Positions 1-64,000 of a stretch of 64,000 nt of DNA are shown here, piece after piece. A program made the translations under genes and the position numbers. The notes below the pieces were generated by a model. The model saw nothing but the letters and a program-made list of their open reading frames with translations. It was not told where the DNA came from and searched no databases. The stretch is from Verrucomicrobiia bacterium (GTDB taxonomy: Bacteria; Verrucomicrobiota; Verrucomicrobiia; Opitutales; Cerasicoccaceae), in contig JAUIHT010000008.1 in assembly GCA_030432235.1 (NCBI GenBank), positions 62,001 to 126,000 on the forward strand, read 5' to 3'. How positions within the stretch are numbered: position 1 is the stretch's first letter; every line of letters starts with the position of its first letter.

Positions 1-701
1 TGTTTGCATTGGCTGCGCCGATGGCAGGCGCGGCGCTGGAAAGCAACTTGATCGAGCACTCGCCTTTCCTGCCGCCCGGTTGGGGCAAGAAGACGGAAAC
101 CGCCCCGGTGGTGGAGGAAGCCCCGGTCGTGCAGGGCCCTCTCAGCCGCGAATTGGAGTTCCGCGGCATCTTCGAGATGGGCGGTGAGATCCAGTTCAGC
201 ATATTCGACAAGTCGACCCAGGAGGGCAAATGGATACCCCTCAACGGAGGCACCGATCGCTTCTCCATCATCCGCTACAATGAGGGCAAGGAAAGCATCA
301 TGGTGAAGTCCGGTTCGCGCCTGGAGGAGATTACCTTGGCGGACCCCGACGACAAGCCGATGCCCGTCGTCGGCCAGGCTCCGCCCAACTTCACCCCGCC
401 GACGGCTCCGCCGAATTTCAAGCCGCCTACATCGCCGCCGAGTTCGCCCCCGTCTACGTCGCCACCTTCGACCATTCCGCCGCCTCCGCCCGCGGCGCTT
501 CTGAACGCTCGTAACAACGCTTCGGGCACCACGGTGCCGCGTCGCCGGATTATCCGGAGAACTTCGGATTCCACCAGCAGTCCGAGCAGCAGCTCTTCCA
601 GTAGTGGTACTAATCTGCCGTCGAACATACCGCCTCCGCCGAATTACACTCCCGGATCACCACCGAATTTCACGCCTCCGCCTCCCAACACATCCAATTA
701 G
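1..701 (+). CDS. Secreted proline-rich protein, 5' end cut by window edge
   Basis: The reading frame is already open at the window edge, so the true start lies upstream. The first visible residues (FALAAPMAGAALESN) look like the end of a signal peptide. They are followed by HSPFLPPGWGKK, a folded stretch of about 90 residues with alternating hydrophobic strands, and then a tail from about residue 115 made of PPNFTPP / PPNFKPP / PPNYTPG units plus a Ser-rich run. The tail is probably disordered and may sit in the periplasm or envelope. I do not recognise a characterised family. The opposite-strand frame over 275-628 is a shadow of the biased proline/serine codons. The next gene is convergent. 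Confidence 0.6.
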   Translation, partial: FALAAPMAGAALESNLIEHSPFLPPGWGKKTETAPVVEEAPVVQGPLSRELEFRGIFEMGGEIQFSIFDKSTQEGKWIPLNGGTDRFSIIRYNEGKESIMVKSGSRLEEITLADPDDKPMPVVGQAPPNFTPPTAPPNFKPPTSPPSSPPSTSPPSTIPPPPPAALLNARNNASGTTVPRRRIIRRTSDSTSSPSSSSSSSGTNLPSNIPPPPNYTPGSPPNFTPPPPNTSN

Positions 702-750
702 GGCCATCCGGTTCAAGAGGGGCAGGCGAAAATCGTTGCTCTCTATCTTG

Positions 751-1830
751 TCAGGAAGGCGTACGCAGTTTCAGGCGTGAACGGCGCTCGGCAGGCTTCT
801 CGTAATAATCGCCGGTAAGGCCGCGGCCCGTATCTTTGTCTGCTGCTGCGGGCATAGCGGGGTCTTCCACTGGCTGCCCCGGGGCGGAGGGTGCCGGACC
901 CGGCTGTTCGGGGACTGCGCCTGCTGTCTGAAAAGGAGCGGTTGTCATGCGCGCGCTTTGCGGCATGGGCTTGATTTCGTGAAGCTGTTTCCAGACCTGG
1001 GCGCGCAGATCCTGCCAGAAGGAGTCAATCCGCTTGAGGCAGGCATCGCGTGTGGCCTGCTCTGCGTGGGCGAGAGCCTGCTCGTAGGCAGGGAAGCTTT
1101 CCTTGAGGAATTGCTCGCAATTCTTCACCGCCTTGCCAACCGCATCCTGGGCGGCGTCGAGGGGCATGGTGCGCAGAGTTTCCGTAAAGTCCCCGAGGCT
1201 GAGCGTGTAAAACTCCGGCAGGGTCACATGCTGGGCGAAAGTGTTCGAAACAAGTTGGTTGAACTGGTTTTCGCGCTCCTGCAGCTTCAGAATGATGCCG
1301 TCGACGGCGTAGCCGGACTCAATGGCGGCCTTGATCGTATCGAGTGCCGTGGGTGAAAAACTCTGCGTGGCCGTGTTGTAGCCGGCGGCCATGGCGCCGC
1401 GGACTTGCCCCAGGCGGGGCATGTAGTCGACGAGACGGTTGCGCAGGTTGGTCAGGATGGCTCGTGTTTCGGCAATGAGGCCGAAGGCGCGGCCGGCCTT
1501 GATGAAATCGTCGTCAGCGGCCAGGAAATAGGCCTCTATCTTCTGCTCTATTTCTGACTTCAGCTCGTGCCACTGCTGGATTTTTTCACGAATATCGGCG
1601 GACTTGGCGGCGATGGTTTCACGAAGCTGCTCGGAGGGCAGCTTTTTCATACTGAAGGGCACGCGGGTCAGCCCGATTTTGTCCGGCACCGTTTCCGTTT
1701 CCAGCATCTGGCGTAGTTTTTCCCGCCTTTCGCTGTTCTGGGTACGCATCATGACGACCTCCTGGTTGAGATTCAGCTCGCGCTGAATCAGCCAGGCCAA
1801 TTCGGGTGGTATGGTCGCTGATGAAGGCAT
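751..1830 (-). CDS. Hypothetical alpha-helical protein
   Basis: About 359 residues from the ATG at 1830; a GTG 60 bases further upstream (1890) would add 20 residues, and neither start has a Shine-Dalgarno sequence. The protein is rich in charged helices, with heptad-like stretches such as the region around residues 25-110 (EREKLRQMLETE, EIEQKIEAYF), so coiled coils are likely. The last 70 residues are Pro/Ala-rich and end in a basic segment (ERRSRLKLR). No signal peptide or membrane segment is visible, so it is probably cytoplasmic. I do not recognise the family. It stands alone between a convergent neighbour and ilvE on the same strand. Confidence 0.6.
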   Translation of the reverse strand: MPSSATIPPELAWLIQRELNLNQEVVMMRTQNSERREKLRQMLETETVPDKIGLTRVPFSMKKLPSEQLRETIAAKSADIREKIQQWHELKSEIEQKIEAYFLAADDDFIKAGRAFGLIAETRAILTNLRNRLVDYMPRLGQVRGAMAAGYNTATQSFSPTALDTIKAAIESGYAVDGIILKLQERENQFNQLVSNTFAQHVTLPEFYTLSLGDFTETLRTMPLDAAQDAVGKAVKNCEQFLKESFPAYEQALAHAEQATRDACLKRIDSFWQDLRAQVWKQLHEIKPMPQSARMTTAPFQTAGAVPEQPGPAPSAPGQPVEDPAMPAAADKDTGRGLTGDYYEKPAERRSRLKLRTPS

Positions 1831-1943
1831 CAAATGTAGTTTCGTGGCGAGTGTTTCAGCTATAGGGCCGAACGGCTTACTGGCAAGCACATATACAGGC
1901 TAGCCTGGGGGCTTTTACTGCAATTTTCGGGCCTGCAAAGCCT

Positions 1944-2810
1944 TTAAATACGCTGGCCCTGCTCACTTACCTTGCTGCGGAAGACTTCCAGGACTTGGGC
2001 GGTGACCGGCCCGGGCTTGCCTCCGTTGATGGGGCGAAAATCGATTTCGACGACGGGGATGACCTCCGCGGCGGTGCCGGTCATGAAGCACTCATCGGCG
2101 ATCCACAGGTCGTAGCGGGTCAGGTTGCGCTCCAGCAGCTCGATGCCGAGGTCTGCGGCGCACTCGAAGACGGTCTGGCGGGTGATGCCGACGAGGGCCC
2201 CGGCGGAAGCGGGCGGGGTGTAGATCTTGCCCTTGTGAAGGATGAAGATGTTGTCGCCGGTGGCTTCGGCCACGTACCCCTGATCATTGAGCATGACGGC
2301 CTCCTGGAAGCCCAGGTTGACGGCGTCGACCTTGGCCAGGATGTTATTCAGGTAGTTCAGGCTCTTGATCATGGGCGGCAGGGCCGCCGGGTTGATCCGC
2401 CGGGTGGAGGAGGTGATGACCTTCAGGCCGGTCTCGTAGAATTCCGGCGGGTAGAGCTGGATCTTGTCCGCGATGATAATGAGCTGCGGCTGCGTGCAGT
2501 TCTTGGGCGAGAGGCCCAGATAGCCGACACCGCGTGTGACGATCAGGCGGATGTAGCCGTCCTTAAGGTTATTCTGGCGGCAGGATTCGCAGACGGCCTC
2601 GGCGATTTCCTCGCGGCTCCAGGGCATATTGAGGAGGATGGCCTTGGCCGAGTACTCCAGGCGCTCCAGGTGCTCGTCCAGCCGGAAGACATTGCCGTCG
2701 TAAAGGCGGATACCCTCAAAGATGCCGTCCCCGTAGAGAAAACCGTGGTCGAAGACGGAAACCTTCGCTTCAGCCTGTTCAACAAAATCGCCGTTAATGT
2801 AAACCTTCAT
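1944..2810 (-). CDS. ilvE: Branched-chain amino acid aminotransferase (class IV)
   Basis: A PLP-dependent fold-type IV transaminase of 288 residues, full length for the family. It carries the N-terminal YINGDFV and HGFLYGDGIFEGIR motifs, the Schiff-base lysine K149 in MIKSLNYLNN, the EATGDNIF segment and the C-terminal TGTAAEVIPV motif that binds the cofactor phosphate. The family transfers amino groups between Val/Leu/Ile and 2-oxoglutarate in the cytoplasm. D-amino acid transaminase and aminodeoxychorismate lyase share the fold; the GIFEGIR and TGTAAEV motifs favour the branched-chain enzyme. There is no Shine-Dalgarno sequence; the start is preceded by a pyrimidine-rich stretch (CCCATTTCAC). 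Confidence 0.87.
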   Translation of the reverse strand: MKVYINGDFVEQAEAKVSVFDHGFLYGDGIFEGIRLYDGNVFRLDEHLERLEYSAKAILLNMPWSREEIAEAVCESCRQNNLKDGYIRLIVTRGVGYLGLSPKNCTQPQLIIIADKIQLYPPEFYETGLKVITSSTRRINPAALPPMIKSLNYLNNILAKVDAVNLGFQEAVMLNDQGYVAEATGDNIFILHKGKIYTPPASAGALVGITRQTVFECAADLGIELLERNLTRYDLWIADECFMTGTAAEVIPVVEIDFRPINGGKPGPVTAQVLEVFRSKVSEQGQRI

Positions 2811-2881
2811 GGTGAAATGGGCTTATAGAACGCGCTTACGCCGGTTCTGCAATAGCGAACCTGCCCTTGGCGCAAACAATC

Positions 2882-3202
2882 TCAGGCCGCTTCGAGCCGA
2901 AAGACCCGATGCAGGCGGAGCATCTCCAGTACGCTGGTCACTCCTGGCTGCGTACCTACCAGGGAGACCGCAGGGGCCTCCTGTGGGAGCCGCTTGCGCA
3001 GAGCCAATAATGCGCCGACGCCGGAACTATCGATAAACTCGACGGCCTGCATGTCGATACTAACGCTTTGTATGTTGTCCGCCCAACGCAATTGCACCGC
3101 CTCGTTGAACTGCTCGGCCACTTGGGCATCGAACTGGCTCGTGGCCAGGGTGATGTGCAGATCGTCGTTGCGGTTGGTAAAGCGGAAGCATTCCTCGCTC
3201 AT
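2882..3202 (-). CDS. STAS-domain anti-anti-sigma factor (SpoIIAA/RsbV-like)
   Basis: A single STAS domain of 106 residues. The signature FIDSSGVGALLALRK around residues 57-71 contains the serine (S59 or S60) that the partner kinase phosphorylates in this family. In its unphosphorylated form an RsbV-like protein sequesters an anti-sigma kinase and frees a sigma factor. The divergent neighbour encodes a matching HATPase kinase fused to a PP2C phosphatase, so the pair very probably acts together. The start at MSEECF is chosen because the extra 16 residues of the longer frame (ATG at 3250) are not part of the fold and would run over the start region of the divergent gene. Confidence 0.8.
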   Translation of the reverse strand: MSEECFRFTNRNDDLHITLATSQFDAQVAEQFNEAVQLRWADNIQSVSIDMQAVEFIDSSGVGALLALRKRLPQEAPAVSLVGTQPGVTSVLEMLRLHRVFRLEAA

Positions 3203-3306
3203 AGCAAGATACAGCATGAGGGTGTTAATGTGTTTTGCAAGCGGCTTCATTCCAATCGCCCGGCTTGACGACCCGCTGTTACGCCTGTTTTCTCACCATC
3301 ACGGCC

Positions 3307-5019
3307 ATGCCCGAAACGTCTGACAGTCCACTATCGGCACCCTACAACGGGGCGCACCGACAAATACACGCCCGGTTGGATGCCCTTGAGGGCCTGCGAA
3401 CGGACTACGCGGCGTTCCTGCGTGCCCATAGTGTGCGCGAGGACGACTTGTCCAACTGGCAACTCGTCCTGACCGAGGCGGTGGTCAACGCCATCAAGCA
3501 TGGTTGCGCGGATGACCCCATGGCCAATATTGGGGTATCCTGGCAGGCGGCGGAGGGCGAGGTGCGCCTGACTGTCGAGGATCCCGGCACGGGACCCGCC
3601 GAAGAGCTGGTTTGCGCGCCCTCCCTGCCCAGAGACCCGCTTTCAGAGCACGGGCGCGGCCTTTTTCTGATTCGTTCCTTTGCGGACGATTGGCGGCACT
3701 GGCGTTCCCCGGCAGGGTACCGCCTGGAGGTCATCAAGAGGCATCCTTCCATGCCCGAGCCGGAATCTACCCTCGATTTGCTGGACAATACCGTGGAGGA
3801 ACTGACCAACAGCTACGAGAACCTCTCCGCTTTTTACCGGCTTGGGGACGGCTTGGCGCGAGCCGAGAGCCTCTCGGACTTCCTTGAGCAGGCCTTGGGG
3901 GACCTTGAACGAACAGTGGGCAACGCCCAGCTGTCCATCAGCTTCAAGCCCGATATCGTCGATGCGCTCGGCGCCGACATCGAGCAGATGCCCGCCATCC
4001 GACCGCAGCGGGAGCTTGGCCAGGCCCAGACGGAGGCCCTGCGCCAGGAGGCGGAGTTTATTTGGGAGCGTTCAGAAGAGGTAGCTGAAGACCTGCCGCT
4101 GGCGAGATTTGCTTGTGGCGTCTGCATTCCCATCCAGGCAGGCGGTAACACCAGGGGTCTCATTACCGTGGCGCGTCAGGAGGCACGTCCCTTTAACACT
4201 GGCGAGCTCAATACCATCCGCACTTTCGCGGATATCCTCGGCATCGCCGTGCTCAACGCACGCAATACGGTAGCGCGCAGTCGTGAGGCGCGGGCCCTGC
4301 GGGAGCTGGAAATCGCCTCCGAAATTCAGAAAACCCTGTTGCCCCTGCCGGTGGTCAAGCCCGACCCCCGCTGGCGCTTGACCACCCGCCGCGAGGGCGC
4401 CCGCGAGGTTGCCGGTGACTACGTCGGCGCGGTGCAAAGCCGCAACGGAGACCTGCACCTGGTTATCGTGGACGTCATGGGGAAGGGCGTTTCCGCCTCC
4501 TTCCTGGCCGGCATGTTCCGCACCGCATTTACCATCAGCCTGACTTTCCAGTACTCTCCGGTCGGCCTGATGATGGCGCTTAACCGTACCTTGGTGGCCC
4601 AATTGGGGGATTTAACCATGTTCGCCACCTGTGCCCTGGCACGTATCCCTGCTGGACTTGATCGCATCGAGATTGTCAATGCCGGCCACTGTCCGGCCGT
4701 TTTGTTGAGGGAGGATGGTCAGGTGGCGCAAGTGTCTTCATCCGGTCCGCCGCTTGGGCTTTTTGCTGATGCCTCCTACGAGGCCGAAATGCTCCATCTG
4801 CACTCCGGGGACAAACTCTTTCTGGTCACCGACGGCCTTTATGAATGGTATGAAAATGGTGAGGCCTGGGGTTGGGAGGCGCTGGTTGATTTCCTGGCCG
4901 AGCAGCGTTCCGCCCCAGGGGAAGGAGTCTGGGGATGCCTGTGTGACCGTATGGCGCACACCTCTGGAGGGGAGCCGGCGGACGACCGTACCTTTCTCTG
5001 TTGGGAATTGCTTGCCTGA
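3307..5019 (+). CDS. RsbW-like kinase / GAF / SpoIIE-type PP2C phosphatase fusion
   Basis: 571 residues from the ATG at 3307. Residues ~15-145 are an anti-sigma-type HATPase domain (N-box LTEAVVNAIKHG near 55, G-box EHGRGLFLI). Residues ~160-335 form a GAF-like domain (FACGVCIPI, ITVARQEARPF, FADILGIAVLNA). Residues ~345-570 are a SpoIIE/RsbU PP2C phosphatase with AGDYVGA, VDVMGKG, NAGHCPAVLL, VTDGLYEW and ADDRTFL, supplying the metal-binding Asp residues. Such proteins set the phosphorylation state of STAS proteins; here kinase and phosphatase activities may be in one chain. No transmembrane segment is seen, so the GAF domain would sense a cytoplasmic cue. A receiver and an HPt gene follow on the same strand. 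Confidence 0.88.
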   Translation: MPETSDSPLSAPYNGAHRQIHARLDALEGLRTDYAAFLRAHSVREDDLSNWQLVLTEAVVNAIKHGCADDPMANIGVSWQAAEGEVRLTVEDPGTGPAEELVCAPSLPRDPLSEHGRGLFLIRSFADDWRHWRSPAGYRLEVIKRHPSMPEPESTLDLLDNTVEELTNSYENLSAFYRLGDGLARAESLSDFLEQALGDLERTVGNAQLSISFKPDIVDALGADIEQMPAIRPQRELGQAQTEALRQEAEFIWERSEEVAEDLPLARFACGVCIPIQAGGNTRGLITVARQEARPFNTGELNTIRTFADILGIAVLNARNTVARSREARALRELEIASEIQKTLLPLPVVKPDPRWRLTTRREGAREVAGDYVGAVQSRNGDLHLVIVDVMGKGVSASFLAGMFRTAFTISLTFQYSPVGLMMALNRTLVAQLGDLTMFATCALARIPAGLDRIEIVNAGHCPAVLLREDGQVAQVSSSGPPLGLFADASYEAEMLHLHSGDKLFLVTDGLYEWYENGEAWGWEALVDFLAEQRSAPGEGVWGCLCDRMAHTSGGEPADDRTFLCWELLA

Positions 5020-5058
5020 AGCGGGCAATGGCATAGGTTCTCCTGACTGCTTTTCTAT

Positions 5059-5430
5059 ATGGCCAAGATCCTCATAGCCGATGACGACCCCGTGATGGTG
5101 AAGCTCTTCGAGTTTAGCTTCCGCAAAGCGGGTCATGAGTTGATTGTCTGCCGCGAGGGGACTTCCGTTCCGGACCGAGCGCGCGCGGAGGGACCAGAGG
5201 TGGCTATATTCGACCTTATGCTGCCCGGGCTCTCGGGCCTGGAGCTGATACGGCTTTTCAAGTCGGATGAGGGACTGCAGGCCATTCCCATTCTGGTGGT
5301 GACAGGACAGGGCAGGGACAGTACCCGGGATGAGCTGCAGGAGGCGGGGGCTGCCAGTGTTTTCACCAAGCCTTTCAGCCCATCGGTCCTGCTGGCACGG
5401 ATTGAGGAGCTCGTCTCCCCAAAAACTTAA
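5059..5430 (+). CDS. Single-domain response regulator (CheY-like)
   Basis: A stand-alone receiver domain of 123 residues with the acidic pocket ADDD (residues 8-10), the phosphoacceptor D52 in AIFDLMLPG, the switch residue T82 in VVTGQG and K104 in FTKPF. There is no output domain, so it must act by protein-protein contact or as a phosphate relay. It lies 40 bases after the kinase-phosphatase fusion and about 80 bases before an HPt gene, which suggests one signalling unit. The start ATG follows a pyrimidine-rich stretch (CTTTTCTAT) instead of a Shine-Dalgarno sequence. Confidence 0.87.
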   Translation: MAKILIADDDPVMVKLFEFSFRKAGHELIVCREGTSVPDRARAEGPEVAIFDLMLPGLSGLELIRLFKSDEGLQAIPILVVTGQGRDSTRDELQEAGAASVFTKPFSPSVLLARIEELVSPKT

Positions 5431-5509
5431 CTATTTTGGGGGTAAAAAAGTTTAAGTCATTTGAAATTATGCCGATAGGACGCACGAACCTAGCGTCTAT
5501 TGCTTGTCT

Positions 5510-5890
5510 ATGAGCGTCAAAGCTTACGAATATTGTCGTGAAATTCCTGTTCTGGATTCGGTGCAGGTAGAGTCTCTGCGTGAAGCTATTGGCGGTGAAG
5601 TTGACCTGGCTCAGGAGTTGTTGGACGCCTTTACCGACGAGTGTGAGCCCGCGCTCAAGAGGATGTCCGTAGCCTGTCAGAGTCACGACTACGGCAAAGT
5701 CCAGGAACTGGCGCATTTTATGGCCGGTAGTTCCGCCAATCTGGGTTTGCAGCGCTTTTCGCAGGCTTGCCGTATGGCAGAAGAGGCCCTGATCGACGGG
5801 GATATCGTGGAGGCGGACTTGCCGAAGCGTCTTCGTGCCCTTTACGAGGAAGGTGTTGCCGCCAGCCGCCGGACAATGGGCCTCAGCTAG
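5510..5890 (+). CDS. HPt phosphotransfer domain protein
   Basis: 126 residues, all helical. The motif ELAHFMAGSSANLGL places H69 in the family's AHxLKGSSxxxG context, and the helices before (LAQELLDAFTDECEP) and after (FSQACRMAEEAL) fit a four-helix HPt bundle. HPt proteins shuttle phosphate between a hybrid kinase receiver and a second receiver. The receiver gene just upstream is the obvious partner; hybrid kinases capable of supplying phosphate exist elsewhere in the window (36071-38257). The conserved Lys is replaced by Ala in HFMAGSS. The start is the ATG at 5510; an in-frame TTG two codons earlier is less likely. Confidence 0.75.
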   Translation: MSVKAYEYCREIPVLDSVQVESLREAIGGEVDLAQELLDAFTDECEPALKRMSVACQSHDYGKVQELAHFMAGSSANLGLQRFSQACRMAEEALIDGDIVEADLPKRLRALYEEGVAASRRTMGLS

Positions 5891-5975
5891 CAATTTTCCT
5901 GCCGATTGGCGCGTAGCGGGGTTTACCTGTTAAAAATTCCTTGCGCCTTTGGTTATGCCGCCGTCATTTTAGTAA

Positions 5976-5993
5976 TAGCCGGGGGTCCGGCTA
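5976..5993 (+). promoter_or_regulatory. Perfect hairpin just upstream of ptsI
   Basis: TAGCCGG (5976-5982) pairs exactly with CCGGCTA (5987-5993) across a four-base loop. It ends six bases before the GTG assigned as the ptsI start and covers the place where a ribosome-binding site would be. No T-run follows, so it is not a normal intrinsic terminator. It may tune translation, or it may indicate that the true start is the ATG at 6033. A regulatory function is inferred only. Confidence 0.4.
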
Positions 5994-5999
5994 CTCATT

Positions 6000-7775
6000 G
6001 TGAGCGACAAAGAACCTAAGGCAGAAACAATCATGCGCGGCATTGCGGCATCCCCCGGGGTGTCGCATGGCGATGCATTTGTCATTCTGCAGCGGGAGTT
6101 GGATGTTCCTATCTATGAGGTAGAAGACAGCCATCGCCCGCAGGAGATCGCCCGCTTCGAGCAGGCTATCATGACTACCCGCCACCAGATCGCCAAAGTG
6201 CGCGGTGAGGTAGCCAAGAGACTGGGGGAAGAAGAGGCCAAGATTTTCGATGCTCACCTGATGGTGCTGGAGGACAAGGCCCTCATTGATGAGGTCATCA
6301 ACGAGCTGGAGCAAACCGGGTACAACATCGAGTATTGCTTCCGCTCCGTTTGTGAGCGCTTCGTGGAAGCCTTTTCCTCCCTCCAGGACGAGTACATCAA
6401 GGAGCGGATAATGGACATCCGCGATGTTGCCCGTCGCGTCCTCGACAATCTCATGGGGGCCACTGGCGCGAACCTGGCCGAGATGACGGCCGAGCGCATT
6501 ATCGTTTCCGAGGATATCTCCCCGTCGGATGCCGCCCAACTGGAGCAGGCCAAGGTCATGGGGGTCATCACCGATGCCGGCAGCCGTACCAGCCACGCGG
6601 TCATCATGGCGCGTTCGTTGCGCATTCCGGCAGTGGTCGGCCTCCACAACGCCAGCAAGCAGATCGAGACGGGTGATTACGTCCTGGTAGACGGCTACGA
6701 GGGCCTGGTCATCATCAATCCGACCGAGAGCACGCTTTTCCGCTACGGCGAACTCAAGCAGGAGCGCCAGAGCATCCAGAAGGTGTTCATGGCCAACGCC
6801 ACCCAGGCCGCCACCACCCAGGACAAGCAGACCCTGCCGGTCCTGGCCAACATCGGTAGCTTGGAGGACTGCAAAGGCTTGCGCGAGTCCGGCGCGGAAG
6901 GCGTCGGGCTGTTCCGTACCGAAGGGCTGTTCATGCAGGCTGACGGCTTCCCCACGGAGGAGGAGCAGTTTCAGGTTTACCGCCAGGTGGCCGAATCCCT
7001 GGATCCCTTGCCGGTAGTCATACGCACACTCGATTTGGGCGGGGACAAATACACCTCTGCCTTCGCCTATGGTGAGACCGAGGCCAACCCCTTCATGGGC
7101 TTCCGGGCCATCCGTTTCTGCCTGGAGCACCAGGATGTCTTCAAAGAGCAACTGCGCGCCATCCTGCGGGCCAGCGCGCACGGAAACGTCCGCATCATGT
7201 ACCCCATGATCAGTGGTTTGGAGGAGCTTTTGCAGGCCAACGCTGTGCTGGAGGAGTCCAAGGAGGAGTTGCGCAAGCGTAAGGCGGCCTTCGATGATAA
7301 GACCCAGGTCGGCAGTATGATAGAAATTCCGAGCGCGGCCGTGACCGCCGACTTGCTGGCCAAGCACTGCGATTTTTTCAGCATCGGCACCAACGACCTC
7401 ATCCAGTACCTGCTGGCGGTGGATCGCGTCAACGACCGCATTGCCCATCTTTACGAGCCCAATCACCCGGCAGTACTGCGCACCCTGTCGCAAATCATGG
7501 ATGCCGCCCGGCGCGCCAAAATCCCCGTTGGTGTCTGTGGTGAAATGGCGGCAGACCCGCTTTATGTGCCGCTGCTTTTCGGCTTGGGGGCGACCAATAT
7601 CAGCGCCTCGGCCTCCAGTCTGCCTGAGATCAAGTTCCTTCTGCGCCAGATGAAGCTCAAGGATGCACAGGCGCTGGCAAAATCCGTTCTGCGGGAGGCC
7701 GACCCGGCTGCCGTGGCAGATAAGCTGGAGACCTTCTACCTGACTCACATGGAGCACATTCTGGGCAAGAAATAG
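6000..7775 (+). CDS. ptsI: PTS enzyme I (PEP-protein phosphotransferase)
   Basis: 591 residues, normal for enzyme I. It autophosphorylates from PEP on H199 (GSRTSHAVIMAR) and passes the phosphate to HPr. Domain order: RGIAASPGV N-terminus, HPr-binding helices, swivelling His domain, linker, and the C-terminal PEP-binding barrel with LFRTEGLFM, RTLDLGGDK, NPFMGFRAIR, IGTNDLIQY and the active-site cysteine in GVCGEMAAD. No HPr or sugar-specific EII gene lies nearby, so its role may be regulatory or depend on distant partners. The GTG at 6000 sits right after a hairpin; the ATG at 6033 (MRGIAASPG), preceded by AAGG, is a serious alternative start. Overlaps nothing downstream. Confidence 0.93.
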   Translation: MSDKEPKAETIMRGIAASPGVSHGDAFVILQRELDVPIYEVEDSHRPQEIARFEQAIMTTRHQIAKVRGEVAKRLGEEEAKIFDAHLMVLEDKALIDEVINELEQTGYNIEYCFRSVCERFVEAFSSLQDEYIKERIMDIRDVARRVLDNLMGATGANLAEMTAERIIVSEDISPSDAAQLEQAKVMGVITDAGSRTSHAVIMARSLRIPAVVGLHNASKQIETGDYVLVDGYEGLVIINPTESTLFRYGELKQERQSIQKVFMANATQAATTQDKQTLPVLANIGSLEDCKGLRESGAEGVGLFRTEGLFMQADGFPTEEEQFQVYRQVAESLDPLPVVIRTLDLGGDKYTSAFAYGETEANPFMGFRAIRFCLEHQDVFKEQLRAILRASAHGNVRIMYPMISGLEELLQANAVLEESKEELRKRKAAFDDKTQVGSMIEIPSAAVTADLLAKHCDFFSIGTNDLIQYLLAVDRVNDRIAHLYEPNHPAVLRTLSQIMDAARRAKIPVGVCGEMAADPLYVPLLFGLGATNISASASSLPEIKFLLRQMKLKDAQALAKSVLREADPAAVADKLETFYLTHMEHILGKK

Positions 7776-7783
7776 TGGTTCGC

Positions 7784-8056
7784 ATGAGCCCTGCTGAGAA
7801 AGCCAAGGCAGCCAGCATGTGGATGTGGCTATTCGTTTGGTTTTTGGTCCTGGCCCTGATTTTTACCGTGCCTGTGACCATCAACGTGGTTATGAACGGG
7901 TCCGCTGCCGTGGTTGATGTGACCCCGAGGAATGCGTCCGAGCGGGAAGTGATTTCCGCGCTCTGGCCCTGCGCCGCCGGTTGGGGTGTGACGGCACTGC
8001 TGGCCTTTGGGGTGTACCTCTGCCGGAAATACCGGCGTCGCTACGTCCAGGCTTGA
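7784..8056 (+). CDS. Small two-helix membrane protein
   Basis: 90 residues with two hydrophobic helices (about 12-36, MWLFVWFLVLALIFTVP, and about 63-82, WGVTALLAFGVYL), each flanked by basic residues, and a basic end (CRKYRRRYVQA). It begins 8 bases after the ptsI stop, so it is probably co-transcribed with it. No family is recognised. The arrangement suggests both termini in the cytoplasm and a short periplasmic loop. Confidence 0.6.
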   Translation: MSPAEKAKAASMWMWLFVWFLVLALIFTVPVTINVVMNGSAAVVDVTPRNASEREVISALWPCAAGWGVTALLAFGVYLCRKYRRRYVQA

Positions 8057-8142
8057 ATTAGGCGAGGGAGGGGACATTTTTACGCCTTTAGGCTTTATGC
8101 AAGCCGCATTCAGTGCTTAGCCTTCGGGCTTTTCCGGATTCG

Positions 8143-9627
8143 ATGTCTCGATTTTACGCCCTTTTGTTTGTTTTCGTCGTTTGGTTGACGCCCCTGGCGC
8201 CGGCCCAGACGGAGTCGCCGATGACGCCCTCCGAGGTGGTCAGGGAGGCCGAGGGACAAAAGGAAGCGCCCCCGCCGGAAAAGTCTGAGGCAGATCAAGC
8301 ACCGGCCGAAGGTAAGGAGGCACCCAAGGAGAAGGGGACCGAAGGTACCTTTACCGATGTACAGGCTGATCGCCTGGCCGAAGCACTGGATGGCGCTGGT
8401 GGAAAACTGGCCAACAAGCTGGAGAAGGACTGGGGCGTGACGCGGGGCGTCTCCCGCCGTATCGGCGAGTTTGTCGACTTCAAGGTACTGGGTTATTCGC
8501 TGGCGCAGATTATCACCTCCCTGGTCATCCTGATTATCACGCTGATTTTCCGCGGCATCGTTACCGGCGTTATCTTCCGCCACCTGCACAAGATGGCTGG
8601 CAAGACCAAGACCCAGCACGACGAGATGTTCCTGCAGGCCTTGGAGAAGCCCGTTTCGGTGCTTTTGCTGGTGATCGGTTTCTTCCTCGCGCTGGTCGTC
8701 CTGCCCATGTCGGAGATGATGGACACGTTCATCCAGAATCTCTTTCGCGGCGGTTCGATGTTCATCGTGGTCTGGGCGCTCATCCGCATCATTGATGTAG
8801 CCTCCAATATCCTCGAGGACATCACCAGGGAGCGTGACACGGCACTGTTGGGCTTCCTGCCGGTGTTGCGCAAGTCGGTCAAGGTCTTCGTCACCATCGT
8901 CGGGGTGCTGATGATAATCGACAACCTCGGCTACAACGTCAGCGGTGTCCTGGCCACCCTCGGTATCGGTGGTGCGGCTCTGGCCTTTGCCTCCAAGGAC
9001 ACCATCGCCAACGGCTTCGGTACCCTCATGATCATCCTCGACCGTCCCTTCAAAGTCGGCGACTGGATCATAGTCGGTGACAAGGTCGACGGCGATGTCG
9101 AGTCCATCGGCCTGCGCTCGACCAAGGTGCGCACCTGGCCCAAAACGGTGCTCTCCATCCCCAATGGCGTGCTGGCCAACGAGTACATCAACAACTGGTC
9201 CCGCATGCCCAAGCGCCGCGTCAAGCAGTACGTCGGCATCACCTACGAGGCCACCGCCGAGGATATGGAAGGCCTCGTCGAGGACATCAAGACTCTCCTC
9301 AAGGAGGACGAAGGTGTGCAGCAGGACTTCATCCTGGTCAGCTTTACCGACTTCGGGGACAGCTCGCTCAACATCCTCGTGTACTATTTCACCAAAACCA
9401 TTGCCTGGGTGCCGCACATGGAGATCCGCCAGCGCGTTAACTGCAAGATCATGCGCGCGATCAAGAAGCGCGGGCTCAGCATCGCCTTCCCCGCCCGCTC
9501 ACTCTATCTGGAAGGGCCCGTAGCCAGCAAGCTAGCCGATGTCCCTTACGAATCCCGCTGGGACGCCCAGTCTACCGGCTCCGAAGGTCGCCTGCCGGGT
9601 GATTTCGGCCCGAATGCCCCGCAATAA
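8143..9627 (+). CDS. MscS-family mechanosensitive ion channel
   Basis: 494 residues. A signal peptide (MSRFYALLFVFVVWLTPLAP) is followed by an acidic, Pro-rich periplasmic linker, then several membrane helices from about residue 120 onwards. The pore-helix region GVLATLGIGGAALAFASKD and the beta-domain segment DRPFKVGDWIIVGDKVDG are hallmark MscS motifs, followed by VESIGLRSTKVRTW, SIPNGVLANEYINNW and the C-terminal alpha/beta domain. It would release osmolytes on hypo-osmotic shock. The periplasmic extension makes it longer than E. coli MscS (286 residues). The start is chosen at the signal peptide. Confidence 0.9.
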   Translation: MSRFYALLFVFVVWLTPLAPAQTESPMTPSEVVREAEGQKEAPPPEKSEADQAPAEGKEAPKEKGTEGTFTDVQADRLAEALDGAGGKLANKLEKDWGVTRGVSRRIGEFVDFKVLGYSLAQIITSLVILIITLIFRGIVTGVIFRHLHKMAGKTKTQHDEMFLQALEKPVSVLLLVIGFFLALVVLPMSEMMDTFIQNLFRGGSMFIVVWALIRIIDVASNILEDITRERDTALLGFLPVLRKSVKVFVTIVGVLMIIDNLGYNVSGVLATLGIGGAALAFASKDTIANGFGTLMIILDRPFKVGDWIIVGDKVDGDVESIGLRSTKVRTWPKTVLSIPNGVLANEYINNWSRMPKRRVKQYVGITYEATAEDMEGLVEDIKTLLKEDEGVQQDFILVSFTDFGDSSLNILVYYFTKTIAWVPHMEIRQRVNCKIMRAIKKRGLSIAFPARSLYLEGPVASKLADVPYESRWDAQSTGSEGRLPGDFGPNAPQ

Positions 9628-9678
9628 TTCATTTTCGTCTTCACGTCCATCAACTCTCCGTTTTCATTTTAGCCTCCT

Positions 9679-10266
9679 ATGTTTCGCGTCGTCATACTCG
9701 GGTCCGGTCGTGGCAGTAATGCCGCCGCCATTCTGGAGGCTCAGGAGGCCGGCCAACTCGGCTTGGCGCGGGTCATCGGTGTTTTTTGTGACAAGCCCCA
9801 TGCCCCCATTCTCGACCTGGGTCCGCTGCACGATGTCCCTGCCTTCTATCTCGACCCCGGCCCCTTCAAGACCAAGATGAGCCCGGAGGCGGAGGCCCAC
9901 TGGGTGGACACCATCGAGCGCCTCAGCCCGGACCTGATCGTCCTTGCGGGCTTCATGCGGGTCATCAAGGAGACTTTCCTGAAAGCTTTCGAAGGACGCA
10001 TTATCAACCTGCATCCCAGCCTCCTGCCCAAGTACCCCGGCCTGCGTTCCATCCAGCGCGCCTGGGAGGCAGGCGAGACGGAAACCGGCTGCACCGTCCA
10101 TTGGGTCACCGCGGAGGTCGACGGCGGCGAAATCATCGATCAGGCCCGTGTGCCCATCTACCCCGGTGAGCCCTTGGAAGAGCTCGAAGCGCGCGTCCAC
10201 GACGCCGAGCACAAGCTGCTGCCGAAGATCATCGCCGAAATCGCCGAAGTGAACCTGTTGGACTAG
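9679..10266 (+). CDS. purN: Phosphoribosylglycinamide formyltransferase
   Basis: 195 residues, full length. It transfers a formyl group from 10-formyl-THF to GAR in purine synthesis. Visible family motifs are the GSGRGSNAAAI phosphate loop, ILAGFMRVI-like core (IVLAGFMRVI), the catalytic Asn/His in INLHPSLLPKYPG and the Asp in DGGEIIDQ. The ATG follows GCCTCCT, a pyrimidine run rather than a Shine-Dalgarno sequence. Its last four bases overlap the end of the convergent toxin gene. Confidence 0.93.
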   Translation: MFRVVILGSGRGSNAAAILEAQEAGQLGLARVIGVFCDKPHAPILDLGPLHDVPAFYLDPGPFKTKMSPEAEAHWVDTIERLSPDLIVLAGFMRVIKETFLKAFEGRIINLHPSLLPKYPGLRSIQRAWEAGETETGCTVHWVTAEVDGGEIIDQARVPIYPGEPLEELEARVHDAEHKLLPKIIAEIAEVNLLD

Positions 10267-10544
10267 CCACGGTATACCTCGTCGTGGGATCCTACATCGA
10301 GGAGAATGATTTCACCTTCTTCCAAGGCGAGGATGAGCACAATGCGGTGGCTGTAGGTGAGTGAAACGGCATGCTTGCCGGCTAGTTTACCCCGCAATGG
10401 ATGTAAGCGCAGGCTGGGGGCGTTTGGATCTTCTTCCAGTAGCGACAGCACGCGTACGAACTCACCTTCGAGTTGTCGATTGCGTTTGAGGAAGCGCCGC
10501 GCAGACCTCGCAAAGGTGTTAGTCCAGACCAGCGTATAGCTCAT
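10263..10544 (-). CDS. RelE/YafQ-type toxin (mRNA interferase-like)
   Basis: 93 residues with the RelE superfamily pattern: ARSARRFLKRNRQL helix, LRLHPLRGKLAGKHAVSL strand and YSHRIVLILALEEGEIILLDVGSHDEVY at the C-terminus. Family members cut mRNA on the ribosome. Its ATG overlaps the stop of the upstream antitoxin gene (ATGA at 10544-10541), the usual translationally coupled type II order. It is convergent with purN and overlaps it by four bases. Catalytic residues differ between subfamilies, so whether it is an active RNase cannot be told from sequence alone. Confidence 0.83.
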   Translation of the reverse strand: MSYTLVWTNTFARSARRFLKRNRQLEGEFVRVLSLLEEDPNAPSLRLHPLRGKLAGKHAVSLTYSHRIVLILALEEGEIILLDVGSHDEVYRG

Positions 10545-10792
10545 GATTGTCGCAACTCGCGCATGAGGTCCTCGGCACTGCCACGCTTGATTCGTCCTTC
10601 CCGTAAATCGGTTTCAGATTCCTCAATGCGAGCTAGTGCCAAATCTTCCAGCATTTGCTGGTAGTCTTTTGCCGAGACGACCACGTATTCAGGCCGATTG
10701 TTCTTCAGGATATGTACGGGTGCATTGGCCAAGAGCGAATCGAGCGCTCCTATGCCGCGGCGTTTGATTTCCTGAGCGGGTATGGTTTGCAT
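10541..10792 (-). CDS. Phd/YefM-like antitoxin
   Basis: 83 residues. The N-terminal half (MQTIPAQEIKRRG, LANAPVHILKNNRPEYVVVS, AKDYQQML) fits the Phd/YefM DNA-binding fold; the acidic/basic C-terminal half (ARIEESETDLREGRIKRG) would wrap around the toxin. These antitoxins neutralise the toxin and repress their own promoter with it. The start is the ATG at 10792; a longer open frame upstream is not antitoxin-like and overlaps the repeat and the promoter region. An inverted-repeat cluster sits directly upstream. Confidence 0.82.
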   Translation of the reverse strand: MQTIPAQEIKRRGIGALDSLLANAPVHILKNNRPEYVVVSAKDYQQMLEDLALARIEESETDLREGRIKRGSAEDLMRELRQS

Positions 10793-10833
10793 GGTACTGA
10801 ATAATGTACCGAATATGGTATCAATATCAATAC
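10793..10833. promoter_or_regulatory. Candidate toxin-antitoxin operator
   Basis: Directly upstream of the antitoxin start are GGTAC (10793-10797) and its inverse GTACC (10806-10810), followed by a second imperfect pair GTAT (10818-10821) and ATAC (10830-10833). The stretch is AT-rich compared with its surroundings. Phd/YefM antitoxins bind short palindromes at this position, so autoregulation is likely; the exact operator is inferred. Confidence 0.45.
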
Positions 10834-10861
10834 TGAAATTTTCCAGTAATTCAATGATGGC

Positions 10862-10903
10862 AGCTCTCTTTTTTCTTTGTGCCTTCGTGCCTTTGTGAGA
10901 GCT
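10862..10903. repeat. 'TTTGTGCC' intergenic repeat, copy A
   Basis: A T-rich unit ending in CTTTGTGCCTTCGTGCC and bounded by AGCTCTC (10862-10868) and its inverse GAGAGCT (10897-10903). It resembles the right arm of the inverted repeat at 57895-57977, including the terminal GTGAGAGCT. It lies between the toxin-antitoxin promoter region and prmA. Confidence 0.5.
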
Positions 10904-10910
10904 TTCTCCC

Positions 10911-11795
10911 ATGGAAACCATTGAGTGCGAAATCCCGGAGGAGCTGGCTGACGAGCTGGAGGCGCTGCTGTGTGAGCAGATTCGCTCGCCCTGGAGCCTG
11001 GAGCAGACCAAGAAAGGGCAGCCCTTCAAGCTGGTCGGGTTCTTTGCTGATGCCGCCGAGGCTCAAGAGGCCTACTCGCTCTTACGTGACAATTTCCCTG
11101 CCCTGCACCCCGAGCCGCGTCCGGGGCACCTCGAAGACCGTGAGTGGCAGGAAGCCTACAAGGCTTTCCTCAAGCCTTGGACCTGCCAGGACCTGCACTG
11201 GGTCCCGCTGTGGATGCGTGAGGAGTATCCGCTCCCCGAAGGCCATGTGGGCATCTATCTGGACGCTGGTCTGGCCTTCGGTACCGGCAGCCACGAAACC
11301 ACTCGCTTGATGGCCCGCCGCCTCCTGGACTTCCGTAACGAGCAGGGCGCGGCCTTTGCTCAAAAGCGCATCATCGATGCCGGTTGCGGTTCGGGTATCC
11401 TGTCCCTCTCCGCCGCCAAGCTCGGCGCCACGGATATCTTTGGCTTCGACCGCGACCCGGAGTCCGTCAAGGTCTCCCGGGAGAATCAGGCCATCAACGG
11501 TATCGCACCGGAGGCCGTTATCTTCGCCGAGTGTGGCATCGAGGAGGCGCTCGGGGGGCGCCAGGCAGATCTTATCCTGGCTAACATCATCGCCGACGTT
11601 TTACAGATTTACGCCGAGCAGTTCATCGAGGCCACCGCGCCTGGCGGCACCTTGGCCCTGAGTGGCATTCTCGCCCGTGAGCTCGATGATGTGCGCATCT
11701 ACTTCGAGGACCTGGCCAGCAATGTCTGGGGCGGCATCGAGCGGAATTCGCGTGTGGATGGCGAATGGGCCGACCTGGCTTTGAAGCGTCTTTAA
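10911..11795 (+). CDS. prmA: Ribosomal protein L11 methyltransferase-like (PrmA)
   Basis: 294 residues, the usual length. An N-terminal substrate-binding domain (residues ~1-110) is joined to a Rossmann methyltransferase domain with LAFGTGSHETTRLM, the SAM loop IIDAGCGSGILSLSAAKLG, the acidic FGFDRDPESV and the LILANIIADVL motif. PrmA trimethylates L11 on the ribosome with SAM. The ATG is preceded by TTTCTCCC, without a Shine-Dalgarno sequence. It is transcribed away from the toxin-antitoxin pair. Confidence 0.9.
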   Translation: METIECEIPEELADELEALLCEQIRSPWSLEQTKKGQPFKLVGFFADAAEAQEAYSLLRDNFPALHPEPRPGHLEDREWQEAYKAFLKPWTCQDLHWVPLWMREEYPLPEGHVGIYLDAGLAFGTGSHETTRLMARRLLDFRNEQGAAFAQKRIIDAGCGSGILSLSAAKLGATDIFGFDRDPESVKVSRENQAINGIAPEAVIFAECGIEEALGGRQADLILANIIADVLQIYAEQFIEATAPGGTLALSGILARELDDVRIYFEDLASNVWGGIERNSRVDGEWADLALKRL

Positions 11796-11840
11796 GCAGC
11801 GCACGTAAGCACCTGAACGCACAAGAAGACGCGGTCAGGT

Positions 11841-11854
11841 ATTGATATATCAAT
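11841..11854. promoter_or_regulatory. 14-bp perfect palindrome upstream of GH140 gene
   Basis: ATTGATATATCAAT is its own reverse complement and lies about 50 bases before the start of the glycosidase gene, just ahead of a TTGACA hexamer (11866-11871) that could be a -35 box. No good -10 box is found at the right distance. It could be a regulator site; this is inference. Confidence 0.35.
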
Positions 11855-11904
11855 AAGTCTTTTTATTGACATATCTAAATGCTATACGTAGAGCTTTCTG
11901 CGCT

Positions 11905-14900
11905 ATGCAATTACCCCACATGTTAAATTACCCCTTGATACCTCATGCTCTCCGCAGCATTTCCCCCGTCTTGATTTTCGCCCTGCTCTTTGGTCCTCTT
12001 AACGGTCAGGAGCTTGTCATCTTTCCCTCGGTTGAGCAGGAAAACTTCGAACTGGTGCCGGAAGAAGGCCTGCCGGATTCGTATTCTGCCAATCAAAGCC
12101 CTTCCGCTCAATTTCTGGCTCAAGTCGAGCGCGAAGAGGACGGTAATAAGTCTCTTCACATCTATGATGCGGATGCTTCGGATTCCATCACGCTCAACAT
12201 CCCGTTTGAAAATCAAGCCGGCGAAATGACGGTTGAGTTCGATTTTACCGCGGATGCTTTGGGGAATTCATGCGGCTTTTATCTCGGGTATAGCGGCGCT
12301 TCCGGGCCTAACATGGAAGTATGCATATTTGCCAATTCGGGGGGCGGCTTCAGGGCCTTTGACGGCTCAAGCATCACCGGGCCTTCGCCTAGTGTTCCGT
12401 GTAACCTGGGGCAGACCTACCGCATCGCCATTGTCATCGATATTCCGGCTCAGACCTTCGATGTCTATGTCGACGATACGGCCATCATGACTGGCTACGC
12501 CTTTCGCCATGGGGTTCAGGATACCTTCAACTACTTGCAGCTGTTGACCATGGGCAGTTCGCCCCTCTTTGACGTCCGTTATGACAATCTTAGTATTTGG
12601 AACGAGGAGGACTCCGGTCATTATTTCGCGCTCATGACGGACCTCGGTGGCGGCGTTGTCGAATACGAGCCGTTCTTCTTTTATGCTGATACCGGCTGGG
12701 CGGTTTTTTACTATCTCACCGATGGTGACACAGAAGATTATTTGGAGAACCGGGCAGCCAAAGGCTTCGGAGTGGTACAGTTTGTCCTGGTTAGCGGGAA
12801 TTTCTACGCGGTCGATGCCTATGGCAACAGCTTCTGGGATTCCGTCGACCCCTTGGTCCCGAATGACGATTACTTTGATCGTGCCGCGGACCTTGTGGAC
12901 TACGCCAACGCCCTCGGGCTCTACGTCATGCTGTTGCCGACCTGGGGGGATAATGTGACCGAAGACCAACTGATCAACCTCAGCAATGCATACGATTTAG
13001 GTGAGTACCTGGGTGAGAAATTCGCGGGCAAGCAGGTCATCTGGTCCATGGGAGGCGACCGGAACCGCAATGGCTCCGATGGCATCGATTACACGCCGGT
13101 CTGGGAGGATATCGTCGACGGTCTTCGTGACGGAGGCAGTGGCGATCAAATGATCACTTATCATCCGCGCGGCAATCAGTCGTCGGCGACTTGGTTCCAT
13201 CGGTTGGATTGGCTGGCCTTCAACATGAATCAGTCAGGCCACCGCCGCTATTCGAATCCCGGTACCGTCAGCGTGCCTACGCCCAAGGAAACGCTTATCA
13301 CGAGCAACCGCACGCGCTATCCGATCAAGCCCATCTTCGACGACGAGTCCGGCTACGAACAGATCACGGAAGCGCTTGACACGAGTGACATGAGTGACCG
13401 CCTGTCGCCGCACGATATTCGCGTGGCGGCCTACTGCACGGTCTTCAGCGGCGCGGCTGGTTATGGCTACGGCTCGAACGGCGTCTTTCAAGCCACTGCT
13501 GTGGCCAACACCGGCAACTGGCTTTCCGACATGACCTGGTATGATGCCATGGATAGGCCCGCCGCCACACAGCTGACTTACCTGCAGGACCTGCTCCTCA
13601 GTGGACGCCCGTTTTTTACCCGCATTCCTGACCAGGACATGATTGTCAGCGGCCAGGGCTCCACCTACCACACCGTTTGGGCCACCCGCGATTCAAAGGG
13701 CAGCTACGCCCTGGTGTATATCGCGGAGGGGCAGCAGGTGGCGCTGGACCTGACTTCACTGGCCGGACATTACGTGCGCGCCTACTGGATGGATCCCGAG
13801 ACCGGCGACGCTACACCCTTGGGCACGGTGGCGTGTGAATCGTCAGTCACCTTTACGCCCCCTTCCAGTGGTAGCGATGAGGACTGGCTACTGGTGCTCG
13901 ATGTTCCCGGTCTCGGCTGGGATGGCCCCGATGAGCTGCTCGTGGATGACTTTTCCACGACCACTCCGGGTAACTTTCCCGCCGGATGGTCAGGCAACGC
14001 AGGAGACGGCACCAACAGCAGTTTGAGCGTGGTTGCCAATCCCACCGGCTCCGAAGCCGAGCAGGTCGTGCGTATGTTTGATGTATCCGACACCCAGACG
14101 GTACAGGCTACGCGCACCTTTGCTTCGCAGAGTGGTCCGGTTGCCATTGAGTTTGATTTCTACGGGGCTACCGAGGGTTCCTACACCCACGCGCGCAAGG
14201 CCTACTTCTATGTCGAAGGCCAGGACATCTGCATCTATGCGGGACCATCGCAGTTCAGTTTCCACAATGGAGATGCCATTGTGGCGCTCGATGCCGATTT
14301 TCAAAACGGAGTTTGGTATCACATGCGCCTGGAAATCGATATCGAGGACAACACGTTCAATCTGGTCATCAACGATGAGCGGTTTGATGGGCTGCCCTTC
14401 CGGAATACAAGCAGCACCATCTCGCAGATGGCGCTGATCAGCCCCACCAATAATCAAGGCGGGCAGACGGTTCTGTGCTATTGGACCAATTTCCGCGTGA
14501 GCCATTGGAACGCACCCGCCAGCATGGCCAAGGAAAGCTTTAACGATACTACTGCGGGCAGTCTGCCGTCAGGCTGGCTCGGCTCGAGCAGTGTGGGGAG
14601 CTCCACTTTGGGGGTGGCCGACGATCCTACCGGTTCCGCCGACCATAAATCCGTCCTGCGGCTTTACGATGCCAGCGACACGGAAACCATACAGGGCATT
14701 CAGACGTTTGACGCGCAGACGGGTGAGTTTGCTGTCGAGATCGACTATTATGGTGGCACGGAGACGGGCCTGACCAATGCCAGGTCCAGCTACCTGTACA
14801 TTGGCGGTCAGTCCGTCTGCCTCTTCCTGGGGCCGTCCTCGCTCTCGTACCACAACGGCAGCAGCATCGTCAACCTGGGGGTGGATTGCACCAACGGGAG

Positions 14901-15105
14901 CTGGCATCATCTGCGGCTGGAGCTCGATGTGCAGACCGATACCTTCAATCTGGTCTTCGATGGCGAGCGCTTCGATGGCCTGCCATTCCGCAATGCAGCC
15001 AGCAGTATTGACCGCGTCTCGATTATCAGCCCCACCAACAACCTGGGTGGTAACGTGGTCCTGTCCTATTGGGACAACCTCCAGGTCATCCCTATGCCTT
15101 GGTAG
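11905..15105 (+). CDS. Secreted GH140/DUF4038-type glycosidase with lectin-like repeats
   Basis: 1,066 residues from the ATG at 11905. Signal peptide ~1-35. Residues ~45-230 form a concanavalin-like module. Residues ~233-560 match the apiosidase-like DUF4038 barrel: GWAVFYYLTDGDTEDYL, LVDYANALGLYVMLLPTWGD, VIWSMGGDRNRNG and MITYHPRGNQSSATWFH. Residues ~560-675 fit the collagen-binding-like domain that follows it in that family. Two further modules at ~681-870 and ~876-1066 are clear repeats of each other (both contain ERFDGLPFRN and SPTNN.GG). GH140 enzymes release apiose-containing units from pectin RG-II; the substrate here is not proven. It lacks a PEP-CTERM tail. Confidence 0.82.
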   Translation: MQLPHMLNYPLIPHALRSISPVLIFALLFGPLNGQELVIFPSVEQENFELVPEEGLPDSYSANQSPSAQFLAQVEREEDGNKSLHIYDADASDSITLNIPFENQAGEMTVEFDFTADALGNSCGFYLGYSGASGPNMEVCIFANSGGGFRAFDGSSITGPSPSVPCNLGQTYRIAIVIDIPAQTFDVYVDDTAIMTGYAFRHGVQDTFNYLQLLTMGSSPLFDVRYDNLSIWNEEDSGHYFALMTDLGGGVVEYEPFFFYADTGWAVFYYLTDGDTEDYLENRAAKGFGVVQFVLVSGNFYAVDAYGNSFWDSVDPLVPNDDYFDRAADLVDYANALGLYVMLLPTWGDNVTEDQLINLSNAYDLGEYLGEKFAGKQVIWSMGGDRNRNGSDGIDYTPVWEDIVDGLRDGGSGDQMITYHPRGNQSSATWFHRLDWLAFNMNQSGHRRYSNPGTVSVPTPKETLITSNRTRYPIKPIFDDESGYEQITEALDTSDMSDRLSPHDIRVAAYCTVFSGAAGYGYGSNGVFQATAVANTGNWLSDMTWYDAMDRPAATQLTYLQDLLLSGRPFFTRIPDQDMIVSGQGSTYHTVWATRDSKGSYALVYIAEGQQVALDLTSLAGHYVRAYWMDPETGDATPLGTVACESSVTFTPPSSGSDEDWLLVLDVPGLGWDGPDELLVDDFSTTTPGNFPAGWSGNAGDGTNSSLSVVANPTGSEAEQVVRMFDVSDTQTVQATRTFASQSGPVAIEFDFYGATEGSYTHARKAYFYVEGQDICIYAGPSQFSFHNGDAIVALDADFQNGVWYHMRLEIDIEDNTFNLVINDERFDGLPFRNTSSTISQMALISPTNNQGGQTVLCYWTNFRVSHWNAPASMAKESFNDTTAGSLPSGWLGSSSVGSSTLGVADDPTGSADHKSVLRLYDASDTETIQGIQTFDAQTGEFAVEIDYYGGTETGLTNARSSYLYIGGQSVCLFLGPSSLSYHNGSSIVNLGVDCTNGSWHHLRLELDVQTDTFNLVFDGERFDGLPFRNAASSIDRVSIISPTNNLGGNVVLSYWDNLQVIPMPW

Positions 15106-15131
15106 CGGGTGATGAAGCTTCCGGCATGAGC

Positions 15132-15180
15132 AACCGGGCCGCTCACTTTGCAATCGGTAGCAAAGGTGCGTGGCCCGGTT
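15132..15180. terminator. Long hairpin between convergent genes
   Basis: AACCGGGCC (15132-15140) pairs perfectly with GGCCCGGTT (15172-15180). An inner stem CACTTTGC (15144-15151) / GCAAAGGTG (15160-15168) continues it with one bulged base. It lies 27 bases after the GH140 stop and 45 bases before the end of the convergent PEP-CTERM gene. There is no T-run, so bidirectional termination is only a likely role. Confidence 0.45.
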
Positions 15181-15224
15181 CCGCCGGATGGCCGAGTGAC
15201 TTTTAGGCAGCGTGCTCTGCTCGC

Positions 15225-16079
15225 TTAGCGAGCGCGGCGGCGCATGTACCAAGTGATGAGTAAAGCGATGAGCGCAAGGCCTGCGGCATTTTGCTCCGGC
15301 TCGGGGATAGGGGCAGCCAGAAATTCGCCCGGCGTGAGGGCAACATCACTGATGCGCACAACGTTGATGCCGCCGTCCCAGGTTTGCTCCTGCTGAGCGG
15401 TGTTACCGGCGCGTCCAATAAAGGCGAGATTCTCCGACGAAAAAGCAGCGCTGTAGCTGGCGCCCGAGGCGTTGACCTGAGTGCCGTCAAGGTAGGCGCG
15501 AATCGTTCCGTCGGACTCGCGGACGCCCGCGATGTGGTGCCATTCGTTGAGGGACATCGAGCCGCCCGTTATATTCGCGGCGGTTCCGCCCAGATCGATA
15601 TTGATGCCCACTTGGCCGTTGGCGCGGAAGTAAAGGGAGATGCCTTCGTTGTCGCCGCCGCCCTGGCCGCCGGTTTCGCGGTTGCTGAAGATGTTGCGAC
15701 CGGTTGCGCTGTTGGACTCGGCATAGACCCAAGCCTCAATGGTAAAAGCCTGGCCCGCGCCAAAGTTCAGGTAACTCAGCGAGCTGGAGGATTCCAGCCA
15801 GTCACCGGAGTCCACGGCGGCGAAATCTGCCGCCGGGTAGGTGCCCTGGTTCGGGCCGGTCGAATCGGTAAAGGTATTACCGGTTGGCTCCTGCCCCGAG
15901 GGCGCGGTCAGCGTGGTGGCATTGCTGCCGGAGCTGGTCACGCTCGTCACGAGGCCGCTGGACTCGTCCAGGGTCCATTGGGCCAGGGTGGTGGCGTGGG
16001 TGAGGCTTACGCCGACAAAGGTCGAGAAGGTCAAAGCCGCCAGGCAGGTCACAGTACGGCTGGAGGGTAATTGTGTCAT
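15225..16079 (-). CDS. PEP-CTERM protein with LamG domain
   Basis: 284 residues. Signal peptide ~1-29; a LamG/concanavalin-like domain at ~35-250 with QAFTIEAWVYAES, SLNEWHHIAGVRESDG and IRAYLDGTQVN, the usual order in this superfamily. The C-terminus is a PEP-CTERM sorting tail: IPEPEQ, a hydrophobic helix (AAGLALIALLITWYM) and RRRAR. Exosortase would process and anchor it at the cell envelope; no exosortase gene is in the window. LamG folds often bind carbohydrate, but the ligand is unknown. It faces the GH140 gene convergently. Confidence 0.85.
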   Translation of the reverse strand: MTQLPSSRTVTCLAALTFSTFVGVSLTHATTLAQWTLDESSGLVTSVTSSGSNATTLTAPSGQEPTGNTFTDSTGPNQGTYPAADFAAVDSGDWLESSSSLSYLNFGAGQAFTIEAWVYAESNSATGRNIFSNRETGGQGGGDNEGISLYFRANGQVGINIDLGGTAANITGGSMSLNEWHHIAGVRESDGTIRAYLDGTQVNASGASYSAAFSSENLAFIGRAGNTAQQEQTWDGGINVVRISDVALTPGEFLAAPIPEPEQNAAGLALIALLITWYMRRRAR

Positions 16080-16199
16080 GGGATAATCCGGATTAGAGGT
16101 TGAGCTTTTGGTTAAAGATATTTTTGTTACTATATCAGTGACATTAAAGCAAGCACAATCCTGCGCTTCTCACTAATTCCCGGGCACAAAGGTGCTCCG

Positions 16200-17285
16200 T
16201 TAGTTGCTTTCCAACCTGTGGAGCAGCTCCAGCACCTCGGGCGAGTCCGCGTAGAGTTCCTGCACCGTGACGGGTCCAACGAGCTCACCCCACTTTTTGA
16301 CGCGGGCGGAAACGCTCAGGTCGATTTGGGAGCCGCATCGCTGGATGATGTGGGGCAGGGCGGGGGCTTTCCAATGCCAGTAAGCCGAGGCGGCATGAAA
16401 GACAGGCGTCTGCCCGCCGATGCCGTCGATGATGTCCGCGCGGGCATTGATATCGGCGCCGCGGTCCAAAAGGACGTCGATGCAGGCGATTTCGGAGAAC
16501 TCCACCGCCATGTGCAGGAGGGTGGCGCCGGGCAGCCCGATGTTGCCGTGGAGCATCCCGGGGAAGCGTCGGTGAATCAGGCTTGGATCGGCGTCTAGCA
16601 TCGCGGCCAGCCCTTTGGCATCACCTTTGTGGATGGCCCACATTTCTTTCGTGACCTCGCTCTCTGGCGGTATCCAGGCGCCGTTTTGCTCCAGAAATTC
16701 GATGCAGCGGTGCTTGGCCTCGTTGCGTCCGCGCACGTAGCTGTAAATCGTGTGTAGCATCGGGCTGGCCGGGCCGTACTTTGTTTTGACAGGCTCGAAG
16801 GTCAGGTCGCAGCCGTAGCTGGCCAAGACCTTAAACCCTTCGAGATCCAGACATTCACCACAACCAAGGACTATGGGGCCATAGTCGCTGCCGTACTGGC
16901 CGTCAACATCCGCCCCATGCTCGATGAGGAGTTCTCCCAGCGCGCGATTTTTAATCAGGCTACGGGCTAGGGCGAGGTCGAGGTCATGCTGCGTAAATTC
17001 GCCGGATGCCAGAATTTTACGGACCTTGGCCTCATCGCCTTCTTTGGCGGCCTTGGGCAAGGCCTCCATTTCGTAGCGGACATTGTTGCGCTGGTCGGCT
17101 CCGCGCAACATGGTCTCGACCATGTGCATGAGCTGGGCCCAGTTCTTGCAGCCGTATTCGGTGGCCAGGGCGTGCTGGTGATCGGCCAGGGATTTTTCGG
17201 GGGCGAGCTTGTGACGGCGCTTGGCCTGCTTGCGCAGGTGCTCGGCGGAAGGCTTCACGGGAAGCCGCTTGCGTTCTTTGGACAT
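16200..17285 (-). CDS. Ankyrin-repeat protein
   Basis: 361 residues, without signal peptide. The N-terminus (LPVKPSAEHLRKQAKRR, then CKNWAQLMHMVE) is a conserved cap found on many bacterial ankyrin proteins. Ankyrin units are visible as LGELLIEHGADVDGQYG, EFSEIACIDVLLDRGADINARAD and TPVFHAASAYWHW. Ankyrin proteins bind other proteins; no partner is suggested by the neighbours. It has a recognisable Shine-Dalgarno sequence (AGAAAGGG) before its ATG, in contrast to many genes here. Confidence 0.83.
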   Translation of the reverse strand: MSKERKRLPVKPSAEHLRKQAKRRHKLAPEKSLADHQHALATEYGCKNWAQLMHMVETMLRGADQRNNVRYEMEALPKAAKEGDEAKVRKILASGEFTQHDLDLALARSLIKNRALGELLIEHGADVDGQYGSDYGPIVLGCGECLDLEGFKVLASYGCDLTFEPVKTKYGPASPMLHTIYSYVRGRNEAKHRCIEFLEQNGAWIPPESEVTKEMWAIHKGDAKGLAAMLDADPSLIHRRFPGMLHGNIGLPGATLLHMAVEFSEIACIDVLLDRGADINARADIIDGIGGQTPVFHAASAYWHWKAPALPHIIQRCGSQIDLSVSARVKKWGELVGPVTVQELYADSPEVLELLHRLESN

Positions 17286-17441
17286 GAGTAACCCTTTCTA
17301 TGAAACCCGGCGTCCGCTAAGTCGGGCAGAAACGGTTATCGTGACTGTCGAATCAAAAGAGGTGGGTTAAACCCTTCCCGCGGACAGGATGCGCCCTAAA
17401 CGCAAAGCCGATTAATGGTGCTCGCCGCGCTTGGGTCAAGC

Positions 17442-18473
17442 CTACTCCGCCCACTGGTAGACGCGCACGTAGTCGACCTCCAGCACTTGTGGGAAGGCGT
17501 CGTTGGACAGGTTGCCGGCGTCCTGGCCGGTTCCGTTGAAGAAGCCGCCGTTGACCGCGACATTGATAATCAAATGGAAGTCCTGGTCGAAAGGCGCGTT
17601 GGGGTCGCCCGGCGCGGCTGCACTGTACCACTCGTCCTGTGTCAGGGTCTGGTACTTGACGCCGTCGACGTACCACTCGATGCGGTCGGGATACCACTCG
17701 ATGGCGTAGGTGTGAAAGCCGTCGTCGAAGGTGCCTTCGGGCAGGTAGTACTCGGTGCCGGTCCAGGTGTTGTTGGGCCATTCACCGCCATAGTGGATGG
17801 TGCCGTAGGTGCGGTCAGTGTAGTTGCCTTTGGATTCGAGGATGTCGATTTCGCCGCTGGCTGCCCAGATGCCGTAGACGTTTTCAGAGGGCAGCATCCA
17901 GACCGCCGGCCAGATGCCTTCGCCGCCGGGGACCTTGGCGCGGACTTCGAAGCGCCCGTAGGTCCAATCCCCGCGCTGGAGACTGCGGATGCGCGCGGAT
18001 GAGTAGGGCTGGGTCTTGCCGTCGACACTGGTGAACGGGTCCCGGTAGACGGCGATGTGCAGTTTGCCGTCCTCGACGTAGCAATACTTCTCGTCGACGC
18101 TGTAATGCTGGGCCTCGTTGTTCCCGCCGCCGTAATTGTCCTCCACTTTGCCCCACTTGCTCATGTCGAGGCCGTCTCCGTCGAACTCGTCGCCCCACAC
18201 CGTCACCCATTGGTTCGTGAGTTCGACGACGCGATAAAAGGCCTTCCCATGTGGAAAAGTGAAAAGGCCCTCGACTGAATCCCCGGTGCCCTGGATCGGT
18301 TGGCCGACATCTGCCCAGTCTTCGCTGTCCAGCGTGTCGGATTTCTGGAGTTGGTAAAATTTACCTGCCTCCGTGGTGTAAGTGACGGCCAGGGCTTGTT
18401 CGATGGCGACTTCCGCCCTGGCGGGCAGAAAGGCCAGGAGTCCCAGGCCAAGAATGGCGCAGAGCTTTTGCAT
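17442..18473 (-). CDS. Secreted GH16 beta-glucanase (laminarinase-like)
   Basis: 343 residues. Signal peptide 1-20 (ending PARA), then a small strand-rich module (~21-88, a 'TTEAGKFYQLQKSD' type found in secreted Verrucomicrobia proteins), then a GH16 jelly-roll domain. The catalytic signature GEIDILES gives nucleophile E208, assisting D210 and acid/base E213. GIWPAVWMLP, GRFEVRAKVP and YAIEWYPDRIEWYVDG are also family hallmarks. GH16 enzymes of this type cut beta-1,3 or mixed beta-glucans such as laminarin. Exact substrate specificity is not visible. It is divergent from lysC. Confidence 0.9.
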   Translation of the reverse strand: MQKLCAILGLGLLAFLPARAEVAIEQALAVTYTTEAGKFYQLQKSDTLDSEDWADVGQPIQGTGDSVEGLFTFPHGKAFYRVVELTNQWVTVWGDEFDGDGLDMSKWGKVEDNYGGGNNEAQHYSVDEKYCYVEDGKLHIAVYRDPFTSVDGKTQPYSSARIRSLQRGDWTYGRFEVRAKVPGGEGIWPAVWMLPSENVYGIWAASGEIDILESKGNYTDRTYGTIHYGGEWPNNTWTGTEYYLPEGTFDDGFHTYAIEWYPDRIEWYVDGVKYQTLTQDEWYSAAAPGDPNAPFDQDFHLIINVAVNGGFFNGTGQDAGNLSNDAFPQVLEVDYVRVYQWAE

Positions 18474-18603
18474 GATGAGCCTATCGGGGGTTGCGTGTAG
18501 TTGTCAGGATAGGAGACGCGAAGGGCAGGGGTATTCCCGGTTAAATCCGGCTTGGCGGAGGCGGCAATTTGTGTTCTCCTCACAAACTTTTGCAGAAATC
18601 CCT

Positions 18604-19815
18604 ATGTTGATAGTCCAGAAATACGGCGGCACCTCCGTGGGAGATGTCGACCGGATCAAGAATGTCGCGAACCGCATCAAGGCGACCGTGGACGCGGGCA
18701 ACCGCGTGGCCGTGGTCGTCAGTGCCCGCGGAGGCGTGACCAACGAGCTCGTGGCGCGCGCCAAGGCCATCAACCCCAAGCCCGCCGACCGCGAGATGGA
18801 TATGCTCCTGGCCGTCGGTGAGCAGGAAACCATTGCCCTGACCGCCATGGCGCTGCATGCTGTCGACCAGCCAGCGGTCTCCCGCACGGGTCGCCAGGCA
18901 GGCTTCCGCACCGACGGTGCCCATACCCGTGCCCGCATCGTGGAGATTACCGGTGGTGACATCGGCCAGCGCCTCGAAAGCGGCGAGGTCGTCATCGTGG
19001 CAGGCTTTCAGGGCATCACCGACGACGGTCAGGTGACCACCCTCGGGCGTGGCGGCAGCGATCTCTCCGCCGTGGCCCTGGCCTGCGCGCTCAAAGCCGA
19101 CTTGTGCCAGATTTTTACCGATGTCGATGGCGTTTACACTGCCGACCCGCGCATCGTGCCCAACGCCAAAAAAATCGACGAAATCAGCTACGAGGAAATG
19201 CTCGAGTTGGCCGCCATGGGCTCCAAGGTCATGCAGGCCCGCGCAGTCGAATTTTCCCAGAAGTACAATGTGGTCTTTGAAGTCCGCAGCAGTTTTAACG
19301 ACAATCCCGGAACCATTGTGAAAGCCGAAGTCCCCTCCATGGAAGACGTCGTCGTACGCGGCGTCGCTCTCGATCAGAACCAGGCCAAGATTACCGTCAG
19401 CGACCTGCCAGACAAGCCCGGCGCCGCGGCCAAGATATTCGTGGCCATTGGGCAGGCCAACGTCCTCGTCGATATGATCGTCCAGAATATCGGGCGCGGC
19501 GGCGCGGCCAACCTGACCTTCACCGTCAACAAGGACGACGTCCCCCGCGCCATGGAAGCGGTGCAAAAAGTACTGCCGGAAATCGGCGGCGGCGTGGTCA
19601 ATCACACCGGCGACATCGCCAAGCTGTCCGTCGTCGGCGTCGGAATGAGGAGTCACGCGGGCGTAGCCGCGACACTCTTCAACATCCTGGCCGAGAACAG
19701 CGTCAATATCCAGATGATCTCCACCTCCGAGATCAAGATATCCGTCGCCATCGACCTCGAAGACGCCAAGAAAGCTGCGCAGGCCGTCCACGACGGCTTT
19801 GAACTGGGCGTATAG
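18604..19815 (+). CDS. lysC: Aspartate kinase
   Basis: 403 residues. Phosphorylates aspartate, the first step to Lys, Thr and Met. The kinase domain shows KYGGTSVG at the N-terminus, GFQGITDDGQVTTLGRGGSD and TDVDGVYTADPR. Two ACT domains occupy ~260-400, the second with GVGMRSHAGVAATLF and ISTSEIKISV, so feedback inhibition by lysine and/or threonine is expected. The start ATG at 18604 gives the canonical MLIVQKYGG; the frame is open further upstream but overlaps the GH16 promoter region. thrC lies 0.9 kb downstream on the same strand, so this may be a small threonine pathway cluster. Confidence 0.93.
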   Translation: MLIVQKYGGTSVGDVDRIKNVANRIKATVDAGNRVAVVVSARGGVTNELVARAKAINPKPADREMDMLLAVGEQETIALTAMALHAVDQPAVSRTGRQAGFRTDGAHTRARIVEITGGDIGQRLESGEVVIVAGFQGITDDGQVTTLGRGGSDLSAVALACALKADLCQIFTDVDGVYTADPRIVPNAKKIDEISYEEMLELAAMGSKVMQARAVEFSQKYNVVFEVRSSFNDNPGTIVKAEVPSMEDVVVRGVALDQNQAKITVSDLPDKPGAAAKIFVAIGQANVLVDMIVQNIGRGGAANLTFTVNKDDVPRAMEAVQKVLPEIGGGVVNHTGDIAKLSVVGVGMRSHAGVAATLFNILAENSVNIQMISTSEIKISVAIDLEDAKKAAQAVHDGFELGV

Positions 19816-19826
19816 GAGCTACCGCC

Positions 19827-20045
19827 ATGATAGATTTCACAGATATTATTTCAGGTATCTGTGAAATCTTCACTTCGGGTTGGCGAAGAACTCTCACTTG
19901 GTTTATTGCTGTCCTGCTTTGCTTTGGTGTCATGGCATTGTTTGGCGAAAATACGTGGAGTATTATCACCGCAGTCATACTATTTCTTGCCGGCATCGTT
20001 ATAGGCGAAGTATGGCATCGATCTGAGAAGCCAGGAGAGGACTGA
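19827..20045 (+). CDS. Small two-helix membrane protein
   Basis: 72 residues with two hydrophobic helices (about 21-40 and 44-62) and a charged end (EVWHRSEKPGED). It starts 11 bases after the lysC stop with a GGAG Shine-Dalgarno sequence, so it is co-transcribed with it. Base composition is clearly more AT-rich than the flanking genes, suggesting a different origin. No family is recognised. Confidence 0.6.
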   Translation: MIDFTDIISGICEIFTSGWRRTLTWFIAVLLCFGVMALFGENTWSIITAVILFLAGIVIGEVWHRSEKPGED

Positions 20046-20052
20046 AAACATT

Positions 20053-20619
20053 ATGTCCGAGCAGGAGCCAGTCACGCTGTACATCTCGCGCCAGATAAAG
20101 CCTGGCATGGAGGAGGCCATCATGCGGTGGCAGAAGGAGATTCAGGCGGCCTGCCAGCAGTTTCCGGGTTATATCGGCAGCCGCGTGCTGGAGTCCCACG
20201 AGCAGGCGGGTAACACGGAGGACGCCAAACGCTCCTACGATGTCGTGGTGCGCTTCGCGACTTTTGAGGATCTGCAGCGCTGGGAGCAATCGCCAGAAAA
20301 GCATGCCTGCTACGAAAAGCTTCGACCGCTGATAGAGTCTCAAAAGATGAGCCGCATGAATGGCTTCGAACCGTGGTTCCCATCACCGAGCGGGCCGGGC
20401 GCACCCCCACGCTGGAAGATGTGCCTGATGGCCTTCATGGCGGTTTATCCGATCGTGCTTGTCATGCGGCTGACCTTGGGGCCCTTGCTGAGTGAGGAGC
20501 ATTACCCTTTGCCAATTGCGGTTTTTATCATGTCCATACCGACCAGCTTGCTCATGTCCTATGTAGCCATGCCCGGCCTGACGCGTCTTTTCCGCAAGTG
20601 GCTCTATCCGGGGGTGTGA
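20053..20619 (+). CDS. ABM-domain protein with C-terminal membrane helices
   Basis: 188 residues. Residues ~5-105 are an antibiotic-biosynthesis-monooxygenase (ABM) ferredoxin-like fold: VTLYISRQIKPGMEEAIMRW, FPGYIGSRVLE and YDVVVRFATFEDLQRW. Two transmembrane helices follow (~121-142 and ~151-172) with a basic cytoplasmic end. Proteins with this two-part plan are common but uncharacterised; the ABM fold may bind a small molecule rather than act as a monooxygenase. It begins 7 bases after the previous gene and has a GAGAGGA ribosome-binding site. Confidence 0.78.
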   Translation: MSEQEPVTLYISRQIKPGMEEAIMRWQKEIQAACQQFPGYIGSRVLESHEQAGNTEDAKRSYDVVVRFATFEDLQRWEQSPEKHACYEKLRPLIESQKMSRMNGFEPWFPSPSGPGAPPRWKMCLMAFMAVYPIVLVMRLTLGPLLSEEHYPLPIAVFIMSIPTSLLMSYVAMPGLTRLFRKWLYPGV

Positions 20620-20673
20620 CCGCACAGGACAAAGAGGTTGCAAGGTTGTGCCTTGCTGCTTTGCTTTGGCGGG

Positions 20674-22038
20674 ATGGAATTTATCAGCACACGCGGACAG
20701 GCGGAACCGCTCGGGTTCTGCGATGCGGTCGAGGCCGGCCTGGCCAGTGACGGTGGCCTGTATTTGCCCGCCGAGTTGCCGGATATTTCGGGAGAGTTGC
20801 CCAAGTGGGATCGCCTGGGCTACCGGGAGCTGTGCTTTGCCTTCATGCGGTATTTCGCCACGGATATCCCCGTCGACGAGCTGCAGCGCATCGTCAATAT
20901 TTCCTACAAGCGCTTCACCCACCCGGAGATCGCGCCGCTGGTAGAACTCGATGAGAATACCTCCGTGCTGGAGCTTTTCCATGGGCCTACGCTGGCTTTC
21001 AAGGATTTCGCCCTACAGCTCCTGGGCAACTTCTACGAGGCACAGATCGCGCGCACCGGGCAGCCCATCAACGTCCTCGGGGCGACTTCGGGCGACACCG
21101 GTTCGGCCGCCATCCATGGCCTTCTGGGCAAGGAAGGCGTCAACATTTTCATCCTGTATCCCTTAGGCCGGGTGTCGCCCCTGCAAGAAAGGCAGATGAC
21201 GACCACCGGTGCGGCGAACGTCTTCCCGCTGGCTATCGCCGGCTCCTTTGATGATGCGCAGATGGCCGTCAAGGACCTCTTTGGCGAATTGGACTTCAAG
21301 CGCGATTACCATCTGTCGGCGGTCAACTCCATCAACCTCGCACGCATCCTGGCGCAGTGCGTGTATTACGTCTGGGCCTGGCTGCGGCTGCCTGAGGAAA
21401 AGCGCGAGGGCGTGGAGTTTGTCGTGCCCACGGGGAACTTCGGCAACGTCCTGGCCGGTTGGCTGGTTAAGCGTATGGGCCTGCCCGTGGCCTCGTTCCG
21501 CGTCGCCACCAACCAGAACGACATCCTCTACCGGCTCTTCACCTCCGGCGTCTACGAGGTAGGCGAGGTGCGGCCCAGCTTTGCCCCCTCCATGGACATT
21601 CAAGTGGCCTCGAATTTCGAGCGCTTTCTCTACTTCAACGTCGGCGAAAACCCGGAGAAGGTCTGCCAACTCATGCAGCAGATGCGCGAAACCGGCAAAG
21701 TGGAGTTCCCCGACTTTAACCGCGACGTCTTCACCGCCTCCCGGGCCGACGACGCCGACATCAAGCGGCTGATCAAGGAGGTCCACGAGCGTTATGATTA
21801 TGTGGTCGACCCGCACACCGCCTGCGGCTTTGCTGAGTTGAACCCCGACAAGCACAGCGTCGTCCTGGCGACGGCGCATCCGGCGAAATTCCCGGACACC
21901 ATCGAGGCTGCCATCGGCCTGCATCCGACCGCCCCTGCCCTGGAGAAGCTCAAAGCCCTACCCAGCGTCTCCTATCCGTTACCCGCTGACAAGGAAGCCA
22001 TCCGCGCCTTCATCGAGGAGCACGTTTCGAAGGCGTAG
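20674..22038 (+). CDS. thrC: Threonine synthase
   Basis: 454 residues of the long, bacterial ThrC type. A PLP enzyme that converts O-phosphohomoserine to threonine. The N-terminus MEFISTRGQ is typical, the PLP lysine lies in TLAFKDFALQLLG, and LGATSGDTGSAAIHG, PLGRVSPLQERQM, NSINLARILAQ and VPTGNFGNVLAG are conserved. The C-terminal region DPHTACGFAEL also matches. The frame is open a further 12 codons upstream, but the ATG at 20674 gives the family start. Same strand as lysC, consistent with threonine synthesis from aspartate. Confidence 0.93.
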   Translation: MEFISTRGQAEPLGFCDAVEAGLASDGGLYLPAELPDISGELPKWDRLGYRELCFAFMRYFATDIPVDELQRIVNISYKRFTHPEIAPLVELDENTSVLELFHGPTLAFKDFALQLLGNFYEAQIARTGQPINVLGATSGDTGSAAIHGLLGKEGVNIFILYPLGRVSPLQERQMTTTGAANVFPLAIAGSFDDAQMAVKDLFGELDFKRDYHLSAVNSINLARILAQCVYYVWAWLRLPEEKREGVEFVVPTGNFGNVLAGWLVKRMGLPVASFRVATNQNDILYRLFTSGVYEVGEVRPSFAPSMDIQVASNFERFLYFNVGENPEKVCQLMQQMRETGKVEFPDFNRDVFTASRADDADIKRLIKEVHERYDYVVDPHTACGFAELNPDKHSVVLATAHPAKFPDTIEAAIGLHPTAPALEKLKALPSVSYPLPADKEAIRAFIEEHVSKA

Positions 22039-22105
22039 TCCTAATTAACCCCTGATTCATTTTTCCGTGGCCTTTTGGAAAAACCTCTTCAAGTCTGGCC
22101 GAACT

Positions 22106-22384
22106 ATGCCAACCGCATCAGCCCGACATATTCTCGTCCCCACCGAACAACAGTGCGAGGACCTCAAATCGCAAATCGAAGGCGGAGCCAGCTTCGCTGA
22201 GCTTGCCAAGGAACATTCCAAGTGCCCCTCCGGCGCCCGTGGTGGCGAGCTCGGAACCTTCCACAAGGGCCAGATGGTGCCCGAGTTCGACAGCGTTGTC
22301 TTCAGCGCGGAGGTCGGCAAGGTGCACGGCCCGGTCAAGACTGACTTCGGCTACCACCTGATTGAAATCACCGAGCGCTCCTAG
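22106..22384 (+). CDS. Parvulin-type peptidyl-prolyl cis-trans isomerase
   Basis: 92 residues, one parvulin domain like E. coli PpiC: SARHILVPTEQQCEDL, FAELAKEHSKCPSGARGGELG, MVPEFDSVVF and GPVKTDFGYHLIEI. It catalyses cis-trans isomerisation of prolyl bonds, probably in the cytoplasm as no signal peptide is present. The start is at MPTASARH. A GTG at 22067, after a pyrimidine tract, would add 13 residues (MAFWKNLFKSGRT) and remains possible. Confidence 0.9.
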   Translation: MPTASARHILVPTEQQCEDLKSQIEGGASFAELAKEHSKCPSGARGGELGTFHKGQMVPEFDSVVFSAEVGKVHGPVKTDFGYHLIEITERS

Positions 22385-22404
22385 GTAGGCCAGCGGCCGG
22401 ATTT

Positions 22405-23625
22405 CTAGAATCTTACGCCGAGGGTTAACCGCCCGGCGTTGGCGTTGAAATCCGCCCCGGAATCCAGCTCGTAGCCGCCGCCGATGAACCATTGGCGCCA
22501 CAGGCGCAGCTTTAGGCCTGCACCTACGGTGACCCAGTTCTGCACGGCGGCGTCCTGCAGGAAGCGGTTTGCGACCGCATATCCTTCCGCCAGTAAGGAA
22601 TCGGTGATGCGGTAGACTACCTGTCCGCCGACCTTGAGCACCTGCTGGTCGACGACCTTGTCGAGTTGATAGCCATCGACATCGAAGGGTACGCCGCGGT
22701 AGTCGCTGATTTGTACGATGAGCGAAGGCTCCCAATGCTCTCCCAGGGGCACGGTCAGGCTGGCATTGGCGCCTGCGCTGACCATCGCGCCGCCACCGGC
22801 CAGGTCTTCCGACCAGCGGAACATACCACCGACGAAGGGGGCGACGGTCAGGCGTGTCTTGCGCTCCTCGAAGTTACCCAGGATGGCGATAGGCACACCC
22901 AGTCCGCCGCCCACGCCGTAAATTTGCGATCCTTCCAGATTCAGGTAGTTGAAGGGTAGGATGGCGACCAGGGAGAGCTTGCGGTTCACACGGTAGTCCG
23001 CCTGCACGCGCGCGCTCAGGCGCCAGCCGTGGAAGGTGCTGGCATTGTAGGCGCCGCCTCCGCTAATCAGGCTTAACCGGACTTCGCCGGGCTGCCGGGG
23101 CTCGTCGCCAAAGGTACGGTTGGGGTCGAGGGCCAGGGCGTCGAAGAACTCCGAGGCCAGCAAGGCGGTGGTACTGTAGGGGTTGCCGTCGGTGATGCCA
23201 GCCGGGGAAACCGTGTTTACGTACCGGCGCATTTCGGCCAGCTCCGAGCTGCCCTCTTTTCTGAGGAAGTTTTGGATTTGATTGTTTAGCTGGTTCGGCG
23301 TGGCTGCGGTGAAAGTCTTCTTGAAATTGGCCGAGGGAATTTCCAGCGTCGCGCTCAGGCCGTTGGCGGAGATGTTCAGGCGGGCGGAGTTGGGGACGCC
23401 GAGGTAGCTGAGCTGTGCGTCGAAGGGCTGACCCACCAGAACGGCCAACTGTCCCTGGCGCTCCACCACCTGGGTGATTAGCCCGTCGATATTGGTTCCG
23501 CCGATTTGAAAGGTCTGCCCGCTGCCGCTGGTCGACTGTACGTAGATTTCCAACGGCTTGGCCGCATTCAAGACCACGCCCATAAGCAGAAGTGCAAACC
23601 ATACCTGTACCCCAATCCCTTTCAT
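22405..23625 (-). CDS. Secreted outer-membrane beta-barrel-like protein
   Basis: 406 residues. Signal peptide ~1-22 (MKGIGVQVWFALLLMGVVLN). The first ~130 residues form a separate small domain; from ~160 onward alternating amphipathic strands (LSLVAILPFNYLNLEG, RLTVAPFVGGMFRWSED, ASLTVPLGEHWEPSLIVQI, LKLRLWRQWFIGGGYELD) and the terminal RLTLGVRF with final Phe suggest an outer-membrane barrel. No named family is recognised. Start chosen at the signal peptide; the frame continues 38 codons further without a plausible leader. Confidence 0.65.
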   Translation of the reverse strand: MKGIGVQVWFALLLMGVVLNAAKPLEIYVQSTSGSGQTFQIGGTNIDGLITQVVERQGQLAVLVGQPFDAQLSYLGVPNSARLNISANGLSATLEIPSANFKKTFTAATPNQLNNQIQNFLRKEGSSELAEMRRYVNTVSPAGITDGNPYSTTALLASEFFDALALDPNRTFGDEPRQPGEVRLSLISGGGAYNASTFHGWRLSARVQADYRVNRKLSLVAILPFNYLNLEGSQIYGVGGGLGVPIAILGNFEERKTRLTVAPFVGGMFRWSEDLAGGGAMVSAGANASLTVPLGEHWEPSLIVQISDYRGVPFDVDGYQLDKVVDQQVLKVGGQVVYRITDSLLAEGYAVANRFLQDAAVQNWVTVGAGLKLRLWRQWFIGGGYELDSGADFNANAGRLTLGVRF

Positions 23626-23778
23626 CCGGGGACCAATAGCAGTTTTTGTGCGTGTCACGAAAGGCTTTTCCGCTTGTCCGCGGGGTGGTGTGCCGTTTGC
23701 TTGTGTGCGCGGAACTGAAGTATGGCGGAATTGGAGCAACGAGGCGGTGAACGCGTGCGATTGGGCCTGAGAGGTACC

Positions 23779-25638
23779 ATGCGTCTGCTGATGCCGTACT
23801 TCCGTGAAAAGTTCCTCGATCAGGTCAAGACCATCTGGTTCATCATCCTGTACCTGCTGGCCTTCCAGTTGCTGGTGCTGGGCATGCCGCTGGTGTACGC
23901 CGCCATGATCGCGGTGGGCGTGTTCCTGGTGGCGCTCGGGTTGATGTTTTTTATGGAGGGCCTGCGGCTGGGGCTCATGCCGTTGGGGGAAATCATCGGC
24001 GCCATCCTGCCGCGTAATGCCAACCTCGGTGTTATCCTCGGCTTCGCTTTCCTGCTTGGGCTGGGGGCCACTTTTGCCGAGCCGGCCATCGCGGTTTTGA
24101 AAGCCGCCGGGGCGGGGGTATCGCCGTTGCAGGCACCGCTCTTGTACAGCCTGCTGAACGACTTCGCCGGGCAGCTCGTTTTCTGTGTGGGCGCCGGGGT
24201 AGGGGTGGCCGTGCTGCTGGGCGTGCTTCGCTTCTTCTACGGCTGGTCGCTGAAGATTTTGCTCTATCCGCTCATCGGCCTGCTCACCGTGCTGACCATC
24301 TGGGTGGCGAGCAATCCCGTCATGGCGCCGGTGATCGGGCTGGCCTGGGACTGTGGCGCGGTTACCACCGGCCCGGTGACGGTGCCGCTGGTCATTGCCC
24401 TAGGCATCGGCGTGTGCCGCATCGTGGGTGGAGAGGACAGCGGCAACGCGGGCTTTGGCATCGTCACCCTGGCCTCGCTCTTTCCCATCATCGCGGTGCT
24501 GCTGCTGGCGCTAACGCATTTTTACACGGATAACTACTACGGCGCGGCTAATTTCTCCGGGGAAAATCCGGCGTTGAGCGATGTAGGGCTCAACACCGAA
24601 GCACTTGGGTTGGAGCAAGCTGCCCAGTCCGTCGACGAAGTCGAGGCTGGCGGCATTTCCAAGCAGGAGTTTCAGCACTATGTCGCCACCGGAGAGCTAC
24701 CGGAAGGCGTGCACTTGCACTACGAGGGCGGTACTGTGGAATGGAGCAACGGACGCATCGTGCATCGGGACGCCGCCGTGGTCTACGAGCGCGTGGAGGA
24801 TCCCTCGCTATGGTCCGCCGATGTGGACGAATGGGACCCGGAGAGCAACTTTTTCGACGAAGCCCGCAGCGCTGTCCTGGCGGCTCTTCAGGCCATCGTG
24901 CCGCTGTGCGCGTTTTTGTTTTTCACGTTGTTTGTCATCCTGCGCGAAAGGCTTAAACGCCTCGACGAGATGGCGGTGGGAATCGGTTTCGCCGTTGTGG
25001 GTATGTTTCTTTTCGGCTTGGGTATCGAGATGGGCCTGACGCCTCTGGGCACGCAGTTGGGCAGCAACATACCGTCGTCCTTTGCGAGTATCCAGCCATG
25101 GGGCATGGAGGGTTCCATTGGGCCGCTCATCAGCACGGGCTTCTCGGGCAAGGCGCTCGTTATGCTCTTTGGCTTTTTCCTCGGTTATGGAGCGACCCTG
25201 GCCGAGCCCGCTCTGAACGCCCTGGGCGACACCGTGCAGAAAATCACCGCCGGGGCTTTCCGCAAAAACCTGCTCATGCAGTCGGTCGCCCTTGGGGTCG
25301 CGCTGGGGATCACGCTGGGGGTGGTGAAGGTGATTTACAACATCCCGCTGGCCTACCTCATCATCCCGCCCTACCTGCTGCTCATGGTCTTGACCAAGGT
25401 ATCTTCGGAGGAGTTCGTCAACTTCGCCTGGGACAGCGCGGGGGTGACTACCGGGCCCATTACGGTGCCGCTGGTGCTCTCCATGGGCCTCGGCATCGGC
25501 GCGACCGTGCCGGGGGTGATCGACGGCTTCGGCATCCTTGCCCTGGCCTCGGTCGGGCCCATTCTGACGGTCCTGACGGTCGGTTTGATCGTGCGTCGTA
25601 CCAGTGAAGTCGCGGAGAAAGGAGTTCCCGATGAGTAA
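23779..25638 (+). CDS. DUF1538 membrane protein (putative transporter), two-repeat
   Basis: 619 residues, with about a dozen transmembrane helices in two similar halves. Paired motifs show the duplication: LGATFAEPA (~96) with YGATLAEPA (~470), and WDCGAVTTGPVTVP (~190) with WDSAGVTTGPITVP (~551). Between the halves is a soluble, acidic insert (about residues 255-375, HLHYEGGTVEWSNGRIVHRD). The family has no proven function known to me; the topology suggests a transporter. Its last 8 bases overlap the start of the triple-PII gene, and a strong AAAGGAG site inside its 3' end drives that gene. Functional link to the PII-like partner is inferred from this coupling. Confidence 0.85.
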   Translation: MRLLMPYFREKFLDQVKTIWFIILYLLAFQLLVLGMPLVYAAMIAVGVFLVALGLMFFMEGLRLGLMPLGEIIGAILPRNANLGVILGFAFLLGLGATFAEPAIAVLKAAGAGVSPLQAPLLYSLLNDFAGQLVFCVGAGVGVAVLLGVLRFFYGWSLKILLYPLIGLLTVLTIWVASNPVMAPVIGLAWDCGAVTTGPVTVPLVIALGIGVCRIVGGEDSGNAGFGIVTLASLFPIIAVLLLALTHFYTDNYYGAANFSGENPALSDVGLNTEALGLEQAAQSVDEVEAGGISKQEFQHYVATGELPEGVHLHYEGGTVEWSNGRIVHRDAAVVYERVEDPSLWSADVDEWDPESNFFDEARSAVLAALQAIVPLCAFLFFTLFVILRERLKRLDEMAVGIGFAVVGMFLFGLGIEMGLTPLGTQLGSNIPSSFASIQPWGMEGSIGPLISTGFSGKALVMLFGFFLGYGATLAEPALNALGDTVQKITAGAFRKNLLMQSVALGVALGITLGVVKVIYNIPLAYLIIPPYLLLMVLTKVSSEEFVNFAWDSAGVTTGPITVPLVLSMGLGIGATVPGVIDGFGILALASVGPILTVLTVGLIVRRTSEVAEKGVPDE

Positions 25639-26797
25639 CCGTTACCTGGAGGCGAAGGGCTTCTCTGTCGTCACGGCTATCCTGCCGCGCCATAGCAGCT
25701 CGGAGGTGGCAGACTTCATCCTCGACTCGCCCTGCCGACGCCTGTTGGCCTTTGCCGCGCGCGGCACGATGATTCGCAACCGCTGGTACCAGGCCTTCCT
25801 GCCCAGCCTGAGCCCGGAGCAGGAGGTTTTTTCCTTCCTCGTGCCACAGGAGGACGAAGAGGTGCTGATGGGTCAAATCGTGGCCCTGGGGCAGCTTCGT
25901 TTGGCTGGTTCCGGCGCGGTTTACTCGGTCAAGGCCCAGCGAGCGGTCTTTGCATCCGGCTGCCCGCTCTGGCAGAACGGTGCGATGAGCTTCCCGCGTG
26001 CATCCAGCGCGTTGCAGCTCGGGCGCAGTCTCGTCGGAATTTTCTGCATCGCCCAGGCCAAGGCTGCCGAGGGCATCGCCCGCGCGGCGGTGCGCTCCGG
26101 CTCGCACGGGCCGTCCATTTTTTACTGCGAGGGGCGTGGCTTACGCGACCGCCTCGGTATCCTGCGCTTCACTCAGAACCCCGACAAGGAGTTCATCCAG
26201 GCCATTGTGGACGAGTTCGACGCCGAGCCGGTCTTCGAGGCCATGGTGCGCGCGGGTAATCTCGACCAGCCCGGGCGCGGCTTCATCTACCAGATGCCTA
26301 TCGCCAAAGGAGTGGTCAATCTCGCCACGGTGACGGCCTCGTCGGGGCAGGCGGCGTCCATGCAGCAGGTCATTCACGCCATCGACGAAATCCGGGGCGG
26401 GGCGGACTGGCGTTTGCAGAACGCGCTCCTGCCCGAGCCGCGCGCTGGTTTTGGCTTCTTCGGGTGGGGTGCGCGCGAACGGCGTTACCTGCTCAACCTG
26501 CAATTGCTTTCCTGCCTGGCCGAGCGCAAGCATAGCGAGGCACTGGTCGAGGCCGCGCTGGAGGCCGGAGCGCCGGGTATCAGCACGTCTTTCGGCAAGC
26601 TCATCCAGTCCGGCAGTGAAAAGACCAATGCCGGGGTGCGCATCAACCGCGAACGCGTGCTCATCAAGATGGCACTCAAGCCCGACAAGGTTGATTCTGT
26701 CATGCAGGCCATGCAGGCAGTCGCAACTGAGTCGGGCTGCACCGATCACTGCTTCTACGTGCAGCAAATCCCCCGTGCCTTGACCTTCCTCGGCTAG
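25631..26797 (+). CDS. Single-chain protein with three PII-like units
   Basis: 388 residues. Three consecutive segments look like PII/ferredoxin-like units: ~12-103 (VVTAILPRHSSSEVADFIL ... FSFLVPQEDEEVLMGQIV ... SVKAQRAVF), ~133-228 (GIFCIAQAKAAEGIARAAVR ... DRLGILRFTQNPDKEFIQAI ... GFIYQMPI) and ~289-388 (LLSCLAERKHSEALVEAAL ... RVLIKMALKPDKVDSVMQAM ... CFYVQQIPRALTF). Each has strand-helix-strand, a T-loop-like gap, strand-helix-strand. Canonical PII is a homotrimer of ~110-residue chains, so this could be a covalent pseudo-trimer. It is translationally coupled to the DUF1538 gene (ATG inside that gene, AAAGGAG 6 bases upstream). A role as its regulator is inferred; ligand-binding residues cannot be judged. 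Confidence 0.75.
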   Translation: MSNRYLEAKGFSVVTAILPRHSSSEVADFILDSPCRRLLAFAARGTMIRNRWYQAFLPSLSPEQEVFSFLVPQEDEEVLMGQIVALGQLRLAGSGAVYSVKAQRAVFASGCPLWQNGAMSFPRASSALQLGRSLVGIFCIAQAKAAEGIARAAVRSGSHGPSIFYCEGRGLRDRLGILRFTQNPDKEFIQAIVDEFDAEPVFEAMVRAGNLDQPGRGFIYQMPIAKGVVNLATVTASSGQAASMQQVIHAIDEIRGGADWRLQNALLPEPRAGFGFFGWGARERRYLLNLQLLSCLAERKHSEALVEAALEAGAPGISTSFGKLIQSGSEKTNAGVRINRERVLIKMALKPDKVDSVMQAMQAVATESGCTDHCFYVQQIPRALTFLG

Positions 26798-26809
26798 CAA
26801 GGCGAAGCC

Positions 26810-27463
26810 TTAGTCGAAAAGCGCAAGCAGCTTACCGTAGTCCAGATCGCTGAGACGATTTACGACCATGTGGGCGTCGGTGAACTCCTCCGCGGGATGG
26901 GTGGTGGCCACGGCACAGATTTTCATACCACCTTTCAGGCCGGCCTCGACGCCATGATGGGCGTCCTCGAAGACCAGGCAGCGCTCGGGGCGTCGGTCGA
27001 TCTTGTTGGCGGCGAGGAGAAAGACCTCCGGGTCGGGCTTGCCATGGGAGACGTCTTCGGAACTGACGATGCCGGCGAAATACTCGCGTACCCCGATGAC
27101 GTCCATGATAGTCTCGACGTTGATGCGGTCGGTGGAGGTGCCGACGCAGCAGGGGATTTCCTGGTCCTGGAGGAACTTGAGCAGGTCGTGCACGCCGGGG
27201 AGGGCCTCGATACCGGTTTCCTGGATGACCTCACGGTAGAGTTCCTCCTTGCGGAGGCTCAAGCGCTTGACCTCGGCCGGGTCGTTCGTCCACTTGAGGA
27301 TATTGGGGATGATGATGGCGTTCTTCATCCCGAAGGTCTTTTTGAAGTGGCCTTCGAAAAGAGGAAGGTCCTCCTCGGCGGCCAGACGCTCCCAACTCTC
27401 CTCATGCGCGGCGGAGGAGTCGATGACGACCCCGTCCCAGTCAAACAGTGCTCCGATATCCAT
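26810..27463 (-). CDS. HAD-family hydrolase (beta-phosphoglucomutase-like)
   Basis: 217 residues, a subfamily IA haloacid-dehalogenase fold. Motif I is LFDWDGVVIDSS (nucleophile Asp in DWD), motif II STDR, motif III K in SHGKPDPEVF and motif IV VFEDAHHGVEAG. The helical cap (EESWERLAAEEDLPLFEGHF ... ELYREVIQE) resembles the beta-phosphoglucomutase / sugar phosphatase group, which act on phosphorylated sugars. The exact substrate cannot be read. Pyrimidine-rich leader (CCTTCCTAGTCCTC). Convergent with the triple-PII gene, 12 bases apart. Confidence 0.85.
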   Translation of the reverse strand: MDIGALFDWDGVVIDSSAAHEESWERLAAEEDLPLFEGHFKKTFGMKNAIIIPNILKWTNDPAEVKRLSLRKEELYREVIQETGIEALPGVHDLLKFLQDQEIPCCVGTSTDRINVETIMDVIGVREYFAGIVSSEDVSHGKPDPEVFLLAANKIDRRPERCLVFEDAHHGVEAGLKGGMKICAVATTHPAEEFTDAHMVVNRLSDLDYGKLLALFD

Positions 27464-27496
27464 GAGGACTAGGAAGGGACGAATGACTATTTATTC

Positions 27497-27594
27497 AACC
27501 ACGGAATATGCAGAAGTACACGGAACTTTTGCAATACGGGTAAAACGAAGGGCACGAAAACTTTTCCGTGCCCTCCCGTGAATTCCGTGATTCT
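27497..27594. repeat. Intergenic inverted repeat, 'CACGGAA' type
   Basis: The left arm (27497-27528) carries CCACGGAATA and ACACGGAAC; the right arm (27561-27590) carries TTCCGTGCC and AATTCCGTGA, their approximate inverse. The arms enclose about 30 bases. It fills most of the gap between two same-strand genes. It resembles short dispersed repeats with 'ccgtg' units and could fold into a hairpin; a REP-like mobile or terminator-like role is inferred. Confidence 0.5.
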
Positions 27595-27601
27595 AAAAAA
27601 A

Positions 27602-29248
27602 CTACAGCTTTTTGCCCTTGGCGTCGGTGCCGCAGATGGAAACCTCCATGCCGAGGAGGCGTGCCAGCTCGGCCTTGGCGTAGAGGCACTGGTCGGCGGC
27701 AGCGGCCGTCTTGGCGTAGGCGACGTTGAGGTGGTTGGCCTTGTGGCGGGCCATCATCTGGTCGCGCGAAACACCGTAGGTGACCGCGTGCATGATGGGC
27801 CACTGTGGCGTGGTCTCGTCCAGGCGGCGCTGCGTTTCCTCTTTGGGCAGCTCGATGACCTTGGCGCGGCCGAGGTCCATCTTGAGCTTGCCGTCCTCGA
27901 TGAAGACACGGCTCCAGACGATTTCGCCGGTGTGGGCAATGCCGTGCAGGGTGCTGCCGCCCTTGGGGAAGTACATGGCGGGCTGCCGGTAGCCGTGGCT
28001 GCCCTTCCAGCCGCCGATGTGGTGCTCGACTGGTGCGCTGCCACTGATGAGGAAGACCCACACGTACTCGTCGGTGGTGCCGGACTGGTCCCAGTCGCCC
28101 CAGCGCAGGTCGTGTAAGGTGGTTTCGGGGGGCTGGCCGAGGGCGCGGTGCACACGGTTGGTCAGCAGGGCGTCGATGCCGCAGCATTCGTCGACCTCGT
28201 TGAAGTGCGGGTATGGCAGGCCCTTGTTGATGACGGTGCCGTCGGCGGCCTTGACCGGCGGGCGGTCGCTGCTGTTGAGCATGCCCTCGACCAGATCGCT
28301 GGCGGGGCAGATGTCTTTCAAGCCCTGCTGGTACTGGATGCCGATGGCTTCGCAGCCAAACTCGTGGCCGATACGGCAGGCGGCGATGTACATCTTGCAC
28401 TGCTCCAGCACCTGCGCCTTGGTGAGCTCGGTCTTGCCGTTTTTGCCGAAGTGGAAGTTGAAGCCTTTCTTCACCAGCCAATTGAAAACCTCCTCAGCTT
28501 CCTTGTTGGAGACTGCCTTCATACCGGCGTAGAGCGCGCTCTGTGAAAGCTGCTCCTTGCAGATGCCGGTGGGGAAGAGCAGCTCGTCCGGGATGGTGGC
28601 GTTGTACATGCCCATGCAGAACTCGTCAAAGACGCCGATGATGGTCTTGTTCTTGTCCAGGTTGGCGGCGATTTTCTCCGCGACCTTCTTGGCGCGAGCC
28701 GAGGCCTTGGCGGGGCCGTACTTGCGCACGTGGCCGGTGGCGTGTTTGACTTCGCCGGTCGTGAGCCAGCCCTCGAGGTTCTTTTGGAAACGCTTGTCCG
28801 CCAGGAAGTCCTCACTCCAAAGGGTGGAGTAGTTGACTCCAGCCTTGGTCAGCGAGCCGTTGAGGTTGAGCATGCCGACTAGGCCCGGCCAGGTGCCGCT
28901 CCAGTTGGCGACCGTCAGGATGGGCGCTTGGTGAGCAATGAGCCCGGCCAGGAGATGGTGCGAATACTGCCAGACGGCCTCAGCCACGATGATGGGCGTG
29001 TTGCGGTCGATCTTGGAAAAGATTTCGAGACCTTCTTTTTGACTGCCGATGAAGCCGTGCCCCTCGTCCTTCTTGAAGGGGTGGGCGCGCTTGAGGGTAT
29101 AGCCGAGGCTTTTGACAACGCTCGCCAAGTCGGTTTCCATCTTGTGTTGAGCCGCCCAGCAAGTCTGGTTTGCGGAGAGGCGCAGGTCGCCATTGGCAAC
29201 GAGCAGCACGGTTTTCGTGGTGGTTTTTTTACGGGATTTTGTGGCCAT
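27602..29248 (-). CDS. L-fucose isomerase-like protein
   Basis: 548 residues from the ATG at 29248 ([12 protein letters not shown]; the frame continues further upstream with no better start). It has the multi-domain plan of the FucI/AraA superfamily: [14 protein letters not shown] first domain, [48 protein letters not shown] in the middle and [16 protein letters not shown] followed by the barrel with [16 protein letters not shown] and [16 protein letters not shown]. Family members isomerise aldose/ketose pairs such as fucose/fuculose with a metal ion. Which sugar is used is unknown. The local HAD gene could act on the phosphorylated products, but that link is only positional. Confidence 0.72.
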
Positions 29249-29400
29249 GAGTATTCTCTGTAGAGGGGTTGATTTGGTAGAATTTGACGCGCATCTACCA
29301 AAAAATGGCAAATGAAAAATTGCGAATGCGTTTAATCGCATTCACTGTACTACCTTGTACCCCTCCGGTTCCCGCATGCACCGGAGGCTGTGCTGCCGGA

Positions 29401-30951
29401 TCAGGCTTGTTGCTTGACCCGCTTGCGTCGCCAAAACACCAGACCGAGAGTCAGTGACGCCGCGATCGCGGTGTAGGCCGCCGGCTCCGGAACCAGGGTC
29501 AGTCTGAGGACGTCATAGCTGCCGCTGCCCTGGAATTGCTGGCCTTGAAGAACCTCCACGGTGAATGTGTAGCCGGCATATTCACCGGTTCCTTGAACGG
29601 TCACATTGTTTCCGACCACGATGGTTCCATCCGAATAAACCAGGTCGAATGTTGTGCCGATAATACTCAGTTCGAATTCGTCGTAGGGGGTGATTTCAAT
29701 GATAGAGCCATTCAGGAAGGTTACGTCCCCGGCGTAGAACAACTGGTCAAACTCTCCGACCGTGGGATTGGTGAAAGCGCCAACTGCGGCGGTGAGACCT
29801 CCGAGCTCAAACTGGATGGTTGAGCCGTCCGAGGCAGTCAGGGTTCCTCCGCTGTAGACGGCGCCGGGGGAAAAGCCCGGTGCAAAGGTCGCGCCGTCGG
29901 ACAGGGTGGTGTTACCGCTGACGGACAGTTTGCCTTTGAGTACCCCGCCACTGGCGACCGTTACGTTGCCCACGATGCTGCCGGTGCCGGTCATGGTTCC
30001 GCCACTGCCCACCTCGGCTGTTCCGTCTTCCTCCAGAGTGATGATGATATTATCGACGACTTCAAAGATCGTCGAACCGCTGCCTCCAGAGACGTTCAGG
30101 GAGGTCAGGTTGGAATTCTGATTGGCCACGGCGGTCACCTTTTGCCCCGGGTTGGCAGCAGTGAAGCTCAAAGCCCCACTGGCGGGGACGATTTCCACGC
30201 TGTTATTGTTGCTCGCCACGTCAACGGCCTCGCCGTTAAACTGGATATTGCCGATTTGAATCAGGGGAGGCTCGTTCCCCGTGGACTGCCCGAAGGTGAT
30301 GAGGACGCCGTCCTGATGCGCGCCTGTGGATCCGGAGTCGGCGGCCCAGTTGGCCCAGTTGCTAAGCTGGTAGACAGGATCGTTTTGGAATTTGGCGGCT
30401 CCGGTCAGGGTGTCCGGGAACTCGGCGAAGGGTCCGGTGGTGATAGTCAGGTCCTTGATCTCGCTCCAGGTGGCAACTCCGGCGCCCGTTGAAGACGTCC
30501 CGGTCCAACCGGCCTCTGCTTCGAAAACGGAAAACCAGTTTTGCGTGTCATTGGTCACAAAGCCCGCCTGGCCCGTGGTGTTCGTGTAACTGTTTCCGTA
30601 GTAGCGCGGAGCGAGGATGGCTTTGTGGCCGCCACTGTCCTCGACCATGATGTTAAAGTAGATATCGCCATCGCTTCCCGCGACGTGCTCCCAACTGATA
30701 GCCGTCAGCGCGTTTTCCACGGTCATGCTGTTGAAATCGGCGGTGGAGAAGAAGGCCTTCTTGCCGGTTCGATTTGCCCAGTTGCTTTTGTTCCAATGGA
30801 AGTTGGCATCCCGGCCCGTGAAGGCAGTGAGGACACCAGACTCAGAGTCATAGTCAATAGAGGCACCATGGGTGCCCCACATGTTAAACGTGACGGCATG
30901 GCAGGATAGCGATGCCGTCGCTAATAGTGAGAGAAGCGTGATTTTTTTCAT
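29401..30951 (-). CDS. PEP-CTERM protein with beta-strand-repeat passenger region
   Basis: 516 residues. Signal peptide 1-19. A large N-terminal beta-rich region (~25-230), a segment ~245-420 of Gly/Thr/Ser-rich short repeats (GTAEVGSGGTMTGTGSIVGNV, VASGGVLKGKLSVSGNTTLS) like autotransporter-associated beta strands, then the PEP-CTERM tail VPEPAAYTAIAA, a hydrophobic helix and RRKRVKQQA. Secreted and probably surface anchored. Leader CCATTTCAC precedes the ATG, as at ilvE. Specific function unknown. Confidence 0.83.
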   Translation of the reverse strand: MKKITLLSLLATASLSCHAVTFNMWGTHGASIDYDSESGVLTAFTGRDANFHWNKSNWANRTGKKAFFSTADFNSMTVENALTAISWEHVAGSDGDIYFNIMVEDSGGHKAILAPRYYGNSYTNTTGQAGFVTNDTQNWFSVFEAEAGWTGTSSTGAGVATWSEIKDLTITTGPFAEFPDTLTGAAKFQNDPVYQLSNWANWAADSGSTGAHQDGVLITFGQSTGNEPPLIQIGNIQFNGEAVDVASNNNSVEIVPASGALSFTAANPGQKVTAVANQNSNLTSLNVSGGSGSTIFEVVDNIIITLEEDGTAEVGSGGTMTGTGSIVGNVTVASGGVLKGKLSVSGNTTLSDGATFAPGFSPGAVYSGGTLTASDGSTIQFELGGLTAAVGAFTNPTVGEFDQLFYAGDVTFLNGSIIEITPYDEFELSIIGTTFDLVYSDGTIVVGNNVTVQGTGEYAGYTFTVEVLQGQQFQGSGSYDVLRLTLVPEPAAYTAIAASLTLGLVFWRRKRVKQQA

Positions 30952-31172
30952 GTGAAATGGCGTTATGGGGGGTTTGCCTTTGGGAAAATAGCCCTTGGAC
31001 TTCAGGTCAAATCATAGATAATTATACCTAATATATATAGTCATTTAATATTAGTAATTCTTTTTCGTAATATCCATAGAAATTTTCAATACAAAAGTAT
31101 CATTGTCTTCTGATTTTGCGGTGTGGACTCATTCCTGTTGCCTCTACATTCAGGACTGTTTGACTGGGTCGT
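30952..31172. promoter_or_regulatory. AT-rich divergent promoter region
   Basis: A 221-base gap between two divergently transcribed genes. It is strikingly AT-rich at 31010-31110 (runs such as ATAATTATACC and TTTAATATTAG). Promoters for both neighbours are expected here, but no single box pair is convincing enough to place exactly. Confidence 0.4.
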
Positions 31173-32168
31173 ATGCGCGCACAGTTGGAATCCGTTATTG
31201 AGGAGCTCAAGACACTTCGGGCCGAGGGTGTCGAGGGTATCTATCTGGAAGACAGCACGTTGCAGAGACTGCGTGGCCTTGCTTTAGTCACAGAAAATAC
31301 AGAGGAAAATTTAGTTGTTGCAGCGAATGCCCGCGCGGAAACCCAACCCGCCGTGGAGGCACATGAACCGCAGCCGAACCTTCTGGCTGACTGGAAAAGC
31401 GAGACCTCGAAGGAACCTGCGCCCGTTAAAAAAGCTTCGTCCAAGCCCGCCTCCGCACCGGCCAAGGGGACACAGAGCCTGCCGCCTGGCGTTGCGCCCA
31501 TCCCCGCGCCCACGCCTTTCACACTCCCCCAGGGCGATAAGCAGACGCGCTGGGATTGGCTCAAAGACAAGGTGCTCAACGATCCGGTCTGCCAGGAGCA
31601 TGCCCAGCTAGATCGTGGCAACCGCGTCGTCCTTGGCGTGGGCAATCTCGACGCCGACATCTTTTTCTGCGGCGAGGCCCCCGGGGCAGACGAGGCCCTG
31701 CAAGGTGAGCCCTTTGTGGGCAAGGCAGGTCAGCTCTTGAATAAGATTATCGCCGCTATGGGCCTCAAGCGCGAGAAGGTCTACATCGGCAACATCATGA
31801 ACTGGCGGCCCGAGCACGACAAACCCTACGGTGACCGTCCACCGACCTCTGATGAAATGGCGTACTGCCTGCCGCACCTCGAAGCGCAGGTGGAAATCGT
31901 GCAGCCAAAGGTAATCGTGGCGCTTGGAGCGACGGCGGCGCAGGGCCTGATGCGTGTCAACGAGCGTCCGCCGGTCGGCCGTTCGCGCGGTCAGTGGTTT
32001 TCGTTTGGTGAGACGCCTTTCCTCATCACCTATCACCCTTCGTATCTGCTGCGTAACACACTGGAGTCGGAGAAGCGCAAAGTCTGGGAAGACATGCTGA
32101 TGGTCATGGAAAAAGTCGGCATGCCCATCTCTGACAAACAACGCGGCTACTTCCTGCCCAAGGGGTGA
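31173..32168 (+). CDS. Uracil-DNA glycosylase, family 4-like
   Basis: 331 residues: an N-terminal ~125-residue Ala/Pro/Lys-rich linker, then the glycosylase domain with FFCGEAPGADEALQGEPFVG, RKVYIGNIMNWRPE-type motif and ITYHPSYLLR. Removes uracil from DNA. Canonical family-4 enzymes bind a 4Fe-4S cluster with four Cys; here the conserved Cys of the 'CRP' motif is Trp (MNWRPE) and only single Cys are seen at VCQEH and YCLPHL, so the cluster is probably absent. UdgX or a phage SPO1-like DNA glycosylase relative is possible. The start is the ATG at 31173. Confidence 0.87.
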   Translation: MRAQLESVIEELKTLRAEGVEGIYLEDSTLQRLRGLALVTENTEENLVVAANARAETQPAVEAHEPQPNLLADWKSETSKEPAPVKKASSKPASAPAKGTQSLPPGVAPIPAPTPFTLPQGDKQTRWDWLKDKVLNDPVCQEHAQLDRGNRVVLGVGNLDADIFFCGEAPGADEALQGEPFVGKAGQLLNKIIAAMGLKREKVYIGNIMNWRPEHDKPYGDRPPTSDEMAYCLPHLEAQVEIVQPKVIVALGATAAQGLMRVNERPPVGRSRGQWFSFGETPFLITYHPSYLLRNTLESEKRKVWEDMLMVMEKVGMPISDKQRGYFLPKG

Positions 32169-32186
32169 GTGCTTGATTCAATCATA

Positions 32187-32899
<713 letters not shown>

Positions 32900-34183
32900 T
32901 CAAATCACGTCCTGGAGCATGGCTTCGCCGGGGAGAGCGGCGGGGAAGAGGCGCTCGCAGATTTCGCCGATGAGGTAGATGGAGCCGGTGGCTACGAGGA
33001 CATCGCCGGGCTCGCCTTCGGTGCAGTAGCCGGGGGCGGGGAAGACCTCCGCGACGTCCCCGAGGAAGACAGGCCGGTCGAAGCCGGGGGGGATGCATGA
33101 GCGCAGCTCCTCGTAAGAAGTGGCGCGGGGCTGCTTGGGTTCGAAGAGGATGAGCTCCTTGGCGTGACGGCAGACGATATCCAGAAGCGCTTCGGCGCGG
33201 GTTTTGCCGAGGCTGCCGGCCAGGATGACCGGATCACGGCCGGTCTCCGCTTTGAGCTGCTCGATGTTCTTTTCGAGCATGCGGGCGCCTTCGGCGTTGT
33301 GGGTGGCGTCGAGGATGAGCAGGCGACCGTCTTTCAGGCGCACGCGTTGCCAGCGCCCGGCCCATTCGACGGTGGCCAGGCCGCGGTCGATGGCTTCCTG
33401 GGGCACCGACAGGCGGCTTTGCATGATTTCGACCGCCATGGTGGCGAGAGCGGCGTTGATGCGCTGGAAATCGCCCTCCAGGCTGCTCGCCGGGTAGTTG
33501 CTCAAATCGTCCCCGTAGCGTTCGGTGACCGAGTAAACACGGCAACCTCGCTCGGCGGCGACGCCGCGGATGACGGCCTCGGCCTCGGGCGGCATGCGTC
33601 CGATGAGCACGGGGGCGCCGGGCTTGATGATGCCCGCCTTTTCGGCGGCGATTTTCTCCACTGTGTCACCGAGCTGCTGGGTGTGGTCGATGCCGATGGA
33701 AGTGATGATGCTCAAGTCGGGCAGGACGATGTTGGTGGCGTCGAGGCGTCCGCCCAGGCCGGTTTCGATGATGCCCACGTCCACCTGCTCGTCGGCGAAG
33801 TTCTGAAAGGCCATCCCGGTCATGAACTCGAAGAAGCTGGGCCGTTCGGCTGGTTCGACGGCTTCGGCAATGGGACGCAGGCGCTCCACGTAGGCCGTGA
33901 TGGCATCCGGGGCCAGTGGCTGGCGGTTGACCTGGATACGTTCGCCCAGATAGACGAGATGCGGCGAGGTGTAGAGCCCGGTCTTGAGGCCCGCGGCGCG
34001 GTAGATGGCCTCGAGCATGGCGCAGGTCGAGCCTTTGCCGTTGGTGCCGGCCACATGGATGACCGGATAGGTGCGGCAGGGATGGCCGAGGGCTTGCGCG
34101 AAGACCTGGATACGGTCAATGCCGTAGCTGGCCCCATGATATTTGAGGCTATACAGGTAGCGCTGCGTCTCGGCGTAGCTCAT
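32900..34183 (-). CDS. folC: Folylpolyglutamate/dihydrofolate synthase
   Basis: 427 residues. Adds glutamate to folates, and in many bacteria also forms dihydrofolate from dihydropteroate. Motifs: the ATP loop VIHVAGTNGKGSTCAMLE, LYTSPHLVYLGERIQVN, GLGGRLDATNIV, SIGIDHTQQLGDTVEKIAAEKAGI and WAGRWQRV. The start is preceded by CGCCCTCCTCTT, a pyrimidine run. It is downstream of accD by 34 bases, a common neighbourhood in bacteria. Confidence 0.93.
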   Translation of the reverse strand: MSYAETQRYLYSLKYHGASYGIDRIQVFAQALGHPCRTYPVIHVAGTNGKGSTCAMLEAIYRAAGLKTGLYTSPHLVYLGERIQVNRQPLAPDAITAYVERLRPIAEAVEPAERPSFFEFMTGMAFQNFADEQVDVGIIETGLGGRLDATNIVLPDLSIITSIGIDHTQQLGDTVEKIAAEKAGIIKPGAPVLIGRMPPEAEAVIRGVAAERGCRVYSVTERYGDDLSNYPASSLEGDFQRINAALATMAVEIMQSRLSVPQEAIDRGLATVEWAGRWQRVRLKDGRLLILDATHNAEGARMLEKNIEQLKAETGRDPVILAGSLGKTRAEALLDIVCRHAKELILFEPKQPRATSYEELRSCIPPGFDRPVFLGDVAEVFPAPGYCTEGEPGDVLVATGSIYLIGEICERLFPAALPGEAMLQDVI

Positions 34184-34217
34184 AAGAGGAGGGCGACCTC
34201 GGTCGCGAAAAGATGCC

Positions 34218-35072
34218 TCAGGCGCTCTTGCGGCCGAAGCCGAAGGCGTGCAACAGATGGGCGAGGCGTGCTTTCATTTGGTGACGATGTACGATCTGAT
34301 CTATGAGACCGTGCTCGAGCAAAAATTCCGAAGTTTGGAAACCATCGGGCAGATCCTGCTGGGTGGTCTCCTTGATCACGCGTGGTCCGGCGAAGCCGAT
34401 CAAGGCCTTGGGTTCGGCGATGATAACGTCCCCGAGAGAGGCGTAACTGGCCATGACCCCGGCCATGGTGGGGTTTGTTAAAACGCTGATATACGGCAGC
34501 TTGGCCTCGGAGTGGCGGGCCAGCGCGGCGCTGGTCTTGGCCATTTGCATAAGGCTGAGAATGCCCTCCTGCATGCGCGCGCCCCCGGAGGCCGAAACCA
34601 CGATGACGGGCATCTTGCCCGCAGTGGCGCGTTCAATGGCACGGGTGATCTTTTCACCCACGACGGAGCCCATGCTGCCGCCATTGAAGCTGAAGTCCAT
34701 TACGGCCAAGCTGACCTTCATGCCGCTGAGTTTGCCGGTGCCGCTGACCACGGCGTCCTTTTCCCCAGTCTTCTTCTGCGCTTCGGCGATACGGACTGGG
34801 TAGGGGCGGTTGTCGACGAAGCCCAGCGGGTCCTTCGACTCAAGCCCGGCATCCTCCTCCGTGAAGGTGCCATCGTCCAGAAGCAGCTCGACGCGACGGC
34901 GGGCGGCCAGCGGGAAGTGGTAGTTGCTCTTGGGCACCACCATCCAGTTTTGCTCGAGCTCCTTGTTGTAAATGATCTCACCGGACTCCGGGCACTTGGT
35001 CCAGAGCCCCGTGGGGATGTCCTTTTTCTTCACCCGGACGGTGTGGTACTTGGGCTTTCCAAAAATGGGCAT
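34218..35072 (-). CDS. accD: Acetyl-CoA carboxylase carboxyltransferase beta subunit
   Basis: 284 residues, usual length. With AccA it transfers carboxyl from biotin to acetyl-CoA, the first committed step of fatty acid synthesis. Family motifs: [47 protein letters not shown] and [18 protein letters not shown]. The N-terminal zinc ribbon is degenerate: of the usual four Cys only C27 remains; S30, V46 and S49 occupy the other places. The start is at [10 protein letters not shown]. Between comF and folC. Confidence 0.93.
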
Positions 35073-35091
35073 GGCGAAATGTGGGTTGCGG

Positions 35092-35874
35092 TTAACCGTG
35101 TGCGAGGGTGGCGACGTCGATATGCAGCGCACCAGCCCGTCGCAGGGTGGTGGCGCAGGCATTGAGGGTGGCTCCTGTGGTGAAAACGTCGTCCACGAGT
35201 ACGTATCGAATGCTGAGGTCTAGCATCGCATTATCGCGCAGGGCAAACGCATTTTTTACGTTCTCGTAACGCTGTTTTCGGTTCAAACGGGTCTGTGAAA
35301 GGGTATCTCGGGTGCGTACGAGCAGCTTTTCCACGGGCAGACCGCCGGCGGCCTCGGCCATGACACGGGCCAGCAGCAGGCTCTGGTTGAAGCGCCGTTT
35401 GCGCTCACGCTTGGGGTAGAGCGGCACGGGCACGAGGGTGGCTCCCTGCAGGAACGCCGTGAAGTCCGGTCGCTCGTCCAGCAACGAGCGGATGTCGTGC
35501 AGGATGTAGCGGCCCTGCCGGTATTTCAACTCGTGGACGAGTGTGCGGCCGCCCTCGCGCGCCAGCAATAGTGTGCGACCCTCCTCAAAGGCCGGTTCGA
35601 GCTCCTGACAGTGGGGACAACTGCGCGAGCCCAGCATCTCACCAAAGAAGGGGAAGCCGCAACTACGGCAGTGCGGTGCACGCGCGTGGATGAGGCGTCG
35701 ACGGCCCTCATGAGAGAGGTACTGATATTCTCCGTCCTCGACCGGTTCCACTACCACCAGGCAGTCGCGCGGGAATAGCAGGTCACCCAGACCGGAGAGA
35801 AACTCGCGCGAGCCCTGGGCCAGGCGTTCCAGGCCAGTTCGGGATTCATCCAGCGTTTCCGGCTTAGGCGTCAT
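35092..35874 (-). CDS. ComF-family phosphoribosyltransferase-like protein
   Basis: 260 residues. The N-terminal region has a zinc-binding pair CRSCG ... CPHC, then the PRTase-like domain with [19 protein letters not shown] and [14 protein letters not shown] (the PRPP-binding loop). ComF helps natural transformation in some bacteria and elsewhere its role is unclear. The stop lies 19 bases before the accD start. Start at the ATG 35874; the leader TATCCTTTCCCAA is pyrimidine-rich. Confidence 0.87.
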
Positions 35875-36070
35875 TTGGGAAAGGATATCCGAATCGAAGT
35901 ATGGAGGAAGTCATTTTTCGGTGGGATGTGAGACTCTTGCTACCCCTACCCATCGGGCAAGCTTTGACCGTTGAATAAGATATTTTACTTAAATTATGGT
36001 ATAAATGAACAAGATTATGGGTTGCGGCTCATGACTTTTCACAATAGCCTGCATTTGAGTCTCTTATTCC

Positions 36071-38257
36071 ATGAAAGAGGCAAAGCTACACTGGTTTTTG
36101 CAATGCTGGCGGACTCGTCAGTTTCGTGGATTATTTTGTGCCTGTTTCGGCATTCTGGTTGTCTCGGTCTTCCTGTCTGCGCTATTATTTCTGTATCACT
36201 GGTATGATCATAGGCACCCGAGCGCACTGAGCGTACTTCTGTGGGCATGTGCTCCTCTGTACCTCGGTGTTCTGGCGGTATTAGTGGTTCGGTTTATCTC
36301 CCGCCTGGCCAATCGCGCCGAAAGCCAGCTCAAGGCGAAGGAGGCTCTCTGGAGTGCGGCGACCATGACCACCTCGGACGTTATGTACGAGTGGTTTCCA
36401 AATGAGGACCGGATTGAGTGGAAGGGCGATCTCCAGCGTGCACTGGGTCTCGATCACTCGGAAAGCCTGGAAGCCTATCAAGAGTGGTTTCGGCGTGTTC
36501 ATCCCGATGACCGGGAGGCTGCCGACAAAGTGCTGCAGGAAGCGCTTGAGCGGCGGGTTGCCTTCGAGGTGCGCTATCGCATTCAGCATCAGGATGGCTC
36601 CTGGCGATATTGGCGCGAAGTGGGTATGCCGATACCCAACGACGATACCCTTCACATTGTCGGCGCCTGCACGGATGTGACCGATCTGGAGCAGTCGCGG
36701 CGTATGCTCAGGGATAATGAAAGGCGCTTGAGGCGCTTGCTGCGCGAGGCCATGGGAGGGATCATGGTATTTGAGATCGTGCAGGACGACAAGGGCCTGG
36801 TAACCGATTTTATCTGCGTTCTGGCGAACTCCGCAGCCGAGCGGGAAACGCGGGCGGTTAAGGGTTTCTTTTTGGGCAAGAGCATACGCGCGATACCGGG
36901 GGCGGAAGAGGCGGGTTTGTTGACCCTTTTTCACGCGGTGGCCTCTTCCGGTCAGTCGCGACAGGTTGAGAAGACCATCACGATAGAGGGAGAGCAGCGC
37001 TGGTTCGATATGGCTATTTTTAAGCTCGATGATGAAATCGCCGTGAACCTCAACGACATCACCGAGGAGAAGCGGCAGGCTGAGCAGAGCCAATTGCTGC
37101 AGGCCCAGGTTCTGCAACTGCAGCGTGTGGAAACCATCGGTACGTTGGCCGGTGGTATTGCCCATGATTTTAACAACATCATCGGGGGTATCCTGGGATG
37201 GACCGAGCTGGCCAGAAGGCATGCGCAGGAGAATGTCGCCGCGCTGAAAGACCTGGAGCATGTGCTCTCAGGAGCGGAACGTGCCAAGGATCTGGTGGAT
37301 CAAATCCTGGCCTTTTCGCGGAAGTCGGACGCTCATAAAAAGCCGGTGGAGCTTGCTCACTGCGCGCGCGAAGCGGTGCATCTGCTGCGTCCGACCATCC
37401 CGTCCAATGTGGTCTTGGAGTTCGAGGATTCTTCCGGAGGCTTGGAGGTGTTTGCCGATCCGGGCCAGCTCCACCAGGTTATCGTCAATCTTTGCACCAA
37501 TTCCGCCCAGGCTCTGGATCCGGATGCCGGGGGGTACATTAAGCTGTCACTTTGTCCGGTTGGTGGGGTGTCTAACGGTAATCAGGAGCAGCCTGGCGCC
37601 GGGCTGCGCCTGGTTATCGAAGACAGCGGATGCGGTATGTCGCCCAAGACGCTTCAGCGTGTCTTCGAGCCTTTCTTTACCACCAAACCCGCAGGGGAGG
37701 GTACTGGCCTGGGTATGGCTGTGGTGCATGGAATCATCTCCGCGCACCACGGCCAGATCCATATCGAAAGCAAATTGGGAGAGGGTACGAAAATCACGAT
37801 CGAGCTGCCCGGGTATTTCGCGGTCGATGAGCCTGAGGAAGATGTCTCCATCGTGCAGGTGCGGCAGGGAGAGGAATCCATTCTCTTTGTGGATGACGAG
37901 TCCGGCCTCGCCCAGGTTTCCGCCAAGATGCTGGAATTGCTCGGCTACAAGGTTGAGTTCTTCACCAGGCCCGCCGCGGCCCTGGAGCGATTCAGAAGCT
38001 CACCCGGCGACTTCGATCTCATCATCACCGATCAGGTTATGCCGGGGATTACCGGCTATCAGCTCATCGAGGCTGCCCGGACGGCGCGCCCTGATATTCC
38101 GGCGATCATCACATCGGGCTTCAACCGTACCCTCACGGCCCATCGCCTGGCCGAGCTCGGAAACGTCGAGCTGGTCCTGAAGCCTTATTCCACGTCGGAA
38201 TTGACTCGCCCGATGGACGAGCTCTGCGGCGAGCCGGCCGCCGCTCTTACTGGCTGA
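36071..38257 (+). CDS. Hybrid sensor histidine kinase (PAS, receiver)
   Basis: 728 residues. Two membrane helices (~20-43, ~56-80) near the N-terminus, a PAS domain (~100-200, with FRRVHPDDREA and GSWRYWREVGMPI), a second PAS-like region (~205-325), HisKA with H365 in GGIAHDFNNIIGG, HATPase with LCTNSAQAL, EDSGCGMSP, FFTTKPAGEGTGLG, and a C-terminal receiver with D654 in LIITDQVMPG. The last module may pass phosphate to an HPt such as that at 5510. Its last 11 bases overlap the convergent propeller gene. Confidence 0.92.
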   Translation: MKEAKLHWFLQCWRTRQFRGLFCACFGILVVSVFLSALLFLYHWYDHRHPSALSVLLWACAPLYLGVLAVLVVRFISRLANRAESQLKAKEALWSAATMTTSDVMYEWFPNEDRIEWKGDLQRALGLDHSESLEAYQEWFRRVHPDDREAADKVLQEALERRVAFEVRYRIQHQDGSWRYWREVGMPIPNDDTLHIVGACTDVTDLEQSRRMLRDNERRLRRLLREAMGGIMVFEIVQDDKGLVTDFICVLANSAAERETRAVKGFFLGKSIRAIPGAEEAGLLTLFHAVASSGQSRQVEKTITIEGEQRWFDMAIFKLDDEIAVNLNDITEEKRQAEQSQLLQAQVLQLQRVETIGTLAGGIAHDFNNIIGGILGWTELARRHAQENVAALKDLEHVLSGAERAKDLVDQILAFSRKSDAHKKPVELAHCAREAVHLLRPTIPSNVVLEFEDSSGGLEVFADPGQLHQVIVNLCTNSAQALDPDAGGYIKLSLCPVGGVSNGNQEQPGAGLRLVIEDSGCGMSPKTLQRVFEPFFTTKPAGEGTGLGMAVVHGIISAHHGQIHIESKLGEGTKITIELPGYFAVDEPEEDVSIVQVRQGEESILFVDDESGLAQVSAKMLELLGYKVEFFTRPAAALERFRSSPGDFDLIITDQVMPGITGYQLIEAARTARPDIPAIITSGFNRTLTAHRLAELGNVELVLKPYSTSELTRPMDELCGEPAAALTG

Positions 38258-40358
38258 GGGGAACGGACTCCCAGAGCCCGGTGTTCTGGAAATAAATCCA
38301 GCGGAAGCCGTTCTGGGTGTAAGCGTAATAGGCCCAACTCGAGCGGGCGTTGACGTAGTACCACGGGTAAGTGCCATCCGAAGTCCAGAGCCAGCCCAGG
38401 ATGTAGTCATAGAACCAGAAGGAGTTTTCCCCGTTCATCATGCCGGGCCCACTGCAAACCCAGAAGCCTTGGTCGATCTGATAAATGATCGGATAACCGA
38501 GGCCGTTGAAATCGCCCAGCCAGCTTGATTTCCACCAACCGTTTCCGCTGTCGGTAAGCGGTCCGAAATAAACGTCGAAGGCCACGCCGATGTAGACCTG
38601 GGCGATCTTGGCCCAGTCGCCCGTGGCCAGGAAGCCGCCGCCGCTGTAGGGGATAAGGCGTTCCAGGCCGGGTGTCAGCACGCCCGTTTCGATGCTCCAG
38701 GTGATGCCGTCGTCGGTGCTGAGGACGGAGCCATCGTACGAGGTCGCGGCCAGCCAGGAACTGCTCGCCACCAGCGTGTTCAGATACAGATTCGGCTGAC
38801 TGGTGACGAGGGCCCAGGAGGAACCGTCGGAGCTTGAGTAAATATGGCTGATGTCCGATGTGTCGAGTGTCAGGGCCCAGTATTTGTCATCGAACCAGGC
38901 GAAGCCGTAAACCTGACCAGAGAACACGGAGGGGAAGAGACTCCAACTTGCGCCATCGACACTGCGCAGGACCGTGCCATTGGCGGTCCCTGCCAGGAAG
39001 ATGCTGTTAAGATATTCGATGCGGGTGATATCCTGGCTGGTGCCGGTGGAGACGACACTCCAGGTACTGCCATCCTGAGAGGCACTGGTGATCATCGTGC
39101 CGTTTACCCCTCCGGCGTAATAGCGGTTTTTTCCGTAGGCGACGTCGTAGAGGTTGACCATGACGGGGGAGCTGCGTTGCAGCCATTGGTCGCCGTTCTG
39201 CCCCGTGGACATGATGGTGCCCTGCTCTCCGACCGTGACCCACCACTGGTCGCCGTAGGCCACGCCGTTGAGGTTCATTGTCGTATTGCTGGTGCGGTTG
39301 CTCCAGGTCACGTTGTTGGCGGTCCCGGCGATGCGGCCATTGCTGCCGACTGCCACGGAGAAGCCCCCGCCCTGGGCGATATCCACGTAGGCGCCTTGAG
39401 CTCCGCTGGCATACTGGGTCCAGTTGATCAGGCCACTGAAGCTACGGTAAATGGCCCCGCCCCGGCCCACCAGGTTCCAGCCCTGTGAGCTGCCGACGAT
39501 ATCCAGGTAGTATCCGTCATAATTTTCGCGGACCTGGCGGATTTCCCAGGTAATGGCGTCGGTCCCGGTCAGGATTTTACCCTCGTCCGCCGCAATGACG
39601 TAGGTGCTGGCAAAGTAAGCCACACCGTTGAGCAGCAGACCGTCAGCGCTGGAGGGAGCACTCAGGGCCGCCCAGCTCCGTCCGGTCTGGGATATGAAAA
39701 TACGCTCGCCGTCGGTGGCGTTGCCGAGGGCGATGAACTGCCCCTGGCCGGGAGCGACGGCCACGAGGTCCTGTGAGGTAAAGCTGGTCACGGGAGACCA
39801 GACTGCGGAGTCCAAGCTAGTGGCCACCGCGCCACTGTCGCCCACAACGACGAAGGTCGAGCCGAGGAAGGCTATGTCGTTGAGCGGCTCGGTCAGGCCG
39901 GTGGAACGGGTGGTCCAGACCAGGCCGTCGTTGCTTGTGGCTGCGTAAGGCTGGCCGTTCAGCTCTCCCACGGCCACAAAGGTGCCCAGTCCATAGGTGA
40001 CGGCGCGAAAATTAGCCGTTTGCCCGGTAGCGGCGGTCCAGGTAGTGCCGTCGGTACTGCGCAGGATGGTGCCACCCTCGCCGACGGCTACCATGATGGC
40101 CGGGCTGATGACGCACCCGTATAGGTCGGCGTTGGTGTTGGTGGTCCTGAAGCGCCAGGTAGCCCCATCCGTGGTCGTGGCCAGGCTGCCGTTTTCGCCC
40201 ACCAGCATGAAAAAGCTGGCGATATTTACGTCGTTGACGGCGACGTCGTAGATGTCGTCACCGGTGGGGCTGGGGTTTTGCCACGAAATGTTTTGGTAAG
40301 CGGCTTGGGCGAGAAAGGGAAGGAGGAGGAGACCGAGGGAAAGGATACGAGTGTACAT
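38247..40358 (-). CDS. Secreted YCF48/beta-propeller-like protein with aromatic tail
   Basis: 703 residues from the ATG at 40358. Signal peptide ~1-20. Repeats of about 40-60 residues with pattern GENGSLATTTDGATW, GEGGTILRSTDGTTW, GDSGAVATSLDSAVW and GNATDGERIFISQTGRSW fit a YCF48-type beta propeller. The last ~95 residues form a distinct aromatic-rich domain (GWWKSSWLGDF, GFWVCSGPG, WFYDYILGWLWTSDG, YPWYYVNARSSWAYYAY) ending LWESVPLSQ. No PEP-CTERM. The aromatic tail could serve sorting or surface attachment, but I do not recognise it with certainty. Role unknown. Confidence 0.75.
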   Translation of the reverse strand: MYTRILSLGLLLLPFLAQAAYQNISWQNPSPTGDDIYDVAVNDVNIASFFMLVGENGSLATTTDGATWRFRTTNTNADLYGCVISPAIMVAVGEGGTILRSTDGTTWTAATGQTANFRAVTYGLGTFVAVGELNGQPYAATSNDGLVWTTRSTGLTEPLNDIAFLGSTFVVVGDSGAVATSLDSAVWSPVTSFTSQDLVAVAPGQGQFIALGNATDGERIFISQTGRSWAALSAPSSADGLLLNGVAYFASTYVIAADEGKILTGTDAITWEIRQVRENYDGYYLDIVGSSQGWNLVGRGGAIYRSFSGLINWTQYASGAQGAYVDIAQGGGFSVAVGSNGRIAGTANNVTWSNRTSNTTMNLNGVAYGDQWWVTVGEQGTIMSTGQNGDQWLQRSSPVMVNLYDVAYGKNRYYAGGVNGTMITSASQDGSTWSVVSTGTSQDITRIEYLNSIFLAGTANGTVLRSVDGASWSLFPSVFSGQVYGFAWFDDKYWALTLDTSDISHIYSSSDGSSWALVTSQPNLYLNTLVASSSWLAATSYDGSVLSTDDGITWSIETGVLTPGLERLIPYSGGGFLATGDWAKIAQVYIGVAFDVYFGPLTDSGNGWWKSSWLGDFNGLGYPIIYQIDQGFWVCSGPGMMNGENSFWFYDYILGWLWTSDGTYPWYYVNARSSWAYYAYTQNGFRWIYFQNTGLWESVPLSQ

Positions 40359-40477
40359 GATAGGCGGCATTATGACAAAATTTAACGGTCCGCCAATCCG
40401 TAAAACACGTCTGCTGATGATCGCTTAAAATGCATTGCCGTGCTTGCAATGCACGGAATCTGCTACAGGCTCGAATC

Positions 40478-41635
40478 ATGTCTGACACTGACTCGCGCTC
40501 CGCGGCTAAATCCACCGCGTCCCCTTCCGGCAACCCGCGACAGGAGAACGACTTCTACGGCCAGATGTTTTCCCTGGAGGAAAACCTGAATGCCTGCCTG
40601 ACTGTGGCCCTGAAAGAGCTGGAGGACCGCTTTGCACCCTATCCGGCCCTACGTGAATCCTGGCATTCGTTGAAGGCCTTTTTGCGCAAGCGGGGCAAGC
40701 GCGTGCGGCCCATGCTGTTCCTGTTCAGCTACCAGCTTTTTGACGAACGTGCGGAGGTCCCGCCCATGGCAGCCTTCCGGGTGGCCGCGGCTCTGGAGAT
40801 TTTTCATGCCTTCGCCCTCATCCACGACGACATTATCGACGCGTCCCATTCGCGTCGCGGTGCGCCGACTTTGCATAAGCGCCTGGAGCTTGAGGCTGGT
40901 GTGGAGGAGCGTCAGGGCGAAAACCTTGCGCTGGTGCTCGGGGACATTCTTTTTGGCTTCGCCATGGAAGGGTTCCTCGACCCCGGGATCGAGCCGCAAC
41001 GCTCGGCTCGTGCGCTACGTTACTTCCTCAAAGTGGCGCAGGATACCGGTATGGGCCAGGCGGTGGAAATTGCCCACCTCGGCGAGGCTCTCGGGGAGCT
41101 TTCCGAGGACGAAATCCTGCGCACCTACTTCCTGAAGACCACGCGCTACACCATAGAGAGCCCGCTCATCCTCGGTGCGATACTCTCCGGGGCGGGTCAT
41201 GGGGTTGAGCATGCCTTGGCCGGTTTTGCCCGTCCGCTTGGATTGGCCTTTCAGGTCGAAAACGACCTGCATGAAATCGCCGGCATGGTCGAGGGTGATG
41301 CCGAGCTGGCTTACGACCTGCATGCCGGGGTCAAAACACTTTTCCTCAAGCGGCTTCACGAGGCCCTGCCGCCGGCCGGCCGTATCCGTATGGAAGGCCT
41401 ACTGCGCGATGGTGGCGTTTCGGAGTTCTCGGCGCTAGTGCAGGCCCCCCCGGCGCGACAGGTTACCGCCCGTCTGCGCGAGGAGGTCCGTCAATATTTC
41501 GAAGAGGCTCGTCATGCCTTGCGTGTGCCTTCCCTCAATACCGCGCAGCGCCGTAGCCTGCTGGACTTCGCCGAGTTCATCAGTCTCAACAGCCATCATT
41601 CGGAGTCCGGAAGCACCCGCGCCGCCACCGCCTGA
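40478..41635 (+). CDS. Polyprenyl synthetase-like protein
   Basis: 385 residues, trans-prenyltransferase fold. FLRKRGKRVRPML and LEIFHAFALIHDDIIDASHSRRG carry the first Asp-rich motif (D117, D118, D121). KTTRYTIESPLILGA and LAFQVENDLHEIAG mark the rest. The second Asp-rich motif, usually DDxxD, reads NDLHE (N262, D263, E266). Family enzymes join IPP units to allylic diphosphates; the altered motif may change activity or chain length. The start is at the ATG 40478, chosen from the conserved-domain position. Confidence 0.83.
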   Translation: MSDTDSRSAAKSTASPSGNPRQENDFYGQMFSLEENLNACLTVALKELEDRFAPYPALRESWHSLKAFLRKRGKRVRPMLFLFSYQLFDERAEVPPMAAFRVAAALEIFHAFALIHDDIIDASHSRRGAPTLHKRLELEAGVEERQGENLALVLGDILFGFAMEGFLDPGIEPQRSARALRYFLKVAQDTGMGQAVEIAHLGEALGELSEDEILRTYFLKTTRYTIESPLILGAILSGAGHGVEHALAGFARPLGLAFQVENDLHEIAGMVEGDAELAYDLHAGVKTLFLKRLHEALPPAGRIRMEGLLRDGGVSEFSALVQAPPARQVTARLREEVRQYFEEARHALRVPSLNTAQRRSLLDFAEFISLNSHHSESGSTRAATA

Positions 41636-41639
41636 GCTT

Positions 41640-41750
41640 TTATGGGGCCTCGCCCCCCAAACCCCGCAGTGCGTGGCCGCACGGGACATGGTTTTGCCGC
41701 AAAGGCCATGGCGTGCCGCCCCATTGGGAGGCGTAGCATCTCGGATGCAA
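41640..41750. other. GC-rich intergenic stretch with nested palindromes
   Basis: A 111-base gap between convergent genes. It holds GGGGC (41644-41648) / GCCCC (41652-41656) and a nested structure around CATGG ... CCATG (about 41688-41711). No T-run is seen. It may end transcription from both sides or be a REP-like relic; the evidence is limited to the palindromes. Confidence 0.35.
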
Positions 41751-41753
41751 GGC

Positions 41754-42800
41754 CTAGCCTTGCTTGCGTACTGAGGGGCCTTCGACCCAGGTGCTGTTGA
41801 TGAGGAGAATCTTGGGGTTATCGTAGGGACCGGTTTCGGCGCGGGTAATCTGCGCGATGACCAGATCGGCGGCGTTGGCCCCGACTTGATCGTTGTGCTG
41901 CTGCATGCCCGCCCAGTCGTCCATATCCGGCGCCAGGTCCAGATGGGCCAGCCCGACCTCACCCGGGATGGAAACACCAGCCGTCGTCAGCCACTTGCGA
42001 ATATCGATGCTCGCGGTAACGATGACATCGGGCTGGTATTTGCGGTACCAGTCGATGAATTCCTTTTCCAGCTTCCAGTGGAAAGCAAAGTGAGGCGGGC
42101 GGGTTTCTGCCGGAAGTCGCTTGGTAACTGTATGGAAGCCGGCGGAGAACTTGCCGTCGAGCAGCTCGTCCAAGGCGGGCTCCAGCACCAGGGCGGGTCG
42201 CCGGTATCCGAGCTCGAGGACGGACTCGGTGGCTTTCTTCGCCGTCTGATAGTGGTCAACCATGGCTGAGGGCAGCCGTGGCTCCACATTGGCAATGCCG
42301 ACCACGCCGCAGGAGAAGTTGCCCCAGAAACTCTCGTAGCCTTCGTAAATTTTGCCGGGGCGCTGCGCCGCTGCGGCGATGAGCCCGCGGATATTGCGTG
42401 CGTTGAGAATCTGTTTCAGTCGCATGGCGCTCATACCGGATTCGCCGACCCAAAAGTCCTCAAGGCCGTAACCCATTTCTATGGCGCGGGCCCGGGCTCC
42501 CTCTCGGAAATCGCGGAAGGTATGCCAGTGCATCATGTCCTGATGCTCGTTGCAGTTGATCCACGCGAGATTGGACTGGAATTTGGGCGTACGGCTGGCG
42601 CGCAACTGTGCCATGAGGCTGGCCATGACGGGGTTGCGCTGGTAGCCGAGCTTGACGGCCAGTTTTTGAATACGATCGCGTGTCGTTTCGGGAAGGCGTG
42701 GGTCGTTTTTCAATGCGAGCGATACTGCGGACTTGCTGACACCAGCAGCATCCGCTATCGTTTGCATATTAGGACGGCCCGGGCTAGTTGTTTGGGGCAT
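41754..42800 (-). CDS. LacI/GalR-family transcriptional regulator
   Basis: 348 residues from the ATG at 42800; an ATG at 42824 would add 8 residues. The N-terminal helix-turn-helix and hinge is MQTIADAAGVSKSAVSLAL followed by GYQRNPVMASLMAQLR. The rest is a periplasmic-binding-like ligand domain (GLEDFWVGE, GVVGIANVEPRLPSAMVDHY, PDVIVTASIDIRKWL, GLAHLDLAPDMDDWAG). Such regulators respond to sugars. The divergent lipoprotein gene starts only 22 bases away, and direct repeats lie across the joint, so this pair is probably regulated together. Confidence 0.87.
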   Translation of the reverse strand: MPQTTSPGRPNMQTIADAAGVSKSAVSLALKNDPRLPETTRDRIQKLAVKLGYQRNPVMASLMAQLRASRTPKFQSNLAWINCNEHQDMMHWHTFRDFREGARARAIEMGYGLEDFWVGESGMSAMRLKQILNARNIRGLIAAAAQRPGKIYEGYESFWGNFSCGVVGIANVEPRLPSAMVDHYQTAKKATESVLELGYRRPALVLEPALDELLDGKFSAGFHTVTKRLPAETRPPHFAFHWKLEKEFIDWYRKYQPDVIVTASIDIRKWLTTAGVSIPGEVGLAHLDLAPDMDDWAGMQQHNDQVGANAADLVIAQITRAETGPYDNPKILLINSTWVEGPSVRKQG

Positions 42801-42803
42801 CAA

Positions 42804-42856
42804 GGCAATTGTGTTACTACCCATGGTGATTTGCAAGTTTTTCGTGGCAATTATGT
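42804..42856. promoter_or_regulatory. Direct repeat pair GGCAATT(G/A)TGT
   Basis: GGCAATTGTGT (42804-42814) and GGCAATTATGT (42846-42856) match at 10 of 11 positions and are 42 bases apart, four helical turns. They lie at the divergent start of the LacI regulator and lipoprotein genes. LacI-family operators are usually palindromic, so these could be half-sites for cooperative binding or an unrelated coincidence. Confidence 0.3.
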
Positions 42857-43869
42857 GCTCTTTGATTTTAACCGCTTGTAGTACCATACATAGCGATAGT
42901 GATGAGCCAGACTCAGAGGGCGAATTGGTCGTATTACGTGGGAAGACTATAGAGGTGGGAGTTCTGCCGGAGCTGGCGGGGCGTGTTGTGCTGCTGAGAC
43001 GACCGGGTGGCGAAAATTTGCTCAGGTCCGATCCGGCTCTCTGGAATGAGCCTGCCGACGCGCGTCCAGATCCGGCTGACGGCCCATTTTGGAAAGAATA
43101 TGGCGGGCATATCACCTGGCTGTCGCCTCAATCGGGCTGGTGGGCTCATCAGGAGGCTTATCCTGAGATGCGTGGCAAGGGCTGGCCGCCCGATCCCTAC
43201 CAGATTTACGGCCCGGCTGAAGTCATCGACAAAGGTACGAGGCATGTGGTCTTGCGGGGCCCGAAAAGTCCTCTGGTGGGTGCGCGCATGACCAAGGAGG
43301 TGCGCCTGCTCGACGACGGCCGGGTATTGGTCAAGGCGAGCGTGGAAAACATCACCGATGAGCCGCGCACCTGGGGCATTTTTACCAACACACGCTTTGC
43401 TCCACGCACGCCCAGCTACATTCCGCTGGCACAGGATGATGAGCCGGTCTTTATCTCGCTCTTCACGGGACCGCGTGACAATCCGCTGCCCTTCGCCATA
43501 ATCGATGGCTTTTTCAGCTTTCGCGCTAATGAACCCGTGCCCGCGGGCTTGGATGGCTGGAGTGATAAGGCCAGCATGACCTCGCGCGGGTACATCGCGG
43601 CTTTTCCGTCGGGTCACTGTTTCGTCAAGCGTGCCGATGTCTCTCTGGCCCCGCAGGTGCACCCCGAGCATCGCTTCGCGGAGATTTACAACAATGTACC
43701 CGCCAAGCCCGATGGCTGGGGTATCCTTGAGCTGGAGTTCGTCGGCCCCAGCAAGCTCCTTGCGCCGGGTGAGTCGGTCAGCTTTGAGGAAACCTGGGAA
43801 GTGCTCGACTACGACGGTCCTAATACCGACGCCGACCACATCGCCTTCCTCAAAGCAAACGTGGAGTAG
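42823..43869 (+). CDS. DUF4380-like lipoprotein
   Basis: 348 residues. Lipoprotein signal MVICKFFVAIMCSLILTACS with the lipobox LTAC; Cys is residue 19. The body begins with a beta-sandwich pattern: GKTIEVGVLPELAGRVVLLR, NLLRSDPALW, YGGHITWLSPQSGWW, VLVKASVENITDEPRTWGIF. This resembles DUF4380, a family with an aldose-epimerase-like/galactose mutarotase-like fold; no activity is assumed. It starts head-to-head with the LacI regulator and may be its target. Start placed at the lipobox signal. Confidence 0.72.
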   Translation: MVICKFFVAIMCSLILTACSTIHSDSDEPDSEGELVVLRGKTIEVGVLPELAGRVVLLRRPGGENLLRSDPALWNEPADARPDPADGPFWKEYGGHITWLSPQSGWWAHQEAYPEMRGKGWPPDPYQIYGPAEVIDKGTRHVVLRGPKSPLVGARMTKEVRLLDDGRVLVKASVENITDEPRTWGIFTNTRFAPRTPSYIPLAQDDEPVFISLFTGPRDNPLPFAIIDGFFSFRANEPVPAGLDGWSDKASMTSRGYIAAFPSGHCFVKRADVSLAPQVHPEHRFAEIYNNVPAKPDGWGILELEFVGPSKLLAPGESVSFEETWEVLDYDGPNTDADHIAFLKANVE

Positions 43870-43875
43870 GGTGTC

Positions 43876-44487
43876 CTACCAGGATTTGGGGTCGTCCTCG
43901 GCTTCTTCTACGCGCCAATCGTTTCCGTCAGGGCCTCGCGACCATACAATGACATTTTCGTTAACCCATTCCTGATCCGTCTCGGGATTATCAAGGTGCC
44001 AGTTGGCAAAGCGGGGAATACGTCCGTCGTTGTCGGCATCCAGTTTGAATTTGTAAGTATTATCCCACGGATCCAGCAGTTGACCATCTTCAGTATAGTG
44101 GTTGGACGGGAAAGTGGCAAATTCGGTTTCGTTTGGGTTCATCTTCCGGTTATCCGCATCCATACCGGATCCGCCTCGTAGTATATCGGTAATGAAGCCC
44201 CAAACGGTTTCACCGTCAGAGTATTCGACATCCTTGCCCCAATCGGCTTTGCCGGGGTCGTTACTGCCAAATACTTTTCCATTGGTAATGGGCCAGCGGC
44301 CATACTCTGTGTAGTAAAGCTTGAATGCCGTGGCCAATGAGCGGCTCTCGGATGTGGCCTCTACAATCTTTGCCTTCTCTCGTACACCGCCGATAACCGT
44401 AATTAGGATAACGGCCAGGATGCCTACGATGGCAATAACCGTGAGCAGCTCGATAAGCGTAAAGGCGGCGTGCTTGCGGGGTAACAT
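43876..44487 (-). CDS. Type II secretion/type IV pilin-like pseudopilin (GspG-like)
   Basis: 203 residues. The prepilin segment is MLPRKHAAFTLIELLTVIAI: a short basic leader, FTLIE and a hydrophobic helix. The cleavage residue before Phe is Ala instead of Gly. The body is GspG-like (SRSLATAFKLYYTEYGRWP) with a Ca-loop-like DADNDGRIPRF and a DPWDNTYKFKLD segment. Verrucomicrobia have many such secretion-related pseudopilins. It is not in a pilus operon; its end is 6 bases from the lipoprotein gene. Confidence 0.82.
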   Translation of the reverse strand: MLPRKHAAFTLIELLTVIAIVGILAVILITVIGGVREKAKIVEATSESRSLATAFKLYYTEYGRWPITNGKVFGSNDPGKADWGKDVEYSDGETVWGFITDILRGGSGMDADNRKMNPNETEFATFPSNHYTEDGQLLDPWDNTYKFKLDADNDGRIPRFANWHLDNPETDQEWVNENVIVWSRGPDGNDWRVEEAEDDPKSW

Positions 44488-44560
44488 GATATTCAAATGT
44501 ATCAGCTTTGAGGGGGAATACAATACGCAAGAATGGTCAACAGTTGAACCGGTGGAAATG

Positions 44561-44586
44561 AAAAAGCCGCCCGTTAGGGGGCGGCT
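44561..44586 (-). terminator. Rho-independent terminator after PEP-CTERM gene
   Basis: AGCCGCCC (44565-44572) pairs exactly with GGGCGGCT (44579-44586) with a six-base loop. On the minus strand the hairpin is followed by a U-run (AAAAA 44561-44565 on the plus strand). It lies 20 bases past the stop of the gene ending at 44607. Confidence 0.8.
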
Positions 44587-44606
44587 CTGGAAAAGTGAGG
44601 TTTGCT

Positions 44607-45341
44607 TTAGCGCTGGCGGCGCAGGATGGCCAACCCGAGGATGCCGAGGGCAATCATGCCAGCATAGGCGGCTGGCTCGGGCACGACATATGTTTCTTGG
44701 CCGTTCAGGTTGAACGCGCCTCCGTTGCCGGGATTGCCTCCCGCCGTAGTCCAGCCGACACCTTCATCAGAGAGAAATGCATTGCCGGCATTGAGATACG
44801 TGACGACAAATTCGAAGCCGCCGGCGGTCACCAGTCCTATATCGGCAAAATCAAAATCGAAAGTATAGGTGGCCGAGGTTGTGGTTCCGACTGGAAGCAG
44901 GTTGACGCTGGTGACAAAGTTGTGGCTGCCGCCGTCGACCAGTTGCCATAGGCCACCGAAGTCTGCGCCGTTGGGAATGAGTGAAATGGCATAATCGGCC
45001 CCGAACCCGGTGTTGAAGTTGATGGTCTCGCGCGTTCCGTCCGTGCCCAGAGCGGAGATGGCCGCGCGGTTGGCATCCGTTCCGCCTCCATTATCGGTGA
45101 ATCCACTGGTGGTGGTGAAGCCGCCGGAGACGGAGTCGAAGTAAATTACAAAGGCGTCGTTGAAGTCCCCCGAGCCCTTGGTGACGGTTCCTGAGAGCGT
45201 GGTGCCATTATCGGTTAGTTCGAGAGAGCCGGTGCCGATGACACCGCCGAAGCCGGAGTTGCCGTTGCCGTTATAGATGGCCGCCGGGGACATGGAAGTT
45301 AGCCCCAGAAGGAACGAAGCGGAGAGCAGGAGCGTTTTCAT
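44607..45341 (-). CDS. PEP-CTERM protein
   Basis: 244 residues. Signal peptide 1-20 (MKTLLLSASFLLGLTSMSPA). The body is beta-rich and glycine-rich (GFGGVIGTGSLELTDNGTT, AFVIYFDSVSGGFTTTSGF, FDFDFADIGLVTAGG); a family name cannot be given. C-terminal VVPEPAAYAGMIALGILGLAILRRQR is a classic PEP-CTERM tail. Envelope anchored through exosortase. A terminator follows. Upstream gene is another PEP-CTERM protein in the same direction. Confidence 0.85.
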   Translation of the reverse strand: MKTLLLSASFLLGLTSMSPAAIYNGNGNSGFGGVIGTGSLELTDNGTTLSGTVTKGSGDFNDAFVIYFDSVSGGFTTTSGFTDNGGGTDANRAAISALGTDGTRETINFNTGFGADYAISLIPNGADFGGLWQLVDGGSHNFVTSVNLLPVGTTTSATYTFDFDFADIGLVTAGGFEFVVTYLNAGNAFLSDEGVGWTTAGGNPGNGGAFNLNGQETYVVPEPAAYAGMIALGILGLAILRRQR

Positions 45342-45383
45342 GGGTTCAAGAATTGTTTTGTTTATAAGTTAACCGACAGCGCG

Positions 45384-46004
45384 TTAACGCCGACGGCGCA
45401 GGACGGCCAGGGCCATCATGCCGAGTCCGGCAAGCGCAGCGTAGGTGGAGGGTTCGGGGACGACCGTAAAGGTCGCGGTGTAGTTGCTGCCGCCATTATT
45501 GACAAAGTGATCGCCATCACTGGAGGTGGCTTTCCAGAAGACCTCCACGGTGTAGTCGCCCGCGTCGAGGCTGTCGGCCAAGTCGGGAGAGGAAGTTATG
45601 TTATTCCAGGATTGGTCGCCACCGCTTGTAAATTCGTTGCCTGCGACATCGGTGAAGGTTGCGTTGGAACCGAAATTGATGGCTACTTCCGTATGTGAGC
45701 CCGTGGGCGAGCCGGTGGGATAAACGCGGTAGGAGACACTTGCGCCAAACACGTCGCTGCCGCCGTTTTTGTAGGTCAGCACCTCTCCGTATGAAAGCAG
45801 GACGGTTTCGCCTACACTCACACTGCCGAGATCGGCCCCGTTGAAGCCGGTGACCGTATTAGGCCCGGGTTGGTTTTCGCCGTAGATGCTTTCCACGGAA
45901 TCGACCGTTATGCCAAGGTAGGCACCAAAAATGCCGGAGGAACCGTAGCTGAGCGATGCGGAGGCAAGCAGTAGTGCCAAGGAGCAACGAACTAGAATCT
46001 TCAT
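45384..46004 (-). CDS. PEP-CTERM protein
   Basis: 206 residues. Signal peptide 1-20 (MKILVRCSLALLLASASLSY). The mature part has beta-sandwich features (SVSVGETVLLSYGEVLTYKNG, DAGDYTVEVFWKATSSDG). PEP tail: VVPEPSTYAALAGLGMMALA then VLRRRR. It lies 43 bases upstream of the next PEP-CTERM gene on the minus strand and may be transcribed with it. It is divergent from the giant amylase gene across an inverted repeat. Confidence 0.85.
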   Translation of the reverse strand: MKILVRCSLALLLASASLSYGSSGIFGAYLGITVDSVESIYGENQPGPNTVTGFNGADLGSVSVGETVLLSYGEVLTYKNGGSDVFGASVSYRVYPTGSPTGSHTEVAINFGSNATFTDVAGNEFTSGGDQSWNNITSSPDLADSLDAGDYTVEVFWKATSSDGDHFVNNGGSNYTATFTVVPEPSTYAALAGLGMMALAVLRRRR

Positions 46005-46071
46005 GGGTAGATTTGAGGTTTAAAGTTAGGGTTATTTTTCGTTTTTTTTACGAGATCTCAAGCGGACCCTT

Positions 46072-46113
46072 GTTTGACCGTTGAACCGAGCTGGAACTGC
46101 TCAACTGTCAAAC
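46072..46113. promoter_or_regulatory. Inverted repeat between PEP-CTERM and amylase genes
   Basis: GTTTGACCGTTGAACC (46072-46087) matches 13 of 16 bases of the inverse of TGCTCAACTGTCAAAC (46098-46113), with ten bases between. It lies in the divergent gap. The 13-mer TTTGACCGTTGAA within the left arm also occurs at 35963-35975 upstream of the hybrid kinase. It may be an operator or promoter element. Confidence 0.4.
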
Positions 46114-46256
46114 CGTGTACGGGTAGCATTTCGAGAATAGATCCGCATACTTGTGACTCTGTTAATTAGACGCGCAAGTCGTCGATTTACAAACGGGGTA
46201 ATTTAAGGTAAGCTTTGCCGCAGGTTTCCCCGCAACACCCCAACAGTATCTCGTTA

Positions 46257-49200
46257 ATGCTTCCCCCTGTCCAGCTTCAATTTACGTCTTTTGGCGCTTA
46301 TAAGTCATTTGTTCGCACAGGATATTTGATTCTGATGATCGGTGGCATGCTCTGCGCACCGCTGCGGGGAGAGTTCATGGTGCAGTATTTCAACACCGAC
46401 TACAGCGAGCTGATCGACAAAATCCCTGAGTTGGCCGAGGCGGGTTACGGCTCCATCTGGCTGCCGCCGCCCACGAAGGGCTCCGGCGGTCTCTCCGTCG
46501 GATACGATTTGTGGGATCGTTTCGATTTGGGTAGCAAGGATCAGCGTGGCTCCGTGCGTACGCGCTATGGCACCGAGGAGGAGCTCCTGCGGCTGGTGGA
46601 GACGGCTCACCGTTTTGGCATTCGCATTTATTTCGACAATATAATGAACCACAATGCCTTCGATATACCCGGCTACAACGAAGGCACTTCGCTGGACGTC
46701 TACCCGGGTTTTGTCCCGGAGGACTTCCACCTGCGGCTGACGGACGAGGGCTTCTACCGCAAGTGGGATAACACGCGCGACTGGGGTAGCACCTGGCAGG
46801 TGCAAAACCTGGGCCTGGCCGACCTCATCGATATCGCGCACGAGTCGCCTAACACCAACTTCGGCACGAGCGAGGGCGACGACCACCCGAAGTACTCCTT
46901 CGTCCGCCAGCCGGACAACCCCGAGTACTACCTGGACTTCGACCTGCCCATCAGCGTCTCCAACAGCGGCGGTTCTTTCAATGTCTACACCTTCGCCAAC
47001 AAGGAGCCTTACGAAGATACCGGTTGGGGGCCTTCCAATACCGGTGCGGGCGACGGCCAGTTCTCCTTCGACGATGTCAACGGTAACGGTCAGCACGACG
47101 CCGGAGAGGCCAGCGAACCTTTCGAGGACCTCGGGCTCTTCCCGGACAATCCCGGCCGGCAAAGTGCGGCCACCGGCGCGGGTGACGGCCGTTACAACAT
47201 GGGCGATCCCTCCGTCGAGGATGTCAACGGCCTGCTCATTCGTGCGGCCCGCTGGCAGCTTGACCGTACTCACGCGGATGGCTATCGCCTGGACGCGGTC
47301 AAACACGTGCCCAGCTATTTCTTCGGCCAGCAAAGCGGTTCAGACAAAGATCGCTCCAGCGCCGGCTACCTCGGTCAGAGCCAGGAGCAGTTCAATATCA
47401 CGCGTGGCTACAGCGACTGGGATAATCACCGCGACTCCGTCTTCAACACCGAGCAGGGTCGCGACGACGCCATGATGTTCGGCGAGCACCTCGGTGAACC
47501 GCCGGGCTTCGGCGAATACGTCGACGCCGGCATGCGTCTTGTTGACAACAATCTGCGCAGCAAACTCAACGGCATCCTTGGCAGTCCCTGGGCGGGCCTT
47601 GAGGGCATGGACCAGCCCGGCTCCGGTGGCTTCTCCCCCGGCGTGGCCGTCATGCACGCGCAGAGCCACGACAACGACTATGCTTCGCGTCGCGAGCTTC
47701 AGCATGCCATGTATGCCACACGCGCCGGCATGGGTCTCATCTACACGGATGGCAACTATCAGGCCGAGACCCTCGGTGAGTCCGGCGGTGCCTTCCCGCG
47801 CCACGCCAACACCGCGTTCCTCGGGCAGTTCGGCGATGGCCGCGTGCCCAATCTCACTTTCCTGCACGAGCAGTTTGCCCGTGGTTCCCAAAAGGGCGTC
47901 TGGGCCGACGGCGATTTCGTCGCCTACGAACGCCTCGATTACACCACCGGCGCGAGCAACGACGGCGAGGCCGTTACCATGCTCTTCATGATGAATGACA
48001 ACTACGCCAGCGGCGGCGCCCGGAGCTTCGGCACCAGCTTTCCGGCGGAGTCCGGGGGCTCCAATGCCTACCTTTACCAGTATGCGCGTGGTGGCGACAG
48101 TCAGATCGGCTTCTACACCTGGGCCTCCGATCTCGGCGGCGTAGTGGTTCCGCCCGGCGGCTATTTTATCTTCTCCTGGAAGAACCCCGATCCGGCTTCG
48201 CTATGGTCCGGTGACGGCTTGCAGATTTATCAGAACGGCGCAGAGGCTAGCACCGTCAGCGTTCCGCGCAAGGATGGTCCCGACGGTGACCCCGGCTACA
48301 ACCCCTATGGGCTGCCCGACGACGATGCGACCGACTACACTTATTACATCGACATCCCTCGCGTGACCGACGGCTCCGATTTGCGTTTCGTGGCCCGCAT
48401 GGATGGCTCAGCCGAGAACGTGCTCTTCAAACTCGGTGGCGCGGATCTCAACTCGCAGATGGGCATCGGGCCGACTTCCGGTGAGCTGCGGGACAATGCA
48501 CCCGCTGTTTCCACCGATACTTTCCTGGGCTTTGAGCAGGGGCGCTTTCTCCATCGTCAGTACGGGGAGAAGTTCGCTGCCGTCGATACGCTTCGCAATA
48601 AGTTCGGCAGCTCCGGCGCAGGCACGTACTCGACCACGGTTGGCAGCGGCACCTTCGATTACACCGTCAGTCCCGACCACGCCGACAACGACTTTGACAC
48701 CAAGAGCGGCACCGTGGCCTCCTTTCTGTATCACGAGCCTGATATAGCGGTAACTGGCGATGCCCCCGAGGGAACGACCGTGCAGTACGTCGAGGGCGCT
48801 TCGACTATCGAGTTGTGGGCGAAGACCAACAGCGTCGGTGCGGGCTTCAAGATGGTCGTCTACTACACCACGGACGGTAGCTTCCCCGAAGGCGCGGGAG
48901 GGGAGGGCACAGGCACCACGCAGACGGCCAACCTCAACTACAGCCACAATGACGACGGCGGCAGCACCGACTGGTGGGGCGTCGCCACCTTGCCCAAGCC
49001 CGTCGACGGCACGGAGTTGGTTTACAAGATCGGCATCTACAAGGATGATACCGGTAGCGGCCCCATCAGTAGCGTTTTTCCCTCCGGGCCGAGCGAGGTT
49101 TCGACCATTGGCGGCATGATGACTGTCTTCGAGATAGACGGCTTCGATGCGGAGAACATCGTTTGGTATCCGCATAATGACTACGGCATGCAGCGCACCA

Positions 49201-52200
49201 GCCTGAGCGAAGGCATGCATATGGTTCAAGCCCGCGCTTTCCTCAAGCGCGACGGCTTCTCGCCCATCTACAATACGATCAAGCGCACCTTCTACTACGA
49301 CGCCGAGCGTCCGCAGGGCAACATCGCCTATCCCGGCAACGGCGACACCGTCGGCGGCTCCCGCTACGGCGCGGTCGTGCGTGCCGACCCCACCGTGCGC
49401 GAGGTCTGGTATCACATTGAGGATGGCGATGCCTCCAATGACGACGTAAACACCGGCGTGCTGGCGGGCAACGGCGCCGGCTTTGAGCCCTTCACCGACA
49501 CCAATGCCAACGGCACCCGCGACGAGGGCGAGGCCTACGAGGACCTTAACGAAAACGGCCAATGGGACGGCGACTTGGCCGTCAATTGGGTGCAGGCCAG
49601 CAGTGTCACCCCGAACCTCTCCGTGACCGACGGCAACCCGCAGGAGTTTCGCTTCGATTACATCAACATCCCCGCCAGCGGCAGTGCCACCATCTACGTC
49701 ATCCTGCGCGAGTTCTCCTCCGCCGAGTTCAAGGACTTCTCCCTCGACTCCGCCGATGCTGTGACCGGGCATTACACCTTGTTGACCTCCACGAACAACA
49801 CCGACGGCCCGGACCGTCGCATGTTCGTGCGTTACCCCGAGCGCGATGGCGACAGCGTAGACGACACCTACGTGATGAAGGTCTACTTCACCGAGGACAT
49901 GGCCAACGGCACCACCACCGAAGAGCTGAAGTCGCAGTTCACCGTTCGCATCGGCAGTTCCGAGGATGGCGACGCCGGCATCGTGCAGGATACCTCCAAT
50001 GCCGCTATCAACTACAACACCGCCAGCGGCTACCATGAGTTTGCCTGGGCCTTGCCCAACCTTTACAACGGCAACCCGGACTACCTGCACAAGATAACCG
50101 TGCTCCACAACGCCGAGGGCCTGCCCGAGCTTTCCACGCAGCGCCTGGTGAAGGCCCTGCCCAGCGCCAAGCCGACCGTTACCTTTATCAACCCGCCTAT
50201 CCAGACCGAGGTGGGCCGCCCCTTCCAAATCGTTCTTCCTGACGTACCGCTGCCTGCCGATCAGGCTGACCGCGTCTACGGCATCCAGGTGCGTACGGAC
50301 AACCGTGTCATCGCCGTCAACCTCAGCCTCGACTTCGGCCCATCCACCGAGACCAGCTTCACGCCGCAGGACGACAACCCCACCGTCGAGGGCAACCAGC
50401 TCTTCTGGAACTTCACCTGGGAGTTTCCTTTGGATAGCAAAGTGCCCGGGGTATACGGCCTGCGCGCCGAGGCCCACATCGATGAGGATGGCACCCCGGA
50501 TAACTTCGCCACCCGCAACGCCACTGTCGTTTACCGCGAGGTCGTCGATATCGGTACCGACTCTGATAGCGACGATGACGGCCTCCTCGACGACAACGAG
50601 ACCACCATCGCCGATTTGCCCGAAGGTAATGTCGAGACCTGGACCAATGGCGAGGTGCATGTTGCCCTTATTGCCTACGGCCACACGTATCCCGGCCAGC
50701 CCGATTCCGATGGTGACGGCCTGCCCGACGGCCTTGAGGTCGGCTGGCGCACTGCTATCTCCGGCGACACCGATGTCGTTGCCGACACCAACGGCGACGG
50801 CTTCCCCAACTTCCTGCCCGACTACGATCCGCCGTTTTTCAACACCCTCGATAACGAGGGTAGCGTGCCGGATATCGACAGCGCTTCCCGCGGTGGGAAT
50901 CGCACGCGCCTCGTAGCCGGCTCCTATACTGACCCGGCCAACCCCGACACCGACGGTGACGGCCTCCCCGATGGCGTTGAGGACCGCAACCGCAACGGCT
51001 GGGTCGATGGTGACGGCGCCGCGCTCGATCCCGCCGACGGTCCTTCGCTGGCCCGCAACTGGCCTGACGGCATCATCAATCCCGGCGAGACCTGGACCGA
51101 GACCGACCCCAACAACGCCGATACCGACGATGACGGCCTGACCGATGGCCATGGCGAGGATAAGGACGGTGACAGCTACATCGCCGGAGATACCAATCAG
51201 GATCGGGTGTGGCAGGTCGGCGAAGCCTGGACCGAGACCGATCCGCTCAATGCCGATACCGACGGTGACGGTCTGGCCGATGGCTGGGAATCATCCCACG
51301 GCCTCGATCCGCTCGATAACGGTACGAATTCCTTGCGCACGGCGGTGGACGGCGACGGCGATCCCCGCAACGGCGCTTCCGGTGATCCCGATGGTGACAC
51401 CTTCTCCAATCTAGTTGAGCTGGCCAACGGCACTCACCCGCTTTCACCCGATACCGGCGAGCCCCCCGCCGCTGGCAGCATCACCATAGGCCCCTTCCCG
51501 GATGCCGATCAGATTACCATTGGCGGCGTCACCAATGCGCGTGCCTTCACCGACTGGACCATCGACGACCTGCTCGTCCTCGACGAAATCGAAGGCGACG
51601 GCGGCAACTATCAGGGCGGCGACACCTACCTGGCCTATGACGGCTTCGACACCTCGCGCGATATGGTCGCGTTCTACTTCCGCGATGGAGGCAGCTCCGC
51701 CCTCGGCGGTGACGACAAGCTCTACTTCCGCGTGGATTTCTTCGACCTGATGCCCTTTGCCGAGCAGGCCAACCTCGACCTCTACGTCGTCATCGACACC
51801 GGTAACACCGCGGCTGGTGAATATGCCTTGCCGGACCAAGTCGACACCGGCACCGAGATGCGCTGGGAGGCCATCGTGGCGGTCTACTCCGGCAATACCG
51901 GCGCCGTGCTGGTCGACACCAACAACGGCAGCAACAGCACCGCGATCGGCCAGGACTTGAGCAGCTTCGGCGTGGAGCGGCGCGACCAGTCTGCCGCCAA
52001 TGGTTTTGGTCAGGCTTACTTCAGCAGCGACTTCGACGCCGTCGAGTTTTCCATCTCCCGCCAGGCGCTCATCGATGCCGGCTGGAATGGCCTCAATCCC
52101 GACTCTCTCAACTTCCAGGTCTATACCACGCGTGACGGTACCCAGAACGATCCCGTCGGCGCGGGCGATATCGGGGGACGCTCGGATATCCGCGACACCA

Positions 52201-54827
52201 TCTACGACGATTATCTGGCCGATGACTACTGGAGGACCCAGCAGGATATCGCCGGCGCCGGCAGCGTGCTGCGCGGTTGGTTTTCACGCGGTGGCAGCAA
52301 TGATCGCGGCAAGCGCGCTAAGGTCGCTGCCGTCATTCATGGCAATCAGGCCATCCGCCCGGGTAACGAAATTCAGGACCTTATCAACACCGGTGATGGT
52401 GCGGGCTACTACCGCCCACTGGACGTCCATGCCGCCTATAGCCAAGCCGACGAGGGCGACGCTCTTGCACCGCTGAGTCTCCATGCCACTGCCACGCTGT
52501 CTTCCGCTATTCAGTGGGCCAGTGTTGATCCGTCTCTGGGCAAGCCCTGGCGCGATGGCCCGGCTTTCAACCAGAACATCGGCGACCTCGCTGCGGCTGG
52601 CGTGATCGATTTGGTCGGCTCGACTTACTCCGACCACATCCTGCCGTACTTCCCCGACAGCTATCAGACCGACAACACCGCGCGTGCTACTGAAATCCTC
52701 GGCGGCATCTACGGTACCAATCCCTCCGCCGACATCCTCTGGCCTGCCGAGCGCGTGCTTGACGGCGCGACGCTGGAGCAGCTCGATCGTGTTGGTTACG
52801 GCGCGACCTACGTTGACCAGTTCCGCCACCTCTGGAAGTGGTTCGGTCGCAGCTCCGCCCTGGGTGACGACGGCTATCGCCTCAACCGCATCAACGGTCT
52901 GCTCACCTTGCCCATCAACAACCGCGTGGACTGGTTCTCGGTCGGCGAGGGCGACCAGAAGGGGCCTACCCATGCCTTCCGCAAGCTCCTTGGCCGCAAG
53001 GCAGGCAGCGGCACGCAGGATCAGGTTATTACCTTCTTCGCCAACTGGGAGGACTTCACCGGCAACGATAACGCCGATGCCTACGATGGCAATATCGCGT
53101 GGCTGGCCAGCCGCCCCTGGGTGCGCATCGTCACCCATCAGCAAATCATCGACGGCGACATCGACCTCTCACAGCCCGCCGATGGTCTCGGGGACGTCTG
53201 GGGCGTCGTCGACCGTGGCAGTGGCCTGACCCTTGAGAAGACCGCGCAGCTCTGGATCGACCACGCCACGGCGGAGAATTACGACAACTGGTACTACGGT
53301 CGCGTCGGTGGGCCGGAATACGAAGGGCTGGAACCCACCGTCTTTGAAATCCGCCCCGGTGTCGCGCTCGGTGCGGGCTACGGTCAGGTGGGCGTGGACG
53401 GTCTCGTCGATTCCGCCTGGGATGCTGCGCAATCGGTCAGCCTGACCTCTGACGGCTTGCGTGGTCTCGCCGCCGGGGCCTTGCACGCGGCCAACTTCGA
53501 GACGGGCTTTCACAGTAACAGCAACAACGACCTGTCGCAGTTCAGCACCGGCGACTTCGTCTATCCCGTCACCGGCAGCGAGGCCCTGGCCAACTTTGCC
53601 CGCGAGGCGCAGTCCCAGGCGCGTTTCGCCGCTGTCTTCGCCCGTGTGGACGCCTGGGCCAACGCCGCCTCCGCCGACACCTATTTCGACACCTCAGTGG
53701 CCACCGCCGAAGATGTCGACCTTGATGGTGAGGACGAGTACCTCATCTATAACGACCGTCTCTTCGCGCTCTTTGAAAAAATCGGCGGGCGCATGACCGG
53801 CACCTGGATTCGCGACATTGACACCGGCGAGGTCTTTCAGGTCGCAGGCAATTACTTGAGCTATGCCGGCACCGACACCGAGGAGGAGGACGAGACGTTC
53901 CGCACTTCCGGCTTCAAGGACTGGTTCGCCGAAAAGTCCGACCCCGTGCAGGACACCGGCGCGCAGGTCAACCAGCTCTACAGCATCTTTACGCCCGGCA
54001 GCGGCACCGGCTGGAGCTTCCAGGATTCCGCCACGCACATCAGCAAAACGATCACACTGGAGCCGCGCGCCAACGCCCTCACCGCCACGTACAACCTCAA
54101 CCCCGTGGTGGACCGCCTCTATGTGCGCTTCGGCCTTTCGCCCAACCTCGGCGACCTTCTCATCAACGGCCAGCAAAACCTGACCGTGCTCGAGGACGTC
54201 AGTGGCGTTATCAATATCCACAACGAATCTCCCGACGCCACTGTGCGTGCCTTCATCGAGCCGCTCACCGGCGACGTTGCGCTCAGCGGCAGCGCCACGG
54301 ATGACTTCGAGGATGCCTTCGACACCGTTAATCTGCGCAACCAGGCCCAGACCCAGCAGGTAGAAATCACAGCGAGCACCGGCGCCTTCAGCTTCCGGAT
54401 CGGCTTCGAGACCGGCGCCGCTCTGAGCTTCGACCGCAACGGTGATGGCCTGCCCGACGCCTGGGTCGACGCCTTTGAATTGGACGCTACTGGCGAAGCG
54501 GGCCCGACGGGTAATCCGGACAACGACGCCCTCGATAACCTGGCCGAGTACATCGCGGGTACGAATCCCACCTCGGCGGATGTCTTCCGTGGCACGCTCA
54601 GCGAAGAGGGCGGGGTGGGCTACACCATTACCTTCGAGACCCGCCGTGATCGCCTCTATCAAGTTTACTACAGCGACAATCTCGTCGACTGGTTCCCGGC
54701 CAACAACGCCTTCTACGGCACCGGCTCCACCATAGACTGGACAGACGACGGCTCCACCACCGGCGGCAGCCCGCTGGAAGCCCCCGGCAGCCGACGCTTC
54801 TACCAGGTACGCGTAAATCTCCCCTGA
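46257..54827 (+). CDS. Giant secreted GH13-GH57-like amylase with TSP3 repeats
   Basis: 2,856 residues from the ATG at 46257 (a TTG at 46215 is less likely); signal peptide to about residue 38. Residues ~38-700: GH13 with NIMNHNAF, nucleophile D346 (GYRLDAVKH), acid E410 (FGEHLGE), D472 (MHAQSHDND) and an inserted DVNGNGQHDAGE Ca-loop. Residues ~700-1430 beta-rich linkers. ~1435-1735: TSP3 Ca-binding repeats (DSDGDGLPDG type). ~1740-1990: glucodextranase-C/DOMON-like. ~2020-2300: GH57-like with VGSTYSDHILPYF and candidate nucleophile E2165 (ILWPAERVLD). ~2440-2720: GH57-type C-terminal (DLDGEDEYLIYNDRLF). Ends with GLPDAW ... YIAGTNP. Probably attacks starch or related alpha-glucans outside the cell. 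GH57 part is inferred from motifs only. Confidence 0.88.
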   Translation: MLPPVQLQFTSFGAYKSFVRTGYLILMIGGMLCAPLRGEFMVQYFNTDYSELIDKIPELAEAGYGSIWLPPPTKGSGGLSVGYDLWDRFDLGSKDQRGSVRTRYGTEEELLRLVETAHRFGIRIYFDNIMNHNAFDIPGYNEGTSLDVYPGFVPEDFHLRLTDEGFYRKWDNTRDWGSTWQVQNLGLADLIDIAHESPNTNFGTSEGDDHPKYSFVRQPDNPEYYLDFDLPISVSNSGGSFNVYTFANKEPYEDTGWGPSNTGAGDGQFSFDDVNGNGQHDAGEASEPFEDLGLFPDNPGRQSAATGAGDGRYNMGDPSVEDVNGLLIRAARWQLDRTHADGYRLDAVKHVPSYFFGQQSGSDKDRSSAGYLGQSQEQFNITRGYSDWDNHRDSVFNTEQGRDDAMMFGEHLGEPPGFGEYVDAGMRLVDNNLRSKLNGILGSPWAGLEGMDQPGSGGFSPGVAVMHAQSHDNDYASRRELQHAMYATRAGMGLIYTDGNYQAETLGESGGAFPRHANTAFLGQFGDGRVPNLTFLHEQFARGSQKGVWADGDFVAYERLDYTTGASNDGEAVTMLFMMNDNYASGGARSFGTSFPAESGGSNAYLYQYARGGDSQIGFYTWASDLGGVVVPPGGYFIFSWKNPDPASLWSGDGLQIYQNGAEASTVSVPRKDGPDGDPGYNPYGLPDDDATDYTYYIDIPRVTDGSDLRFVARMDGSAENVLFKLGGADLNSQMGIGPTSGELRDNAPAVSTDTFLGFEQGRFLHRQYGEKFAAVDTLRNKFGSSGAGTYSTTVGSGTFDYTVSPDHADNDFDTKSGTVASFLYHEPDIAVTGDAPEGTTVQYVEGASTIELWAKTNSVGAGFKMVVYYTTDGSFPEGAGGEGTGTTQTANLNYSHNDDGGSTDWWGVATLPKPVDGTELVYKIGIYKDDTGSGPISSVFPSGPSEVSTIGGMMTVFEIDGFDAENIVWYPHNDYGMQRTSLSEGMHMVQARAFLKRDGFSPIYNTIKRTFYYDAERPQGNIAYPGNGDTVGGSRYGAVVRADPTVREVWYHIEDGDASNDDVNTGVLAGNGAGFEPFTDTNANGTRDEGEAYEDLNENGQWDGDLAVNWVQASSVTPNLSVTDGNPQEFRFDYINIPASGSATIYVILREFSSAEFKDFSLDSADAVTGHYTLLTSTNNTDGPDRRMFVRYPERDGDSVDDTYVMKVYFTEDMANGTTTEELKSQFTVRIGSSEDGDAGIVQDTSNAAINYNTASGYHEFAWALPNLYNGNPDYLHKITVLHNAEGLPELSTQRLVKALPSAKPTVTFINPPIQTEVGRPFQIVLPDVPLPADQADRVYGIQVRTDNRVIAVNLSLDFGPSTETSFTPQDDNPTVEGNQLFWNFTWEFPLDSKVPGVYGLRAEAHIDEDGTPDNFATRNATVVYREVVDIGTDSDSDDDGLLDDNETTIADLPEGNVETWTNGEVHVALIAYGHTYPGQPDSDGDGLPDGLEVGWRTAISGDTDVVADTNGDGFPNFLPDYDPPFFNTLDNEGSVPDIDSASRGGNRTRLVAGSYTDPANPDTDGDGLPDGVEDRNRNGWVDGDGAALDPADGPSLARNWPDGIINPGETWTETDPNNADTDDDGLTDGHGEDKDGDSYIAGDTNQDRVWQVGEAWTETDPLNADTDGDGLADGWESSHGLDPLDNGTNSLRTAVDGDGDPRNGASGDPDGDTFSNLVELANGTHPLSPDTGEPPAAGSITIGPFPDADQITIGGVTNARAFTDWTIDDLLVLDEIEGDGGNYQGGDTYLAYDGFDTSRDMVAFYFRDGGSSALGGDDKLYFRVDFFDLMPFAEQANLDLYVVIDTGNTAAGEYALPDQVDTGTEMRWEAIVAVYSGNTGAVLVDTNNGSNSTAIGQDLSSFGVERRDQSAANGFGQAYFSSDFDAVEFSISRQALIDAGWNGLNPDSLNFQVYTTRDGTQNDPVGAGDIGGRSDIRDTIYDDYLADDYWRTQQDIAGAGSVLRGWFSRGGSNDRGKRAKVAAVIHGNQAIRPGNEIQDLINTGDGAGYYRPLDVHAAYSQADEGDALAPLSLHATATLSSAIQWASVDPSLGKPWRDGPAFNQNIGDLAAAGVIDLVGSTYSDHILPYFPDSYQTDNTARATEILGGIYGTNPSADILWPAERVLDGATLEQLDRVGYGATYVDQFRHLWKWFGRSSALGDDGYRLNRINGLLTLPINNRVDWFSVGEGDQKGPTHAFRKLLGRKAGSGTQDQVITFFANWEDFTGNDNADAYDGNIAWLASRPWVRIVTHQQIIDGDIDLSQPADGLGDVWGVVDRGSGLTLEKTAQLWIDHATAENYDNWYYGRVGGPEYEGLEPTVFEIRPGVALGAGYGQVGVDGLVDSAWDAAQSVSLTSDGLRGLAAGALHAANFETGFHSNSNNDLSQFSTGDFVYPVTGSEALANFAREAQSQARFAAVFARVDAWANAASADTYFDTSVATAEDVDLDGEDEYLIYNDRLFALFEKIGGRMTGTWIRDIDTGEVFQVAGNYLSYAGTDTEEEDETFRTSGFKDWFAEKSDPVQDTGAQVNQLYSIFTPGSGTGWSFQDSATHISKTITLEPRANALTATYNLNPVVDRLYVRFGLSPNLGDLLINGQQNLTVLEDVSGVINIHNESPDATVRAFIEPLTGDVALSGSATDDFEDAFDTVNLRNQAQTQQVEITASTGAFSFRIGFETGAALSFDRNGDGLPDAWVDAFELDATGEAGPTGNPDNDALDNLAEYIAGTNPTSADVFRGTLSEEGGVGYTITFETRRDRLYQVYYSDNLVDWFPANNAFYGTGSTIDWTDDGSTTGGSPLEAPGSRRFYQVRVNLP
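50559..51460 (+). repeat. TSP3-type Ca-binding repeat block within the giant amylase
   Basis: Within the coding sequence, the pattern DxDxDDDGLxDxxE / NPDTDGDGLPDGVED / NADTDDDGLTDG / NADTDGDGLADGWE recurs at about 25-70-residue spacing. The same bases repeat at DNA level because of the protein repeat. These acidic units bind calcium and act as rigid spacers between catalytic parts. Confidence 0.8.
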
Positions 54828-54847
54828 ACTTCCCCTATCTCTCTCCC

Positions 54848-57800
54848 ATGAAAAGTTGCTTTGCCTTAAAAAGTAAAATTGCCGCCCTTGCGATGGCCTT
54901 GACGGCTTCCACCGTCTTTGGCGTGGGCTACCTGGAAGTGCGTGCGCCCGGCTACGACTTTCGCAGCGCCGAGTACACCACTACGCATGTCTTCGTCGAC
55001 GAGGTTGTCGGCACCACCGCCGACATTGAAATCCTCTACACCCTGACGGACTTTTCCAACATCACCGATGTCGAGGTCTTCACCAATCTCAGCCGTCGCG
55101 ACCTCGCCCGTGTCGACCGCAACGGTGACGGCTACGCGGACGGCATCCAGCCGGTTGACGGTAACAGCATCACCGATGGCGACGCCGACCCGGTCAGCGG
55201 CCAGTACTACGCGGCCTTCAACATGACGGACAACGACAGTAACGGTATCTGGGAGCTGACCATCCCCGCCGCCAAGACCGGCGCCTACCGCCTGACCGCC
55301 CGCTTCAAGACCAGCGATGCCATCGCCGAAAACAGCTTCGATCCGAACAACTGGATTTGGTGGGGCCTGCGCGATCACGCTGTCGTGGTCTCGCCCATCG
55401 ATGCGCGCGACATCCGCCTGTACGAAATCAACGTCTTCAACATCGAGGCCGACGGTGACGCCTTTGCGCAACGCTCGACCTTCGAGGATTTACACAACGC
55501 TTCCGGCGCGCCGCACAACGGCAACAACCGTTGGGACCTCGACTACCTCAAGGCGCTCGGCATGAACTGGCTCTGGTTTCAGCCCATCCACCCCAACGGC
55601 ATCGACGGTCGCGAGCCCAACGACGGCTGGGGCGGTAGCGGCGCGCCTTACGATCCGGGCAGTCCGTATGCGGTGAAAAATTTCTTCGCGGTCAACGAGC
55701 TGATGACCGTAAACTACAACGGCTCCAACTCGCAGGCGCAAAACCGGGCGGCCTCGATGACGGCCTTCCAGAATTTCGTCTCTGCGGCAGACGGCAAGCA
55801 GGTCGGCATCATGCTCGACGCACCGTTTAATCACACCGCCTTCGATGTCGAGCTGGCCGATATCGGCGTGGAGCTGTTCCAGCCCGACGGCCAGACGTGG
55901 TCGCCCACGGATGAGATTCGCAACCGCGATGCGCGCTTTTTCTCGCAAAGCGGCAATTACGGCAACCGTGCCTCTGACGCCAACTCCATCGCTGCCGGGC
56001 CGGACCGCTTCGACTTCGGCAAGTGGAACGACGTCAAGGACGTGTTCTTTGGCCGCTACGACGCTCTTGTCGAGTACGACTCCGAACCCGAGCGCTCCAG
56101 CTACACCAGTGAGGGCGATTGGTTTGATTTTTCGGATTCCGACTGGACCGCGAACGACTTTACGCAGGACGGTCAGCAGTGGAATCTCACCCGGCGCGTC
56201 TGGGATTACTTTGCCGAGTACGCCCTCTTCTGGTTGACGCAGACGGGCTATCCCGAGGGGACGCCGACCAGCGAGGGCACGCGTTACCTCGGCATCGATG
56301 GCCTGCGCTGCGACTTCGGTCAGGGCCTGCCGCCGCGTTGCTGGGAGTACATCATCAACTCCGCGCGCAGCCGCAAGTGGAACTTCGTCATGATGAGTGA
56401 GTCGCTCGACGGCGGCGCAGTCACCTACCGCTCCAACCGCCACTTCGACATTCAAAACGAAAACATCACCTTTTCGCTCAACTCCGCCAGCGACAAGTAC
56501 GCCGTGCGCGCCATTTTCGACGACCGCCGCACCGCCTACGGACAGGGGCTCGTGCTGATGAACAACACCTCGCACGACGAGGCCACGCCCAGCGACCCCT
56601 GGGAGGCCGTTGTACGCACCGCCGCCGTCGGTATGATCGACGGGACCACCCTGATTTTCCCCGGGCAGGAGCTGGGCATCGCCGGCACCTTCGGCTATCA
56701 GCACTACGAGTTGAACTTCGGCAAATCCATCCCGCACTTCAAGCGTTGGAATTCCATGATGCCCATCTGGAACGACAGCGACTTCGGCAACGACCAGTTG
56801 TTCCCGGTTTACTCCGGCATTCAGAATGCGCGCGCCTTTAGCCCGGCCCTCCGTTCGTCCAACCGCTGGTTCCTCGACGGCGATGGCAACAACACGAAGA
56901 TCTTTGCCACTGCCAAGTACGAGACCGCCAACGCCACGCCCGCGACCAGCGATGTCGTGCTGGCTTTTGCCAACCTCGACCGCAACAACGACCAGTCCGA
57001 CAACTTTAAAATCCCCTCCGCGCTCTTCGACCTCATGGGGCTGCAGGACGGGCGCACGTATAATGTCCGTAACATCGCCGCCTACACCGCGCAGGACTCC
57101 ACTCGTCGCGACCAGTGGCTGTGGGGTAGCGGTATTTCCGGCGCGGATTTGAAAGCCAACGGCTTCCTTGTCATCACGAGGAAGGTGCCGGTCACCGTCG
57201 AGGGTTGGAGCACCGATCCCTACGAGGCGCAGTACCTCAAGGTTTATGACGTCACCGCGCCTACTGCTACACCTTCCCAGCCCGCGGGTGATGGCGTGCG
57301 CTTCGGCTGTGTCATCGGTGACAGCGTTACCTTCGACTGGGACACCGTCGCCCCCGACGACGGCGGCGTTACTCCCAGCTACGAGGTAAGCGTATCCATC
57401 AACGGCGGCGCGCCCACCACGCATATCGTGGCTTCGAGCTTTTATCACGTCAGTGCCTCTGCTGGAGACGAGGTTTCCGTCTCGGTCAAGGCGGTCAACC
57501 CCGATGATACCAGCGCCTCCGGTCCGGCCAGCGTCAGCAGCGGCGTGGTCAAGCTCCTCTCCGATAGCGGTGATGAGGACTTCGACGGCGTCACGAACGG
57601 CGATGAGGACACCGCTCGCACAAATCCGCGCGACCCGTATTCGGTCCTGCGTCTAAAGCACACGGAGTCTGCCGCCGACGGTAAAGTCACCTTGCGTTGG
57701 GCCAGCGAGTCGGGCGTCAGCTACGGCATCCTTTTCCGCGAAGACCTCATCGCGGGCGACTGGTCGCTGGTCGACAGCATTGCCGGTGACGGCAACGAGG

Positions 57801-57880
57801 CCGCCTGGCAGGACACCGATGCCGGTCGCGCCGCTCTCGATACGAAGTTTTACCAAGTCGTCACCCTTTCCGAACCTTAA
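54848..57880 (+). CDS. Secreted GH13 alpha-amylase-type enzyme
   Basis: 1,010 residues, signal peptide ~1-25. An N-terminal beta domain (~27-190) is followed by the barrel: MLDAPFNHTAF, nucleophile D489 in GLRCDFGQG, acid E518 in MMSESLDGG, D577 in NTSHDEATP. A C-terminal Fn3-like part (PSYEVSVSINGGAP, DDTSASGPASVSSG) ends with a module found in secreted Verrucomicrobia proteins (VTLRWASESGVSYGILFREDL). It likely hydrolyses alpha-1,4/1,6-glucans. It begins 20 bases after the giant gene, with CTCTCTCCC before the ATG, so co-transcription is expected. Confidence 0.9.
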   Translation: MKSCFALKSKIAALAMALTASTVFGVGYLEVRAPGYDFRSAEYTTTHVFVDEVVGTTADIEILYTLTDFSNITDVEVFTNLSRRDLARVDRNGDGYADGIQPVDGNSITDGDADPVSGQYYAAFNMTDNDSNGIWELTIPAAKTGAYRLTARFKTSDAIAENSFDPNNWIWWGLRDHAVVVSPIDARDIRLYEINVFNIEADGDAFAQRSTFEDLHNASGAPHNGNNRWDLDYLKALGMNWLWFQPIHPNGIDGREPNDGWGGSGAPYDPGSPYAVKNFFAVNELMTVNYNGSNSQAQNRAASMTAFQNFVSAADGKQVGIMLDAPFNHTAFDVELADIGVELFQPDGQTWSPTDEIRNRDARFFSQSGNYGNRASDANSIAAGPDRFDFGKWNDVKDVFFGRYDALVEYDSEPERSSYTSEGDWFDFSDSDWTANDFTQDGQQWNLTRRVWDYFAEYALFWLTQTGYPEGTPTSEGTRYLGIDGLRCDFGQGLPPRCWEYIINSARSRKWNFVMMSESLDGGAVTYRSNRHFDIQNENITFSLNSASDKYAVRAIFDDRRTAYGQGLVLMNNTSHDEATPSDPWEAVVRTAAVGMIDGTTLIFPGQELGIAGTFGYQHYELNFGKSIPHFKRWNSMMPIWNDSDFGNDQLFPVYSGIQNARAFSPALRSSNRWFLDGDGNNTKIFATAKYETANATPATSDVVLAFANLDRNNDQSDNFKIPSALFDLMGLQDGRTYNVRNIAAYTAQDSTRRDQWLWGSGISGADLKANGFLVITRKVPVTVEGWSTDPYEAQYLKVYDVTAPTATPSQPAGDGVRFGCVIGDSVTFDWDTVAPDDGGVTPSYEVSVSINGGAPTTHIVASSFYHVSASAGDEVSVSVKAVNPDDTSASGPASVSSGVVKLLSDSGDEDFDGVTNGDEDTARTNPRDPYSVLRLKHTESAADGKVTLRWASESGVSYGILFREDLIAGDWSLVDSIAGDGNEAAWQDTDAGRAALDTKFYQVVTLSEP

Positions 57881-57894
57881 ACCTGAACCTGTTT

Positions 57895-57977
57895 GCTCTC
57901 ACTAAGGCACGGAGACACAAAGTTGTTTCTGATTTTTTTTCGCACGAATCTTCGTGTCTCTGTGCCTCGGTGAGAGC
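57895..57977. repeat. 'CTCTGTGCC' inverted repeat, copy B
   Basis: The left arm 57895-57922 and the right arm 57950-57977 match as inverse copies at 24 of 28 bases, with an AT-rich loop containing eight T. Key words: GGCACGGAGACACAAAG and its inverse CTTCGTGTCTCTGTGCC. It sits between two amylase genes and its right arm ends 9 bases before the start of the second. Related to copy A at 10862-10903. Confidence 0.65.
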
Positions 57978-57986
57978 TATATCATC

Positions 57987-59876
57987 ATGATTAAAAATAG
58001 CCTGCTTGCCCTTTTGTTCACGTTGCCTGTCGTGAGCCTCAATGCCGCGCCCGAGCCCGTGAAGAACGTCCCTGCCTGGTCCGAGGGCGTGGTCTGGTAC
58101 CAGCTCTTCCCGGAGCGCTTTCGCAACGGCGACCCGTCCAACGACCCCACGCGCGAGTCGCTGGAGTGGCCCATTCGCCCCGGCGTGACCTGGGAGGTCT
58201 CCGACTGGACCGCCGACTGGTATTCGCGCCAGGCCTGGGAGAAGGCGCAGGGTGGTGATTTCTACTCCACCGTGCTCGACCGCCGCTTCGGCGGTGACAT
58301 GCAGGGCGTCATCGACCAGCTTGATTACCTCAAAGAGCTGGGCATCACCGCGATTTATTTCAACCCAGTCTTTTATGCACGTTCGCTGCACAAGTACGAC
58401 GGCAATAGCTTTCACCATATCGACCCCTTCTTTGGTCCCGATCCGGCGGGTGATTTTCAGCTCATGCTGAGCGAGACCGCTGACCCGGAAACCTGGCACT
58501 GGACCGCCGCCGACAAGCTCTTCCTCGAAATGGTCAAGCAGGCCCACGCACGCGGCATCCGCGTCATCATCGACGGCGTGTGGAACCACACCGGGCGCGA
58601 CTTCTTCGCCTTCCGCGACCTCATGGACAACCAGCAGGACTCGCCTTACGTCGACTGGTACATCGTCCGCACCTTCGATGACCCCGAGACGGCTCGCAAC
58701 GAGTTCGACTACGAGTCCTGGTGGGGTTTTAAGAGCCTGCCGATCTTTGCGGATACGCCCGATGGCCAGGATCAGCACGCCGAGCCGAAGGCCTACATCT
58801 TCGCCGCCACCAAGCGCTGGATGGACCCCAATGGCGACGGTGACACCGCCGACGGTATTGACGGTTGGCGCCTGGATGTGGCCGAGGAAATCCCCGTTGG
58901 CTTTTGGAAGGATTGGAACGCCTACGTGCGCGAGATCAACCCCGAGGCCTACACCACGGCGGAGGTCTGGGGTAATGCGCGTCACTTTTTGGAGGAAGCT
59001 GGCTTCTCCGCCGCCATGAATTACTACGGCTTCGCCAAGCCGGTGAAGGCCTGGATGATCGACAACGCAGTCAGCGTTACCGCCTTCTCCAAGATGCTCG
59101 ACGAGCGCCGGGAGGCTTACCCATACGCACAGGCTCTGGCCCTGCAAAATCTGATGGACAGCCATGACACCGAGCGGGTTTCTTCCACCATCGCCAACCG
59201 CCTCCGCGAGGGCGAGGACTACCTGGACCCGAACGCCTTCGACTACGATAACGGCGCGCGCGTCAATCCCCGTGGCGATCCGGACTATGTCGTGGGCAAG
59301 CCCGACGAAATTTCGTTCAAAATCCTGCGTATGGTGGCGCTCATGCAGGTGACCTATCCGGGTGCGCCCATGCTCTACTATGGCACCGAGGCTGGCATGT
59401 GGGGCGCGGACGACCCCGACGACCGCATGCCCATGGTCTGGGCCGACCTTGAGTACGAGCCCATGGTCAACCACCCGACCAAAGGCAAGTTCGACGAGCC
59501 GCAGCAGGTGGCATTCGACCAGCCCTTGTATGATTTTTACGCCAAAGCCTTCGCTTTGCGTGATGGCAGTGAGGCACTTGAGACCGGGGATTACACCACG
59601 CTCCTGGCCGATGACAAAGCAGACGTCTTTGGCTTTACCCGGCAAAGCGGCGAGGAGGTCAAGGCCGCTGTCTTCAACCGTAGCGAGGCCGAACAGTCCG
59701 TCCTGCTGGACCTCTCACCGACGGCTGTCTACAGCATCCTGCTGGCCAGTGACGGTGAGCCCACGCTGACTGCCACGGGCAACCAGTGGAAGCTGGTCCT
59801 GCCGCCACTGTCCGCAGTCGTCATCGGCGAAGGGCAGGGCAGTGGTGAGGTGGAAGTCGCCGCCGAAATGCACTGA
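57987..59876 (+). CDS. Secreted GH13 alpha-amylase / neopullulanase-like
   Basis: 629 residues, signal peptide 1-23 or so (MIKNSLLALLFTLPVVSLNA). Barrel motifs: FPERFRNGDPSND, IDGVWNHTG, nucleophile D297 in GWRLDVAEE, acid E326 in TAEVWGNA, D394 in DSHDTER. FGGDMQGVIDQLDYL and YYGTEAGMWGADDPDDRMPM are typical of the maltogenic amylase / neopullulanase / cyclomaltodextrinase group, which cleave maltooligosaccharides or pullulan. It would complete starch breakdown started by the two upstream enzymes. The ATG at 57987 begins the signal peptide. Confidence 0.91.
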   Translation: MIKNSLLALLFTLPVVSLNAAPEPVKNVPAWSEGVVWYQLFPERFRNGDPSNDPTRESLEWPIRPGVTWEVSDWTADWYSRQAWEKAQGGDFYSTVLDRRFGGDMQGVIDQLDYLKELGITAIYFNPVFYARSLHKYDGNSFHHIDPFFGPDPAGDFQLMLSETADPETWHWTAADKLFLEMVKQAHARGIRVIIDGVWNHTGRDFFAFRDLMDNQQDSPYVDWYIVRTFDDPETARNEFDYESWWGFKSLPIFADTPDGQDQHAEPKAYIFAATKRWMDPNGDGDTADGIDGWRLDVAEEIPVGFWKDWNAYVREINPEAYTTAEVWGNARHFLEEAGFSAAMNYYGFAKPVKAWMIDNAVSVTAFSKMLDERREAYPYAQALALQNLMDSHDTERVSSTIANRLREGEDYLDPNAFDYDNGARVNPRGDPDYVVGKPDEISFKILRMVALMQVTYPGAPMLYYGTEAGMWGADDPDDRMPMVWADLEYEPMVNHPTKGKFDEPQQVAFDQPLYDFYAKAFALRDGSEALETGDYTTLLADDKADVFGFTRQSGEEVKAAVFNRSEAEQSVLLDLSPTAVYSILLASDGEPTLTATGNQWKLVLPPLSAVVIGEGQGSGEVEVAAEMH

Positions 59877-59904
59877 TAGCGAGAGCCAAGGCGCTTCTCA
59901 GTGA

Positions 59905-59935
59905 CCGTCCCTTGAGCGGTAGGGGACGGCTTTAT
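59905..59935 (+). terminator. Candidate intrinsic terminator after amylase cluster
   Basis: CCGTCCC (59905-59911) pairs with GGGACGG (59923-59929) across an 11-base loop, followed by CTTTATA. It comes 28 bases after the stop of the third amylase gene. The T-run is short, so confidence is moderate. Confidence 0.55.
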
Positions 59936-60062
59936 ACGCTTCTGGGTGTGCTACCTTGTAGACCTTATGGCGTGGATTAGGATTTGCATCTATACTTAGG
60001 GGTCGACACGCTTCCCGGGCTAATTTGATTCATCACGAATTAGCCTTATAAGCCCCCGATCC

Positions 60063-62060
60063 ATGCACTCGCTGATAAGCAAAGCGCTGGCCGTCGTGTT
60101 CCCTATGCGGTATGGGGGCCTCGTGGTGCTCGCATTGGCCCTGCTGCATCCCTTGCGCGGGGCTTTTGAGCTGGGGCCCGACATGCCCGTCGTCGCGCCC
60201 CTGGGCGAGTTCAAGGTGCTGGAAGATACCGACCGTGACATTCCGGTGCCCGCTGTGATAACCGGGCAGTTGAATGCGGACTTTCAACCTCTGCCGTCGG
60301 GGCGGACTTCCCTGGGCATCACCGACTTGCCCTGGTGGATGCGTTTCGAGGCCGTCAACCACACCGAAGAGCCCGTCGAGTGGGTCATGAACATCCCGTT
60401 TTCCATCACGGACGAGGTCGACTTTTATGTCGTTACGGCCGGCGAGGAGGTGGCGAGTTACGAGCTTGGTGACAAGCGTCCGTTGGCCAACCGCCCACTG
60501 GCGGGGGAGGGTTTTGCCATCCCGGTCACCACACCGGCCGGTGAGACCACCGTGGTGTACGTGCGCCTGCTCAACCGGCTGGGTGACGGCCTGGACTTGT
60601 TTGCCGAAGTCTCGTCGCCGCAGGCCTATTATCAGAACCAGCTCAAGGTCTGGATATTCTACGGAATCGTCGTAGGCGGCATCGTCATTTTACTGCTGTA
60701 CAACGCGGTGGTTTACACCGTGGTGCGCGATGAGAATTACCTCTGGTACCTCCTGTATCTGTGCTGCGCGCTGACGACCTTCCTCTCCATCTCCGGGTTC
60801 GTCAGCCACTATCTGTGGACCCACGAAGGCACGCTGACGGAGTTTATCCCGCCGCTGTTTTCCTCGCTGACCTTCATCTTCGTCCTGCAGTTCAGCCGGA
60901 AATTCCTCGAAACCAAGCAGCGGGTGCCGCGCCTGGACTGGCTCTTGCGCGGCCTGATGGTTTACTTCGTGCTTCCGCCGGTTGCGTTTCTGCTGGGCGG
61001 CTCCGCGCTGGCCGCCAAGATGATCATGGTGGGCTGCCTGGGGCTGTCGATCTTGCCGGTAATTAGCGCATACATCTGGTGGGAAGGGCATCGGGCCGCG
61101 CTTATCTTCACGCTGGGTTGGGGCATCTGGTTTGTCTCCATCGGCATGATGGCCGGTCGCATCATGGGGTTGGTCCCAAGCAACGATTTTTCCCTGCGCA
61201 TCGGCTGGATAGGCATCCTCGGCGAAGCCATCTTGTTCGCCTTGGCCCTGGCCTATCGCATCCGCCGCCTTCAGGCGGAAAAAGCCGCCGCCGAGGAACG
61301 CGAACGCGCCGCGCTGCTGCGCTCCAAGGAGGAGCTGGAGGCGCTCGTGCGGGAGCGTACCAAGGAGCTGAGCATCATGAACAGCGAGAAGGACAAGCTC
61401 TTCTCCATCATCGCGCATGACCTGCGCAATCCCTTCAACGGCGTCATTGGACTGGCCGAGGCGCTTTGTGTCGGCATTCACGATATGTCCCGGACCGAGG
61501 TGGATAGCTGTCTGCGCGACCTGCACTCCTCCGCCACGCACCTTTACAAGCTGCTCGAAAACCTTCTCTCCTGGGCCTTGCTCCAACGCGGCGGCATGAC
61601 CTACAAACCCGAGCAAGTGGAGCTCGACCCACTGGTGGAGCAGTGCCTGGCCATCTACCAGCAGGCAGCCCAGCAGAAGCAGCTCTCCGTCCGCAAGAAC
61701 GGTGCGGCGGGCATCACCGTCACGGCGGACCCGCGCATGCTCGCCACGGTCGTCCGCAACCTGATTAGCAACGCCATCAAGTATTCCCACGACGGAGACA
61801 TCGTCTCCATTGAAACCCGCCAGAGGAACGGAAGCGTGGAAATCATCGTGCGCGACGAGGGTGTCGGCATCGACGGGGACAGCCTCGATAAGCTCTTTGT
61901 CCTGGGTGAGAAGACTTCCGCTCCGGGCACCCATGATGAGTCCGGCACCGGCCTTGGCCTTCAGCTCTGCAAGGAACTCATCGATACCCATGGCGGCTCC
62001 CTCAGCGTCGAGAGTCGACCGGGCAAGGGGGCGACCTTCACCGTGCAGTTGAAAAGATAG
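60063..62060 (+). CDS. 7TM-DISM sensor histidine kinase
   Basis: 665 residues. Signal/first helix ~1-35, extracellular 7TMR-DISMED2 beta domain ~45-195 (LPWWMRFEAVNHTEEPVEWV, YVRLLNRLGD), seven membrane helices ~200-395 (WIFYGIVVGGIVILLLYNAVV onward), coiled linker (~400-440), HisKA with H452 in FSIIAHDLRNPFNG, and HATPase with NLISNAIKYS, VRDEGVGIDG and SGTGLGLQLCKELI. DISMED2 domains often bind carbohydrates; sitting after the amylase cluster it may sense alpha-glucans, which is inference. No response regulator is adjacent. Confidence 0.9.
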   Translation: MHSLISKALAVVFPMRYGGLVVLALALLHPLRGAFELGPDMPVVAPLGEFKVLEDTDRDIPVPAVITGQLNADFQPLPSGRTSLGITDLPWWMRFEAVNHTEEPVEWVMNIPFSITDEVDFYVVTAGEEVASYELGDKRPLANRPLAGEGFAIPVTTPAGETTVVYVRLLNRLGDGLDLFAEVSSPQAYYQNQLKVWIFYGIVVGGIVILLLYNAVVYTVVRDENYLWYLLYLCCALTTFLSISGFVSHYLWTHEGTLTEFIPPLFSSLTFIFVLQFSRKFLETKQRVPRLDWLLRGLMVYFVLPPVAFLLGGSALAAKMIMVGCLGLSILPVISAYIWWEGHRAALIFTLGWGIWFVSIGMMAGRIMGLVPSNDFSLRIGWIGILGEAILFALALAYRIRRLQAEKAAAEERERAALLRSKEELEALVRERTKELSIMNSEKDKLFSIIAHDLRNPFNGVIGLAEALCVGIHDMSRTEVDSCLRDLHSSATHLYKLLENLLSWALLQRGGMTYKPEQVELDPLVEQCLAIYQQAAQQKQLSVRKNGAAGITVTADPRMLATVVRNLISNAIKYSHDGDIVSIETRQRNGSVEIIVRDEGVGIDGDSLDKLFVLGEKTSAPGTHDESGTGLGLQLCKELIDTHGGSLSVESRPGKGATFTVQLKR

Positions 62061-62075
62061 GGCGCGAAGCGGGCT

Positions 62076-63077
62076 CTAGTTACCGGAGCCGAGGCTGGCC
62101 TTTGCTTCTGCCAGCTTGCGCTCGTAATAGGCGCGTATGACCGGGTCGACATCTTCGCGGGAGAGCTGCTTGACGTAAAAGGGAATCATGCGCGCGTCCG
62201 GTGCGCTGACCGGGTAGGGCCTGGCTGTTACGGTGGATGCCTGTTCCGCGGCGGGTTTTTCTGCTGGTTCGGGTTTAGCGGCAGCGACAGGTTTTGCCGT
62301 AGTGGCTGGCTTCGCCGCGACAGTGGGCCGGGGCGTTGGCCTGGTTGCCGGGGCTTCCGCCTGGGCTACGCTTGCGGGCTCTTTAACGGGTAGCGCGATG
62401 GTCGTGCGCGCAGGAGTCGGTGCTGGCTTTGGAGCAGGAGCGGGTGGCTTCGCGGCTATGCTTGCGGGGGCCGCTTCGATGGGCTCTGGTTCGGCTTCCA
62501 CTGCGGCCTCTTCCTTCGGTTTCCAGCCCACGGCTTTGGCGGCGGCCAGGAGGCGCGGATCGGTCAATTCATCGCGCTGACCGGTTGGCTGGGGTGTCGT
62601 GATGCCCTCTTCCTCGGTGTGCGGAATCGCTCCCACGGCCCGGGCCGCTGCGAGCATGCGGGGATCCGTCAAATCGTCACGTGGTTGTGGAGTGCCGGTA
62701 GTGGCGCCATCGGAGTCTGCTGGAATGGCCCCTACGACGCGCGCGGCAGCCAGCATACGCGGGTCGGTGAGGTCGTCACGAGGCGTGCCCATGGGCACGG
62801 TCGGCAGCTCGGAATCTTCCGTTGCTGTTTCTTTCGCTTCTGGTTCTGCCTTGGGTTTCGACGAGGCCGTGACGGTGATCTTTTCATCCTCTTCGGGCTC
62901 CTCGGTGATGGCTTCCTCGCGTTGCGGCGTGGCTTCAGCCGCCGGAGGTGTTTTGGCCACGGTCGTCGGCTTGGGCTTGGCAGCGGGGTCGCTCATCTCT
63001 TCGTACACGCCGCAGCCCGCCAGCAGCCCGAGCGCGAGCAGGCACATGATACCCGGTAGTAGAATGCGTCCAGTCAT
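62076..63077 (-). CDS. Lipoprotein with triple DPRMLAAA repeat
   Basis: 333 residues from the ATG at 63077. Lipobox LLAGC near residue 22. A Pro/Ala/Glu/Lys-rich, probably disordered body contains three units RDDLTDPRMLAAAR, RDDLTDPRMLAAAR and RDELTDPRLLAAAK, each followed by VVG/AVG and a Pro. After a Pro/Ala linker comes a C-terminal segment FYVKQLSREDVDPVIRAYYE. No family is recognised. It may span the envelope. The end is convergent with the histidine kinase, 15 bases apart. Confidence 0.65.
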   Translation of the reverse strand: MTGRILLPGIMCLLALGLLAGCGVYEEMSDPAAKPKPTTVAKTPPAAEATPQREEAITEEPEEDEKITVTASSKPKAEPEAKETATEDSELPTVPMGTPRDDLTDPRMLAAARVVGAIPADSDGATTGTPQPRDDLTDPRMLAAARAVGAIPHTEEEGITTPQPTGQRDELTDPRLLAAAKAVGWKPKEEAAVEAEPEPIEAAPASIAAKPPAPAPKPAPTPARTTIALPVKEPASVAQAEAPATRPTPRPTVAAKPATTAKPVAAAKPEPAEKPAAEQASTVTARPYPVSAPDARMIPFYVKQLSREDVDPVIRAYYERKLAEAKASLGSGN

Positions 63078-63197
63078 TTGCCAGACTGTCATGAGGCAAA
63101 GCGCGCCGGGGTTCAACCGCAATCCGAGCAGGCTTCCATTAATCGATTGTTAATGAAGCCTATGCTAAAAGTATGACCCTACTTATTTAGAATTGTG

Positions 63198-63800
63198 ATG
63201 ATGGATACTTTGCGATTAACCAATTGGTCAATGACTGCTCGCATGCTTGGTTTGACTTTGTGCGTGTTACTGCCGGTCCTCCCGGTCCAGGCCACACTCG
63301 TCTACGAGGTCGACAGCTTCAACGACACCATCACTCTCAACGGCAGTGGCTTCGGTGGACCCACGCAGATCGCGGAAGACCTGAATGTCATCTCCTGGGC
63401 GGAGCAAGTCGCGTCAGGGCCCGGCACGTTGGATTCCTTCCTTAGCTTCGTAAGCGGCTCGGTCGACCTCAGCGACGATGTCGTCCTCTATGAAACGACC
63501 ATGATGCTTTCCTCGCAAAGCGGCTTTACGACGATGGGCGTCGTCATGGAAGTCGACGTTGCCATCGACTTTACCATCACTTTCAGCGACTACACCTGGA
63601 GCTATGCCGGGGCCAGTGCCGACCAAAAAACCGCCCTCGAGGATAACATCTTTGGCGCGGACCTACCTCTCGGCAACGTCCTCGGCGACTTCAGCGATTT
63701 TGAACCCGTTCCCGAGCCAGGCGCCGTCGCCACCGGCCTGGGCGCGCTCGCTCTCGGCGTCGCCGGACTGCGTCGCTGGCGCAAGCACGCGACGATTTAG
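63198..63800 (+). CDS. PEP-CTERM protein
   Basis: 200 residues. Signal peptide to about residue 32 (ending VQA), a beta-rich body (SGFGGPTQIAEDLNVISW, VLYETTMMLSSQSGFTTMG, DVAIDFTITFSDYTWSY), then VPEPGAVATGLGALALGVAG and RRWRKH, a PEP-CTERM tail. Sorting and anchoring by exosortase expected. The start could be the ATG at 63198 or 63201. Divergent from the repeat lipoprotein. Confidence 0.8.
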   Translation: MMDTLRLTNWSMTARMLGLTLCVLLPVLPVQATLVYEVDSFNDTITLNGSGFGGPTQIAEDLNVISWAEQVASGPGTLDSFLSFVSGSVDLSDDVVLYETTMMLSSQSGFTTMGVVMEVDVAIDFTITFSDYTWSYAGASADQKTALEDNIFGADLPLGNVLGDFSDFEPVPEPGAVATGLGALALGVAGLRRWRKHATI

Positions 63801-63833
63801 CCTCGATTTTGAAGCGCCCAGAGCTTGCTCCGC

Positions 63834-64000
63834 ATGAGGCAGGCGGGGCAAAGTGACCTAGCCGTGAGCCAAAGCCTGACATCGTCCGCCCAGGTTTATC
63901 GAAAGATCGCCCGCCACCTGCTCCCGATATTGGTTACGGCTTACTTTTTCGGTTTTCTCGATAGGGTCAACGTCGGCTTCGCCAACACCGACATGAGCAA
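63834..64000 (+). CDS. MFS transporter, 3' end cut by window edge
   Basis: 55 residues are visible: an N-terminal leader, then VYRKIARHLLPILVTAYFFG, FLDRVNVGFAN. The pattern 'YRKIA + FLDRVNVGFA' is the start of the anion:cation symporter branch of the major facilitator superfamily, whose members import organic acids or sugar acids with protons. Start ATG at 63834 or GTG at 63864 (MSQSLTS). The gene continues beyond the window. Confidence 0.72.
   Translation, partial: MRQAGQSDLAVSQSLTSSAQVYRKIARHLLPILVTAYFFGFLDRVNVGFANTDMS

Follow-up and report, generated by a model that had tools for sequence, protein, structure and literature searches.

A fused UmpA-UmpB-type DUF1538 transporter gene and its single-chain triple PII-like partner in a Verrucomicrobiia bacterium

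What is the protein of 388 residues encoded directly behind a DUF1538 transporter gene, and does it belong to that transporter? We addressed this question in a window of 64,000 nucleotides (the whole stretch of DNA that was analysed) from a Verrucomicrobiia bacterium, for which the original prediction had proposed a single-chain, triple PII-like regulator coupled to the transporter. Our analysis makes it probable that the two genes form a transport unit, consisting of a fused UmpA-UmpB antiporter and a dedicated cytoplasmic PII-like subunit, a pseudo-trimer in which unit 2 is dominant (Table 1).

Table 1. Position and basis of the features of the gene pair (window coordinates)
Feature	Position	Strand	Basis and remarks
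Fused UmpA-UmpB-type transporter gene, two DUF1538 domains, 638 aa	23722..25638	+	PF07556 twice; start inferred from conserved homolog N-termini
UmpA-like half	23809..24510	+	NCBIfam NF041627 UmpA, 223 bits, E = 3e-66, under the 490-bit equivalog cut-off
Acidic linker between the halves, ~108 residues	24526..24849	+	22 D/E, 4 K/R
UmpB-like half	24877..25593	+	NCBIfam NF041628 UmpB, 189 bits, E = 7e-56, under the 500-bit cut-off
Ribosome-binding site AAAGGAG, 6 bases before the PII-like ATG	25618..25624	+	Sequence
Eight-base overlap of the two genes, ATGAGTAA	25631..25638	+	Sequence; overlapping or near-abutting order kept in homologs
Single-chain triple PII-like protein, 388 aa	25631..26797	+	Pfam, homolog profile, AlphaFold2, Foldseek
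PII-like unit 1, residues 9-108; conserved R44-G45 and G95	25655..25954	+	Profile match 3o8w/3t9z; model
PII-like unit 2, residues 132-232, most conserved; motifs EGRGLRDR, PGRGFIY	26024..26326	+	Pfam P-II stretch 139-226
Helical linker motif between units 2 and 3: Q246, D252, G256, W260, R261	26366..26413	+	All five invariant across the 65 aligned sequences
PII-like unit 3, residues 285-388, least conserved	26483..26794	+	Profile match 291-380 to Arabidopsis PII 2o66; model

The 388-residue protein matches the Pfam P-II family (PF00543) in two stretches, the better one at residues 139-226, with 26.8 bits against a cut-off of 25 (E = 6.8e-6), and the same family matches all 65 aligned homologs at E ≤ 1 (best 1e-14). 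In a profile built from these sequences, all three thirds hit solved PII chains, at positions 11-100 (3o8w), 128-220 (2j9d) and 291-380 (2o66), with E-values of about 2.5e-4, 5e-4 and 3e-3, respectively. In line with this, the AlphaFold2 model computed from the 65-sequence alignment (pLDDT 82.9; pTM 0.81) shows three beta-alpha-beta-beta-alpha-beta, that is PII-like (ferredoxin-like), units at residues 11-102, 134-224 and 287-385, and structure search with Foldseek aligned single units to PII chains with a probability of 1.00 and TM-scores by target of up to 0.74. The three segments with twice the strand-helix-strand order of PII, proposed from the sequence, are therefore recovered by profile and by model. 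Direct BLAST between the units is weak (best E = 0.003, units 2 versus 3), so that the claim of a three-unit repeat rests on the profiles and the model. The chain would fold as a pseudo-trimer of fused PII units, putatively in one three-fold assembly. Full-chain Foldseek matches to cytokinin oxidase and aspartate kinase were discarded as generic multi-domain resemblance (rmsd 15-20 Å, TM about 0.2). CPII (5d4n) was among the structural matches of the triple, and PDB 9p1x ranked first by sequence for a single-unit PII, at only E = 0.002 and level with ordinary PIIs.

The transporter protein matches DUF1538 (PF07556) twice, at 367.9 bits (E = 1.5e-110) and above the curated cut-off. A start at 23779 (619 aa), as originally predicted, is probably late: the ATG at 23722 is favoured because Cerasicoccus and other homologs share N-terminal sequence just upstream of 23779 (LGLRGTLRLLTPYF in Cerasicoccus). 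Like UmpAB, the window protein has two homologous DUF1538 halves, which match UmpA and UmpB respectively, and as a further likeness a single PII gene comes after the UmpA-like pairs in the Gammaproteobacteria sampled; it differs in that the halves are fused in one chain with a long acidic linker. Both halves score under the equivalog cut-offs (Table 1), and by these profiles the window protein is a relative of UmpA and UmpB, not an equivalog. Its N-terminus is basic, and because the linker is acidic and a basic loop (RERLKR) follows the helix next to it, the linker probably lies outside the cytoplasm and both termini inside; UmpA itself has been assigned seven transmembrane segments (PMC5484666). 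The AlphaFold2 model of the transporter (pLDDT 81; pTM 0.81) gave no significant Foldseek match among solved structures (best E = 0.12), and sequence search of solved structures found no relative of DUF1538.

As to what is transported, the original prediction had left the solute unnamed, which for the family no longer holds, as UmpAB from Halomonas zhaodongensis has been shown in E. coli to be a Na+(Li+,K+)/H+ antiporter (PMC5484666). The ion of the window member is assigned through the family: most likely it exchanges monovalent cations (Na+/K+) for protons, and this ion could differ from that of UmpAB, since the window protein scores under both the UmpA and the UmpB equivalog cut-off. In the same work, which mentions no PII partner, umpAB was cloned and subcloned without any PII gene and was still active in E. 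coli (PMC5484666). For this reason the PII-like partner is not needed for catalysis; it would modulate transport rather than carry it out, and may be inhibitory.

The two genes are tightly joined. Both the eight-base overlap and the AAAGGAG site before the second gene, reported in the original prediction, were found in the sequence (DUF1538 stop codon at 25636-25638, next ATG at 25631), and given this overlap and ribosome-binding site the genes are presumably co-translated as an operon. The stretch yielded no sigma-70-type promoter-like site, and its terminator-like matches were not clearly above shuffles. Upstream of the pair lies a divergently transcribed open reading frame of ~430-444 aa (window 22405-23739, minus strand), which has no Pfam match at E ≤ 1e-5.

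The pairing extends far beyond this window. The triple-PII alignment, used as query against 84,980 prokaryotic genomes, gave 66 triple-PII loci, in Verrucomicrobiota, Gammaproteobacteria and Planctomycetota. One of these begins near a contig end and was left out of the upstream count; in all of the remaining 65 loci a DUF1538 match on the same strand immediately precedes the PII gene, in most cases with an overlap or a gap of a few bases, and the homologs unlinked to DUF1538 that we sought were absent from this set. The coupling also holds for DUF1538 in general. Among an even draw of 274 Gammaproteobacteria searched with a single-unit partner profile (strong match, E < 1e-12), the partner subfamily is present in 90/90 genomes with DUF1538 versus 2/184 others (Fisher p = 4e-71, a value overstated by shared ancestry). 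Of the two exceptions, one match is at a contig end and the other sits behind an apparent decayed umpB end. The partner is within 2 kb of DUF1538 in 76 of the 80 genomes with listed DUF1538 coordinates, and on a separate contig in the other four. The proposed check of gene pairs across Verrucomicrobiota agrees wherever the pair can be examined: 16 of 195 genomes carry DUF1538, with the partner adjacent in 15, and the sixteenth transporter gene runs into a contig end.

Chance adjacency was rejected on these counts (65/65 loci; 90/90 versus 2/184 genomes). Moreover, when genomes are scanned with the triple-PII profile (E ≤ 0.001), almost all PIIs retrieved are DUF1538-linked, despite widespread canonical PIIs, which argues that these proteins are, as far as sequence tells, a dedicated subfamily. 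An ordinary PII that reads nitrogen status through ATP, ADP and 2-oxoglutarate, and stands beside the transporter by accident, would share the fold and the Pfam family; we regard this as highly improbable in view of the near-universal adjacency to DUF1538, the missing canonical lysine and T-loop signature (see below), and the separate PII genes of the source genome, one of them beside an ammonium transporter. That PII gene is canonical and forms an ordinary GlnK-AmtB pair (source genome C42:413000-418000, locus L137); two more PII genes (C34:29400-30960, L136), reminiscent of PII-NG proteins, lie between an RND efflux pump gene (ACR_tran) and a cation efflux (CDF) gene.

Two loci deserve mention in their own right. 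The decayed locus noted above (L224:1260-1731, genome G432) has an intact single PII partner gene after an apparent umpB-end remnant, in a genome without a DUF1538 match, and this partner may have outlived its transporter. At L222:2533-2880 (G490), a PII gene of the DUF1538-linked subfamily has no adjoining DUF1538, and a complete umpA-umpB-PII set lies at another place in that genome. No relative turned up in two scans of viral contigs.

Within the triple, conservation is unequal. Unit 2 holds 30 strongly conserved positions, against 15 in unit 1, seven in unit 3 and nine in the short linker between units 2 and 3, where the model predicts helices at 244-254 and 260-265; in the cleft region of unit 2 a GxGxRD loop and a PGxG turn are invariant. 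This distribution favours a single main functional site at unit 2 with the linker, and unit 3 looks mainly structural. The asymmetric ligand sites suggested at the outset fit the unequal conservation, from which they draw their support, the sites themselves being putative. In a tree of the individual units, all copies of unit 1 fall in one clade, as do those of unit 2 and those of unit 3, each across the three phyla with bootstrap values of 99-100; the tree was built on few columns and its deep branches are unsure. Because each unit keeps its own clade over three phyla, the unit identities are, by this tree, fixed and old, and the triplication predates the spread of the triple family.

To discern what such a protein might bind, it is useful to compare it with canonical PII, in which the lysine of the GDGK turn contacts the ATP phosphates. 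This lysine is replaced in units 1 and 2 of 65/65 triples, by A, S or L in unit 1 and by F, I, L, Y or M in unit 2, and likewise in 12/12 single partners tested. The T-loop gap originally proposed for each unit is present as a gap between strands, and all three are short, with 13-17 residues between strands 2 and 3 in the AlphaFold2 model; none of the three units has the canonical T-loop signature, a long loop with a modified tyrosine. GlnK-AmtB resembles the window in pairing a PII-fold protein with a membrane transporter gene, yet GlnK assembles as a homotrimer and has both a long T-loop and the ATP-binding lysine, whereas the window protein is one chain of three unequal units with short loops and without the lysine. 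Also divergent are the PII-like proteins SbtB and CPII, of bicarbonate and carbon metabolism, which in contrast to the triple are small single-domain proteins; SbtB is described in one account as partnering a transporter (PMC8352866). That transporter, SbtA, is of a different family from DUF1538.

These losses would also suit a subunit that serves the antiporter constitutively, in structure or assembly, and senses no ligand any more, the lysine being gone from both the triples and the singles and the T-loop short. We consider this unlikely, as UmpAB is active in E. coli without the partner and the invariant loop and turn of unit 2 suggest a preserved, putative small-molecule site. A candidate for that molecule is c-di-AMP, which controls K+ transport in other bacteria, and which the partner would use like the PII-like receptor PstA in order to control cation transport. 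The source genome does encode a diadenylate cyclase (PF02457, E = 1.2e-18). However, this cyclase was found in 0/274 of the sampled Gammaproteobacteria, including all 90 with DUF1538 and partner, so that c-di-AMP cannot be the general ligand and was ruled out as such; the argument leaves a lineage-specific use, to which we assign very little probability.

We thus return to a regulatory subunit. The claim that the protein regulates the DUF1538 transporter is favoured by the tight pairing, with regulation itself read from gene linkage and family precedent. Elsewhere a small single PII protein, which presumably forms homotrimers, takes the place of the partner; in the window three units are fused in one chain, which would bind the transporter from the cytoplasmic side. 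A small ligand bound in an inter-unit cleft would then turn antiporter activity up or down, as in GlnK-AmtB and SbtB-SbtA. Fusion would let the clefts diverge; the likely working parts are unit 2, with its EGRGLRD loop and PGRG turn, and the helical segment that links it to unit 3. Docking, regulation, the ligand and the direction of control we infer by analogy with these systems. More tentatively, and at slightly less than even chances, DUF1538/UmpAB antiporters as a class would be under a dedicated, non-canonical PII subfamily, of which the triple is an asymmetric member with a single dominant site that sets Na+/K+-H+ exchange in response to a ligand other than ATP or 2-oxoglutarate.

The principle of a PII acting with a transporter is already known, and public annotation already labels the single and double partners 'P-II family nitrogen regulator'. 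A full-text search of the open literature, with most subscription papers outside its coverage, returned no report of tandem or triple PII or of DUF1538 with PII, and the pairing of PII with DUF1538 and the single-chain triple PII thus seem undescribed. One more transporter family would gain a dedicated PII-type partner, and PII signalling would be linked to sodium, potassium and pH homeostasis, not to nitrogen or carbon. Practically, the fused triple allows one site to be mutated at a time, an option that a homotrimer does not offer, and the series found in nature, from one gene through two genes and a tandem pair to the single-chain triple, makes the role of each PII site directly testable.

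This series is visible in the partner architectures. One form is a single PII gene of ~115 residues after separate umpA and umpB. A PII gene follows the transporter in 29 of the 30 gammaproteobacterial loci listed, the thirtieth being cut by a contig end, and the order umpA-umpB-PII also occurs on annotated alphaproteobacterial plasmids of Methylocystis and Chelativorans. In a further form, a fused transporter is followed by a single PII gene. A fused DUF1538 followed by a tandem double PII is found on annotated plasmids of Paraclostridium, Peptoclostridium and Vescimonas, and the tandem double also in one Verrucomicrobium. The clostridial tandem 'P-II family nitrogen regulator' (e.g. WP_021431978.1) is, as in the window, a multi-unit PII directly after a fused DUF1538, but it has two units, and since its domains group apart from those of the triple in the unit tree (with moderate support), it is probably an independent duplication. 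At five loci (L208-L212; genomes G469, G352, G506, G474 and G360), a fused DUF1538 precedes two adjacent single-PII genes of different types, one of them close to unit 2 of the triple; this set is a possible separate-gene counterpart of the fused protein. Finally, a lone single-domain DUF1538 of 234 aa, without a second half, is followed by a 103-residue PII at one locus (L135, G178), and is possibly a homodimeric, ancestor-like form.
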